From positions 10,511,513 to 10,575,512 of the forward strand of contig NC_092577.1 in assembly GCF_037975245.1 (NCBI RefSeq): a stretch of DNA of 64,000 nucleotides, written 5' to 3'. This document shows positions 1 to 64,000 of this stretch, in pieces; positions within the stretch are counted from its first letter, which is position 1, and every line of letters begins with the position of its first letter. The notes below the pieces were generated by a model. That model had not been told where the DNA came from. It made no database searches and worked only from the letters and a program-made list of their open reading frames with translations. Source of the stretch: Apostichopus japonicus (Eukaryota; Echinodermata; Holothuroidea; Aspidochirotida; Stichopodidae). Made by a program: the position numbers and the translations under genes.

Positions 1-3000
1 TGCTATATGATTAACTACACTGTAGACATGAACATATTTCCAGACAGTGTTAACGCAAAGAGCCTAGTGGTGTTAAAATGCTATGGAGGCTAATTCTCGA
101 GCCTAAGGTCGATTTCCGACCGTGGCAGGTCGATTACGTAATCACAAAACTTTCCTAGCTATAGCGTGCTAATAAGAGCCAATAAAGCAGATCTTTATAG
201 GAGATGTGAAGCCTTTTCTGCTTGGAAAATACCATTTAGCAGTACGCTCTTCAGTTTAGACAGAAGCAACACAAATGCTTGAAACATTTCTTCAACCTGA
301 AAATCGATTTATTTGTCACCAATTGAATTCGCCATTTTATTTGAAGTCCGACAGTTCCCGCCTGTTTCGTGACGTAAGCGAGACACATATTGCATTTCGA
401 CACATTGAAACCTTCGGAGCTTAACATTTCCTACGCTCCGTTCACGATAACTGAGGCAAGATGTTGCCAAATTTTTCAAGAGGAACTTCAGTTTTCTGAA
501 AGAGAACATCATAGTTACCTCCCTACGTGAACAATTTCCGAAAGCACTAGACTTAGTGTACAATTCATATTGATAGACGGGAATTAATTAATTTAAAATC
601 TGGCTCGCAGACGTCATTTTTATAGCTCCCTTGTTATATAATGGCCGCCAACACAGTAGGTATGAACAAATCATAAGAAAATTCCTGAAAATTCTGTGAA
701 AGGTAGTTTAGACTAGTTATTTCAAAGGTGTAAGAATATTAGTCTCTGCTAAGAGATCACTGCAAAACCCCATGGTTTATTTATCTTCTAAGTATAATTT
801 GTTGATTGGATATTTGTAAATTAGCCTCGTTATTGATGGCTGGAATATACATCACTATTAGCCACGAGAACCGTGACCAGTTTTGTAATCAAACTGTCGG
901 GAAAGACTGCTTGATCGTATAACTATATACTATCAATTGATTTTGAGAAAAATGTAATTATCTCTAATCATAGTCCTGTCCTATTCATTTTATTCTCATT
1001 AAACTGACCACAAAACCTTGTACAAAGCATACAAGTCTTTTTACATGTAAACAAGGGCCAGATGTTCCATATAGATTCCTCCGGCAGATACTTAAAATTC
1101 ATACAACAAACATTGATACGCCGATGTCAGAAAACATTGTAAGTTTAGGCTTCCCAATGCGTTCGGAATTGAATACTTGATTTCTATTAAATTGCTGACT
1201 AACATAACCTTGGCTTTGTTCCGTTTTTTCCGCGTCATTTTAGTAGAAAGTTAACCGGAGAAGACAAAAATGCAGACTGGAACAGAGATGCCAAATTTTG
1301 AAAATCATTTAGAGGTTTAAGAAAATGAACACTGTTTTGTGGTATTTTTATTGACACTTTTCATAAAACGTTACATTACGATTACTCAAAACATACTGAA
1401 AAACTTCTAGGAAAATACTAACATGCTTTTTCTATATATACATTAAAATAAGAGAATAAGGAATAATAAACAGAAAAGTGCAAAAAGAAGAAACTCAGCA
1501 ACAGAAACAAAGCAAAGTAGAATCAGAGAAAGTGTACACCCCCCCCCCAAAAAAAATAAGGATATTTTATCAAGCATTACTTGCAAGTTAGATTCCTGAA
1601 AATTAAGTTGATTTCTTCTTAAATTAATAGAAATGTCTTCATCGATTCTTCAAAACTGCATATGGACCCTATTTATTTGGGAATAATTGAATGTTTCAAA
1701 GTTGTTAACAGTTTGTGATTGCATCAGGCAACATCTTATATTGTATGATGTGATCATGGCAACTGAGCTAAAACAGTCTGTCTTTCCTTGTTACATTCAA
1801 ATCATCTATCAACATAGAGAACTTACATTTCTACAGAAAGTGGCATTTTGATGACTCTTCAAATAAAACAGCTGCTCAAACTTTCAAAATGCAGTGCACA
1901 TTAATGAAGAAGAGATGAGGTACAGGGGGAAAAGATTTACATTTATTACCTAGAATGATACCGTTAGCATGCACATGTTATGTTAAGTATGGGCTGAATT
2001 CCTTAGCTGCGGGTGGGGGGTATGGAGGTCTCTCTCCTACCTTGACAAAAGTGTAAATGTGAAAGGGATGCATTCTGAGGCATAGTTAGATTATAATTAA
2101 GGTTATATAACTAATAAGTATTATAAGTATTGATAATGCTGATAAAAAATCATGTAAAAATTATATATTTTGTACAGAAGAGGGCACCCCCCTTGAGCAT
2201 GTCACTAAATGTTACATGCGGTAATAACGTTATACATCAGCCATCGGTCATGTCAAAGTCAATGTAACATTTCATATTTTTAACCGAACGACTTCATCTG
2301 ACAAGGTTGAGATTGGCGACTATTTAATATTTGGTGAACCACAGTCCATGGGTTCATTTCAACATATTGATACAAACATACGACTATTCGACATAATAAT
2401 ACTTCCATTTAGTACCTCGTGTAACATAAAGATTACATACATTGTATAGACCAAGAAAAATTTATATTAAATGATAGGATGATATTTGTAGAATCAAAAT
2501 TATGAAACATGAAGAAAAGGTTACTGACATCGGTGAAATGATCTGGCAATTGAATCACAAAAGTAAGGAATAAATCATAACATAATTTCAGAATCCTATT
2601 ATTGAAATATTGAAACAAAAGGGGTAGAAAATTGAATGAATCATCCAGGTTTTAATTCTTGTGTTGTTTCAATCGAGTTGATATTCCGTTAACTTAACAA
2701 GTTTAACTTTCGTAATTAAGGCGTCATCTTCATGTGAGTTTTAACATGCTGCGAGCTGATATAACGAGCTGCAGTGAACCCATTCTTAGCTGAAATTACT
2801 GACCCATTTACAGCAGATTTTATCCAAACAGTATACCTACAGAGACTTTCATATTTGCGCACTGCGCCCGTGAAACTCCTAACCGTAAGTTGTTCCGTTT
2901 TGATTGCGTTATGTCTGAAACTCATCGCTTCAACCTTCCTTTTAACATTCGTTTCCGTGTTTTTGCCCTTATGTATTTGCTGTCACTTACTGCAATGATG

Positions 3001-3219
3001 TCCACACCTTAGTCATAAATGCTCTTATTAATAGAGTTGCTTAAAACGTATTTTGCGGAGTTATCATTTCGTGTGTGAAATAAATATATATTATTCTGTG
3101 TTTGATCATTTACAAATGATTATTTGAAGGTAGATGAGGGTTTCTGTAATGGAAACGTTTTTCAATAATCACTGACTACAATTTAAGAAGACTATTCTCT
3201 TAATTCTTCACAACATTGC
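1..3219. other. Non-coding 3' flank of TRIM gene 1
   Basis: No recognisable gene. The stretch is collinear with 14191-17849 and 22162-25783 apart from small indels. It includes a C tract near 1541 that varies in length between units. A 69-codon minus-strand reading frame at 2716-2925 is also open in unit 3 (25277-25489) but is broken by a deletion in unit 2. It matches no family I know, so I treat it as non-coding or a remnant. Confidence 0.6.
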
Positions 3220-5394
3220 CTATAACCCGTACGTGTACAGTTTCGCTGATGTAGATGATGCTACCAAAAGTTTCTCCTCATCATACGTTCTGCTTATAGT
3301 CAGACGAAAAACCATGTCATTTATTGGTTTAGTTGTTGCCAGCTGTTTGCCATCCCGATTGTATTGTACGATTACTCCGTTAACGTGACCGCGGATAGAT
3401 GCTCGCCACAATACGTAGATGAAATCGTTTACGTCTGTACAAACACTGATAGGTATGAATTGGCATCCTTCCAAATCTGGTTTTGTGAATTCATACATCA
3501 GTTTACTCTCTGTTCCCTCCATGTTGATTGCGTATGCCCTCTTACATTTATTGTCACCACATACCAGGATATTACCTCTATGTAAAATGATATCTTGCAA
3601 CCCACTGATTACATCTGGTAGCTTTATGGTGTGAATGTAATTCAACTTATTATCAAATACATACACATATCTGCTGTTAGTGCCGACAAAGACGTGCTTG
3701 CTATCAGGATCGGTCGTCACACTCCACACCAATCGATCTGCTGGAAATTTGGATATCTTTTTGCCTCTGTACGATTTATCACGGACATCGTAAATACCGA
3801 TTTCATCGGGATAACAGACGGTTACAACTTTAAACTTTGACAACGAACAACAGAAACGATATGGGGTAGACGTCTTGGCAGACTTAATCTGTTTTTGTGT
3901 TAGTATGGCTCGTCTTCTGTTCATGACAGTAATATGGGAGTGCTCAGGTAATGACTCGCCAGTGATGACGATGTTACCATCCCTGGTGCTTGTAATACCA
4001 CTCATTTTCCAACCTTTAGTTTTGAAGTCCTCAACAATTAAAACAGAGTCTGGATGATCAGCGATTATTACGTCATTGGTAATGGATTTTGCTAAATCAC
4101 TGAGATTAACATCCGATAACAATTCTATTTCTGGAAAGTCCTTTTTCATTTCTTCTATCAGAGTTTCGCTGGCTGCTCTAATATCAGGGATACACTGAGC
4201 ATATGTCCACTTGTCTTTAGAAGCGAAAATAGATGAAGTCGTAACTGTGAAGTTTTCATATCGCTTAACAATCTGGTCACAATAATCTGATAGTTTCTTT
4301 AGTTCATCTTCGTTCCTTCTGGGAAGTTGTTCTGTAGCGCTTGTGAAATTCTCTACATTGGCTTCTAAACGTCTAAGTTTTCTACGGAGTTCGTCCTCAA
4401 TTTCATCATACCTTTCTTTTAAATCTTCTGTTTCGTTGTCATATTTTGTATCTGTTGCTTTCTGTTGGCCAGCATATTTTTCTTTCAATTGGGCCAATTC
4501 TCGTTCGAAAAGAAGCCTCGTTTGTCCCTGTTCTTGTCTTCTTCGGTGTTCTATAGCCCGTAAGCTGCTTCCTTTGCTATCGGCAACTTCGGCAAGTTGT
4601 TTATTAATCTTATCTACCTGCGGTTTTTGCTGATCGATAAAATCTTTTGTCATTTTGGCGAGGTTTTCCTTCGTATTTCGGGTAATGTTACTGATTTTAT
4701 TTGAAAAGTCGTATAATTTAGGTTTTTGTATCTCTAATTCAGCAAGTTTCTTTTCGAGCAATTGTCTTTCACTTTGAGCTAACTCAGTTACGTCATGTAG
4801 GTCATGACCTTTGTGTTTACTGTATGTACAAATCACACAAACTGGTACATTTCCGCAACTACTGCAACATAATATGGCGCTCTCTTTCACATGTGTATGG
4901 CACCTAGGATCTTCCGTTAGTGCTGCTAATTTATCCAGTGTTAGGTGATTATCTTCAATACTTTCCAATTTCAGAGTATGTGGTTGATGATCTATAAACA
5001 TTTTATTGATGATGTGAATCTCGTAGCATTCTTCACACAAAAAATCGCAACACTTAAAGCAGTATGCTGAAACTATCGTGTTCTTTGAACAGCTGATGCA
5101 TTTCTTTAAATCTTGACTTTCAAAACATTTTTGCAATTGTATAAACTCTAGTATACTCTTCATATGAAAGTCAGTCTTGAAATCGTCAACCCCATTCTCT
5201 GGTATGTCATAATCCTGTTTACACAATGGACACTTAACCGCCCCATCTTGGCTGATTTCAACGACAGTTTGCAAACATTCTCTACAGTATCGATGAAGAC
5301 ATGGCAGCAGCTTTGGTTCCTTAAAGTGATCCAAGCAAATCGGACACTGGAAGAAATTATCTTCCATGTCCCTAAGAGGGGTAGCAGAGGCCAT
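3220..5394 (-). CDS. TRIM-like RING/B-box/coiled-coil protein, copy 1 (predicted E3 ubiquitin ligase)
   Basis: Predicted 724-aa protein in one exon. Seen: a C3HC4 RING (C17, C20, C32, H34, C37, C40, C55, C58); a first B-box-like cluster at about 99-139; a second B-box at about 165-200 (CHTH, CCSSC, VCVIC, HKGH); a charged coiled coil at about 205-375; and a C-terminal region (about 420-724) with propeller-type strands such as HVFVGTNSRYVYVFD. The layout matches TRIM proteins with NHL/WD-like propellers (TRIM2/3/56/71 style). RING-TRIM proteins usually transfer ubiquitin, often in innate immunity; that role is inferred here. I chose the ATG in ACGATGG because a splice acceptor lies 20 nt upstream, so the in-frame codons before it are intronic. 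The 3' end was not defined. Confidence 0.9.
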   Translation of the reverse strand: MASATPLRDMEDNFFQCPICLDHFKEPKLLPCLHRYCRECLQTVVEISQDGAVKCPLCKQDYDIPENGVDDFKTDFHMKSILEFIQLQKCFESQDLKKCISCSKNTIVSAYCFKCCDFLCEECYEIHIINKMFIDHQPHTLKLESIEDNHLTLDKLAALTEDPRCHTHVKESAILCCSSCGNVPVCVICTYSKHKGHDLHDVTELAQSERQLLEKKLAELEIQKPKLYDFSNKISNITRNTKENLAKMTKDFIDQQKPQVDKINKQLAEVADSKGSSLRAIEHRRRQEQGQTRLLFERELAQLKEKYAGQQKATDTKYDNETEDLKERYDEIEDELRRKLRRLEANVENFTSATEQLPRRNEDELKKLSDYCDQIVKRYENFTVTTSSIFASKDKWTYAQCIPDIRAASETLIEEMKKDFPEIELLSDVNLSDLAKSITNDVIIADHPDSVLIVEDFKTKGWKMSGITSTRDGNIVITGESLPEHSHITVMNRRRAILTQKQIKSAKTSTPYRFCCSLSKFKVVTVCYPDEIGIYDVRDKSYRGKKISKFPADRLVWSVTTDPDSKHVFVGTNSRYVYVFDNKLNYIHTIKLPDVISGLQDIILHRGNILVCGDNKCKRAYAINMEGTESKLMYEFTKPDLEGCQFIPISVCTDVNDFIYVLWRASIRGHVNGVIVQYNRDGKQLATTKPINDMVFRLTISRTYDEEKLLVASSTSAKLYTYGL

Positions 5395-5414
5395 CGTTCT
5401 GGTAGATGCGATTT

Positions 5415-5568
5415 CTGGAGTACAGAGCAAAATAAACGCGGTGGATAAATATTATTGTAGCGATTATAGTAATTTTTTTAACAAATTTCCCAAACTTAGA
5501 TTCATCATTTAACACTGATGACAACATATGTTAGCCTCATGTACAGATTGCACATATAGTATGCCTAC
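5415..5568 (-). other. Predicted 5'-leader intron of TRIM gene 1
   Basis: On the minus strand the donor GTGAAG|GTAGGC ends an upstream exon at 5569, and the acceptor CTCTGTACTCCAG|AAATC starts the coding exon at 5414. That gives a 154-nt intron. Matching sites at matching positions are present in all five TRIM-like genes of the window (142-154 nt), which supports the call. The transcription start is not visible. A TATA-like stretch near 5586-5598 is too close to the donor to serve this exon simply. Confidence 0.6.
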
Positions 5569-5666
5569 CTTCACTGTTCGATTTCTATGTATATAGAGGA
5601 TCCACTGGTAACGGCCAATACACTTCATTCGGTATTACCTTTGCTTTCCGTGCTTGACTAATATTA
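5460..5666. repeat. Proximal part of the ~290-bp repeat array of unit 1
   Basis: Contains the array hallmarks: acattgcacatatagtatgcc-type text, the leader donor, and gaggatccactggtaacggcc. The Harbinger element interrupts the array at 5667, and it resumes at 11620. Confidence 0.8.
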
Positions 5667-5847
5667 AGGGCCGGTCACACTACAGCGATATCGGATCGGA
5701 AACTGATCCGATATAAAATCGCTCCTATAAATCGGATCGGGGAACAGGTCACACTACAGCGATATTTAAACGGAGTGCGTATTCTACGTAGCAACCTGTA
5801 TGCGCGCGTACGTCTGAACTTCAATGCAACTCAGTTAAGTGAGAAAC

Positions 5848-8800
5848 ATGGCAGACAACGAAATGGACGAAGATATGCTCCTCTATCAGTTATGGAAGAA
5901 GAACCGTGAGAGATGTCCCCGATTGTGGGTACATGCTATAAATGAAAAGCGCGAGGAGCTCGGCGAGTACCACACTCTGGTAAGAGAACTCTCTAGCCAC
6001 GAAGACAAGTTCCAAAATTACTTCAGGATGAACGAGAACCAGTTTGAGCACATTTTGGACCTCGTACAAGATGACCTCAAAAGACAGGTGACAGTGACAC
6101 AGCTCAGAAAACCAATTTCTGCTCGTCAAAGATTAGCGATTTGTCTCAGGTAAGCAAGCGTTGATATTGCAGTAATGAAGTCTACCAATAACCACTTGCC
6201 GTTTTCAAAATAATTGACAATCTTCACCGTAGCGTAATCTTTTCATGCGACACGAGGGAAGGAAGGAAGTAAAGGTCTTAAAAGAGGGGAGATTGAACAG
6301 GGCAACAAGGAGGGCTGGGAGATCTTGGAATTCGGAGTCTACGCCTACACCGGATGAATTGGCAGGCCTCTTTAAAAATAAATGTGATACACCATTGTAA
6401 ACAGCTGATCTGGCACTGTGCCACACCTTGCTACCGCGCCCAAGTAAAAGAAAAGTGGGGGGCATGCAGGAAATGTGTGGAATGTTTGAAACTGACATGG
6501 GGCGGCGCCTTAGGGCGTCAAGCAAAAGCTATGACCGCCAGGGAAAGATCTCATCTAGCTGAAATACATCTATTAAACAGTTGGCTATCGACTATTGAAC
6601 ACATGTAATCTTTGTTTAAATCACTGGACCCATATTTCATGTTCCTTGATTAGTCAAATGACACCTGATAATTTGTTGAGACTAATTCTTAAATAAAAAA
6701 TTGATATGCTTACAAGAATACGACAAAGTTTCATATCAAATTCATTCGCTTTATTTTCATTCTCTTCATGACTTTTCCACTTGTTTCAACTTTTATACCG
6801 TGTTTGCATTAACTTGGCATTTCAAAATCATAAATTATCAAAGGGTGGATCTCATACATTTAAATTGCAATTGAAATGTGCAAAATGTTCATGCTTGGGT
6901 ATTAAAATAAAATGCCCACATATATCAATGTGGCATTGTCTAATGTTCTGGCTACTTAGAGAGAGGTGCAAAAGGATACATTGTTGTTGACCATGTGCCT
7001 TTCTAGGACTTCCTGTAAATTAACATTTAACATTTGGTAAAAGAAATAATACAACACTCTCTTCAACCGGCCAGAATTAATTAATTTCAACCAGAAATCA
7101 AAATCAGATTCCCTGCCTTATGAAAAGTAACATTCACCTCTGATATGTAGTTTGGAACTTGTTACTATTATTGATCAACAAGGGTGTTACCTAGGTAATC
7201 AGACTTACTCAGCCAATGGAAGAATTGAAGGCTGATAAGAGCAAAATTTCTTTTACAGTAATACAGGACAGTACAAATTCCTCTCAGTTAAAATAGTAGC
7301 AAGTCTGACACCCGTCTCAAAATTCCTAAGAGACCTTAATGGAGACCTGAAGTTAACCTTTAACCTCTCAGCCACATGCTACTGAAAGAATGAACCACAA
7401 ACCAATAATTTCAAATTTGTATTGTAATGGTTGCAAAATTTGTGCTTCCTTCAAGAATATGTAAACAATATGATGAACCAATCAATTAAAAGATGATGGC
7501 CCTTTTATAGTTCCTCTTGAACCCAGAATTAAAAAAATCCTGTGAAACAGAACTTCTCTTGAGAACACGCATATGAAGACTGCCAGAAGCCTAAAATTGC
7601 CTGAATTGACACAATTTTTGCACAACATGTACTTCCATTCATGCTCTTAAACATGAAAGCTACAAAACCAGACCCTGATTGATAACATATCAAAAAAGAT
7701 GTTCTCCTACTGCAGTTTGGCACTTTTCCTGAAGGAGAACATTCTCACGGATTGATATAGACTCTAATAGGAGTATGCCATTCTAAGAGCACTGCTGTCT
7801 GTAAAGGAAAATAACTATGGGATGCCAAAAGGGAAAGTATGAGTTCTTAAATAAATGGATTTCCACTCCACTACATAAATTTGCCAATCATTTCGGGACT
7901 GACCTATTTAATAGAAATATAAAAATACAAAATGGCAAAAATGGAATAAATAAATCATCATTATAAGAAAGATGATATCGATCGGCTTCTTCAAATTCAT
8001 CTGATGATATTTTTGATGCAATTAATGGATTTGACTGTATTCTGATCTTTTCAAGGCTCTAAGGGTTGATCTAACATTTTTATTTCTGCTCTGTGAATTA
8101 TCTGATGAATTTCAAATTTAATTTCTGATTGGAGGTGCATAGGGAAATTACGCACTGTGCATGCCATTGATTTGAAGAAGTGATCGATATCATCTTCCTT
8201 AGTCAGAAGTTGCCTTTTCTCTTTAAAATATTCGAGGATGATCTGTCTCCAGATTCTGCTCCTTCCTTTTACGGGTAGGCACCTTTGGAGATAGAATGCA
8301 GGGAGAGTGGATTGGTGAAGTACCCCCACATGCTTCCTCTAATGCCATATCCAGTTCTGCGGACGTGGATTGAGTATCTGAAGGAAGATGATCCACAGAT
8401 CTGCTTTCTTCCAAGTTACCACACGTTCTAAATGTAAATTAAAAAATAACATAAAATAAAATAAAACATATTCAATGACAATCATCCATTGAAAATCAAA
8501 AGGGATTATAAAATGCAAAACAGTAGAGTATAATTGTGCCAAGAACCATCCAAAATACCAACCTACAGTTCTTTTATTATCTTTGTCAACAAGCAAATTT
8601 CAACTAAAATCTGGTTTTACCCAATTCCATAGAAATTGAAACACCACAGAAAATGTTGCAATTATAACCAAGGTTTTTGCAAGAAAACGTGAAGGTGATA
8701 ACATATAACCTTAACAAGAACTTTAATTTGAAGTTTGTCAAGCTGAGTCTACTAACTACTTTGCAGATTCCATGAACCAAATACAAAATGAGAGCTACAA

Positions 8801-9902
8801 ACACTTGTTTACAATGATAATATAGATTCATTAAGTCAATATTGAATAATCATTATTGCTCTTCTCTTTGATAATGCATAGCAATGACTTACTCTCGTTG
8901 TTTAAGGAAAGGCAATAAGAACTGCAGGACATCAGCGTATCGGTATTTTTTTATTTTCCTGTTTTCGTCCCCAGACTTGTGGCCCTTCATTTTTTTATGA
9001 TAGTTATTGAAGGCATCTCTAAGGTTCATCCACCTTTTCTGCGCTGCCTCCCCTATTTGAAAAGAATAAATAGATATTTTACTTGAAAGTAACATATTTA
9101 GAACAATGAATTTCTGTATTTTTGTCTTTCCATTGGTAGGTTTTTGGCTACAGGAGACTCGTACAAGTCGTTTGCATATAGTTACAGGGTTGGAAAATCC
9201 ACCATAGTTGGCATAGTTCCGGAGACGTGCGAAATACTCTGGAGAAAGTTACAACCACTGTACATGCCCGTTCCAAAGAGAAAGGATTGGGAGACAACAG
9301 ACGAAGGATTTCTCAATAGATGGCAATTCCCAAACTGCATTGGTGCAATTGATGGCAAGCATGTGGTTATCCAGGCACCACCAAATTCAGGATCTGTGTT
9401 CTTTAACTACAAACACACTTTTTGTGTAGTTCTCATGGCTATAGTAGACCACATGTACTGTTTCACTGTAATCGATGTTGGTGCTTTTGGGTCATGTAGT
9501 GATGGAGGGATTTTTGCCAGGAGCCAAATAGGACGGCAAATGGACAGCAATGAGCTGAATATACCTCCATACCAACAGCTCCCTGGAGCTCCTGAAATAG
9601 GAAAGCTACCTTTTGTTGCTGTAGGTGATGAAGCTTTCCCATTAAAAATTAATTTAATGAGGCCTTATCCTGGACAGCACCTATGTGAAGGGAAGAGAAT
9701 TTACAATTATCGCCTTTCACGGGCCAGGAGGGTCGTGGAGAATGCCTTCGGAATCCTTGCAGCCCGTTGGAGGATCTACCAGCGAAGGATTCAGCTACAA
9801 CCACAGAATGTGGATAAAATTATTAAAGCAACCTGTGCCTTGCACAACTTTCTACAGAAAACTTCACAATCCGCACAGATGACACAACAAATGAGACTGT
9901 AA
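5848..9902 (+). CDS. HARBI1-like: HARBI1-type Harbinger nuclease (transposase), two exons
   Basis: Exon 1 is 5848-6149 and ends CTCAG|GTAAGC. Exon 2 is 9140-9902 after GGTAG. The junction restores an Arg codon and the family-typical run LAICLRFLATGDSY. The spliced product is 354 aa, normal for HARBI1. The N-terminal part has the usual RLWVHAIN and KFQNYFRMNENQF motifs. The DDE-type catalytic region shows IGAIDGKH (first Asp), GSCSDGGIF (second Asp), VGDEAFPL and RARRVVENAFGILAARWR (Glu). HARBI1 proteins cut and join transposon ends in the nucleus with a separate DNA-binding partner. No stop or frameshift is seen. The 3-kb intron (6150-9139) contains the last exons of the opposite-strand partner gene. 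Confidence 0.92.
6154..8050. other. HARBI1 intron, upstream part
   Basis: Intronic sequence between HARBI1 exon 1 and the 3' end of the opposite MADF-type gene. Short open frames near 6205-6610 are not recognisable, overlap one another on both strands and lack family motifs. Nothing else was seen. Confidence 0.5.
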
Positions 9903-11416
9903 ATGCTCAGGAGAGTGCAGTCAGTTTGCAAGACATGCAAATGAAAGGTTGCCATGCTAGCCATGAGGCTATTAATACAAGACAGAAGTTTCAGCATTAT
10001 TTTAATTCAGAAACTGGTTCTGTACCATGGCAGAGGACATCATGCTTTGGCAACGTTTAATGCAAGTAATGTTGAAATTGTGTTATTTTCACTGTCATAT
10101 ATCACCATTTACAAATTTGACTTTATCCTTAATTGAAGGAAGGTGTGGTGAGGTGGGATAGAAGAGTTTATCTTTCTTTTTTGTTCTTTTTTTTCTTGAG
10201 TTACACTAGATTTCAATTCTGTCAATAGATATTAAACTGATTACACTTTTGGATTCTTACTCATTCTTTCCTCTGTCCTGCTCAAAGAATAACACTGGCA
10301 AGAACATGTAGGCCTATTTGAGAATGTATTTTGAGAGATAACACTCTCCAAGCGCTGGGTCAACCGAGCATAGACTTCCCTGCTTTATTCGTCCTGCACT
10401 GCCAGCCTAGCCTGTTGGAATTGGCTGCACAAAATATTACCTGACATAAAACAACAGAAAGGGCTAGGGGCCTAGGCCTATTACTAGTGTATTATGCCCT
10501 ACGCCTACTAGTCTAGTAGTAGCATGGACACTGCAAAGTTCTGACACCTAAGCCTTAAAACACCACAAAACTATAACTTACTATAACTTATAACTAAACT
10601 TAACAAATATGTGTGTTCATACTGTACTGCACACAGGTCATTTTGGAGAGCAAATAACTGTAGTTTCGTAGTTTTTCGTGAAATTGGCTCTTGCTTGTAG
10701 GTTGTCATGGTGAAATTGTGTATTTCTTAGGGGTAGAATATACAGTTTAAACATTTAATGAGAGCCACTTCCACGAAAAGCTACAAACTTCACTTCGAGT
10801 TGACTTGGCTAGTAGTATTAAAGCTAATTGTAAGAACTGCAGAGCCCACTTTACCATCACACTAACTGCGTTTTGTCGTAAAAGTAGATCAACCAAGCGT
10901 GACAGGATTTTAATGCCGCCATCTCTGAAATTTTTTCCTAGGCAGAGTAATTTGGAAAACAAGTTTTCACTAATCCTTCAATAAAACAGTGACTTTGCCT
11001 ACCATAACCACAAGCTTAGAATAATTACTTCATGAAAGGTTGCGAGTGATGTCGAATTTTAGTATCGTTCTCCGATTGAGAGCAGCAGCAAACATATGCA
11101 GTGTTGTTGGTCGCCCCGAGGATGAAGGTCGAAATGTATATAGGCCTATTAATATAATACTAATGGCATAGCTGTCGCAATACAATACAATAAAGCCTAT
11201 TCCTAGGTACTACAAAAGACTACACTAAAATGCATCATATGCTAGTTCATTTTGTGGGTTTTTCATACACGAAACCATGTACTTACCACTCATACCGACA
11301 TTTCCCCCAGTTGAGTCCCATATATCTCTCTTCCGGGTAGAATCCTTAAAATTCTTGTCTGTTTTATCGTATAGTTCAGTATAATTCAACCAATTTCTCA
11401 TTTCCTCGTCCGCCAT
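8051..11416 (-). pseudogene. Harbinger partner: MADF-BESS DNA-binding protein, three exons, frameshifted
   Basis: Exon 1 (11287-11416) starts at MADEEMRNW and holds LYDKTDKNFKDSTRKRDIW, then the donor G|GTAAGT. Exon 2 (8893-9052) holds EAAQKRWMNLRDAFNNYHKK and RYADVLQFLLPFLKQRE, together a MADF domain. It ends CGAGA|GTAAGT. Exon 3 (8427 to 8051) begins after TTTAG. Its second half has a BESS-like segment (EDDIDHFFKSMACTVRNF). The three exons total 667 nt, one too many, and the frame changes near 8235-8245. So this copy has a one-base frameshift between the acidic linker and the BESS region, unless an unseen splice avoids it. MADF proteins are known partners of Harbinger nucleases. HARBI1 exon 2 lies inside its first intron. 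Confidence 0.72.
9903..11224. other. Harbinger 3' part without recognised coding sequence
   Basis: Lies between the nuclease stop codon and exon 1 of the MADF gene, whose intron it forms. AATAAA-type signals occur on the plus strand near 10979 and 11186 and could serve the nuclease transcript. No other feature was seen. Confidence 0.5.
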
Positions 11417-11460
11417 AATGATTGGTAACTAGTTCGGAACTTCGGGCACTTACAAAATTG

Positions 11461-11491
11461 TGACGTCAATATAAACAAAGGCGCTGATTGG
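11461..11491 (-). promoter_or_regulatory. Likely promoter elements of the MADF gene (CRE and CCAAT box)
   Basis: Forty-five to 75 bp upstream of the MADF ATG are a perfect palindromic TGACGTCA (11461-11468) and, on the minus strand, CCAATCAG (11484-11491). Both are classic proximal promoter motifs, bound by CREB/ATF-type factors and by NF-Y. Use as a promoter is inferred from position. Confidence 0.45.
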
Positions 11492-11622
11492 ACAAAACTG
11501 CGCAAATCGGATAGTCGTCCGATATGTGACCGTTCTAATAGGAAACCCACTGTTCCGATTTTTTCTGTAAAAATCGGAATCGGATTCCGATCCGATATCG
11601 CTGTAGTGTGACCGGCCCTTTA

Positions 11623-13130
11623 TATTCAATCTATATATAACGAACTACCTTTAACCTTTGTCATGTAGTCGTAAGACCATGGGCGTCTTGTCGTAAACAA
11701 ATATGTTAACAAATTTCTAAAATTTGGATTACTTCCATATATCAGTATATCATTTTAACACTAATGACAACACATATTATTCTCATGTACAGATTGCATA
11801 TATCATATTACTACCTTTGGCGGTTCGTTTTCTATGTATATAGAGGATCCACTGGTAACGGCCAGTACCACCCAATCCGAAAAGGTGTGAGCTAATATAT
11901 GTTATTAACGTGTAACATATTATGCATTTATATGCCAGGGTGTTATAACACACTAACACGTGTTATGTTTTGGGAGCATGCGAGAGCTAGATATGTTAAA
12001 TATATAATACAGTAAATCGTAGTGGTATTATAATTTTTTCTTGTTTTCTATATATATATATATATATTTTTATATAATATGAAATATTTTTATATTTTTT
12101 ATTTTTTTATTTTTTTTTTATTTTTTTATTTTTTTAATTTTTTTTTTAACACAGGCCGCAATAAAATGTGCCTCTAGCATAACACGTGTTATCATGTTAT
12201 AACACAAATGCATATAAATGCGCAATATATTCAAGTCGAAAACGCTATTATAAGCAACTGTACAATTCGGTTAGGGTGCCAGTACACTCATTCGGTATTA
12301 ATTTTTCTTTCTGTGCTTGACTAATTCTATATTCAATTTATATATAACGAACTACCTTTAACCTATGTCATGTAGTCGTAAGACCATGGGCGTCTTGTCG
12401 TAAACAAATATGTTAACAAATTTCCTAAATTTTGAATTACTTCCATATATCAGTATATCATTTTAACACTAATGACAACACATGTTATTCTCATATACAG
12501 ATTGCACATACGACTACTTTTCACTGTTTGTTTCCTATGTATATAGAGGATCCACTGGTAACGGCAAATACACTTCATTCGGTATTCATTTTGATTTCCG
12601 TGTTTGACTAATTCTATATTCAACCTTAATTCTATCTTTAACCTATGTAATGTAGTCGTTAGACCATGGGCGTCTTGTCGTAAACAATTCTGTTAACAAA
12701 TTTCCTAAATTTTCAATTACTTCCATATATCGTTTTAACACTGACGAAAACATACCATAGCCTCATGTACATATTGCACATAAAGTATGCTTACCTTTCA
12801 CTGTTCGTTGTCTACGTATATAGATGATCCACTGTAACGGCCAGTAAACTTCCTTCGGTGTAAATTTTCTTCCGTGCTTGACAAATTCTATATTCAATCT
12901 ATATATATATAACTCACTACGCTTAACCTATGTCATGTTTTCTTTAGACCATGGGCATCATGTCGTTAACAATTCTGTCAACAAAGTTCCCAAGAAAACA
13001 TATCATAGTCTCATGAACAGATTGCGCAAATATCTTATGCCTACCTTTTCACTATTCGTTTCTATGTATATATAGGACGCACTGGTAACGGCCAGTATAC
13101 TTCCTTCGGTATTACGTTTTTATCTATATG
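11623..13130. repeat. ~290-bp tandem repeat array upstream of TRIM gene 1, distal part
   Basis: About four copies around the anchor gaggatccactggtaacgg (near 11843, 12547, 12821 and 13074). Each has a downstream block with accatgggcgtcttgtcg and a donor-like GTGAAAG|GTAGGC on the minus strand in most copies. Interrupted by the 410-bp element at 11869-12278. Confidence 0.85.
11869..12278. mobile_element. 410-bp non-autonomous inverted-repeat element (MITE)
   Basis: The ends are CACCCAATCCGAA and, reverse-complemented, CACCCTAACCGAA. It is flanked by the direct repeat ccagtac at 11862-11868 and 12279-12285. The other repeat copies show the uninterrupted site. The interior is very AT-rich and has mirrored blocks with AACACGTGTTA and GTTATAACAC on both sides. 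There is no coding capacity. The 7-bp duplication does not identify a superfamily. Confidence 0.85.
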
Positions 13131-14190
13131 CTATCTATATATAAATCACTATGTCATGAGTCGTATGACCGTGAGCGTAAAACAGAATTCAAAGTTGAAC
13201 AAAAATTCGCAAATAGCACTATACAGAGTATTCAAAAGTCCATGACGGTCGCCATGGCATTATTCTTTCCGACCTTTGTGTCACATTCCAATTTGCACTC
13301 TACCATACTGATGTTTGTTGATATAACCCCCAAAAAAATCAAAGATCACTAGTAATAGAATTGCAAATGCCCAAAACTGACAAATTATACCATATATGAT
13401 TTTAAACGTTGTCTGTGTAGCCATCACGAACAGAAATATGAACCTTTTGAGTTATCATTACACCAGAAGGTAGGTCTTGTTTTGTTTCCCCGTCATTTAA
13501 ATTCCTTGTATGCAAATTAGGAAGAGTCCATATGGCCTATGTGGGTGAACCTTATCCATGTCCAACGGCTAGATAGTCCATAAAAAGGAGATCCAAAGCC
13601 TCCTCCGATTCAGAAATTTACATGCAATAGTACGTGTGCAGGATCGGTATATAGTGTGCCAATGCGCTCCGGTACGTTTGGTTGAGCGAAATTCGAATCG
13701 TTTTTGCTAAATTGTTTGTATGTAATCCAGTTTTTCAAATTGGCCGGTACTAAAAATGTAACCATCTTGCGGGTAGGGTGAGGCATTCGAGAGAAACAGT
13801 TTTTAAAAATTTTAAAAACTTCCTGTTATGTCTTAGCTTGTTTGTAACTGAGAGGTTCAGTTGATTTAAGTTTTTTACTGGGCTCACGAATTTCTTAAAA
13901 AAAGGTTAAAAATGTCAAAAATGTAAACTTATCTTTGAACCAAAAGAGTCCACATGACCCACTCAGAAAAAGGTTGTTTATTGATGCAGGTTGTTTTCTG
14001 TACAAAATAAAGCTATAGGAAGTTCTGCTGTGTATTCTTATCTCAAGTTATGATTTCCCACCCCCCCCCCCCCAGTTTGTTCGGCAGCATGCTAATTCGA
14101 TGGGTTGGTAAAATAAAATGACCTCATTTTACCACTTAGTCTGCAACGCCTGCCGCATATTTTTTCTTGTTTGATGGTCTTTGTGTGAAT
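13131..14190. other. Spacer between repeat array and unit boundary, unit 1
   Basis: Collinear with 21120-22161. Contains no recognisable gene. A tract of about 14 C residues lies near 14050, and the C tract is much shorter in unit 2. Confidence 0.6.
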
Positions 14191-14800
14191 GCTATATGAT
14201 TAACTACACTGTAGACATGAACATATTTCCACACAGTGTTAACACAAAGGTGTTAAAAATGCTATACAGGCTAATTGTAGAGCCTGAGGTCGATTTACGA
14301 CCGTGGCAGGTCGATTACGTAATCACAAAACTGTCCTAGCTATAGCGTGCTAATTGGAGCCAATAAAGCAGATCTTTAAAGGAGATATGAAGCCTAGCCC
14401 AAGTTTCTGCTCAGAGAATACCATTTAGCAGTACGCTCTTCAGTTTAGACAGAAACAACACAAATGCTTGAAACATTTTTTTCAACCTTAAAATCGATTT
14501 ATTTGTTACCCATTAAATTCGCCAGTTTATTTGAATTCCAACAGTTCCCGCCTGTTTCGTGACGTAAGCGAGACACATATTGCATTTCGAAACATTGAAA
14601 CCTTCGGAGCTTAACATTTCCTACGTGCCGTTAACGATAACTGAGGGAAGATGTTGCCAAATTTTTCTTCCGAAATACTTTCCGGACTCGGGAATTTAAA
14701 AATAAAAAAAGGGAGAACATGGATGCATAAGGACTTGAATGCTAGCAATTCGAGCCTGAATACATAGTGGATGAACTGAGACAACGAGACTTAGAGCTTG

Positions 14801-15007
14801 CTACACAGAAATGGTAGTTATGCTAGTACTACCAAAACTAGTAACAGATCTGCGAACGAGGAACAATCCTAGTGCTTTTGGGCTTTTTTGCGGTATCTTT
14901 CTCTGGAAACCTTTTCCCGTCAGGAATAACATATAACTTAGTTTTCCCTTCCCTGCGCCTTCCTCTTCTCTCCTGTTTACACAACCAAATGCTTGGCACT
15001 CCGGCAT
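14801..15007 (-). pseudogene. THAP-type zinc-finger remnant, unit 2
   Basis: From the ATG at 15007 the minus strand reads MPECQAFGCVNRREEE then GKLSYM. This is the start of a THAP domain (MPxxCxAxGCxNR), which binds DNA through a C2CH zinc site. The second Cys/His pair is not found in frame, and the later text looks frame-shifted. It is probably a piece of a THAP transposase or THAP gene duplicated with the unit. Unit 1 lacks it. Confidence 0.45.
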
Positions 15008-15028
15008 TTTGCACCAACGTCCGAACAA

Positions 15029-17849
15029 TTTCCGAGAGCACTAGATTTAGTGTACAACTCATATTGAGAGAGGGGATTTTATTAATTTAAGATCTGGCTC
15101 GCTGACGTCATTTTTCTAGCACCTTCATTATATAATAGCCACCAACACAGTAGGTGTGAAAAATTCATTAGAAAATTCCTAAAAATTCCGTGAAAGGTAG
15201 TTTAGACTAGTTATTTCACAGAGGGTGTAAGAATATAAGTCTCTGCTAAGAGGTCACTGTAAAACCCCAGGGTTTATTTCTCTTCTAAGTATAGGTTGTT
15301 GATTGGATATTTGTAAATTAGCCTCGTTATTGATGGCTGGAATATACATCACTATTAGCCACGAGAACCGTGACCAGTCTTGTAATCAAACTGTCGGGAA
15401 AGACTGCTTGATCGTATAACTATATACTATCAATAGATTTTGAGAAAAATGCAATAATCTTTAATCATAGTCCTGTCCTATTCATGTGATTCTCATTAAA
15501 CTGATCACAAAACCTTGTACAAAGCATATTAGTCTTTTTACATGTTAACAGAGGCCGGAAATAAGGAGAAATGAACATCATGTTCCAAGCTTATCCCCAT
15601 TCTCGCCCTTTCTTCTCCAATTTTACAGATATTTCATAGAGATTCCTTCGGCAGATACTTAAAATTCATACAAAACACATTGATACGCCGATGTCAGAAA
15701 ACATTGAAAGTTTAGGCAAGAAGTCCAGATCCCTGGTTTAAGGTTCCCAATGCGTTCGGAATGGAATACTTGGTTTCTATTAAAATTGCTAACTAACATA
15801 ACCTGAACCTTGGCTTTGTTCCGTTTTTCCGCGTCATTATAGTAGAAAGTTACCCGGAGAAGACAAAAATGCAGACTGGAACAGAGATGCCAAATTTTGA
15901 AAATCAGTTAGAGTTTTAAGAAAATGAACACTGTTTTGTGGTATTTTTATTGACACTTTCCATAGACGTTACATTACGATTACTCAAAACATACTGAAAG
16001 ACTTCTAGGAAAACACTAATTTTTTTTTTTTATATACATTAAAATAAGAGAATAAGGAATAATAAACAGAAAAGTTCAAAAAGAAGAAACTCAGCAACAG
16101 AAACAAAGCGAAGTAGAATCAGAGAAAGTGTACCCCCCCCCCTCAAAAAAAGGAAGGATATTTTATCAAGCATTACTTGCAAGTTAGATTCCTGAAAATA
16201 GAAATGTCTTCATCGCTTCTTCAAAACTGCTTATGGACCCTATTTATTTGGGAATATTTGAATGTTTTCAAAGTTGTTGACAGTTTGTGATTGCATCTGG
16301 CAATATCTTATATTGTGTGCTGTGAACATGGCAACTGATCTAAAGTAGTCTGTCTTTCCTTGTCACATTCATATCATCTATCAACATAGAGATCTTACAT
16401 TTCTAGGTAAAGTGGCATTTTGATGACTCTTCAAATAAAACAGCTGCTCAAACTTTCAAAGTGTATGGTACATAAAGTTATGAAGCAGATATGGGATACA
16501 GGGGAAAAAGATTTACATTTATTACTTAGAATGATACCGGTAGCATGCACATGTTTTTAAAGGTGGGGTGAGGAGAATTTAAACTTTTCCCGACTGGAAA
16601 AGGTATGGGCTGAATTCCTCAACTGGGGTTGGGTGGGTGGGTGGGGGGGGGGGGTTGGGTATGAAGGTCTCTTCTCTACCTTGAGAAAAGTGTAAATGTG
16701 AAAGGATGCATTCTGAGGCATAGTTAGATTATAATTAAGGTTATATAAGTAATAAGTATTATTAGTGTTAATAATGCTGATAAATAATAATGCAAAAATT
16801 ATATATTTTGTACAGAAGAGGGAATGCCCCCCCCCCCCTTGATCATGTCAATAAATGTTACATGCGGTAATAACGTTATACATCAGCCGTCGGTCATGTC
16901 AAAGTCAATGTAACATTTCATAATATTAACCGAACGACTTCATCTGACAAAGGTTGAGATTGGCGACCATTTAATGATTGGTGAACCACGGTCCATGTGT
17001 CCATTTCAACATACTGATACAAACATACGATTATTCCACATAATAATACTTCCATTTAAATTAGTACCTCGTGTAACTTAAAGATTACATACATTGTATA
17101 GACCAAGAAAAATTTATATTATTGATAGGATGATATTTGTAGAATCAAAGTTATGAAACATGAAGAAAAGGGTACTGACATCGGTGAAAAGATCTGGCAA
17201 TTGAATCACAAAAGTGAAGAATAAATCATCACATTAATTTCAGAATCCTATTATTAAAATATTGAAACAAATGGGGTAGAATATTAAATAAATTATCCAG
17301 TTTTTAATTCTTGTGTTGTTTCAATCGAGTTGATATTCCGTTAACTTAACAAGTTTAACTTTCGTAATTATAACTCTGTTTGGCGTGGCGTCACCTTCAT
17401 GTGAGTTTTAACATGTTGTGAGCTGATATAACGAGCTGCAGTGAACCCATTCTTAGCTGAAATTACTGACCCATTTTCAGCATATCCAATCAAAACAGTA
17501 TACCTACAGAGACTTTCATATTTTCGCATTGCGCCCGTGAAACTCTGAAATTCATCGCTTCAACCTTCGTTTTAACATTCGTTTCCGTGTTTTTGCCCTT
17601 ATGTATTTGCTGTCACTTACTGCAATGATGTCAACACCTTAGTCATAAATGCTCTTATTAATAGATTTGCTTAAAACGTATTTTGCGGAGTTATCATTTC
17701 GTATGTGAAATAAATATATATTATTCTGTGTTTGATCATTTACAAATGATTATTTGAAGGTAGATGAGGGTTTCTGTAATGGAAACGTTTTTCAATAATC
17801 GCTGACTACAATTTAAGAAGACTATTTTCTTAATTCTTCATCAGATTGC
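15029..17849. other. Non-coding 3' flank of TRIM gene 2
   Basis: Collinear with the unit 1 flank. Includes a T tract near 16020, C tracts near 16133 and 16827, and a G-rich tract near 16630. No gene recognised. Confidence 0.55.
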
Positions 17850-20024
17850 CTACAACCCGTACGTGTACAGTTTCGCTGATGTAGATGATGCTACCAATAG
17901 TTTCTCCTCATCATACGTTCTGCTTATAGTCAGACGAAAAACTATGTCATTTATTGGTTTTGTTGTTGCTAGCTGTTTGCCATCCTGATTGTATTGTACG
18001 ATTACTCCATTAACGTTACCGCGGATAGATGCTCGCCACAATACGTAGATGAAATCGTTTACGTCTGTACAAACACTGATAGGTATGAATTGGCATCCTT
18101 CCAAATCTGGTTTTGTGAATTCATACATCAGTTTACTCTCTGTTCCCTCCATGTTGATTGCGTATGCTCTCTTACATTTATTGTCACCACATACCAGGAT
18201 ATTACCTCTATGTACAGTGATATCTTGCAACCCACTGATTACATCTGGTAGCTTTATGGTGTGAATGTAATTCAACTTATTATCAAATACATACACATAT
18301 CTGCTGTTAGTGCCAACAAAGACGTGCTTGCTATCAGGATCGGTCGTCACACTCCACACCAATCGATCTGCTGGAAATTGGGATATCTTTTTGCCTCTGT
18401 ACGATTTATCACGGACATCGTAAATACCGATTTCATCGGGATAACAGACGGTTACAACTTTAAACGTTGACAACGAACAACAGAAACGATATGGGGTAGA
18501 CGTCTTGGCAGACTTAATCTGTTTTTGTGTTAGTATGTCTCGTCTTCTGTTCATGACAGTAATATGGGAGTGCTCAGGTAAAGACTCGCCAGTGATGACG
18601 ATGTTACCATCCCTGGTGCTTGTAATACCACTCATTTTCCAACCTTTAGTTTTGAAGTCCTCAACAATTAAAACAGACTCTGGATGATCAGCGATTATTA
18701 CGTCATTGGTAATGGATTTTGCTAAATCACTGAGATTAACATCCGATAACGATTCTATTTCTGGAAAGTCCTTTTTCATTTCTTCTATCAGAGTTTCGCT
18801 GGCTGCTCTAATATCAGGGATACACTGAGCATATGTCCACTTGTCTTTAGAAGCGAAAATAGATGAAGTCGTAACTATAAAGTTATCATACCGCTTTACA
18901 ATCTGGTCACAATAATCTGATAGTTTCTTTAGTTCATCTTCGTTCCTTCTGGGAAGTTGTTCTGTAGCGGTTGTGAAATTCTTTACACTGGCTTCTAAAC
19001 GTCTAAGTTTTCTACGGAGTTCGTCCTCAATTTCATCATACCTTTCTTTTAAATCTTCTGTTTCGTTGTCATATTTTGTATCTGTTGCTTTATGTTGGTC
19101 AGCATATTTTACTTTCAATTGGGCCAATTCTCGTTCGAAAAGAAGCCTCGTTTGTCCCTGTTCTTGTCTTCTTCGGTGTTCTATAGCCCGTAAGCTGCTT
19201 CCTTTGCTATCGGCAATTTCGGCAAGTTGTTTATTAATCTTATCTACCTGCGGTTTCTGCTGATCGATCAAATCTGTTCTCATTTTGGCGAGGTTTTCCT
19301 TCGTATTTCGGGTAATGTTACTGATTTTATTTGAAAAGTCGTATAATTTAGGTTTTTGTATCTCTAATTCAGCCAGTTTCTGTTCGAGCAATTGTCTTTC
19401 ACTTTGAGCTAACTCAGTTACGTCATGTAGGTCATGACCTTTGTGTTTACTGTATGTACAAATCACACAAACTGGTACATTTCCGCAACTACTGCAACAT
19501 AATATGGCGCTCTCTTTCACATGTGTATGGCACCTAGGATCTTCCGTAAGTGCTGCTAATTTATCCAGTGTTAGGTGATTATCTTCAATACTTTCCAATT
19601 TCAGAGTATGTGGTTGATGATCTATAAACATTTTATTGATGATGTGAATCTCGTAGCATTCTTCACACAAAAAATCGCAACATTTAAAGCAGTATGCTGA
19701 AGCTATCGTGTTCTTTGAACAGCTGATGCATTTCTTTAAATCTTGACTTTCAAAACATTTTTGCAATTGTATAAACTCTAGTATACTCTTCATATGAAAG
19801 TCAGTCTTGAAATCGTCAACCCCATTCTCTGGTATGTCATAATCCTGTTTACACATTGGACACTTAACCGCCCCATCTTGGCTGATTTCAACGACACTTT
19901 GCAAACATTCTCTACAGTATCGATGCAGACATGGCAGCAGCTTTGGTTCCTTAAAGTGATCCAAGCAAATCGGACACTGGAAGAAATTATCTTCCATGTC
20001 CCTAAGAGGGGTAGCAGAGGCCAT
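17850..20024 (-). CDS. TRIM-like RING/B-box/coiled-coil protein, copy 2
   Basis: Predicted 724 aa, the same length and domain order as copy 1, with scattered substitutions. RING, both B-boxes and the whole C-terminal region are intact and all zinc ligands are kept. In this copy an in-frame ATG also occurs 12 codons upstream (20058-20060), but it lies before the conserved splice acceptor and so in the predicted leader intron. I keep the inner ATG, which has a better context (ACGATGG). Predicted cytosolic E3 ubiquitin ligase. No lesion seen. Confidence 0.9.
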   Translation of the reverse strand: MASATPLRDMEDNFFQCPICLDHFKEPKLLPCLHRYCRECLQSVVEISQDGAVKCPMCKQDYDIPENGVDDFKTDFHMKSILEFIQLQKCFESQDLKKCISCSKNTIASAYCFKCCDFLCEECYEIHIINKMFIDHQPHTLKLESIEDNHLTLDKLAALTEDPRCHTHVKESAILCCSSCGNVPVCVICTYSKHKGHDLHDVTELAQSERQLLEQKLAELEIQKPKLYDFSNKISNITRNTKENLAKMRTDLIDQQKPQVDKINKQLAEIADSKGSSLRAIEHRRRQEQGQTRLLFERELAQLKVKYADQHKATDTKYDNETEDLKERYDEIEDELRRKLRRLEASVKNFTTATEQLPRRNEDELKKLSDYCDQIVKRYDNFIVTTSSIFASKDKWTYAQCIPDIRAASETLIEEMKKDFPEIESLSDVNLSDLAKSITNDVIIADHPESVLIVEDFKTKGWKMSGITSTRDGNIVITGESLPEHSHITVMNRRRDILTQKQIKSAKTSTPYRFCCSLSTFKVVTVCYPDEIGIYDVRDKSYRGKKISQFPADRLVWSVTTDPDSKHVFVGTNSRYVYVFDNKLNYIHTIKLPDVISGLQDITVHRGNILVCGDNKCKRAYAINMEGTESKLMYEFTKPDLEGCQFIPISVCTDVNDFIYVLWRASIRGNVNGVIVQYNQDGKQLATTKPINDIVFRLTISRTYDEEKLLVASSTSAKLYTYGL

Positions 20025-20044
20025 CGTTCTGGTAGATGCGATTT

Positions 20045-20197
20045 CTGGAGTACAGAGCATAATAAACGCGGTGGATAAATGTTATTGTAGTGATTATAGT
20101 ATTTTTTCAACAACTTTCCCAAATTTAGATTCATCATTTAACACTGATGACAACATATGTTAGCCTCATGTACAGATTGCACATATCTTATTCTTAC
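20045..20197 (-). other. Predicted 5'-leader intron of TRIM gene 2
   Basis: Donor GTGAAAG|GTAAGA at 20198/20197 and acceptor TACTCCAG|AAATC at 20045/20044 on the minus strand; 153 nt. The donor is nearer consensus (GTAAGA) than in copy 1. Confidence 0.6.
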
Positions 20198-21120
20198 CTT
20201 TCACTGTAAGTTTTCTATGTTTAAGAGGATCCACTGGTAACGGCCAATCCACTTCATTCGGTATTACCTTTGCTTTCCGTGCTTGACTAATGTTATATTC
20301 AATCTATATATAACTCACTACCTTTAACCTATGTCATGTAGTCGTAAGACCATGGGCGTCTTGTCGTAAACAATTTTGTTAACAAGTTCCCTAAATTTTG
20401 AATTACTTCCATATATCAGTATATCGATTTAACACTGATGACAACATACCATAGCCTCATGTACAGATTGCACATATAGTATGCCTACCTTTCACTGTTC
20501 GATTTCTATGTATATAGAGGATCCACTGGTAACGGCCAATACACTTCATTCGGTATTCATTTTGATTTCCGTGTTGGACTAATTCTATATTCAATCTATA
20601 TATAACTCACTACCTTAACCTATGCCATGTAGTCGTTAGACCATGGGCGTTTTGTCGTAAACATTTCTTATAACAAATTTCCTAAATTTTAAATTACTTC
20701 CATATATCAGTATATCGTTTTAACACAGTTGAAAACATATCATAGTCTCATGTACATATTGCACATATATTATGCCTACCTTTCACTGTTCGTTGTCTAC
20801 GTATATAGATGATCCACTGTAACGGCCAGTAAACTTCCTTCGGTGTAAATTTTCTTCCGTGCTTGACAAATTCTATACTCAATCTATATATCACTCAGTA
20901 CGTTTAACCTATGTCATGTATTCGTTAGACCATGGGTATCATGTCGTTAACAATTCTGTCAACAAATTTCCTAAGAAAACATATCATAGTCTCATGTACA
21001 GATCGCAAATATCTTATGCCTACCTTTCCACTGTTCGTTTTCAATGTATATAGAGGATCCACTGGTAATGACCAGTATACTTCCTTCGGTATTACGCTTT
21101 GATCTATATGCTATCTATAT
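20080..21120. repeat. ~290-bp tandem repeat array upstream of TRIM gene 2
   Basis: About four copies, with gatccactg anchors near 20228, 20521, 20811 and 21057 (spacing about 293, 290 and 245). Each has a minus-strand GTGAAAG|GTAGGC/GTAAGA donor-like site. Confidence 0.88.
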
Positions 21121-22161
21121 ATAAATAACTATGTCATAAGTCGTATGACCGTGAGCGTAGAACAGAATTCAAAGTTGAACAAAATTCTCAAATAGCACTA
21201 TACAGAGTATTCAAAAATCCATGACGGTCGCCATGGTGCTATTCTTTCCGACCTTTGTGTCACATTCTAATTTGCACTCTACCATACTGATATTTGTTGA
21301 TGTTACAAAAAGAAAGCAAAGGTCACTAGTAATAGAATTGCAGGTGCCAAAAACTGACAAATTATATCATATATGATTTTAAACGTTGTCTATGTAGCCA
21401 TCACGAACAGAAATATGGAACCTTTTGAGTTATCATTACACCAGAAGGTAGGTCTTGTTTTGTTTTCCCGTCATTTAAATTCCTTGTATGCAAATTAGGA
21501 AGAGTCCATATGGCCTATGGGGTGAGCCTTATCCATGTCCAACGGCTGGATAGTCCATAAAAAGGAGATCCAAAGCCTTCTCTGATTCAGAAATTTTTAT
21601 GCAATAGTACGTGTGCAGGATCGGTATATAGTGTGCCAATGCGCTCCGGTACGTTTGGTTGAGCGAAATTCGAATCGTTTTTGCTAAATTGTTTGTATGA
21701 AATCCAGTTTTTCAAATTGGCCGGTTCTAAAAATGTAACCATCTTGCGGGTAAGGTGAGGCATTCGAGAGAAACATTTTTTAAATGATTTTAAAAATTTC
21801 CTGTTATGTCTTAGCTTGTTTGTAACTGAGAGGTTCAGTTGATTTAAGTTTCTTACTGGGCTCACGATTTTCTTGAAAAAAGGTTAAAAATGTCAAAAAA
21901 CTTATCTTCTAAAAAGTCCACATGACCCCCTCAGGAAAAGATTGTTAATTGATGCAGGCTGTTCTCTGTACAAAATAAAGCTGCAGGAAGTTCTGTTGTG
22001 TATTCTTATCTCAAGTTATGATTTCCCACCCCAACCCCCCAAAAAAATTGTTCGGCAGCATGCTAATTCGATTGGTTGGTAAAATAAAATGACCGCATTT
22101 TACCAATTAGTCTGCAACGCCTACCACATATTTTTTCTTGTTTGATGGTCTTTTTGTGAAC
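21121..22161. other. Spacer of unit 2
   Basis: Collinear with 13131-14190. No gene recognised. Confidence 0.6.
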
Positions 22162-22734
22162 GCTATATGATTAACTACACTGTAGACATGAACATATTTC
22201 CACACAGTGTTAACGCAAAGATCCTAATGGTGTTAAAATGCTATACGGGCTAATTGTCGAGCCTGAGGTCGATTTACGACCGTGGCATGTCGATTACGTA
22301 ATCACAAAATTTAAAGGAGGTATGAAGCCTAGCCTTTTCTGCTTTGAGAACACCATTTAGCAGTACGCTCTTCAGTTTAGACAGAAACAACACAAATGCT
22401 TGAAACATATTTTCAACCTTAAAATCGATTTATTTGTTACCCATTAAATTCGCCATTTTATTTGAATTCCAACAGTTCCCGCCTGTTTCGTGACGTAAGC
22501 GAGACACATATTGCATTTCGAAATATTGAAACCTTCGGAGCTTAACATTTCCTACGCGCCGTTAACGATAACTGAGGGAAGATGTTGCCAAATTTTTCTT
22601 CCGAAATACTTTCCGGACTCGGGAATTTAAAAATAAAAAAAAGGAGAGCATGGATGCATAAGGACTTTAATGCTAGCAATTCGAGCCTGAATACATAGTG
22701 GATGAACTGAGACAACGAGACTTAGAGCTTGCTA

Positions 22735-22941
22735 CACAGAAAATGGTAGTTATGCTAGTACTACCAAAACTAGTAACAGATCTACGAACGAGGGACAATC
22801 CTAGTGCTTTTGGGCTTTTTTTTGCGGTATCTTTCTCTGGAAACCTTTTCCCGTCAGGAATAACATCTAACTTAGTTTCCCCTTCCCTGCGCCTTCCTCT
22901 TCTCTCCTGTTTACACAACCAAATGCTTGGCACTCCGGCAT
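22735..22941 (-). pseudogene. THAP-type zinc-finger remnant, unit 3
   Basis: Same MPECQAFGCVNRR start as in unit 2, from an ATG at 22941, but the frame closes at a TAG soon after GKLS. This confirms decay. A longer open frame across the region is in a different register and has no THAP motif. Confidence 0.42.
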
Positions 22942-23024
22942 TTTGCACCAACGTCCGAACAATTTCCGAGAGCACTAGACTTAGTGTACAACTCATATTG
23001 AGAGAAGGGATTTTATTAACTTAA

Positions 23025-25783
23025 GATCTGGTTCGCTGACGTCATTTTTCTAGCGCCTTCATTATATAATAGCCACCAACACAGTAGGTGTGAAAAATTC
23101 ATTAGAAAATTCCTGAAAATTCCGTGAAAGGTAGTTTAGATTAGTTATTTCACAGAGGGTGTAAGAATATAAGTCTCTGCTAAGAGGTCACTGTAAAACC
23201 CCAGGGTTTATTTCTCTTCTAAGTATAGGTTGTTGATTGGATATTTGTAAATTAGCCTCGTTATTGATGTCTGGAATATACATCACTATTAGCCACGAGA
23301 ACCGTGACCAGTCTTGTAATCGAACTGTCGGGAAAGACTGCTTGATCGTATAACTATATACTATCAATAGATTTTGAGAAAAATGCAATAATCTCTAATC
23401 ATAGTCCTGTCCTATTCATGTGATTCTCATTAAACTGATCACAAAACCTTGTATAGAGGCATATTAGTCTTTTTACATGTTAACAGAGGCCGGAAATAAT
23501 TTTCCAAGCTTATCCCCATTCTTCATAGAGATTCCTTCTGGCGATACTTAAAATTCATACAAAACACATTGATACGCCGATGTCAGAAAATATTGCAAGT
23601 TTAGGCAAGAAGTCCAGATCCCTGGTTTAAGGTTCCCAATGCATTCGGAATGGAATACTTGGTTTCTATTAAAATTGCTAACTAACATAACCTGAACCTT
23701 GGCTTTGTTCCGTTTTTCCGCGTCATTATAGTAGAATGTTACCCGGAGAAGACAAAAATGCAGACTGGAACAGAGATGCCAAATTTTGAAAATCATTTAG
23801 AGGTTTAAGAAAATGAACACTGTTTTGTGGTATTTTTATTGACACTTTTCATAAAACGTTACATTACGATTACTCAAAACATACTGCAATACTTCTAGAA
23901 AAACACTAAAATGTTTTTTTTTTTAATATATATGCATTAAAATAAGAGAATAAGGAATAATAAACAGAAAAGTGCAAAGAGAAGAAACTCAGCAACAGAA
24001 ACAAAGCGAAGTAGAATCAGAGAAAGTGTACCCCCCCCCCCCCAAAAAAAAAGTAAGGATATTTTATCAAGCATTACTTGCAAGTTAGATTCCTGAAACT
24101 TAAGTTGATTTCTTATTAAATTAATAGAAATGTCTTCATCGCTTCTTCAAAACTGCATATGGACCCTATTTTTTGGGAATATTTGAATGTTTTCAAAGTT
24201 GTTGACAGTTTGTGAATGCATCTGGCAACATCTTATAGTGTATGATGTGATCATGGCAACTGAGCTAAAACAGTCTGTCTTAACTTGTCACATTCAAATC
24301 ATCTATCAACATAGAGACCTTACATTTCTACAGAAAGTGGCATTTTGATGACTCTTCAAATAAAACAGCTGCTCAAACTTTCAAAATGTAGAGTACATAA
24401 ATGAAGAAGATATGAGGTACAGGGGGAAAAGATTTACATTTATTACCTAGAATGATACCAGTAGCATGCACATGTTTTTAAAAGTGGATTGAGAATAATT
24501 CCAATTTTTCCCGACTGGTAAAGGTATGGGCTGAATTCCTTAGCTGGGGGTAGGGGCGAGGGGTATGGAGGTCTCTCCCCTACCTTGAGAAAAGTGTCAA
24601 TGTGAAATGCAGCATTCTGAGGCATAGTTAGATAAGTAATAAGTATTATTAGTATTAATAATGCTGATAAATAATAATGTAGACATGATATATTTTGTAC
24701 AGAAGAGGGGCATGCTCTCCCCCACCTACCTCTCCTCTCCCCCCCCCCTTGAGCATGTCACTCTGTAATAACGTTAAACATCAGTCATCGATCATGTCAA
24801 AGTCAATGTAACATTTGATCATTTTAACCGAACGACTTCATCTGACAAGGTTGAGATTGGCGACCATTTAATATTTGGTGAACCACAATCCATGTGTCCA
24901 TTTCAACATATTGATGCAAACATACGACTATTCAACATAATAATACTTCCATTTAAATTAGTACCTAGTGCAACTTAAAGATGACATACATTGTATAGAC
25001 CAAGAAAATTTATATTAATTGATAGGATGATATTTGTAGAATCAAAGTTATGAAATATGAAGAAAAGGGTACTGACATTGGTGAAATGATCCGGCAATTG
25101 AATCACAAAAGTAAAGAATAAATCATGACATTAATTTCAGAATCCTTTTATTAAAATATTGAAACAAAAGGGGTAGAATATTGAATTAGTCATCCAGGTT
25201 TTAATTCTTGTGTTGTTTTCATCGAGTTGATATTCCGTTAACGTAACAAGTTTAACTTTCTTATTCAAAACTCTGTTTAGCGAGGCGTCATCTTTATGTG
25301 AGTTTTAACATGTTGCAAGTTGACATTACGAGCTGCAGTGAACCCATTCTTAGCTGAAAGTACTGACCCATTTTCAACGAATCCAATCCAAACAGTATAC
25401 CTACAGAGAGTTTCATATTTTCGCACTGCGCCCGTGGAACTCCTAACCGTAAGTTGTTCCGTTTTGATTACGTTATGTCTGAAACTCATCGCTTCATCCT
25501 TCGTTTTTAAATTCGTTTCCGAGTTTTTGCCCTTATTTAATTGCTGTCACTTACTGCAATGATGTCAACACCTTAGTCATACATGCTCTTATTAATAGAT
25601 TTGCTTAAAACGTATTTTGCGGAGTTATCATTTCGTGTGTGAAATAAATAAATATTATTCTGTGTTTGATCATTTACAAATGATTATTTGACGGTAGATG
25701 AGGGTTTTTGTAATGGAAACGTTTTTCAATAATCGCTGACTACAATTTAAGAAGACTATTCTCTTAATTCTTCACAACATTGC
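23025..25783. other. Non-coding 3' flank of TRIM gene 3
   Basis: Collinear with the flanks of the other two copies. It has C tracts near 24030 and 24739. No gene recognised; the open frame of 2716-2925 in unit 1 recurs at 25277-25489. Confidence 0.55.
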
Positions 25784-27952
25784 CTATAACCCGTACATGT
25801 ACAGTTTCGCTGATGTAGATGATGCTACTAACAGTTTCTCCTCATCATCCGTTCTGCTTATAGTCAGACGAAAAACCATGTCATTTATTGGTTTTGTTGT
25901 TGCCAGCTGTTTGCCATCCTGATTGTATTGTACGATTACTCCGTTAACGTTACCGCGGATAGATGCTCGCCACAATACGTAGATGAAATCGTTTACGTCT
26001 GTACAAACACTGATAGGTATGAATTGGCATCCTTCCAAATCTGGTTTTGTGAATTCATACATCAGTGTACTCTCTGTTCCCGCCATGTAGATTGCGTATG
26101 CTCTCTTACATTTATTGTCACTACATACCAGGAGATTACCTCTATGTACAGTGATATCTTGCAAACCACTGATTACATCTGGTAGCTTTATGGTGTGAAT
26201 GTAATTCAACTTATTATCAAATACATACACATATCTGCTGTTAGTGCCAACAAAGACGTGCTTGCTATCAGGATCGGTCGTCACACTCCACACCAATAGA
26301 TCTGCTGGAAATATGTTTTTGCGTTTGTACGATTTATCACGGACATCGTAAATACCGATTTCATCGGGATAACAGACGGTTACAACTTTAAACTTTGATA
26401 ACGAACAACAGAAACGATATGGGGTAGACGTCTTGGCAGACTTAATCTGCTTTTGTGTTAGTATGTCTCGTCTTCTGTTCATGACAGTAATATGGGAGTG
26501 CTCAGGTGATGACTCGCCAGTGATGACGATGTTACCATCCCTGGTGCTCGTAATACCACTCATTTTCCAACCTTTAGCTTTGATGTCCTCAACAATGAAA
26601 ACAGACTCTGGATGATCAGCGATTATGACGTCATTGGTAATGGATTTTGCTAAATCACTGAGATTAACATCCGATAACGATTCTATTTCTGGAAAGTCCT
26701 TTTTCATTTCTTCTATCAGAGGTTCGCTGGCTGCTCTAATACCAGGGATACACTGAGCATATGTCCACTTGTCTTTAGAAGCGAAAATAGATGAAGTCGT
26801 AACTGTGAAGTTTTCATATCGCTTAACAATCTGGTCACAATAATCTGATAGTTTCTTTAGTTCATCTTCGTTTCTTCTGGGAAGTTGTTCTGTAGCGGTT
26901 GTGAAATTCTTTACATTGGCTTCTAATCTTCTAAGTTTTCTACGGAGTTCGTCCTCAATTTCATCATACCTTTCTTTTAAATCTTCTGCTTCGTTGTCAT
27001 ATTTTGTATCTGTTGCTTTCCTGTAGACATCATATTTTACTTTCAATTCTTCCAATTCTTGTTCGAAAAGAAGACTCATTCGTTTGTGTTGACATCTTCT
27101 TCGGTTTTCTATATCCTCTAAGTCTCGTCCTTTGCCATCGGTAATTCCGGCAAGTTGTTTATTAATCTTATCTACCTGCGGTTTCTGCTGATCGATCAAA
27201 TCTGTTGTCATTTTGGCGAGGTTTTCCTTCGTATTTCGGGTAATGTTACTGATTTTATTTGAAAAGTCGTATAATTTAGGTTTTTGTATCTCTAATTCAG
27301 CCAGTTTCTGTTCGAGCAATTGTCTTTCACTTTGAGCTAACTCAGTTACGTCATGTAGGTCATGACCTTTGTGTTTACTGTATGTACAAATCACACAAAC
27401 TGGTACATTTCCGCAACTACTGCAACATAATATGGCGCTCTCTTTCACATGTGTATGGCACCTAGGATCTTCCGTAAGTGCTGCTAATTTATCCAGTGTT
27501 AGGTGATTATCTTCAATACTTTCCAATTTCAGAGTATGTGGTTGATGATCTATAAACATTTTATTGATGATGTGAATCTCGTAGCATTCTTCACACAAAA
27601 AATCGCAACATTTAAAGCAGTAGGCTGAAACTATCGTGTTCTTTGAACAGCTGATGCATTTCTTTAAATCTTGACTTTCAAAACATTTTTGCAATTGTAT
27701 AAACTCTAGTATACTCTTCATATGAAAGTCAGTCTTGAAATCGTCAACCCCATTCTCTGGTACGTCATAATCCTGTTTACACATTGGACACTTAACCGCC
27801 CCATCTTGGCTGATTTCAACGACAGTTTGCAAACATTCTCTACAGTATCGATGCAGACATGGCAGCAGCTTTGGTTCCTTAAAGTGATCCAAGCAAATCG
27901 GACACTGGAAGAAATTATCTTCCATGTCCCTAAGAGGGGTAGCAGAGGCCAT
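25784..27952 (-). CDS. TRIM-like RING/B-box/coiled-coil protein, copy 3, with divergent coiled-coil patch
   Basis: Predicted 722 aa. RING, B-boxes and C-terminal region are nearly the same as in copies 1 and 2. It is two codons shorter in the propeller-like region (KSYKRKNIFPADLLV against KSYRGKKISKFPADRLV in copy 1). The striking difference is in the coiled coil: nucleotides about 27021-27155 encode DLEDIENRRRCQHKRMSLLF where copies 1 and 2 have SLRAIEHRRRQEQGQTRLLF. Base changes are dense there while flanking sequence is almost unchanged. All zinc ligands are present and no stop is seen. Start chosen as in copy 1. Confidence 0.9.
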   Translation of the reverse strand: MASATPLRDMEDNFFQCPICLDHFKEPKLLPCLHRYCRECLQTVVEISQDGAVKCPMCKQDYDVPENGVDDFKTDFHMKSILEFIQLQKCFESQDLKKCISCSKNTIVSAYCFKCCDFLCEECYEIHIINKMFIDHQPHTLKLESIEDNHLTLDKLAALTEDPRCHTHVKESAILCCSSCGNVPVCVICTYSKHKGHDLHDVTELAQSERQLLEQKLAELEIQKPKLYDFSNKISNITRNTKENLAKMTTDLIDQQKPQVDKINKQLAGITDGKGRDLEDIENRRRCQHKRMSLLFEQELEELKVKYDVYRKATDTKYDNEAEDLKERYDEIEDELRRKLRRLEANVKNFTTATEQLPRRNEDELKKLSDYCDQIVKRYENFTVTTSSIFASKDKWTYAQCIPGIRAASEPLIEEMKKDFPEIESLSDVNLSDLAKSITNDVIIADHPESVFIVEDIKAKGWKMSGITSTRDGNIVITGESSPEHSHITVMNRRRDILTQKQIKSAKTSTPYRFCCSLSKFKVVTVCYPDEIGIYDVRDKSYKRKNIFPADLLVWSVTTDPDSKHVFVGTNSRYVYVFDNKLNYIHTIKLPDVISGLQDITVHRGNLLVCSDNKCKRAYAIYMAGTESTLMYEFTKPDLEGCQFIPISVCTDVNDFIYVLWRASIRGNVNGVIVQYNQDGKQLATTKPINDMVFRLTISRTDDEEKLLVASSTSAKLYMYGL

Positions 27953-27972
27953 CGTTCTGGTAGATGCGATTT

Positions 27973-28126
27973 CTGGAGTACAGAGCAAAATAAGCGCGGT
28001 GGATAAATATTATTGTAGTGATTATAGTAATTTTTTCAACAAATTTCCCAAATTTAGATTCATCATTTAACACTGATGACAACATATGTGAGCCTCATGT
28101 ACAGATTGCACATATCTTATTCTTAC
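27973..28126 (-). other. Predicted 5'-leader intron of TRIM gene 3
   Basis: Donor GTGAAAG|GTAAGA at 28127/28126 and acceptor TACTCCAG|AAATC at 27973/27972; 154 nt. Confidence 0.6.
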
Positions 28127-29060
28127 CTTTCACTGTAAGTTTTCTATGTTTAAGAGGATCCACTGGTAACGGCCAATACACTTCATTCGGTATTACCTTT
28201 GCTTTCCGTGCTTGACTAATGTTATATTCAATCTATATATAACTCACTACCTTTAACCTATGTCATGTAGTCGTAAGACCATGGGCGTCTTGTCGTAAAC
28301 AATTTTGTTAACAAGTTCCCTAAATTTTGAATTACTTCCATATATCAGTATATCGATTTAACACTGATGAAAACATACCATAGCCTCATGTACAGATTGC
28401 ACATATAGTATGCCTACCTTTCACTGTTCGATTTCTATGTATATAGAGGATCCACTGGTAACGGCCAATACACTTTATTCGGTATTCATTTTGCTTTCCG
28501 TGTTTGACTAATTCTATATGCAATCTATATATAACTCACTACCTTTAACCTATGTCATGTAGTCGTTAGACCATGGGCGTCTTGTCGTTATCAAATCTGT
28601 TACCAAATTTCCTAAATTTTGAATTACCTCCATATATCAGTATATCGTTTTAACACAGTTGAAAACATATCATAGTCTCATGAACAGATTGCACATATAT
28701 TATGCCTACCATTCACTGTTCGTTGTCTACGTATATAGATGATCCACTGTAACGGCCAGTAAACTTCCTTCGGTGTAAATTTTCTTCCGTGCTTGACAAA
28801 TTCTATACTCAATATATATATATATATATATATCACTCAGTACGTTTAACCTATGTCATGTATTCGTTAGACCATGGGCAGCATGTCGTTAACAATTCTG
28901 TCAACAAGTTTCCTAAGAAAACATATCATAGCCTCATGTACAGATCGCAAATATCTTATGCCTACCTTTCCACTGTTCGTTTTCTATGTATATAGAGGAT
29001 CCACTGGTAACGGCCAGTTTACTTCCTTCGGTATTACGTTTTGATCTATATGCTATCTAT
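28010..29060. repeat. ~290-bp tandem repeat array upstream of TRIM gene 3
   Basis: About four copies anchored near 28158, 28449, 28740 and 28997. An AT dinucleotide run near 28812-28833 is expanded only in this unit. Confidence 0.88.
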
Positions 29061-29395
29061 ATATAAATAACTATGTCATGAGTCGTATGACCGTGAACGT
29101 AGAACAGAATTCAAAGTTGAACAAAATTCGCAAATAGCACTATACAGAGTATTCAAAAGTCCATGACGGTCGTCATGGTGCTATTCTTCCCGACCTTTGT
29201 GTCACATTCTAATTTGCACTCTACCATACTGATGTTTGTTGATATAACCCCCCAAAAAAATCAAAGATCACTAGTAATAGAATTGCAAGTGCCCAAAACT
29301 GACAAATTATACCATATATGATTTTAAACGTTGTCTGTGTAGCCATCACGAACAGAAATATGGAAAATTTTTAGTTATCATTACACCAAAAGGTA

Positions 29396-32340
29396 AATTC
29401 GTAGGGACAAAAAAGAATTGTTCGCAAAAACAATAAAATGGGTTCTTGGTTTGGCCTATTACCTTTGAGACCTTTACGTTCATACCAATATCATTACTGA
29501 ACATTTTTCAAAAGTTCAATTACAGAATTCGGTTTTCTAATAAAGTAGCGATCTTTGCTGTTTTTATATGTATGTAAAACGGCATTACAGTGGGGTTGGT
29601 TTATATATAATGCTTCAGTATTTGCGTTTGAGTTTTACACACCATGCCCGCTTAGGAATGGAACGAAATGCAGATGTTAACCTTTACTAGAGCTATGGCA
29701 AGAACGGTACGACGACAAATAACTAGTACGTCTTGAATCCTTCTTTGACAAAAGAGACGTTAATTTTCACAAGACCTGTTATGTTGGATTGAATTTAAAT
29801 AGAATATTTCAGTTTACTTTTATTCTGGTCTGTTGCAATTAAACATTTTCGGCTCATTTTCGACCTGCTAAAATCTGTCATTTCATCTCTTTTTATTTCT
29901 TGCATTTCTTGCAGTAGGCTGTACAAAGAGATATGAACATCAACCTGGGTCATACTTCTAAATGCATATTAAACTGAATTTACGACGAAGATTAACGAAT
30001 GTTTCCTTACCTTATCTCATCTTCTTGGACAATTTTCGTAGTTTTCTTTTTCTCTTTATAATAATCTAATGAGGAGTCTAACTACTAGTTATATGTATTA
30101 CCCGATTGATACCTTGACCCCACCCCAAGCTAGTGTGGCTCTGATTGAGTGCATGGAACCCGTTATATTTCCATCCCTTTCGCTCACACTGGCACATGGG
30201 TTAACGGAAAAAATAAAAGATGAAATAATGTATGGATGCACGACCCGGTAGTGTGGACACCCGGACTATCGATAAACAGGGAAATGGTCAAACGTATAGT
30301 CACAATATAAGAACAAACAGCAACAACAGCCAGGAAGGTCTCACTACATTACATTACAAGTAGCAATCGTTTGGCAGGCATGGACAAATACAACTGGTAA
30401 CTACGAACATTTTTAAGATGTGTTTATAAAAAGTTAATAGGGCCTATAAGTTGTTTTCAATATTTAATGGTTTATCGTTATTTCATAAAGTTTCATCTTG
30501 TCTCTGATAAACCTGATTGCGCTAAATGCTAATACTGTTTTTGTGTTTGTTGATATCGAAATTTCAATGAAGTACACCCATCGCTAAAGCTGTTGCTAGA
30601 TCACATATAAATAAAATAAAAAATCCTTGAATCACGATTACAGTTTGAATATGATTATTAATTAAACCACCGTGGAATCAGCCCTCGACAGATGTAGACG
30701 TAAAAATATTAAATAAAAGTCATTCACTACAGGTCATGCTTACATAACTACAAGATATTGATTTGATGTGATTTTAAAAACTGTATTTTAACCATCGTCG
30801 CTTAATATTGTTAGTATGTATAGTAATAGGTAAGTTTGAGACAAAGTGTACCTTTTAAGCAGCTTCAAACTAAAGAAATGATGAATGGCAAAAAGAAACC
30901 AACGGGTTAAGGGGAATCCACAGAAGCTATCACTATGTAAGGTCCTCATGAACAAAAGACAAATCACAAAGGAAAAAAAGAAAAAGGAAACATTAACAAT
31001 AAACAAGTACTTAGTTGACATGGTTTTGCAGAAAAATATTCGTGAAATAAAAGAATGATGTTGGGTCTCGCAAAAGCAAGTATATACTTATTGTCTTCAA
31101 GTTGAAGACAATAAGTATATACTTGCTTTTGCGATAAAAAAAATTGAAAAACAACTGTTAAGTGTATTATTAGTACTGAGTATATGCTACTGTTACAATC
31201 ATGAATACTAGTGCAATTATCATGGCTGTTTGACGTACATTAGGCTACACTCAGATAATGTATCATTTAATTGTCTACTACTCCAGGCTGGGTCAACGGA
31301 AGACATGTTAATCACGATACGATATGAGCAATTAACGTTCGTTTAACAGATCTATAACGACCACCAATCTAATTCCCAGTTTTACAGTTTTCAGTTTTTA
31401 TTTTCACAACTGTCCAAGGCATGTGTGGCAGCTCATGCTTAAATAATACTAGAAAATCCAAAAGAAAGGACTCCTCACGTTTCGGAACAAAATGAAGAAC
31501 TGCATGATACATGTTTTCATTGTTTTGTTTACAGGTTTACAGGGCAAAAAGATATTCTGGGCTGTTTTGCATATCATTATCGAAGACAAATAACCTTAAA
31601 ACTGATTTCAAGCTGTAATAAATGGGAACCAAATTAATGCAAACCTCTCCATGTCTGACCTAAAAATATGTTTCAATAAGTGTTTCAGGGCTTCTTAAAA
31701 TTACAACTTCATTGGCAGGAAACAATTTGGAATGTGATGTGCCCTTGATTTTGCCCTGAGGTTATAGGTGACTCATGATAACTTACCTACTTCTGATGTA
31801 CTACATAAATATAAATAGTTCAACCGCGGTAACCGCAGCCAGAATAAAGCAAAGGTTAAAAGTATAAACTCGATTCACCTTCGTTGACTATTTGAATACG
31901 ATAACGGTATTGTAAAACCATGCGGTATGTGTACAGTCTTACCGACCTAAGCTAGTTTCCTTATCAACGTCTCATTTGGCTATACAACGAGCATTATGAT
32001 ATATGGGAAGGCGTGGACCAAAGGTGTCCTGCATAACAAAGGCTACAAAGGACTTGCTATATCTTGAGAAAGTTTATTAAAGGTGTCTATGTCTATTGAC
32101 AACAAGTGCGAACAGAAAATAGTTTGTGTGTTCACGTTCCGATTAAAACTGATATTTTCCTGGTATAGTTCGATGAAAAACCTCAAATGCAATAAACAAT
32201 AGGCCGTTTTAGTTGTTCTTATATTCTGGTAGGTAATGTTAAAGAATAGAATGCATGACGCAATGTATACATACAACAGAAACAAAGTCATATGACAATA
32301 TTGTCGTAAATAGTTTTCTTGTTATACTGCTATACAATAC
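29396..32340. other. Unique intergenic region between the two TRIM clusters
   Basis: No supported gene. Open frames at 30069-30251 and 30788-31021 have no family motifs and low-complexity composition. The only notable structure is the palindrome at 31068-31134. Confidence 0.5.
31068..31134. repeat. Perfect 67-nt palindrome
   Basis: The left arm 31068-31100 (tcgcaaaagcaagtatatac...) is the exact reverse complement of 31102-31134, with a single G between. No mismatch over 33 bp. Confidence 0.97.
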
Positions 32341-32344
32341 TACT

Positions 32345-32715
32345 ATGAAAATCCCCATTACACTACTACTACTACCTTTACTACTACTACGACGACAACT
32401 ACTACTACTACTACCACTTCTACTAGCCTACTACTATACTGCTACTGCTACTACTACTGTACCAATACTACCAATACTTTTACTACTACAACTACTGCTA
32501 CTATTACTACTACTATTACTAGTACTGCGACTACAACCCCTTCTACTGCTACTTCTACCAATACCAATACTACTACCACTACTACTAATATTAATACTAC
32601 AACTACTACCACTGCTACTACTACTACGTCTACTACTAATAATCCCAATACTACCACTACTACTGCTACAACTACTTCTACTAGAACTACTACTACTACT
32701 ACTGCTACTACGTGA
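32345..32715. repeat. CTA/ACT trinucleotide microsatellite
   Basis: About 370 bp of imperfect CTA (ACT) repeats with CTG, CAA and CTT interruptions. Open frames through it on both strands (poly-Leu, poly-Ser, poly-Val) follow from the repeat and are not genes. Confidence 0.95.
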
Positions 32716-32719
32716 AGCA

Positions 32720-35700
32720 TTCAAATGTAAATCATAACAATATGGGAAATCCGGAGAGTAACATTATATTGATTGACTAAAAAGGAAGATTTATCCAAAT
32801 TATTCAATACGACAGTATTCATGTCAAGACGACATATTTATTGTCTTGAATTTCTGAAAGTGTGATTCACGGTAGTGCATTAGCGAAATGTTTTCCGAAA
32901 CGATATGTGTGTTTGAAGGATGCTAAATTGTTCCTTAATCGAGATCTGCAATCACTCCTTTCACAGTGTAATCGTTCAATCTGCCGGCGCTCTTTCAGAG
33001 GATGTCCGACTACACTTCCTTGATTTATGAGTAATGAACCCGTTTCGCGAAATTTCATTGAAAGTAAGGCCTACGTACAATGTTTACATGATTGCTTAAA
33101 AGCTTATTTTGCTCCATCGACAACAAATGACGCGATTCTACATTTGACTTTCAAAGTGTCGATGTTAACTTGCTCACATTTTATCAAATGTGCCGAGTGA
33201 ACGTTGCAAATTGTTTTACCGTTGTACGAATTCCGCGCATTTCGCACTACTAGATAGTTACTAAGAAGTTCATTGACCATGTATTCGAACTTGGAAAACC
33301 CCAAACACGCCCGCCAGACGTGACTTAGGACTATTTCACTTGTATGTTGTATAGGGCTAATTATGCTTGCTGAGCTTAACACACAGACTCCGTCATCGCC
33401 CATGGTAGACTATACGTTCAACTTTGAACACAATTTAAGGGTTCGTGTAGTTTATTCAACCATGTGACCATTATACGCCCGCCAGACGTGTCTTAGGACC
33501 ATCCCACTTGTATGTTGTATTGCCACATGATATGCAACCAGTTGATCAGATACACAAACAATGCACTGGCAGATTTTATTTGTACATTTGTTGTCGTATG
33601 TGGTCATTGTAGGATGTTGACCCGTGTAAAGATAGGACTCGTGTAGTTTAAAGCATTAGCCTATTGCTGGTATTACGCATATGACTCCGTCATCGGTCAT
33701 GGTAGACTATACTTTCAATTTTGAACACAACTGAGGGTACGTTTAGTTTATTCAGCCATTTGGCCATTATTAAAAGATATCGGATTAACTTGGTGCGCGA
33801 GATCTCGTATGAAACGAGTTGGCTATCGTCAAGTACTGATAAGCTAGGCTACTACGGTACTACTGTATAATATACATTCATCAAAATAGGCGAATTTCAT
33901 CGTCTTGAGCAAGTGCTACCTTCCTATGCAATATCATTTAATAGAGTAGGTACACACACCGTGTTTCGGCTCCTCAAATGATAATCAAACAAGGAACAAT
34001 CCTTGTTAATCGATCGATTCATTCAGTGTTCAGTGGGATCTCACTCATTAACATAACTTCACGGTATGATCAAACATATATATTGCTTGACCATAGTTAT
34101 ATATAGATGAACTGAGTCAAATGATTCGTGAAATCTAATTGGTCTTTGACAGTCCACGTGATGTGGAAGCAAACACAAAGATCCGCATATATTGGAGATA
34201 CACAACCAAATATCGTTTTCCGTGGGAACACGTGAGGAGAATGTGGATTTCTATGACATGTTGGCGTGAAGCGATAAGGAAGGAACGTTTTAATTTACAG
34301 AGTGTTTCAGCTTCTATATTATATTTACGTCAGATAATACAAATACCAATAATGTAATTTTCACTCTATGTAGTAATTTGTAACTCTTAATTCCACCAGT
34401 ACAAGTGGTCCAGTTAGTCCACCTTTTTTTAACATAATTCTCAATAATTTCGAAAGTGATATTAACTGGACAAATATGGGAAAATGTTCAGCTAAGTGAC
34501 GTTCGTTTACTGAAATGAAAAAGACAATGAAATTATGCATAATTAAATATATTTTCCGTGCCATAAGGTATATAGTCGCTTCATTCCTAGATGACATGTA
34601 CTGGTCTTTATGTCAGTAACTCTGAGATTCTTTTACTGCACAGCAATATAATAAACTAAACTGAGATGCCCTTCTCTATCGATACAGACATCACATTTTA
34701 CGTCGTTGTTTGTTCATTTTACGTGGCAACTAATACAACTTTCCCGGGTGTTGTTTTTCTGTTAGTAGTTTTGCCTATTTGTCTACTTGTTAATGTGATC
34801 GTACAACCAAATTACCATCTACTTGTCTTGTTGTGAGTTACAAGCTTCTATACAGCAACATGCTACAGTGCACTCAACGAGATATCACGTGGAAAAATTT
34901 CAAAAAATGTATATTTAAGGAATATCAATCTTATGATTAAAATATCGTCGTTTGAGTTTACTTTACCATCATGTCATAATTTCAATCTTTAGTCTATTTA
35001 ACCCAACATATTACCAAAATTATGACAAAAATCAAATCAAATGAAACAAAAAGTATTAAACATGATATTATGCAATGCATTCAAGTCACAAACAAATATT
35101 AAAATGTGAAATAACAGTTTATACTTTAGTTGAAAGGCTAGAAAACATATTGATAAAGCTTCAATTATGAAATTTCATTCAGGCAATCCTAACATTTACT
35201 TCCGTAAGAGAACTTGGTGGAAGTCAGGAAAGTACAATGTTGTTAGTGATGAGACAATTCATCCAGGTATATTTACTGGAGTAATATGTGACAAAAATGC
35301 AAAATAATGACCAATCGTTTGTTATCACCATATGATTTTCAGGCTGAATATCATATAAATTTCCGTACGATTTCATGATTGACAATACATCCTGCATGGT
35401 AAGCTATCGAATCGTTATCAATTCATAAACCTTTTATCCATATTTAACTTTTTTTTACTTTACTACCTTACTTTGTCGTCCACTAGATTATAATATTTGC
35501 GCACGTTTTAGTTTGAGGATCAGTTCAATCCATGGTGAGTTTATAGCTAGGGTTAATTTCAGTCAGTTACAATTTTTTACACTAAAGTTAACCCTTATCA
35601 TTCATGAAATTATAGCTCACGTTAATTCTAATAAGCAATCAAGTTATAGCTACGATAACTGGCTGCCAGAAATCAATTTCAGCTAGAGCTAATTCTAGCT

Positions 35701-36940
35701 CAAAATCATTTTGTAGTTGGCATTCAGTCTTATCAATAACCAATTTATAGCTAAAGTTAATTTTAATTCCAACCAGTAATCGTCAAACTAAAAGCTAGCT
35801 TTAATCCAATCACTTATCAACGTATAGCTAAATTTGAATAAGTTTATTGCTGTATTTGTTACCATCAAGTTACCAGTAGTGTAGCTGAAATAAATTGCAA
35901 TCCATTTATAGCTGGAGGAAACTGCTATATATGACCATGGAGCTATAAATTAAAGCTCAATGATAAACCAATTGATTACTACATGTAATTTCACGCATTC
36001 CTCATTCCATGGCTGGGGTTTTATTATTCCAATTAAGAGAGAATGTGATACAGATATCGAAAGGACCCGTCTCATTCATTATCTTTCATAATTTCCAATC
36101 TGATATTTTTCTTTTCTTTTCATTAAGCATTAGTGAGCAATGCGAGAATTATTCTTTATCGAATTATATCAATCCTTGGATTTTGCTTAGCTCTTTACAC
36201 CGGTACAGTTTGAGACTATAAATTATTGTGTTCCTACGTGTACTCAGGAATTGTTAGAACAAAACTTCAATCGAAGAGAATTCTCTTAATGTGATTAAAA
36301 GACCCTCTAATACATTTCTGGATGAAAGATTGTGTACTAGTGTCAAATTATGTTCCTCTATCTGTGATAATACCGCATGCCTTGTGATATCTGATCAGCA
36401 TTTCTTTGGAAATTATTCTGCTACGATAGGTGGTCTCGTATAATTCAATAATTTCTGCAAAGATATAACTTTCTCTTGAAGCAAAGTTTACCTCACACTT
36501 GCACTACAAAGTTAGTTAACTTATAGCTGCTTTAAGTGCATCCAGACAAAAAGGATGGAACACTTTTATGGTAAGTCAATTAAAGTAATTTAAAGTGAGC
36601 TGAAAGAACAAAATATACAAACATGGATATGGGTTGTTTTTTGTCTTGTCTCTTGGGGGGGGGGGGGGTTGGTAGTGGCTGTTTATTTGAACCGCAAGAT
36701 TCACACGTCAACCCCCTTTCCCACAGACATACCTTCTTCCTTTAAATATATATTAATGTTTCTGAATTACTGAGAAATGCCGCAAACAAACTTATTATCC
36801 ATATTTCTTGATACCAGCAACCGTTGGTTATTTTTCTCTGTACTGCGCTAAGATACAATTCTGCGTAATCTGAGCTTTATGCTTTTAATAGTCATTAAGA
36901 AAGAAAGATGAGTATGCTCCCTTTTTGACCGTTACAGAAG
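32720..36940. other. Block A left part, no supported gene
   Basis: Homologous to 49876-54590 in pieces. A local duplication of about 170-300 bp (gcccgccagacgtg... at 33308 and 33479; gactccgtcatcg... at 33387 and 33686) is present here, but only one copy is in block B. A G tract lies at 36655-36668. Confidence 0.6.
35538..35960. repeat. Degenerate TATAGCTA / GTTAATT motif array
   Basis: About nine loosely spaced copies of tatagctannGTTAATTntan-like text on both strands, within the 1.3-kb stretch absent from block B. No open frame. Confidence 0.5.
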
Positions 36941-36944
36941 GTAA

Positions 36945-38075
36945 GGTGCGCCACTAATTCTTGCAGATAAATGCATGGAAGGCAGCCGACTCCCACAAAA
37001 ACTACCAGCGTGTCTTAAAACACTGTAAGTGTCAATTATTATATATGTTTACTTGCATTTTGTTTATATTTTGTGATTAAAAAACTCAACCCACTCCTCA
37101 TATTTGGGAGAACACCTGTATTATTCCGGTACCCAAACAATCAGGCATAACCAGCATGAACGATCTTCGTCCAGCTGCCCTCGCTTCCGTCGTAATGAAA
37201 TCATGCGAACGATTTATATTACACTACTTTATGAAGCTAACTGCTAATCTTATGGATGATCTCCACTTTGCCTCAAAAAAGATTGTAATACTGAAGATGA
37301 TATCCTGTTCACACTGGACTAACTGTATTCTCATCTTGAAGACTCCAGATCTGGTTCTGTCTCAGCCAGCATAATGCAATTTTTATGTCTCATTTGCATG
37401 CAACGCTATACAGCCTCATATTTTAGTAGATCTGCTACTGGTTCTTATAACGTTGGTTCTTAGATTATAATACCAACCATTCACGATTTGTCCGTATTGG
37501 TATTCTGTTAAATCTGATGTTATTAATTGTGGTACTGGAGCATCCCAGGGTACCTTGCTTGAAGCATGCCTTCTTTACGTTGTATACTTCTAACATTCTA
37601 ACGTTCTACAGACACTTATTGTACGCTTATTCACGTTGGAGATGACACTGATCTAATTGGTTTGATTAGCAATGATGATGATAGTAGCTACCTTTAGCAA
37701 ATTACTGATTGTGTTATTCACTGTGATAGAAATGAATTTGAATTACATGTTAATAAGACAAAGGAATTGATTGTTGACTTCCGGAAGGTAAATAAGGTGT
37801 CTGAACCAGTTGTTTTAAAGGATAACGTAGAGGATAGAATTAGTGAGTACAAATGCCTGGGACTATGTTTGAAGACCATCTCAAGGGGGATGTACACTTC
37901 GAGTATATAGCTAAACGTCTGAAACCCCGTATGTATTGTTTTAACAAAAATCACGACTTACTGTATAACAACATGGGACATCGCGGCAATGCAAATAAGA
38001 CATCTAAGAGAGACTTTATATTATTTTTGATTGTTTTATATTATCAAGCGGGCCGGACGGGAATTGTTCGCCTAC
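36945..38075 (+). pseudogene. Decayed LINE (CR1/Rex/L2-like) reverse-transcriptase fragment, block A
   Basis: In shifting frames the plus strand encodes IIPVPKQSGITSMNDLRPAAL then ASVVMKSCERF, DDILFTLD, LYSHLEDSRSGSV, RIGILLNLMLLIVVLEHP and ELHVNKTKELIVDFRKV. These follow the order of reverse-transcriptase blocks in non-LTR elements of the CR1/Rex/L2 group. Several frameshifts and stops, and no intact YxDD, show it is dead. Reverse transcriptase copies element RNA into the genome at a nicked target. Confidence 0.7.
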
Positions 38076-38415
38076 GGTGGACCAAGTTTTTGAAAGTCGG
38101 GTTCGTGGGCAAACTTAGTTATGTGTAAAAGGATGTTAGCCACCCCCAAATATTAAGAAATGAGTAATTCTATCATTCCACTCGGTGGTACAATGCGACC
38201 ACTGAGTGCACACATCATTCGCCGGCTACCCTTCGTCCTTTCTGTGGCAAGCCGTTAGTACTTTTAGCTTGTTTCTTAATCATTAATCATTCTTCATGTC
38301 ATTGTCATTGAATTGTTTGGGTTTTTTGCAACTTGGCAATGTCTCGTCTGTTCTGTGTTACCTTTGTACATGCATTTCGTTCGTTAGATCCTTTTTTAGT
38401 GTTATTATGTCTTGT

Positions 38416-39040
38416 TCATCTTATTATCGCTCTTGCTTTACCTCCTTTCATCTGCAGGCATGGAATTACACTTGTTTGATACATACCGTAAGTGTACAGC
38501 TTTATAGACTCATTTGTTGCTATTAAGAGTTTATCAGTACCATCAACTTCTAATATGGTTATACAACGAGCATCACCGTCTACTTCTCTTTTTGTTAGTA
38601 ACTTTCTTCCATTCTGACTATACTGTAGCAGGATACTTCTCTGTTTACCTGAGAAGTATGTCGACCATAACATGTAGATGAATTGATTCTTGTCTGTGCA
38701 AACACTGAAAGGTCTCCAGTCACCTCTACCAAGAAATGCTCTCATAAATTCATATATCAGATTACCCATCATGGTGACTGCATAAACTTTTTTAGCAATG
38801 CTATCGCATACCAGGAGACTACCTCTATGTACAGCGATATCGTCCGAGTATTTGATTACATCTGGTAATGTGATGGTGTGACTATACCTTAACTGATCAT
38901 CAAATACATACATATATCTGCTGCCAGTACCAACAATGATGTGATTGTTGAGGGGATCGAAAGCAACACAGCTCACAAATCGATCGTGGGGCCAGTCATT
39001 AATGACGTCACTGATGTTTCTCTTGCTAAGTACACCACCA
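38416..39040 (-). pseudogene. TRIM-like gene 4, 3' part (C-terminal propeller region), split by transposon
   Basis: Reads GGVLSKRNISDV, then DRFVSCVAFDPLN through IKLYTYGMYQTS to a stop at 38416, without lesion. It is the direct continuation of 44126-45758 and closely matches the same part of the intact gene at 56163. It lies downstream of a 5.1-kb insertion and lacks its own start, so it is unlikely to be expressed alone unless the element is spliced out. Confidence 0.9.
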
Positions 39041-39480
39041 CTCTCTTAATTCGCAAGATTGACTTTTCACTCTTAAAGATTGAATTTTAAATCTTTGGCA
39101 GATTGATATTAGGGACCAATCGGCTTAGATTGACTTTCAATCTGTCTTAAGATTGAAAAAAAAATAGTCTTAAAAGATTGAAAGTCAGTGTTTTTTAAGA
39201 TTAATATATCAATCTAATGGATTGGTTTTCTTAATCTAAATTCGATTGACTTTGAAATTTCAATCTAAAACGATTGTAACTATCAGTGAATTAGATTGAT
39301 AAAAGTCATTCCATACGATTGACTCTTCGATCATAAAAACTGACTTTCAATCTGTTATAGATTGAAAAGGTAGAAATCTAATAGATTGACTTTAGAATCT
39401 AATTTAGAATGACTATTAGTCTAAAAATGTTTTTTATTTATATGATTGGGACTGTCAATCAATATGATCATGATTGTCAC
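39041..39480. repeat. Left subterminal AGATTGA motif cluster
   Basis: More than a dozen copies of AGATTGA or TCAATCT in both orientations, often as GATTGACTTT, within about 440 bp. Such clusters at transposon ends usually bind the transposase; that role is inferred here. Confidence 0.75.
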
Positions 39481-39654
39481 TCGTTTTGCAGTTTGTCTAT
39501 GTTTAAGCTTTCAACGTTAATTTTGTAAACATATATTGAAACAATTGGTTTTGTCACCCAATTAAATTATTCTCAAACAGAAGCTATTAACATAAGAGTA
39601 TATGTCCACTTAGTTTCGCTTGAGGAAAACACCAGAAACAGAAAAGACAGAATG

Positions 39655-39890
39655 TACTTTGTAGACGAATTATATTCATTTACTGATGCAGTGAAGAAAA
39701 CAAAACATGCAGAACATGGGAAATACTGGAGTTCCATAATTTTAAACATTTTCAGGTGCTAAAGATGAAGGCTAAAATAAAACATAATTAAAACACTGGC
39801 ATGCATTTACTGATGCAGTGATAAACAAAACATGGGAAATACTAGAGTTCCATAAGTTTAATCATTTTTATGTGCTAAAGATGAAGGCTT
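39655..39890. repeat. Short tandem duplication inside the transposon
   Basis: The run ttcatttactgatgcagtg... with catgggaaatactggagttcc... and gctaaagatgaaggct occurs twice (about 39677-39770 and 39804-39890) with small indels. Confidence 0.7.
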
Positions 39891-40132
39891 AATACTGGTG
39901 TTCCATAATTCTAAAGTTAAAGAATGAAGTTTGCAATAACATACTGAAGATTTTATCAGGTGTAAAAGGAAAATTTGAATAATTAGCCTTTCCTATAGAT
40001 ACAATAGGCAAATAAGAACCTGAACTGGATTAAAAAAACTGAGGCTATGTCCCTTTTGGTTAAAACAAAACAACCTGGTAAGAATACCGAGCTGAACTAA
40101 AATTATGCATGCTTGTTTTAAATGCTAAATCT

Positions 40133-40138
40133 TTTATT
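40133..40138 (-). terminator. Poly(A) signal of the transposon-borne gene
   Basis: AATAAA on the minus strand, about 40 nt after the stop codon of the exon at 40177-40497. Confidence 0.55.
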
Positions 40139-40176
40139 TATATTTCATCAGTAAACACCATTTTAAGTCAATATCA

Positions 40177-40497
40177 TTACTTGGGTGGTGCTCTTATTGC
40201 TGCACCAAGAGCTCGGACCTGTGGTTTTGCTGTTGCTGGAGGTAGTACTTCATAGTTCATTGCAGCAATAAATTCCCAAAATTGTTGCAAACTTGGAGAG
40301 TACTCCACATTAAAAACATAATGACACTCAAACAGTCTGTCTAAAGCATCCACCACATGAAGCCCTCCTGAAATTGCAATGCGGTCCAATATTACAAAGA
40401 ACTGTTTCGGATCTTTTTCTGCACCAAGGGATAGCAACAATGGCTGCTTGAAACGATCTTCTTTCAACTTTGTTGCTTCTTCAACATCTGTTCCTTC
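40177..40497 (-). CDS. Last exon of a transposon-borne gene; C-terminal domain like SAMD3-type uncharacterised proteins
   Basis: After the acceptor CTTGTTATCCACAG the exon encodes 106 aa, including FKQPLLLSLGAEKDP, FFVILDRIAIS, VVDALDRLFECHYVFNVEY and FWEFI, then a stop. The pattern (a short hydrophobic block, 'FVILD', 'ALDRLF..HYVFNV.Y', 'F..FI') is like the C-terminal end of large families of uncharacterised or SAMD3-like proteins in fish and invertebrates, recalled from memory and not searched. Function unknown. The first exon of the same gene is probably 43574-43643. The middle exons expected between them were not found, so this copy may be internally deleted. Confidence 0.5.
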   Translation of the reverse strand, partial: EGTDVEEATKLKEDRFKQPLLLSLGAEKDPKQFFVILDRIAISGGLHVVDALDRLFECHYVFNVEYSPSLQQFWEFIAAMNYEVLPPATAKPQVRALGAAIRAPPK

Positions 40498-41620
40498 CTG
40501 TGGATAACAAGCAGAAAAGAGTAATAACTGTAACACATGGTAATGCTCTCCTTTTATCCATTTTCTGAAATGAGGATGATTTCTGCAGTTGAGCTAACTC
40601 TTTAACGCTTAAGCTTGAAAAATATGTTCAACTGCTTTTAAAGTAGCATTTTGCGTTTGGTCGCCGTATTATACTTTTTTGACATGTCCATCAAGTTTTT
40701 TACATATATCAATCACAAAAGAGCCAACTAAGATATTTATAAGATATTTGCAGATAATGAGAAAAGTGTCCACGACAAACTCGATATTTAAAATTAATCG
40801 CATACAGTTCCCCCAAACCTACTAGTCTGAATTCAACCAATCAGAGATATGCAGGTTTAGTGATGAGCCGTTGCTAAAAATAGATTCAAGACTTTGCGTT
40901 GGTACAACCAAAGAGTTGTAATGGAACTCCCTGGTACAACTGCCATATAGACTGTACACAAATCAAGCATGGTGTTGTATTATGGATTGGTCAATGACGT
41001 TCGTAGTGTATATTCATATTATCGGTGAGGTTTATTGAGATTCCAACGGATAATATCTTGGAGAAAAACACAGTTGAAAGTTGCAAAATGTTCAACTTTT
41101 ATGCCACCATTTGAAGTAAGATTTAAATAGATGGGCTAGTTATGTATGTCGTTATGGCATAGTGGAGTCAGTGAGGTTGAGAAAAATCATAGAAAAGCAC
41201 GCAAATTGTTTTATTGCACATGTAATTATGTATGCACAGTAACCGTAGAAGGTGTACCGTAACAGTGCAATAAATGTACTAGATAGTCTATACTATCCAC
41301 ACTTTTGCCATCTGTGGGCACTGTGCTTGATATTATGATATTATGCCGATATGGATTATAATATTGAACTGACAAGAGAAGTCACAAGCCTTTACCAATT
41401 TTAATGAGCAGTAAACTTCTTGCATATAAGTACAACATGATATGTACAAGCATTAAGCATCACTACACACTTAACCCTACTGTCCAGAGAATACACACTT
41501 TTTACATATATACTGCACATATATACAGTTTCAGTATGACCAACCCACAGCTGCTGACCTTGTTCTGTGAACTGCTTGTAGTTCAAGGGTCCCATTAACC
41601 ATTGGGCAATAAGGTGTATA

Positions 41621-42594
41621 CTATGGCGCGAGAAAGCGGAATATATTACGTACAAATATATATCTCTAAAAAAAATATACAATTGAGTGAAATGCGCCCT
41701 GCACCACTGACGTAACAGTTTACCTGCCTTACAGATTTCAATAGGCACTTGCGGTAGATCGCAGGAAATTTGAGCTGTGCAAATGACTTTCACACGTTCG
41801 TTTCCTTTGCAAGGTTTGGCAAACTGCTTACGTAACACACCGGATAACGTTCCAAACTAATAACCTTGAAATGTGAAGAAGTGAGCAGTTACTGTTAAGC
41901 CGGCTGGTTACGTACGGTACAGAAGGCTTCGCTGTCGAACGTACCGTAGTACAATCAGGGAGTTGTTATGGAATAATCCCTGGTACTATCATGTGCAATG
42001 TGATATCGCAAACCCACTAACAATGAACTGCATTAAGATTCTGAGCAAACATGTGCGTTTTATGAATGGCCAGTGTAAAGAACAGGCTGGTCACTGCTGA
42101 AGTTACGGAACATCTCAGTCAGCACTTACAGAGCTCCGTACTTTGTACAGCATATATATTTTTCGCACAGAATATATTTTTCGTACAGAATATATTTTTC
42201 GCACAGAATAGGTCTTGAATATTAGAGAATATATATATTTTCTTTACACACAATAAAAATATATTTTTGCACAGAATATAATTTCTCCTGTAGAATATAT
42301 ATTTTTTCTGTCTCAGAATTTATATATTTTGCTAGAGAAAAATATTTTTCTGTCAGAGAATATATGTTTTGGTACTTTGTACAGCATATATATATTTTTC
42401 GACCAGAATATATTTTTTCGCACAGAATAGAATTTTGTTGTTAGAGAATATATATTTTCCGTACACACAATAAAAATATATTTTTGCACAGAATATAATT
42501 TTTCCTGTAAAATATTTTTTTTTCTGTCTCAGAATTTATATATTTTGTTAGAGAAAAATATTTTTCTGCCAGAGAATATATATGTTTCTTAACA

Positions 42595-42649
<55 letters not shown>

Positions 42650-42841
42650 GAAAATATATATTTTTCTCTTAGAGAATATATATTTATATTATAAATGTTT
42701 TTGTGTCAGAGAATATATTTTTTTTTTCAGAATATATATAAATATGTCTAAAATGTATTTTTGAAGTAAACCATGTATATATTTTGCAAGTAAAGCATAT
42801 ATATTGTTGTACACAATATATTCCGCTTTCTCGCGCCATAG
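41621..42841. mobile_element. Nested 1221-bp TA-flanked inverted-repeat element (Tc1/mariner-like MITE)
   Basis: Perfect 27-bp terminal inverted repeats starting CTATGGCGCGAGAAAGCGG, with TA on both sides (41619-41620, 42842-42843). There is no transposase. The right half (42138-42800) is very AT-rich: two copies of a unit of about 234 bp starting tactttgtacagcat (42138, 42373), built from tatatttttcgcacagaa-type words, then an AT run at 42597-42646. An open frame crossing its left end (41401-41838) is not credible. Confidence 0.9.
42597..42646. repeat. AT dinucleotide microsatellite
   Basis: Uninterrupted (AT)n of about 50 bp. Confidence 0.97.
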
Positions 42842-43573
42842 TATCCTCATGAGGGTTTCTCCTAGCTAGTAGTAACTGGAATGTGATTAATGATTTATCA
42901 TTTGATGACTTTTTCTCCTATACAATTCTAGCGTGATATTATACTATTCTAGACTGTCACTGTGTGAAGAATTTTGTACACTCTGCACAAGGGATGTGGT
43001 GGGAAGGTATGAAGGAAACACAGCACTGTAGTGTTTAACAGTTGATTTTAGCACTAGCAAGGGCCAAGGCTAGGTCTAACGTTAGGCCTTGCCTGCCATA
43101 GGCCTAACAAGTTTCAATGTGAATATGGCGATGGTCTTTATCTATCATGCTGCTAGACTACACAACCGAAGTTGAATGAATGTTTCAAATGTATCACGAT
43201 AAAGCCTAGGCCTACTGTAATTGAATTAATCCGCATGCACATACGCATGTGATTTTCTCTGCAGTGCGTTAAACCTCATTTCGCCAAAAGTCACAATAGA
43301 CACTTGCCTAACTTTAAGTCTAATATAATTAAAGTAGGAAATGCAACAATAAAAGAAAAGGAAAATTGAAGATGGGCAGATACACAAATTAAAGGAGTAA
43401 ATGAAAGCGTATAAAACGAGCATTTTGAAGTACAGACAATAAGAAAAGCGTAACGTTAAGCCTAACGTTATCATAGGCTTAGTAGATCAGCAACTAAGCA
43501 GACTGAACAGCGAAATGCTAGGCTACATGATCGACAACTAGCTGAAAGGTGTTAAAAAGTCAAAAATACGAAC

Positions 43574-43643
43574 CTTCTAGAATAGTGATTATCTCCTCCG
43601 TGAACTCTTTCTTCGCCAGAAAATTTCTTACGGTTCCTGCCAT
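43574..43643 (-). CDS. Probable first coding exon of the transposon-borne gene (start of a SAM-like domain)
   Basis: From ATG 43643 it reads MAGTVRNFLAKKEFTEEIIT then ILE, ending at the donor GAAG|GTTCGT in phase 1. The text looks like the first helices of a SAM domain (FL...F.EE.I..LE), as at the start of SAMD3-like proteins. Two CCAAT boxes lie 210-260 bp upstream. It is on the same strand as, and upstream of, the 40177-40497 exon. A single short exon is weak evidence alone. Confidence 0.4.
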
Positions 43644-43849
43644 CTTTCTTTAAATGAGAAGGCTTCTTCGAAAGGTTTTAAGAAACTGAACTAAAATACA
43701 CCGCTGTTTTGGCACAATCAGTCAATCAGTACTGTGTACTATCATATACGTTTCATGCAGTGCGTTGTGCAGAGCAGTATACAGAAGACCGGTATAATGT
43801 ATTACGCTGTGTGTACGTACGCGGTGCAGCAGTGGGTATTTGGTTTTGC

Positions 43850-44125
43850 GAAATCTGATTGGACAATAGGCAGCGTTGGTATTTGTTTTGGCGTAATCTG
43901 ATTGGATAAAAGTCAATCTTTACAAGACTGACTTTTATTTGCACCACGTGACTTGATTCTAGCGTTTTCATTGGATATATCTGTAAATCTAAAAAACGAT
44001 TAAGTCAAGGATAAGACGTATTCAATCTATTAGCTTAGATTTCAGTTCATTTTCAATCAAATAGATTGAAAACTACTGTCAATCTTAGCTACCACTGACT
44101 TTGTCAATCTTACGAGTTAAGAGAG
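43850..44125. repeat. Right subterminal AGATTGA/TCAATCT motif cluster
   Basis: At least seven copies (e.g. agtcaatcttt, attcaatctatt, atagattgaaaac, gtcaatcttag), mirroring the left end. Confidence 0.7.
43855..43905 (-). promoter_or_regulatory. Two CCAAT boxes upstream of the transposon-borne gene
   Basis: CCAATCAG on the minus strand at 43855-43862 and 43898-43905, inside a short duplication (gcgaaatctgattgga / gcgtaatctgattgga). Confidence 0.4.
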
Positions 44126-45758
44126 CATGCACATCATAAATACTGACTTCATCACGCAAGCAAGCTGTTACAACTTTGAAGTTTGATAAAGAACAACAGT
44201 AACGTAATGCGAAGGACCTGGACCTCTGATTCTGGATCTGATCTTTTCGTACAACTTTACCTTCCTTGTTGATCACAGTGATATGTGTGTAACCTTCTGA
44301 TTCATCACCAGTGATGACAATGTGGCCTTTCCCGCTGCTTGCAATACCATTGATTCCCCTACGTTTACCTTTGATTCCCAAAACGTCAATAACGGACTCT
44401 TCATGTTCAGTTTCCGTGACGTCATCAAAAGTTACTTTAGTTATGTCGCTAATTGGAAAAACATATGAAGATGTAAAGTCTGGAAATTCTTTTTTCATTT
44501 CTTCTATCAGAGGTTCACATGCTGCTCTAATATCTGGAATACACTGAACGTATGTCCAATCGTTATTAGAAGCAAGAACAGACGAACTCGTTATTGTTAA
44601 GTTCTCATATCGATTAATAATCTGGTCAAAACTTTCCGAGATATCTTTAAGTTCATCTTCATTTCGTTTTGCAAGTAGTTCTTTCGTTGTTGTCAAGTTC
44701 TTTAAATTAAGATCAAGTCTTTCAACTTTTCTTGACAGTTGTTCCTCAATTATATTGCAATTTTTTTTAAACTCTTTACATTTATCATCATATTTTCTTT
44801 TAGTTGTTTTCCTGATGTTGTCATATTTCTCTCTTAGTTGGTTCAATTCTTTTTCATAATCAGAACTCGTTTGATTGTCTTCTTCTTTTCTTAGGTTTTC
44901 TATGTCCAATATCCCTCGTTCTCTCACATTAATACGTTCAGCAAATTTATCTCTAATTTTGTGTGCCTGCTCTTTGTGCTGTTTTATGAAACTTTCTGTC
45001 ACATTGACAACAATTTCCTTTAATTTTATAGTTGTGTCTTTAACTTTCTTTGGTAAGTCGTATAGTTTAACTTTGTGTATATTAAGTTCCGCTAGTTTCG
45101 GTTCGAGCAATTCTCTTTCACTCGTTGCTAGTTCTGTTACGTCGTGTAGGTCATGATCTTTGTGTTTACTGTATGTACAGATCACACAAACCGGTAGATT
45201 TCCGCAAGTACTGCAACATAATTTGGCATTCTCGTTCACATGTACATCGCACATAGGATCTTCCGTGAGTGCTGCTAACTTATCCAATGTTAGTTTCTTT
45301 GTTTCAATATCGTCCAATTTCAGAGAGTGTGGTTGATGATCTGTAAGCATTTTACTTTTGACGTGGACCTCGTAACATTCATCACATAGAAACTCCCTGC
45401 ACTTAAAGCAGTATGCTGAAACTACAGTATGCTTTGAACAGCTGATGCATTTCTTTAAATCTTTATTTCCAAAACATTTTTGCAATATTATGAATTCAAG
45501 CATACTCTTCATATGAAAATCAGTCTTGAAATCGTCTACCCCATTTTCCGGTACGACGTTATCCTGTTTACACATTGGACATTTAACTGACCCGTCTTGG
45601 CTGGCTCCAATGACTGCTTTCAAGCAATCTTTACAGTATCGATGAAGACATGGTAACTGTTTCGGCTCTTTAAGTTGATCCAAGCAAACAGGACACAGGA
45701 AGAAATCGTCTGGCAAGTCTTTTAGAGATGTAAGCGAAGCCATCGTTGTGGTAGACAT
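44126..45758 (-). pseudogene. TRIM-like gene 4, 5' part (RING, B-boxes, coiled coil), split by transposon
   Basis: Open from ATG 45758 (MSTTTMASLTSL) through the C3HC4 RING (CPVC...CLHRYCKDC...CPMC), two B-boxes, coiled coil and the first propeller-like strands to SIYDVH, where the transposon begins. In the insertion the frame runs on for a few codons (LLTRKIDKVSGS) to a stop, giving a truncated protein without most of the propeller. Together with 38416-39038 it makes 2256 nt, exactly the length of the intact gene 5. Truncated RBCC proteins can still multimerise, so a residual or dominant-negative role is possible but speculative. Confidence 0.9.
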
Positions 45759-45763
45759 GATTT

Positions 45764-45908
45764 CTGCAATATACAAGGATATAACGGATCAAACTAACCG
45801 TTATGCCATAAACTTCTTTAGTCAATCCTCAAACGTGTTTAACAAAATAAAGAGAGTTAGCAAGTTCTAAACTTGTATGATATTTGATCACGCTGGCGCG
45901 CGCACTAC
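45764..45908 (-). other. Predicted 5'-leader intron of TRIM gene 4
   Basis: Donor GATGCAAG|GTAGTG (45909/45908) and acceptor TATATTGCAG|AAATCATG (45764/45763); 145 nt. The same sites are conserved in gene 5. Confidence 0.6.
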
Positions 45909-45909
45909 C

Positions 45910-48056
45910 TTGCATCGTCAGTCGCGGGAAATACTTCAGTCATATATTTTTATGTTTTTTTATGCATTCACACGTGAACGAACATGAAAAATCCTCAGAA
46001 TGAACACACCCCACACCCAACTCCCCCCACAAACACACCAATATCCTTTCAACCTCACCTATAGATCCCTTCATAAGAAACGTTTCAATGAACCCAAGGC
46101 AAACGACTCTCTTCTAAATTTCTTAATCGGCTTCTTGTCACTGCCATAAAAATGGAGGCCCACTACTTAAATAAGCAAAAGGGATAATTTGTATATGAGC
46201 GCAACTCCCCATCCCCTTAAAGTTGGCATCTCATCTCTCGAGCAATTTAAAGGTGCAATCGATTATTTCTTTGACAAGGGACCATATTTACTTCTGGACT
46301 AACAAACTTGATTATAATTCCATTTCCATACCTCCCAATATAGAATCCCCCCAGCACCACCTGTAAACTCATTGGCACATCACTATTTGATCAAGGTATG
46401 AGCTGCTTCAAATTTCTTAACTTCATGAAATACTGAACAATCATAATGACGAACGGATCTAATCTGACACACAATGTACTGCATCATCTCTTCACCTCTT
46501 GATTTTAAGAGCTCTCTCATCTACTTTCACCCCATGTCCCCCACCATTTAACCCCCCTCCCCACACATACAGAGGTGTGTTTTGCATTCAGACTGAAGAC
46601 CTCATTCTTTTGTTCTATTTTGCAAATCTACATACCCTAGCCTTAACAACACCCCGGAACAAAACACAAATCTTCTGAGGACCTGAGGATTCTTTTGAAA
46701 TGATGTCTGAGGACTTTTAGTTCAGAATAATAAACATGTGCAACCACACATATACCCACCCAGTCCACGAAACACGCATACCAACAGAACATCATACTGT
46801 AAAAGCTTTGAGATGGTCATATTTATTGATGAAATGGAAATAATGGAAATTTTCTATGAAAAATGTTTAGCATCTCATCGTTGGAGTAATTTAAGATCGG
46901 AAACAAATTATCAAGGGACCATATTTACTTCTGGACCAAAAACCTTGATTATATTTCCATTTAACAAACTTCCCAGACACATAATTCTTTACCGATGCCG
47001 AAGGTACACGTGGCATTGTTGAGTATTCATAACAAGCTGATGTGATGGTTAAGGTGTAAAGGACAGTGTAATGAATGATTCGACAATAGCAAAGCATCCA
47101 ATTTGATAATAATTACTTTTATAAGGTCTGTACTGTGAAGCAATGCCATTAATTTTATTATCATAGAAAGCAGAAGTGATGTAAATAAAATCAGATTATT
47201 TGTATCAATAACTTTACATACACGTGGAGAACACATGGCCCCAGTAATTTCGTTGTCTATCTAGTATTGTTCTAGGCTATATAATTGTGTCTCTTACTAC
47301 TTTCTCCAAACGTATGCTTTTAAAAATAAAAACCTTTTGCATTCATAATTTTTAATAATAATTCAGTAATTTGGGTCGTTTTTCGCACGTTTCTCGCACG
47401 CCAGATCTATGGGTTGATTTCCATACTAATCTCATGTTTTTTTAAGTATACTTGAATTTTCTTTAGGTATGATCAACGATGGTAAATTGTCACATGAGAT
47501 CAAAGATCGATTTTTTTAACATTGAATGTGAAACAATCTGAAATATGAATTGTAATGCCTCTACGGTATACTATATACAGATGCGCCAGTTAACGCGACT
47601 ATCAAACTCTGGTAGTATATCACCGAACAAGAGGGTTGTCCCACTCCTTGAAACAGGCTCCCTACACACCTTTCACACTCTATGTACAGATGGGCACATT
47701 CAAGACAGTCGTTTTCGGGTTTAATTGCCATTGTAAGAGACTATAGCTTGGTGACCAGTAGACTGAATGTTTACTTACCTTATATCGGTAAAGATCCCCA
47801 CAAAGTAGTTCACTCCTTTACTGGTTTTAGTCTTTAAAGCGTTTTAAACAGTTTTTCCGTGTTAATCGAAGTTCACTTAAAATATTTCTAGTGTGGCTCT
47901 GTATACTATATGTATATATATCAAGCATTTCAATAAACCATGCTATGGTGTTGTACAGCAAAGTAACGATACGTTATGTTTGAACGAAGATTGCGTGTAT
48001 TTCACGAGGGAACACCTTAACACGGTCAACGATTCCATTGTGCGAAATCGTTGATA
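45910..48056. other. Block A right part, upstream of TRIM gene 4
   Basis: No supported gene; collinear with 58567-58640 plus 59730-61853. A stretch of about 70 bp (aagggaccatatttacttctgga...) occurs at about 46278 and again at about 46915, an internal repeat shared with block B. Confidence 0.6.
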
Positions 48057-48474
48057 ATCCTGATTACATTTGTTCCTGTTCAGTTTTTGATGTGAATGCC
48101 CCCAAAACAATTACAGTGTGCATTGTCATTAGTCACTACTTCACAAATGATGCGAGTCGAAAATGACAACACAGCCTACCCTTATAGGATTTGTATACAA
48201 CAATATGGTAACCTAACATTTAAACACCACAGTCTTTACACGGTAAAATAATGTGCCAGTTTTCGGAATTGGATTCGAATTTTGTGCACAATGAGTACGA
48301 AAGATAACATAACGAAGTTGTAAAAGTTCATAAGCCGTTAACAGTCAATCAAATCATTGGAAAACATTTTTCAGCTCACTTTAGCAAGAAACATTTTGCA
48401 AATTATTGTTAAACCCTGTGAAGATAGGTGCATTACACTAAAAATCAATCTTCTTTTTTGTTTGTTAGGCATAC
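48057..48474. other. Inter-block sequence, nothing recognised
   Basis: AT-rich and not shared with block B. No gene or repeat recognised. Confidence 0.5.
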
Positions 48475-49485
48475 TGTTGCGAGGGCCCATTGTAACCTAA
48501 CGCTAGTCACTGCTAGTGAGGAACCTAATGTTATAATATAGAAAGTATTTGAAGTGGCCTACCTGACAAATCAATATTTGAGAAATTAGGTCGGGTTACC
48601 GTGTCAGAATGTTATTTATGTAATGAGCAATACACGATTGTTCTGGTATATTCCTTATGATGGCACACTGGTCTCGGTTCCCGACGGTTTACGTGAATTC
48701 CCGTTGTACGCTGTGCACGCATCTTCGTGGATTCTCTGGAATGTTCGCGAGATATGCAAAGGACTTCCGGAAACGGGGAAACTGGGTCGAGTTGTTACTC
48801 AGGTGTATCGAGAAAATCTAGATGATTCTTGACATGGCGAATCGTATAAAAACCCGCCCCAGATCGGATAGTTGCTCAGGTTCGGAACGAATACAAGCGA
48901 CGACACATATTATACCATTCTACTATATATCGTCAGTGCTCAACTGCCAGTAGTTTCTGAGGGATTGACATATCGATACCAAGATTGATTCTACACTTCC
49001 ATTCAGAAGTTTGAAGAGGACTTTGCTGTGAAACTACAGTTTTCCAGTATTTATTTCGGAGAATGTGAAGAATTTCTGTCTCCGTTGAGGAAGTTCGTTA
49101 CGCCATGAGTTGGTGGCTATAAAGCTGATTTTGGACTGACTCTGGAATATTTAGTCGGCGAGAAGTTCGACTTGTGCTTCACTCGATTGTGGCCTGAAGT
49201 CCGTCTTCTATTTTGGAGCATCGCCGGAAAGAAGGTGACTGCTGTTTCTGGGATCACGAGAAACTTCGTCGAGGACCAGTGAATTTCGCGGTACAACGGA
49301 CCGAGAATCGTCGTCATCAAGGTCGTGGCCGCTGAGGGATATCGCCGTTGGAAGAGACCAGCGTGTTTTAAAGTGTATCAAATTCTCTAGACTTGTCAAT
49401 TTGTCTATGTTCCTCTCATAAACGAGCCCAGGCTTGTGTCTCGTTAAAAATTAATTATCGAGACCTCTTGCATTCCAACGTAACA
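48475..49485. mobile_element. Solo LTR, copy A (1011 bp)
   Basis: Starts TGTTGCGAGGGCCCA and ends CCAACGTAACA (TG...CA). It is flanked by the 4-bp duplication ATAC (48471-48474, 49486-49489). Homologous over its whole length to 58641-59729. A TATAAAAA box at 48845-48852 would drive LTR transcription on the plus strand. No gag/pol is adjacent, so it is a recombination product of an LTR retrotransposon (a 4-bp duplication would suit a Ty3/gypsy-like element). Confidence 0.9.
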
Positions 49486-49489
49486 ATAC

Positions 49490-49875
49490 ACTTTCTACGA
49501 ATTTCTTCGACAAAGTAATATTATGCCTATATTTAATTGTCCCAACTTCCGGAGGCCTTTTGGTTCTTAACCCCCATCACGTAGCATTTGATATTTTCAT
49601 TACAAAGCGTTTCAGAATAATTCCTCTTCACGAAGGGTAGTTTTGAGCTCGAAATTAACTACGAGGGCCAACAAATATCTGAAACTGCTCGTCCCTAAAA
49701 TAACCCCATATCGTTCGTACCTTCCCCCACCTCACCAGAAATAGCATAGCCTCATACATCTCCGATATTGTTTTCACTCGGTTCAATTTTGTTTTTATCG
49801 TACCCCCTCTTCCCCACCCCTCCCTCCGTGTGGAAATTCTTCAAAGGACCCACGAGTTGTCTATCGAGAAACAGT
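49490..49875. other. Inter-block sequence, nothing recognised
   Basis: No gene recognised. The start of block B similarity follows. Confidence 0.5.
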
Positions 49876-52510
49876 ATTCAGATGTAAATAATAATAATAT
49901 AGGAAATCCGGAGAATAACATTATATTGATTGAGGAGAAAAAGGAAGATATATCCAAATTATTCAATACGACCGTATTGATGTCAAGACGACATATTTAT
50001 TGTCTTGAATTTCTGAAAGTGTGATTCACGGTAGTGCAATAGCGAAATGTTTTCCAATACGGTATGTGTGTTTGAAGGATGCCAAAGTGTTCCTAAATCG
50101 AGAGCTGTAGTGACTCTGTTCATAGTGTAATGATTGTACGGCTTCAACTGTCAGCAAAGTTTGCACTGCCCGTGAAATTTGATACGACAAATATTAAAAT
50201 AAATTTGCTTTTTACTCCAAAACAAAACTTTTGTTGTTGTACCAGGTATATTTCAAAAACCCAGTTGTGAACCCTTTCTATCTGCCGGCGCTTTTCTTGA
50301 GGATGTCCGACTTCACTTGCTAGATTTATGAGTAGTGAGCCAGTTTCGCAAAATTCCATACAAAGTAAGGCCTACGTACAATGTTTACATGATTGTTTAA
50401 AAACTGATTTTGTTCAATCGACTAAAAATGACGCGATTCTACATTTAACTTTCTAAGTGTCGATGTTAACTTGCTCAGATTCTATCAAGTGTACGTTGCA
50501 AATTGTTTTACCGTTTACGAATTCCGAGCATTTTGCACTACTAGACAGTTACTACGAAGTTCAATGACCATGTATTTGAACTTGGGAAACCCCAAACACG
50601 CCTGCCAGACGGATCTTAGGACCACCTCACTTGTATGTTGTTTTGCCACGTGATATGTAAGCAGTTGATCAGATACACAAACAAATGCACTGGAAGATTT
50701 TATTTGTAAATTTGTTGTCGTATGTGGTCATTGTAGGATGTTGACCCGTGTAACGATAGGACTTGTGTAGTTTAAAGCATTAGCCTATTGCTGGTATTAC
50801 GCATATGACTCCGTCATCGTTCATGGTAGACTATACTTTCAATTTTGAACACAACTGAGGGTACGTTTAGTTTATTCAGCCATTTGGCCATTATAAAAAG
50901 ATATCGGATTAACTTGGTGCGCGAGATCTCGTATGAAACGAGTTTGCTATCGTCAATTACTGATAAGCTAGGTTACTACGGTAATACCGTCTAATATACA
51001 CTGATCAACTGATATCTTTCTATAAAATATTATTTAATAGGGAAGGTGCACGCTTCGTGTTTCGGCTCCTCAAAATGATAATCAAACAAGAAACAATCCT
51101 TGTTAATCGATCGATTCATACAGTGTTCAGTGGGATCTCACACATTTACATAACTTCACGGTATGATCGAACAGATATATTGCTTCACCAATAGCAATAT
51201 TGTTATATATAGATGTTCTGAGTCAAATGATTCGTGAAATCTAATTGGTATTTGACAGTCAACGTGATCTGGAAGCAGACACAAACAAAGATCCGCATAT
51301 ATTGGAGATACACAACCAAATACCTTTTTTTTCCATAGGAACACGTGAAGAGAATGTGGATATCTATGACATGTTGGCGTGAAGCGATAAGGAAGGAAAG
51401 TTTTCATTTACAGAGTGTTTCAGCCTCTATATCATATTTACGTCAGATAATACAATTACCAATTATGTAATTTTCACTCTATGTAGTAATTTGTAACTCT
51501 TTATTCCACCAGAACATGTGGTCCAGTTAGCCAACCTTTCTAAACCTAATTCTCAATAATTTCGAAAGTGATATTAACTGGACAAATATGGGTAAATGTT
51601 CAACTAAGTGACGTTCGTTTGCTGAAATGAAAAGGAAAATGAAATTATGCATAACTAAATATACTTTCTGTGCCATATTATTATATTCGCTTCATTCCTA
51701 GATGACATGTAGTCTACTGGTCTTTATGTCAGTAACTCTGAGATTCTTTTAAATAGAAATAAGAAATAGAAACTAAAAAATGAAATAACTAATAATAGAA
51801 CATGAGTATATTTTGATTTTTTTTAATTGACTTTTGATATTATTTTAGGTTGTCTATCTTTCTTTTAATTATGCTGATGATGCAGATACCTGCTTATTAT
51901 ATGTCACCTGATTGTCAAGGAATTGGAATATGCAGTGCAGGATGAGGGCATTCACCCCCCCCCCCTCCCTCCTCCTTTATTTGACATAGAAGTTTCTACT
52001 TTGTCAGTTTATGATGGTTACATCTATCACTTACCTGTCATCCCGCCACTTTTCCCTACACACCCAAACAAGTTCCATGTTATGACACTTCCAGCAAGAG
52101 GCCCAATTCTACTGAGAAATTATTCACAGAGGAAAAGTTTACTCAAATTAACAACTACTAGTACCAGTAATAAAAGCAATTCAAAATGGGCTTAAAAAAC
52201 TACAAGCTATCCCTACGCCACCCCCTTTTCCATGTCAAGAAAAAGTAGGGTGAATTTGTGCAAAGGAACTAAAATTACTATCCCAGGATATCTTCCACAG
52301 TGTAGCGATCCCCTCCCTCCCCCCCCCCCGGTCGCGATTTTTTCCCAAGCAGGTTTGTAATTACGGAGTTTTCAGCCAATCAGATTGCTCGTGACGTCAG
52401 CATAATAATAATCATCGCTTGGAAGTTCGAAGACATATTCTGAGTTACACACTGACACTTGATTGAGTCTAGTTAAGGGGTTTCCCTTCAAACGCCCTAA
52501 TTTTATTTTT

Positions 52511-52990
52511 AATGCTTGAATTACATGTTGACCTCACTTATGATACATACTCTACATTCTATTTGGTTCGTGTTTACGTTATCCACGATTCGTGAGCCGT
52601 TCTATTGAAATCAGAATTCGTTCGTGGAATGGGTAGGCCTACACTAAAAGCAACTTTACGACGCGAGTTCACGAGTCTTGAGTGAATAAACGCAAAACAG
52701 TATAGTGTATAGTGTAATATATTTCCGTCACTGCACTGTGTACAGAGTTTAATGCTTGGATTACATGTTGACCTCACTTATGATAAATACGCTACATTCT
52801 ATTTGGTTCGTGTTTACGTTATCCACGATTCGTGAGACGTTCCATTAAAATCAGAAATCGTTTCGTTGAATGGGTAGGCCTACACTAAAAGCAACTTCAC
52901 GACGCAAGTTCACGAGTCTTGAGTGAATATACGCAAAACAGTATAGTGAATAGTATGATATATTTCCGTCACTGCACTGTGTACAGAGTT
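52511..52990. repeat. Two-copy 240-bp tandem duplication
   Basis: aatgcttgaattacatgttg at 52511 and aatgcttggattacatgttg at 52751. The two copies are very alike and end at cactgtgtacagagtt. Confidence 0.92.
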
Positions 52991-53127
52991 ATAATACATA
53001 TAGGCCTACAGCGCATGTGTGATGTACCCTGTACGAAACTTTCACTGTGCGATGTCATCGATTAATGCCTTCACAGAAAACTTCGATCAAAGTAGATAAT
53101 ACAATACTAGTGTTCTAAATATGTACA

Positions 53128-53286
53128 CATCCATTTGTTGCAACGAAGATATACCCGTTCAAAATTGCTCGTAGCTTTTCGTTCATATAATTAGATATGT
53201 TTGGAATATTCCAAACATATCTAAATATATGTACGAAAAGCTACGGGTAATTTGAACGGGTTCATCTTCGTTGCAACATATGGATG
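53128..53286. repeat. 159-bp foldback (imperfect palindrome)
   Basis: The arms meet at ggaatattcc (53203-53212) and extend outward through tagatatgttt, gtagcttttcgt, cccgttcaaa and gttgcaacgaaga to catccat/atggatg, with few mismatches. Absent from block A. It looks like a small foldback MITE. Confidence 0.85.
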
Positions 53287-54589
53287 CAGAACCTCGAAGT
53301 GAAGGTTTCTATGGTGATGACGTAACTTTTCCGACCAATCATGAACGACTATTTACGCACAATTGCAAACCTGTTTGGGAAAATAATTCGCCCCTGTCCT
53401 CCAGCTGACCCCATCTGTCCAGCGAAGACACCTGAAGAAGACAATCAATGACATTGTGCTTTTAAAACACTTTCTCTTCACAAATGTACATTTTAACCAA
53501 TTACTATGCATGTAGCTATATGGATACTACTTGGCAGTAGGAATAACAATCGTATGATTAAAATAACGTCGTGTGAGTTTACTTTACCATAATTTCATAA
53601 TTCAATCTTTAGTCTATTTCACCCAAACGTATTACGAAATTATGACAAAAATCAAATCAAATGAAACAAAAAGTTTTAAAAATGATATTATGTAATGCAT
53701 GCAAATGAACAAACAAATGTTAAACAGTGAAACAACAGTTTCTACGTTAGTTGAAAGGCTATCAAACATGTTGATAAAGCTTCAATCGTGAAAATTCATT
53801 CAGGCTATCCTAACATTTACTCCTGTAAGAGAAGTTGGTAGAAATCAGAAAAGTAAAAAGTTGCCAGTGATTGAACAATTCATGCAGGTATATTTACGGG
53901 AATAATATGTACACAAACAAATGCAAAATAATGACCAATCGTTTTTTTTTGAGGGGGGGGGGGGGGTCGGTATTGGTTGTTCATCCGTATCGCAAGATTT
54001 CCATGTCAAGCCCCCCCCCCCCCCACCTTCTTCCTGTATGTATCTATTCATATTTCTGAATTACTGAGAAAATGCCGAAAACAAGTTTATTATACATATC
54101 TCTTGATACCTGCAAGCGCTGGTTATTTTTCTTTGTACTGCGCAAAAATACAATTCTGCGTATTCTGAGCTTTATGCTGTTAATAGTCATTAAGAAAGAA
54201 TGATGATATTTTATCTGATTATTAGAATATTGGAAATGATAAAGTAAGGAACAGAGAAATGAAAGTTAAAAATAAAATGTGTGGTTCTCAAGTATGCCTT
54301 CTGTAAATACTTTTAGTTAGACGATAACTATATTGACATTACTCTTTTCATCGCCATGATATCACTCTACTACAAATAAAATATCTAGAGTGTCTGGAGC
54401 GGTATCCGTATGATGAGCGGCTATGCTAACAATAGCATTAAAACACGTCTTAGGCTATCAGCTGAACTCATTCTATAATTGATTTGTCTGGCAAGATTTC
54501 ACGAATGCAGTTGATCTACTTCTTAGTGCAACTTCTGAGTGGGGTGGAGGGGGCGGGGAATCTGCTCCCCTTTTGACCGTTACAGGAGG

Positions 54590-55825
54590 TGAGGTGCGCC
54601 ACTAATCTTGCAGATAAATGATTGGAAGGCAGCTGACTCCGACAAAAGCTGCCAGCGTGTCTTAAAACAATGTAACTGTAAACTATAATATATGTTTACT
54701 TACATTTTGTTTATATTTTGTGAATCAAAAACTCAATCCACTCCTCATATTTGGATGTAATCTTGTATTATTCCGGTACCAAAACAATCAGGCATAACTA
54801 GCATGAACGATCTTCGTCCAGCTGCTTTCGCTTCCGTCGTACTGAATCATGCGAACGATTTATTTTACACTACTTTAAGAAGCTAACTGCTAATGTTATG
54901 GATGATCTCCACTTTGCCTATAGAAAAGATCGTAATACTGAAGATGATATCCTGTTCACACTGGACTAATTGTATTCTCATCTTGAAGACTCCAGATCTG
55001 GTTCTGTGTCAGCCAGCATTATGTACTTTTTGTATGTCTGATTTGCATGCAATGCTATACAACCTTATATTTACTCCCTGCCCTGTTCCTTTAATCCTCT
55101 CTTTCCCCCTCCACTGTTTATCTCCTACGTCTCCTCTTCCCCGGTTGCTTTCTTCTCTCCATCCCTTGTCTACTCATAATCCCCTTTCATCTATCTCATT
55201 GTGTTCACCGTGCTCATCAACCTGTCTGTATTGTGTGCGTGTTTTTGTCTCTTCTGTTACTGTTACTTGTCATTTAGCCTCTGAAGAAGATCCTGCTAGG
55301 ATCTAAACGTCAGGCAATCTTACTTTTACACAACCGTATATTTTAGTAGATCTGCTACTGGTTCTTATAACGCTGGCCCGTTGGGTCTTAGATTATAATA
55401 CCAACCATTCACAAGGTGTCCGTATTGGTATTCTGTTAAAACTGATGTTATTAATTGTGGTACTGGAGCATCCCAGGGTACTTTGCTTGAACCTTGCCTC
55501 TGCTCTAACTGGTTTGATTAATAGGGATAAGGTGTCTGAACCAGTTGTTTTTAAAGGATAAGGTAGAGGATAGAGTTAGTGAGTACAAATGCCTGGGACT
55601 ATGTTTGAAGACCATCTCAAGGGGGATGTACCCTTCGAGTATATAGCTAAACGTCTGAAACCCCGCATGTATTGTTTTAACAAAAATCACGACTTACTGT
55701 ATAACAACATGGGACATCGCGGCAATGCAAATAAGACATCTAAGAGAGACCTTATATTATTTTTGATTGTGTTATATTATCAAGCGGGCCGGACGGGAAA
55801 TGTTCGCCTAAGGTGGACCAAGTTT
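54590..55825 (+). pseudogene. Decayed LINE reverse-transcriptase fragment, block B
   Basis: Homologous to 36945-38075, with partly better-kept text (DDILFTLD, LYSHLEDSRSGSVS, QPYILVDLLLVLI, WVLDYNTNHSQGVRIG). It has stops and frameshifts and is interrupted by the insert at 55073-55329. Confidence 0.7.
55073..55329 (+). mobile_element. 257-bp retroposed fragment with hammerhead-like motif
   Basis: Absent from block A and flanked by a near-perfect 14-bp duplication (acaacc-t/g-tatattt at 55059-55072 and 55330-55343). A pyrimidine-rich body is followed by CTGAAGA, a perfect GATCC/GGATC hairpin, then TAAACGTC (55281-55311). The layout is that of the hammerhead-type core known from Penelope-like elements, but with T in place of the conserved G of GAAAC. 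It is probably a truncated Penelope-like or SINE copy. Confidence 0.55.
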
Positions 55826-56162
55826 TTGAAAGTCGGGTTCGTGGGCAAACTTAGTTATGTGTAAAAGGATGTTAGCAACCCCCAAATATTAAGAAATGAG
55901 TAATTCTATCATTCCACTCGGTGGTACAATGCGACCACTGAGCGCAAACATCATTCGTCGGCTACCCTTCTTCCTTTCTGAAGCAAGCCGCTAGTATAAC
56001 TTTTAGCTTGTTTTTTTAATCATTAATCATTCTTCTTGTCATTTTCATTGCCTTGTTTGGGTTTTTGCAACTTGACAATGTCTGGTCAGTACTGTGTTAC
56101 CTATGTACATGCATTTCGTTGGTTAGATCGTCTTTTAAAGTGTTAGTGTTTTTATGTCTTGT

Positions 56163-58418
56163 TCATCTTAATATCGCTCTTGTTCTACTTTGTTTTATCT
56201 TCAGGCATGGAATTACACTTGTTGGATATATACCGCAAGTGTACAGCTTTATAGACTCATTTGTTGCTATTAAGAGTTTATCAGTACCATCAACTTCTAA
56301 TATGGTTATACAACTAGCTTCACCGTCTACCTCTCTTTTTGTTAGTAACCTTCTGTCATTCTGACTATACTGTACCAGGATACATCTCTGCTTACCTGAG
56401 AAGTATGTCGACCATAACATGTAGATCAAATCGTTCTTATCTGTGCACACACTAGTAGGTATCCAGTCACCTACATCAAGAAATGCTTTCATTAATTCAT
56501 ATATCAGATTACCCTTCATGGTGACTGCATAAACTCTTTTACCAATGCTATCACAAACCAGGAGACTACCTCTATGTACAGTGATATCGTACGAGTATTT
56601 GATTACATCTGGTAAAGTGATGGTGTGACTATACCTTAACTGATCATCAAATACATACATATATCTGCTGCCAGTACCAACAATGATGTGACTGTTAAGG
56701 GGATCGAAAGCAACACAGCTCACAAATCGATCGTGGGGCCAGTCACTAATGACGTCACTGATGTTTCTCTTGCTAAGTACACCACTATGCACATCATAAA
56801 TACTGACTTCATCACGCAAGCAAGCTGTTGCAACTGTGCGGTTTGATAAAGAACAACAGTAACGTAATGCGAAGGACCTGGACCTCTGATTCTGGATCTG
56901 ATCTTTTCGTACAACTTCACCTTTCTTGTTGATCACAGTTATATGTGTGTACCCTTCTGATTCAATACCAGTGATGACAAAGTGGCCTTCCCCGCTGCTT
57001 GCAATACCATTGATCCACCTACGTTTACCTTTGATTCCCAAAGCATCAATAACAGGCTCTTCATGTTTAGTTTCCGTGACGTCATCAAAAGTAACTTTGG
57101 TTATGTCGCTAATTGGAAAAACATATAAAGATGTAAAGTCTGGAAATTCTTTTTTCATTTCTTCTATTAGAGGTTCACATGCTGCTCTTATATCAGGAAT
57201 ACACTGAACGTCTGTCCAATCGTCATTAGAAGAAAGAACAGACGAACTCGTTATTGTGAAGTTCTCATATCGATTAATAATCTGTTCACAACTTTCCGAG
57301 ATTTCTTTAAGTTCATCTTCATTTCGTTTTGCAAGTAGTTCTTTCTTTGTTGTCAAGTTCTTTAAATTAAGATCTAGGCTTTCAACTTTTCTTGAGAGTT
57401 GTTCCTCAATTCTATTGCAATATTCTTTAAACCCTTTACATTTATCATCATATTTCCATTTAGTTGTTTTCCTGATGTTGTCATATTTCTCTCTTAGTTG
57501 GTTCAATTCTTTTTCAAAATTAGAACTCGTTTGATTGTCTTCAACTTTTCTTAGGTTCTCTATGCTCAATATCCCTCGTTCTCTCACATTAGTAACTTCG
57601 GCAAGTTTATCTTTAATCTTGTGTGCCTGCTCTTTGTGCTGTTTTTTGACACTTTCTGTCACATTGACAACACTTTCCTTTAATTTTATAGTTGTGTCTT
57701 TAACTTTCTTTGGTAAGTCGTATAGTTTAACTTTGTGTTTATTAAGTTCCGCTAGTTTCGGTTCGAGCAATTTTCTTTCATTCTTTGCTAGTTCTGTTAC
57801 GTCGTGTAGGTCATGGCCTTTGTGTTTACTGTATGTACAGATCACACAAACCGGTAGATTTCCGCAAGTACTGCAACATAATTTGGCATTCTCGTTCACA
57901 TGTACATCGCACATGGGATCTTCGGTAAGTGCTGCTAACTTATCCAATGTTAGTTTCTTTGTTTCAATATCGTCCAATTTCAGAGTGTGTGGTTGATGAT
58001 CTGTAAGCATTTTACTTTTGACGTGGACCTCGTAACATTCATCACATAGAAACTCTCTGCACTTAAAACAGTATGCTGAAACTACCGTATTTTGTGAACA
58101 GCTGATGCATTTCTTTAAATCTTTATTTCCAAAACATGTTTGCAATATTATGAATTCAAGCATACTCTTCATATGAAAATCAGTCTTGAAACCGTCTACC
58201 CCATTTTCCGGTACGACGTTATCCTGTTTACACATTGGACATTTAACTGATCCATCTTGGCTGGCTCCAATGATTGCTTTCAAGCAATCTTTACAGTATC
58301 GATGAAGACATGGTAACTGTTTCGGTTCTTTAAGTTGATCCAAGCAAACAGGACACAGGAAGAAATCGTCTGGCAAGAATTTTAGTGATGTTAGCGAAGC
58401 CATCGTTGTGGTAGACAT
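56163..58418 (-). CDS. TRIM-like RING/B-box/coiled-coil protein, copy 5 (intact second-subfamily member)
   Basis: Predicted 751 aa in one coding exon. C3HC4 RING with C22, C25, C37, H39, C42, C45, C60, C63; B-box-like clusters in the next 150 residues (KKCISCSQ...; MCDVHVNENAKLCCSTCGN...HKGHDLHD); a lysine/glutamate-rich coiled coil; then a propeller-like region with IIVGTGSRYMYVFDDQL. It has a longer basic C-terminal tail than copies 1-3, from which it is clearly diverged. The start is the first ATG after the conserved acceptor; a second ATG at 58403 matches the start of copies 1-3. Predicted E3 ubiquitin ligase. It is the undamaged reference for interrupted gene 4. Confidence 0.9.
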   Translation of the reverse strand: MSTTTMASLTSLKFLPDDFFLCPVCLDQLKEPKQLPCLHRYCKDCLKAIIGASQDGSVKCPMCKQDNVVPENGVDGFKTDFHMKSMLEFIILQTCFGNKDLKKCISCSQNTVVSAYCFKCREFLCDECYEVHVKSKMLTDHQPHTLKLDDIETKKLTLDKLAALTEDPMCDVHVNENAKLCCSTCGNLPVCVICTYSKHKGHDLHDVTELAKNERKLLEPKLAELNKHKVKLYDLPKKVKDTTIKLKESVVNVTESVKKQHKEQAHKIKDKLAEVTNVRERGILSIENLRKVEDNQTSSNFEKELNQLREKYDNIRKTTKWKYDDKCKGFKEYCNRIEEQLSRKVESLDLNLKNLTTKKELLAKRNEDELKEISESCEQIINRYENFTITSSSVLSSNDDWTDVQCIPDIRAACEPLIEEMKKEFPDFTSLYVFPISDITKVTFDDVTETKHEEPVIDALGIKGKRRWINGIASSGEGHFVITGIESEGYTHITVINKKGEVVRKDQIQNQRSRSFALRYCCSLSNRTVATACLRDEVSIYDVHSGVLSKRNISDVISDWPHDRFVSCVAFDPLNSHIIVGTGSRYMYVFDDQLRYSHTITLPDVIKYSYDITVHRGSLLVCDSIGKRVYAVTMKGNLIYELMKAFLDVGDWIPTSVCTDKNDLIYMLWSTYFSGKQRCILVQYSQNDRRLLTKREVDGEASCITILEVDGTDKLLIATNESIKLYTCGIYPTSVIPCLKIKQSRTRAILR

Positions 58419-58423
58419 GATTT

Positions 58424-58565
58424 CTGCAATATACAATATATAACGGATCAAACTAACCGTTTTGCCATAAACTTCCTCAGTAATACTCAAATGTGTTTAA
58501 CAAAATAAAAAAGTTAGCAAGTTCTAAACTTTTCTGATATTTGATCACACTGGAGCGCACACTAC
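58424..58565 (-). other. Predicted 5'-leader intron of TRIM gene 5
   Basis: Donor GATGCAAG|GTAGTG (58566/58565) and acceptor ATATTGCAG|AAATCATG (58424/58423); 142 nt. Confidence 0.6.
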
Positions 58566-58640
58566 CTTGCATCGTATATTTTTATGTTTTTTATGCATTC
58601 ACACGTGAAAGAACATGGCAAATCCTCAAACTGAACACAC

Positions 58641-59729
58641 TGTTACGAGGGCCCATTGTAGCCTAACACTAGTCACTGCTAGTAAGGAACCTAATGTTAT
58701 ATTATAGAAAGTATTTGAACTTGCCTACGTGATAAATCAATATTTGAGAAATTAGGTCGGGTTACCGTGTCAGAATGTTATAATACACGATTGTTCTGGT
58801 ATATGATGACGCGCTGGTCTCGGGTTAACGTCGGTTTACGTGAAATCGCGTGTAAGCTGTGCACACATCATCGTGGATTCTCTGGAATGTTCGCGAGATA
58901 TGCAAAGGACTTCCGGGAAGGAAGAAACTGGGTCGAATCGTTACTCAGGTGTATCGAGAAAGATCTAAATGATTCTTGGCGAATCCTATAAAAACCCGCC
59001 CAGATCGGAAAGTTTCTCAGTGTCGGAACGAATACAAGCGACGACACATATTATACCATTCTACTATATATCGTCAGTGCTCAACTGCCAGTAGTTTCTG
59101 AGGGATTGAGATATCGATACCAAGATTGATTCTACACTTCCATTCAGAAGTTTGAAGAGGACTTTGCTGTGAAACTACAGTTTTCCAGTCTTTATTTCGG
59201 AGAAGGTAAAGAATTTCTGTCTCCGTTGAGGAAGTTCGTTAAGCCAGGAGTTGGTGGCTATAAAGCTGATTTTGGACTGACTCTGGTAATATTTAGTCGA
59301 CGAGAAGTTCGACTTGTGCTTCACTCGATTGTGGCCTGAAGTCTGTCTTCTATTTTGGAGCATCGCCGGAAAGAAGGTGACTGCTGTTTCTGGGATCGCG
59401 AGAAACTTCGTCGAAGACCAGTGAATTTTCGCGGTACAACGGACCGAGAATTGTCGTCATCAAGGTCGTGGCCGCTGAGGGATATCGCCGTTGGAAGAGA
59501 CCAGCGTGTTTTAATGTGTATCTTATCTTGTTAAGTTTGTGAGTAATTTTCTATATATTTGTAATTACCACTTGTTGTTGGTGGTTCAAACTCCATTGTT
59601 CAATATAGTTTACGTTCTCATTCAAATTCTCTAGACTCGTCAATTTGTCTGTGTTCCTTACGGAAACGAACCCAGGCTTGTGTCTCGTTAAAAAATAATT
59701 ATCGAGACCTCTCGCATTCCAACGCAACA
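58641..59729. mobile_element. Solo LTR, copy B (1089 bp)
   Basis: TGTTACGAGG... to ...CCAACGCAACA, flanked by ACAC (58637-58640, 59730-59733). Block A shows the empty site (gaacacaccccacaccc). TATAAAAA at 58987-58994. Same family as 48475-49485 but inserted independently. Contains about 75 bp near 59525-59630 that copy A lacks. Confidence 0.9.
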
Positions 59730-59733
59730 ACAC

Positions 59734-61853
59734 CCACACACAACTCCCCCCACTACACACCAATATCCTTTCAACCTCACCTATAGATCCCTTCATAAGA
59801 AACGTTTCATTGAACCCAGGGCAAACGACTCTCTTCTAAATTTCTTAATCGGCTTTTGTCACTGCCATAAAAATGCAGGCCCACTACTTATATAAGCAAA
59901 ATGGATAATTTGTATTAGAGCGCAACCCCCCACCCCTTAAAGTTGGCATCTCATCTCTCGAGCAATTTAAAGGTGCGATCGATTATTTCTTTGACAAGGG
60001 ACCATATTTACTTCTGGACTAACAAACTTGATTATAATTCTATTTCCATACTTCCCAATATAGAAACCCCCCCCCCCCCCGCACCACCTGTAAACTCATT
60101 GTCACTATTTGATCAAGGTATGAGCTGCTTCAAATTTCTTAACTTCATGAAATACTGAACAACCATAATGACGAACGGATCTAAACTGACACACAATGTA
60201 CTGCATCATCTCTTCACCTCTTGATTTTAAGAGCTTTCTCAATCTACTTTCACCCCATGTCCCCACCATTTACCCCCCCCCCCCTCCCCACACATACAGA
60301 GGTGTGTTTTGCATTCAGACTGAAGACCTCATTCTTTTGTTCTATTTTGCAAATCTACATACCCTAGCCTTAACAACACCCCGGAACAAAACACAAATCT
60401 TCTGAGGACCTGAGGATTCTTTTGAAATGATGTCTGAGGACTTTTAGTTCAGAATAATAAACATGTGCAACCACACATATGCCCACACAGTCCATGAAAC
60501 ACGCATACCAACAGAACATCATACTGTAAAAGCTTTGAGATGGTCATATTTATTGATGAAATGGAAATAATGGAAATTTTCTATGAAAAATGTTTAGCAT
60601 CTCATCGTTGGAGTAATTTAAGATCGGAAACAAATTATCAAGGGACCATATTTACTTCTGGACCAACAACCTTGATTATATTTCCATTTAACATACTTCC
60701 CAGACACATAATTCTTTACCGATGCCAAAGGTACACGTGGCATTGTTGAGTATTCATAACAAGCTGATGTGATGGTTAAGGTGTAAAGGACAGTGTAATG
60801 AATGATTCGACAATAGCAAAGCATCCAATTTGATAATAAGTTGACGTTAATAAGGTCTGTACTGTGAAGCAATACAATCAATTGTATTATCAAAAAAAGA
60901 AGAAGTGGTGCAAATTTAATCAGATTATTTGTATAAATAACTTTACCTACACGAGAACACATGGCCCCCAGTAATTTCGTTGTCTTATCAGTATTGTTCT
61001 AGGCTATATAATTATGTCTCTTACTAGTTTCTCCAAACTTATGCTTTTTAAAATAAAACCTTTTTTTGCATTCATAATTGTTTTTCTCGCTTTCTACTCT
61101 ACTAATCTCATGTTCGTTACGTATATTTGAATTTTCTTTATGTATGAGAGCTGCACTTTACAGTATAGACTGCAAATCAACGATTTTAAATTGTGTAATT
61201 GAGACCAAAGATAGATATTTTAACATATGTCGGTGCCAACCATCTGAAATATGAACTGTTAATGCCTCTATGCTATACTATATATAGATGCGCCAGTTAA
61301 CGCGACTCTGAAAATCTGTTAGTATCCTATATCACCGAACAAGAGGGTAGTCCCACTTTACCCTGAAACAGGCTCCCTTCACACCTTTCACATTTTATTT
61401 ACAGATGGACACATCCATGGTTAACTAAAGTCTTTGCATAACAGTAGAACCCAGTTGGATAGAAAGTGTGCGAAGGTGTACGTAAATGTACACTGCAGCT
61501 ATCGGGAGACTTCCGCAGGTTAAATTGCCAAAGAAAGAGTCTATAGCTTGGTAACCAGTAGACTGAATGTTTACTTACCCTCTATAGGTAAAGATCCCCA
61601 CAAAGTAGTTCACTCTTTTACTGGTTTTAGTCTATAAAACAACTTAACCAGTTGTTCCTAGTTAATCGAAGTTCACTTCCAATTTCTAATGTGGCTCTGT
61701 ATACTATGTGTATATAAATTAGGCATTTCTATATACTATTCTGAGGTGTTGTACAGCAAAGTAAGGATACGTTATGTTTAAACGAAGATTGCGTGTATTT
61801 CACGTGAGAACACCTTGTCACGGTCAACGATTCCATTGTGCGAAATCGTTGAT
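59734..61853. other. Block B right part, no supported gene
   Basis: Collinear with 46010-48056. C tracts near 60067 and 60273 are longer than in block A. No gene recognised. Confidence 0.6.
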
Positions 61854-62167
61854 GTGCGTAGCATTAATTAATAGTAATCTCACCAGACTTAGGAAAGTGG
61901 GGTTTACGGTAACATTAGGGGTTGAGGGAGAAAGTGGAGAACGGAAACTGGTTACAGAAACGGAGGCCTATAAGCTTTGTGGTTTTTATCTTTTTCCAGT
62001 ACTTACATCAGATGAATATTTGTGTTTATTAGTTAAACATTATAATAAGTAGAAGTCAGATGTTGCCAATGTGTACTTTCCAGTCTTTGGTTCGGATAGG
62101 TCAAATTTCATTGAGGGCACCGAAGTCAATGGTGCGTTTTAATCAGATTTTTTGTTATAAACCCAAG
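61854..62167. other. Unique sequence right of block B
   Basis: No recognised gene. An open frame at 61774-62052 spans the duplication boundary and has no family motif. Confidence 0.45.
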
Positions 62168-62468
62168 CAGGCGCGTAGCCAGGAATTTGTAAAGGGAAGG
62201 CGAACCTGTAGGCAAACTATAAGAGCCGTAGATTCTGCTTAAAATCTATCTAAGCATAGCGCCACTATAAGTTGGCGCTACGCGTACAAGAAAATTTGGG
62301 CTGAAAATGCCTCCCAGAACACTGGAAATGGTACTTCCGCAGGCCATGTAAGTTGCATCCAAGCTTGTAATTACTAGCGATATCATAAAAACATACCAAC
62401 AAAATATGCTCAACTCAAGGGGGGCGGCGTTCGACCCCTTCGCACCCCCCTAATTGGCTACGCGCCTG
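62168..62468. mobile_element. 301-bp hAT-type MITE
   Basis: Ends CAGGCGCGTAGCCA and TGGCTACGCGCCTG, an inverted repeat of 14 bp. Flanked by an 8-bp duplication with one mismatch (aacccaag 62160-62167; aatccaag 62469-62476). An 8-bp duplication and a CAGG start are typical of hAT elements. No coding capacity. Confidence 0.88.
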
Positions 62469-63303
62469 AATCCAAGCAAACTTTCAATTTGTCTCTAAAC
62501 TCCGCTCGTAGAAAATATACAACATTTGAAGTGAACAAAGAAAAGAGCTAAGTAGTCTTGATGTAGATTCTATCGAATCACTATGAATCCATGGAGGATA
62601 GGGGTTACGATTCGAAAGCCGTGACATTTGGCCTTGATTTAAACGTTGCACTGTTGCAAACTATGCATAAGTTAGAAGCACGCATCGTACAGATCACGGT
62701 CAACAAAGTTAGAAGCCACTAGGAAGTTAGTCATTGGTGCTACATACGTTATTTGCGAAAAGCATAGCAGAGTTTGGGGAGAGGGGGTAAGGGCGATGCT
62801 TTTTGGGCGGTTTTGATTGTTTCCAGAACTTATCTCAGCTTCTATTAAAGTAAAGTCTAGTTGTTGAACTAAAGATACGTTCAAAATATTAAGTGGAAAT
62901 TTTGATACAACAAGTTAACATTCCGGCTCTTAATATTCGTAATTGTGAGCATGTGGCCGGGGGGGGGGACATTTTCGAATAACATACGATAGAATACGAC
63001 AAAACTTCCGCCGATTTATAGTTCGAAATTTCTCCTTTGATAAAACCTGTAACCATAGTTACACCAAATGCCTAGCCCGAAACAGTGGATGATTCATTTT
63101 CAGCTTCCGCCCCCCCCCCTTCCCGCCCCTTACCACATACACGATCGAAACAACTCTTAGCGCGACTTTCCTAACCCACTATTTCTCTCTTTCTTTTCCA
63201 TTCCTTCCTCCTCTGTTTTCCCACGCATTTTTCTCTCCTCTTTTTTTTCTTTCCTCTTTTTCTTACCCGGGACGGGCGTCCCTCCCCCCTGGATACGCGC
63301 CTG
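62469..63303. other. Low-complexity region ending in a second hAT-like terminus
   Basis: No gene. G tract near 62959 and C tracts near 63110 and 63281. At 63290-63303 ggatacgcgcctg resembles the right end of the MITE at 62168, but no matching left end or duplication was found. Confidence 0.5.
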
Positions 63304-63305
63304 AC

Positions 63306-63835
63306 GAGGTACGTCATTCTACAGACCAGCCGCCTTATATATCGGTCCATATGTCTCTATCGGTCACTATTTTCTCTTCCTTACTCCTGTCTTGTTACTT
63401 GTTCCTTTGACTTACATTTTATATATTTTCTTTCACGCTACCCACATCAGTGTTTGATATACTCCTATACGTACACTGTGAGGTACGTCATTCTACAGAC
63501 CTGCCGCCCTATATATCAGCCCATGTTTCTCTATTGGTCTCTATAGTCATTCTCTCACCCTAACTCTTGTCACTTGTTCATTTGACTTACATGATATATA
63601 TTTTATTTCACCCGCTACCCACATCAGTGTTTGATAAATTCCTATTCGTACACTATGAGGTACTACATTCTACAGACCTGCCGCCCTATATATCAGCCCA
63701 TGTTTTTCTACATCTTAGCCAAAAGGCCGAGAAGCGACCTGCCGCCCTATATATCAGCCCATCTGTCTCTATTGGTCTATATAGTCTTTCTCTCACCCTT
63801 ACTCCAGTCTAGTTACGTGTTCATTTGACTTAACA
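63306..63835. repeat. Three-copy tandem repeat of about 175 bp
   Basis: gaggtacgtcattctacaga starts at 63306 and 63480, and gaggtactacattctacaga at 63657. The copies include ccgccctatatatc, cactacctgttc-type text and ttcacgctacccacatcagtg. The third copy is interrupted near 63705-63740. Confidence 0.9.
63712..63737 (-). ncRNA. 26-nt fragment of the U2 snRNA 5' end
   Basis: On the minus strand: TCGCTTCTCGGCCTTTTGGC then TAAGAT, identical to the conserved start of U2 snRNA from its second base. It stops before the branch-site recognition region, so it is not a functional U2 gene. It sits in a short insert in the third tandem-repeat copy, and acctgccgccctatatatca occurs on both sides of it. Confidence 0.75.
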
Positions 63836-64000
63836 TGTTATATATTTGCTTTCACGCTTTGTCCGTTCTTCTAAATTGGAAAAAAGATAAGCAACTCGAC
63901 CAGAGAAAACAAACAAAAGCCTTTGTTTACAGTTTTTGTTTTCCTTTCGTTATTTTTCTCATTTTCATTCTCAAAATAAAATACAAGGCCCGTTTATGTT
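63836..64000. other. Window end, nothing recognised
   Basis: AT-rich, no gene seen. Confidence 0.4.

Follow-up and report, generated by a model that had tools for sequence, protein, structure and literature searches.

The window (the 64,000-nucleotide stretch of DNA analysed here) contains a 5,085-bp DNA transposon that is best read as an animal representative of a CACTA-like lineage within the CMCT clade. The element is classifiable, and what is new about it is a conserved SAMD3-like partner gene. The window copy is very probably young and non-autonomous, derived by deletion from a two-gene cut-and-paste transposon of CACTA/RAG (CMCT) type, in which the SAMD3-like protein would take the role of TNPA.

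The window element and its copies

The element (Table 1) ends in imperfect 23-bp terminal inverted repeats, identical at 21 of 23 positions, with CA on either side. It is inserted within an exon of TRIM type, and excising it in silico together with one CA yields a continuous ORF of 761 aa; the earlier note was right to call it a transposon. The clusters of AGATTGA seen by the same note are subterminal repeats present at both ends. The counts refer to the outer 450 bp on each side and the expectations to dinucleotide shuffles, which gave at most three (left) and two (right) occurrences; the middle of the element has none. The SAM-like first exon and the last exon do lie on one strand, and the CCAAT boxes noticed inside the element are present (ATTGG at 43858-43862 and 43901-43905), ~215–260 bp upstream of the ATG of the SAM gene, where they may mark a promoter. 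An Rfam search of the window gave no match, and Pfam searches of the window ORFs returned nothing useful for the element's own ORFs.

Table 1. Features of the window element and of the exon that it interrupts
Feature	Position	Strand	Basis or remark
Transposon copy, very probably non-autonomous, internally deleted and CACTA-like	39041..44125	-	Ends common to 12 short and 2 long copies
Left terminal inverted repeat, CTCTCTTAATTCGCAAGATTGAC	39041..39063	+	Inverted-repeat match and ends of copies
Right terminal inverted repeat	44103..44125	-	Inverted-repeat match and ends of copies
Left target site duplication, CA	39039..39040	.	Flank comparison and empty-site ORF
Right target site duplication, CA	44126..44127	.	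Flank comparison and empty-site ORF
Left subterminal cluster of AGATTGA, both orientations	39056..39389	.	13 observed, 0.36 expected
Right subterminal cluster of AGATTGA	43913..44110	.	5 observed, 0.10 expected
SAM exon 1 of SAMD3-like gene, MAGTVRNFLAKKEFTEEIITILE.., phase-1 donor GT	43574..43643	-	
Last exon (e9) of SAMD3-like gene, ~106 aa including stop codon	40177..40497	-	
Nested insertion, AT-rich, bounded by 46-nt terminal inverted repeats	41618..42844	.	Outside the transposon system proper
TRIM-type host exon, 3' part	38416..39040	-	ORF and empty-site reconstruction
TRIM-type host exon, 5' part (RING and B-box)	44126..45788	-	ORF and empty-site reconstruction

The same genome holds 12 short, near-identical copies, the window copy included (98.8–99.5% identity), and two long elements of 16.0 and 19.2 kb with the same ends, the 16.0-kb one at C10:10814621-10830639. 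The 2-bp flanks agree in all 13 copies in which both ends are intact (nine TA, two TG and two CA), and a 2-bp target site duplication (TSD) is also found in family A14 and in both copies of the D7 lineage. The window element aligns with the long copies in blocks of 88–96% identity. The 12 short copies derive by internal deletion from longer elements that share their ends; all that they retain is the terminal inverted repeats, the subterminal repeats and two exons of the SAM gene, the first and the last. Since they are young (~99% identical), the system may still be active.

The window copy lacks a transposase, as had been reported, but the 16.0- and 19.2-kb elements encode one. A full-length relative, which the earlier note had proposed to look for, carries the complete SAM gene between its ends as well as a transposase.

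The SAMD3-like partner gene

The full-length relative encodes a SAMD3-like SAM-domain protein of 477 aa in nine exons. A colinear exon chain with GT-AG sites is found in two families that are ~55% identical, and the intron phases (1,0,2,0,0,0,1,0) are the same in both. Exon 1 of the window element together with exon 2 of the long copy gives the whole N-terminal SAM domain (Pfam SAM_1, E 2e-5, residues 3–54), which matches SAM domains in the PDB, among them those of ANKS3, BICC1 and tankyrase; Pfam gives no match for the C-terminal half. A profile comparison with SAMD3 aligns the SAM domain and, after it, three colinear blocks (E 8e-11 at Z 20000), which is a lead only. Vertebrate SAMD3 is a host gene without a transposase, and we know of no function for it.

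Judged by sequence, the transposase ORF lies within the first intron of the SAM gene in families C10, A14 and B22. It comes after SAM exon 2, not exon 1, in D7, I13 and F10, and in one family it overlaps the stop codon of the SAMD3-like gene by ATGA. A single transcription unit would give rise to both proteins, via alternative splicing or re-initiation. We propose that the SAMD3-like protein would oligomerise through its SAM domain, bind the family-specific subterminal repeats (AGATTGA in the window family, AGACTGA in family A), pair the element ends and recruit the transposase, as TNPA does with TNPD in En/Spm. The transposase would cleave at CTCTCTTAA and insert the element at a 2-bp staggered target (TA>TG,CA), and the short copies would be mobilised in trans. 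Splicing and co-transcription of the two-gene unit and DNA binding by its products are predictions; with no Pfam counterpart for the C-terminal half of the SAMD3-like protein, its DNA-binding role is assigned by analogy.

The chance is somewhat below even that the SAMD3-like protein, while essential, is not a DNA binder of TNPA type but a regulator, an anti-silencing factor or a host-interaction factor (compare RAG2 and TET/JBP), and that the subterminal repeats are instead bound by zinc fingers of the transposase. Two C2H2-like fingers are indeed found at the transposase N-terminus and are conserved across families, the matched SAM domains need not bind DNA, and accessory genes of TET/JBP type recur among CMCT transposons (PMC12730594). 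However, the nested one-unit layout and the subterminal repeats resemble En/Spm, in which the tnpD ORF lies in intron 1 of tnpA and the spliced product TNPA binds subterminal repeats (PMC2613891).

Nine of nine divergent transposase families examined (26–64% identical) contain the SAM gene, on the sense strand only, and four 16-kb control stretches lack it. Families C1, H7 and E5 yielded no SAM exon, the upstream stretch searched being short for E5. Genome-wide, the last exon lies ≤30 kb from 20 of 52 transposases and always on the same strand (controls, 0 of 19). Transposase and SAMD3-like protein diverge together, almost one to one (Mantel r 0.95, p 4/5040), and both genes are under purifying selection (pS 0.79/pN 0.31 and pS 0.74/pN 0.25). 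Because nine of nine families have the same-strand gene and the two proteins co-diverge, the SAM exons are, on sequence comparison, a conserved component of the transposon and not chance cargo.

CACTA and Helitron elements are well known to capture genes, and the SAM gene is intron-rich, like a host gene. A host SAM-domain gene captured once by an ordinary transposon and carried as a mere passenger is nevertheless very unlikely: its presence in every family examined, the co-divergence, the selection acting on both genes alike, the intron phases kept between families and the ATGA overlap largely refute such an origin. Copies without the SAM exons, which the earlier note would have taken as a sign of chance capture, were not what we found, as the last exon is present in all short copies.

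The transposase and its class

The transposase of the full-length relative is a single-exon ORF of 868 aa on the same strand as the SAM gene. It has catalytic motifs of CACTA/RAG (CMCT) type, of which D309, D404, C423xxC426 and H637xxxH641 are invariant in ten aligned proteins and E661 nearly so; the same motifs line up with EnSpm ORFs in a profile-profile alignment. Against Transposase_21 (PF02992-positive) ORFs of the same genome, hhalign gives 99.5% and E 1.9e-22, and two members of the transposase family score 27.5 bits with PF02992 (cut-off 28.6). The fold matches that of RAG1 (Z 18.7, rmsd 4.4, 465 residues), BbRAGL (Z 16.7) and HzTransib (Z 14.7), with Foldseek E-values down to 4.9e-10. 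A Foldseek search against viral structures gave no match, and a viral origin of the element is rejected. The C-terminal domain is BAH-like (pLDDT ~95 in the core of a stand-alone model); its best match, a moderate one, is DNMT1 BAH1 (Z 8.9, 105 residues). The top Foldseek rows are BAH-containing chains, but with E 0.005–0.07, and a sequence search with PF01426 (BAH) does not pick up the transposases.

The element had been described as unclassified, which no longer holds given a DDE transposase that is homologous, by profile-profile comparison, to TNP2 of CACTA/EnSpm. The CMCT clade comprises CACTA/EnSpm-Mirage-Chapaev-Transib and has TSDs of 2–5 bp (PMC12730594); its catalytic motifs, a 2-bp TSD and the RAG1/Transib-type fold are all present here. 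The window family, A14 and the left end of B22 begin with CTCTCTTAA and differ from EnSpm/CACTA sensu stricto (5'-CAC..GTG-3', 3-bp TSD), and the 2-bp TSD also differs from the 5 bp of Transib/RAG. The D7 lineage begins with CACTCT and has canonical CACTC..GAGTG ends. No convincing inverted-repeat pair was found for the right end of B22 or the ends of C1 and I13, which are probably lost or beyond the stretch analysed. A wholly new superfamily, to which the CTCTCTTAA ends, the TA/TG/CA 2-bp TSD and the lack of a Pfam match at E<1 for the 868-aa ORF might point, is the least probable reading and is refuted by the Transposase_21 profile match and the RAG1/Transib fold, along with the CMCT motifs and the canonical ends of the related D7 lineage.

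Animal genomes hold large SAMD3-like or uncharacterised gene families for whose copy number we know of no explanation. The SAM-type exons do belong to such a large family, as the earlier note had supposed, and its copy number comes at least partly from being transposon-encoded. In one genome, SAMD3-like genes make up one half of a transposon, conserved and co-evolving with the other half, a transposase of RAG1 fold. A gene family that is widespread in animals and counted as "unknown" may therefore have started out as transposon machinery or still serve as such, and annotators should be aware that many SAMD3-like gene models may be transposons. Tentatively, and with rather more doubt than confidence, the animal SAMD3-like families, vertebrate SAMD3 included, could represent the second, TNPA-like protein of a transposon lineage that is ancient and related to RAG1; SAMD3 would then be a domesticated subunit whose transposase was lost. 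If true, its domestication would parallel that of RAG1/RAG2. The origin of vertebrate SAMD3 becomes directly testable.

Comparison with known systems

Unlike vertebrate SAMD3, the SAMD3-like gene described here is paired with a transposase. None of the papers listed in our searches of the open literature ties SAM domains or SAMD3 to CACTA elements or to any other transposon.

Plavaka, ESTA and Lanisha, which we compared by their descriptions only, are CMCT lineages with the same catalytic motifs (PMC12730594). A 2-bp TSD also occurs in PlavakaA, and TA TSDs are the defining feature of ESTA; Plavaka and ESTA are both described from fungi (PMC12730594). Plavaka is set apart by its described termini, TGT..ACA or CATCA..TGATG (PMC12730594), which neither the window family nor D7 has.

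With RAG1, ProtoRAG (BbRAGL) and Transib, the transposase shares the fold over ~430–480 residues (Z 14.7–18.7) and the C(2)C/H(3)H zinc motif between the second D and E, and with RAG1/RAG2 and ProtoRAG the two-gene arrangement. It differs in its BAH-like C-terminal domain, in a TSD of 2 instead of 5 bp and in a partner of SAM type, where RAG/ProtoRAG have the kelch/PHD protein RAG2.

SmTRC1 and the animal and fungal TRC elements are likewise of CACTA type in animals, with a 2-bp TSD, a Transposase_21-related transposase and an additional, alternatively spliced protein (PMC1636069); splicing is predicted here. The second proteins of SmTRC were reported without detectable conservation (PMC1636069), whereas the one described here is conserved and identifiable, and the terminal inverted repeats differ in sequence.

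The layout is that of maize En/Spm (CACTA; PMC2613891) and Tam1/Tgmt, which share with the present elements a transposase ORF placed in the first intron of a same-strand partner gene with several exons, subterminal repeats clustered in both orientations, abundant internal-deletion derivatives and, going by profile-profile comparison, a Tnp2-type DDE transposase. Their ends are CACTA and their TSD is 3 bp, in contrast to CTCTC..GAGAG and 2 bp here. Plant proteins of TNPA/TNP1 type share little sequence, whereas the partner here is SAMD3-like, conserved in all families examined and found in an animal host. The two-gene element offers an animal counterpart of the TNPA/TNPD pair of En/Spm with a recognisable accessory protein.

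Ends, target site and copies of the element

The inverted ends, CA target duplication and terminal AGATTGA clusters proposed in the earlier note for the window element were all borne out. Thirteen copies of the motif fall within 450 bp of the left end and five within 450 bp of the right end (0.36 and 0.10 expected from dinucleotide-keeping shuffles); the interval between has none. The element splits a TRIM-type gene, and the two flanks, joined through one CA, read as a single open frame of 761 aa. This is independent confirmation of the two ends and of the 2-bp duplication, and it indicates that the disruption is recent. The window copy retains exon 1 and the last exon of the SAMD3-like gene (SAM gene) and none of the others. 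Nested in the element is an AT-rich insert of ~1.2 kb whose inverted ends (ATACTATGGCGCGAGAAAGCGGAATATATT..) are 46 nt long; pieces of it recur at more than 25 other places, and three short copies have a different version.

As the earlier note had proposed, we searched both ends against the window's own genome (one genome, 671.6 Mb, 35 contigs). Its size, together with the RING/B-box gene of TRIM type, suggests that the host is an animal. The left-end and right-end searches match the same 14 places: 12 short copies of 5.0–5.5 kb, the window copy included, with a mutual identity of 98.8–99.5%, and two long copies. The 2-bp flanks agree in all 13 copies with both ends intact (nine TA, two TG and two CA). 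Aligned with the long copies, the window copy matches in blocks (88–96% identity) and lacks the middle, so it is an internal-deletion derivative that was afterwards amplified.

Positions of features in the window copy and its relatives
Feature	Position	Remark
Terminal inverted repeats	window 39041-39063 and 44103-44125	21/23 match
SAM exon 1, window copy	window 43574-43643	retained
SAM-gene last exon, window copy	window 40177-40497	retained
TRIM-type (RING, B-box) single-exon gene, split by element	window 38416-39040 and 44126-45788	(-)
Nested AT-rich insert	window 41618-42844	
Long copy C10	C10:10814621-10830639	16.0 kb
Long copy C17	C17:20282803-20302018	19.2 kb
Retrotransposon in C17 copy	element coordinates 13075-17975	
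BAH-like C-terminal domain	C10 transposase (L011 5983-8583), residues 704-840	predicted fold
ATGA overlap, SAMD3-like last-exon stop/transposase start	L032 6208-6213 (C5:10757711); L051 (C12:19953875)	
D7 lineage	C7:10993862-11005819 (L030-L031); C3 (L052/L053)	canonical CACTCT..AGAGTG ends, TA duplications
Further SAMD3-like last exons	C9:3761657, C6:13795137, C12:31346697, others	

A RAG-like transposase and its position in the SAM gene

The earlier note had suggested looking for a complete SAM gene and a nuclease between the ends of a full-length relative, and the long copy C10 has a complete SAM gene together with a transposase ORF. In gene sense, C10 comprises SAM exon 1, an intact 868-aa ORF, SAM exon 2, exons 3–8 and the last exon, exon 9. 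Every SAM-gene intron has GT-AG borders, and splicing the exons together would give a single 477-aa frame. The order in C17 is the same, but its ORF has a frameshift near 8.5 kb; SAM exon 2 lacks its end, and the copy hosts a ~4.9-kb APE/RT retrotransposon at 13.1–18.0 kb. This insert is a non-LTR element with a CCHC ORF1 and an APE/RT ORF2.

At least 52 relatives of the 868-aa ORF exist in the genome, and many of them have an intact frame. In a ten-protein alignment, D309, D404, C423xxC426, D490xxH493 and H637xxxH641 are invariant and E661 is nearly so; a catalytic motif set of this kind is the signature of the CACTA/EnSpm-Mirage-Chapaev-Transib (CMCT) clade (PMC12730594). Two family members score 27.5 bits against PF02992, just below the cut-off of 28.6, and when profiles are compared, three Transposase_21-positive ORFs of this genome are matched with a probability of 99.5% (E 1.9e-22, 421 columns). 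The predicted structure (pLDDT 76.7) matches RAG1 (Z 18.7, 465 residues), the amphioxus RAG-like transposase (Z 16.7) and HzTransib (Z 14.7). From motifs, profile match and predicted fold, we identify the ORF as a transposase. Its C-terminal domain, modelled alone, has a core pLDDT of ~95 and its top matches are BAH-containing chains, with moderate scores (Z 8.9); a chromatin-reading module on a RAG-fold transposase is possible.

Since the SAM domain (Pfam SAM_1, residues 3–54; PDB SAM domains) is complete only when exons 1 and 2 are joined across the 868-aa ORF, the transposase is placed within intron 1 of the SAM gene, as found in C10, A14 and B22. A14 is a related complete element (14,898 bp, ends CTCTCTTAA, TA duplication) whose 459-aa SAMD3-like protein is ~55% identical to that of C10, with eight identical intron phases. 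In families D7, I13 and F10 the transposase comes after SAM exon 2, directly so in D7, where it starts just beyond the splice donor. In family E5 and its C12 twin, ATGA follows the last SAMD3-like codon and the stop overlaps the transposase start, which suggests translation re-initiation and a possible termination-reinitiation dicistron. The layout varies between families, yet SAM gene and transposase remain coupled.

The SAMD3-like gene as a companion of the transposase

SAMD3-like exons are present on the sense strand in all nine transposase families examined (C10, A14, B22, C1, D7, E5, F10, H7 and I13; transposase identity 26–64%), H7 being the weakest case with two exons (E 1e-5 and 3e-4). 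The antisense strand of the six families scanned has none, and neither have four control stretches of 16 kb each taken from the window. Among the matches listed, 20 of 52 transposases have a last exon within 30 kb, always on the same strand, as against 0 of 19 other PF02992 loci, and the chance probability of this pairing under uniform placement is ~3e-24; two of the 20 pairs are separated by over 25 kb and are possibly unrelated. Across seven families, the pairwise identities of the two proteins correlate strongly (Mantel r 0.95, exact p 4/5040), and in both proteins non-synonymous changes are far rarer than synonymous ones (pS 0.79/pN 0.31 and pS 0.74/pN 0.25, with synonymous sites saturated). 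Occurrence in nine of nine families, same-strand pairing, correlated identities and few non-synonymous changes together show that the SAMD3-like gene is an old, maintained transposon component.

At least ten further copies of a SAMD3-like last exon, equal in score and 46% identical, have no transposase among the matches listed; they probably belong to another transposon family or are deletion derivatives of one. Against human SAMD3, a profile of the transposon proteins gives three matching blocks in colinear order (E 8e-11 for a database size of 20,000, as against 1.8 for the best of 200 shuffles), a link that we offer as a lead rather than a test. SAMD3 may derive from a transposon by domestication, or a transposon may have captured it.

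Proposed function and relation to known CACTA systems

The tnpA gene of maize En/Spm has 11 exons, with the tnpD ORF inside intron 1; its product TNPA attaches to the subterminal repeats, and neither TNPA nor TNPD is dispensable (PMC2613891). The relatives of the window element share the transposase-in-intron-1 layout. Related families have subterminal motifs one base apart (AGATTGA versus AGACTGA), which fits a binder co-evolving with its ends. Because of the shared layout and the motif shift, we propose that the SAMD3-like protein would bind and pair the ends, with the RAG-like protein as nuclease. SAM domains of the ANKS3, BICC1 and tankyrase type polymerise, and that of the SAMD3-like protein matches this type (PDB); such polymers would be well matched to arrays of sites. 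In the rival explanation, zinc fingers of the transposase itself bind the arrays, leaving the SAMD3-like protein another purpose. We are nearly certain of the structural account, a two-gene transposon, and evenly divided as to whether the SAMD3-like protein would, by analogy, have a TNPA-like role.

The earlier note saw no neat fit of the element to a standard superfamily, but motifs, profile match and fold place it in the CMCT clade. Since the window family lacks the CAC..GTG ends and 3-bp duplication of EnSpm sensu stricto, we file it in this wider clade and not in EnSpm. The D7 lineage ties the group to CACTA: its ends are CACTCTAAAAAA..TTTTTTAGAGTG, and two independent sites show TA duplications. 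As SmTRC1 and its relatives illustrate, animal CACTA elements may carry 2-bp duplications (PMC1636069); that study found no conservation of their second proteins, in contrast to the conserved SAMD3-like protein described here.
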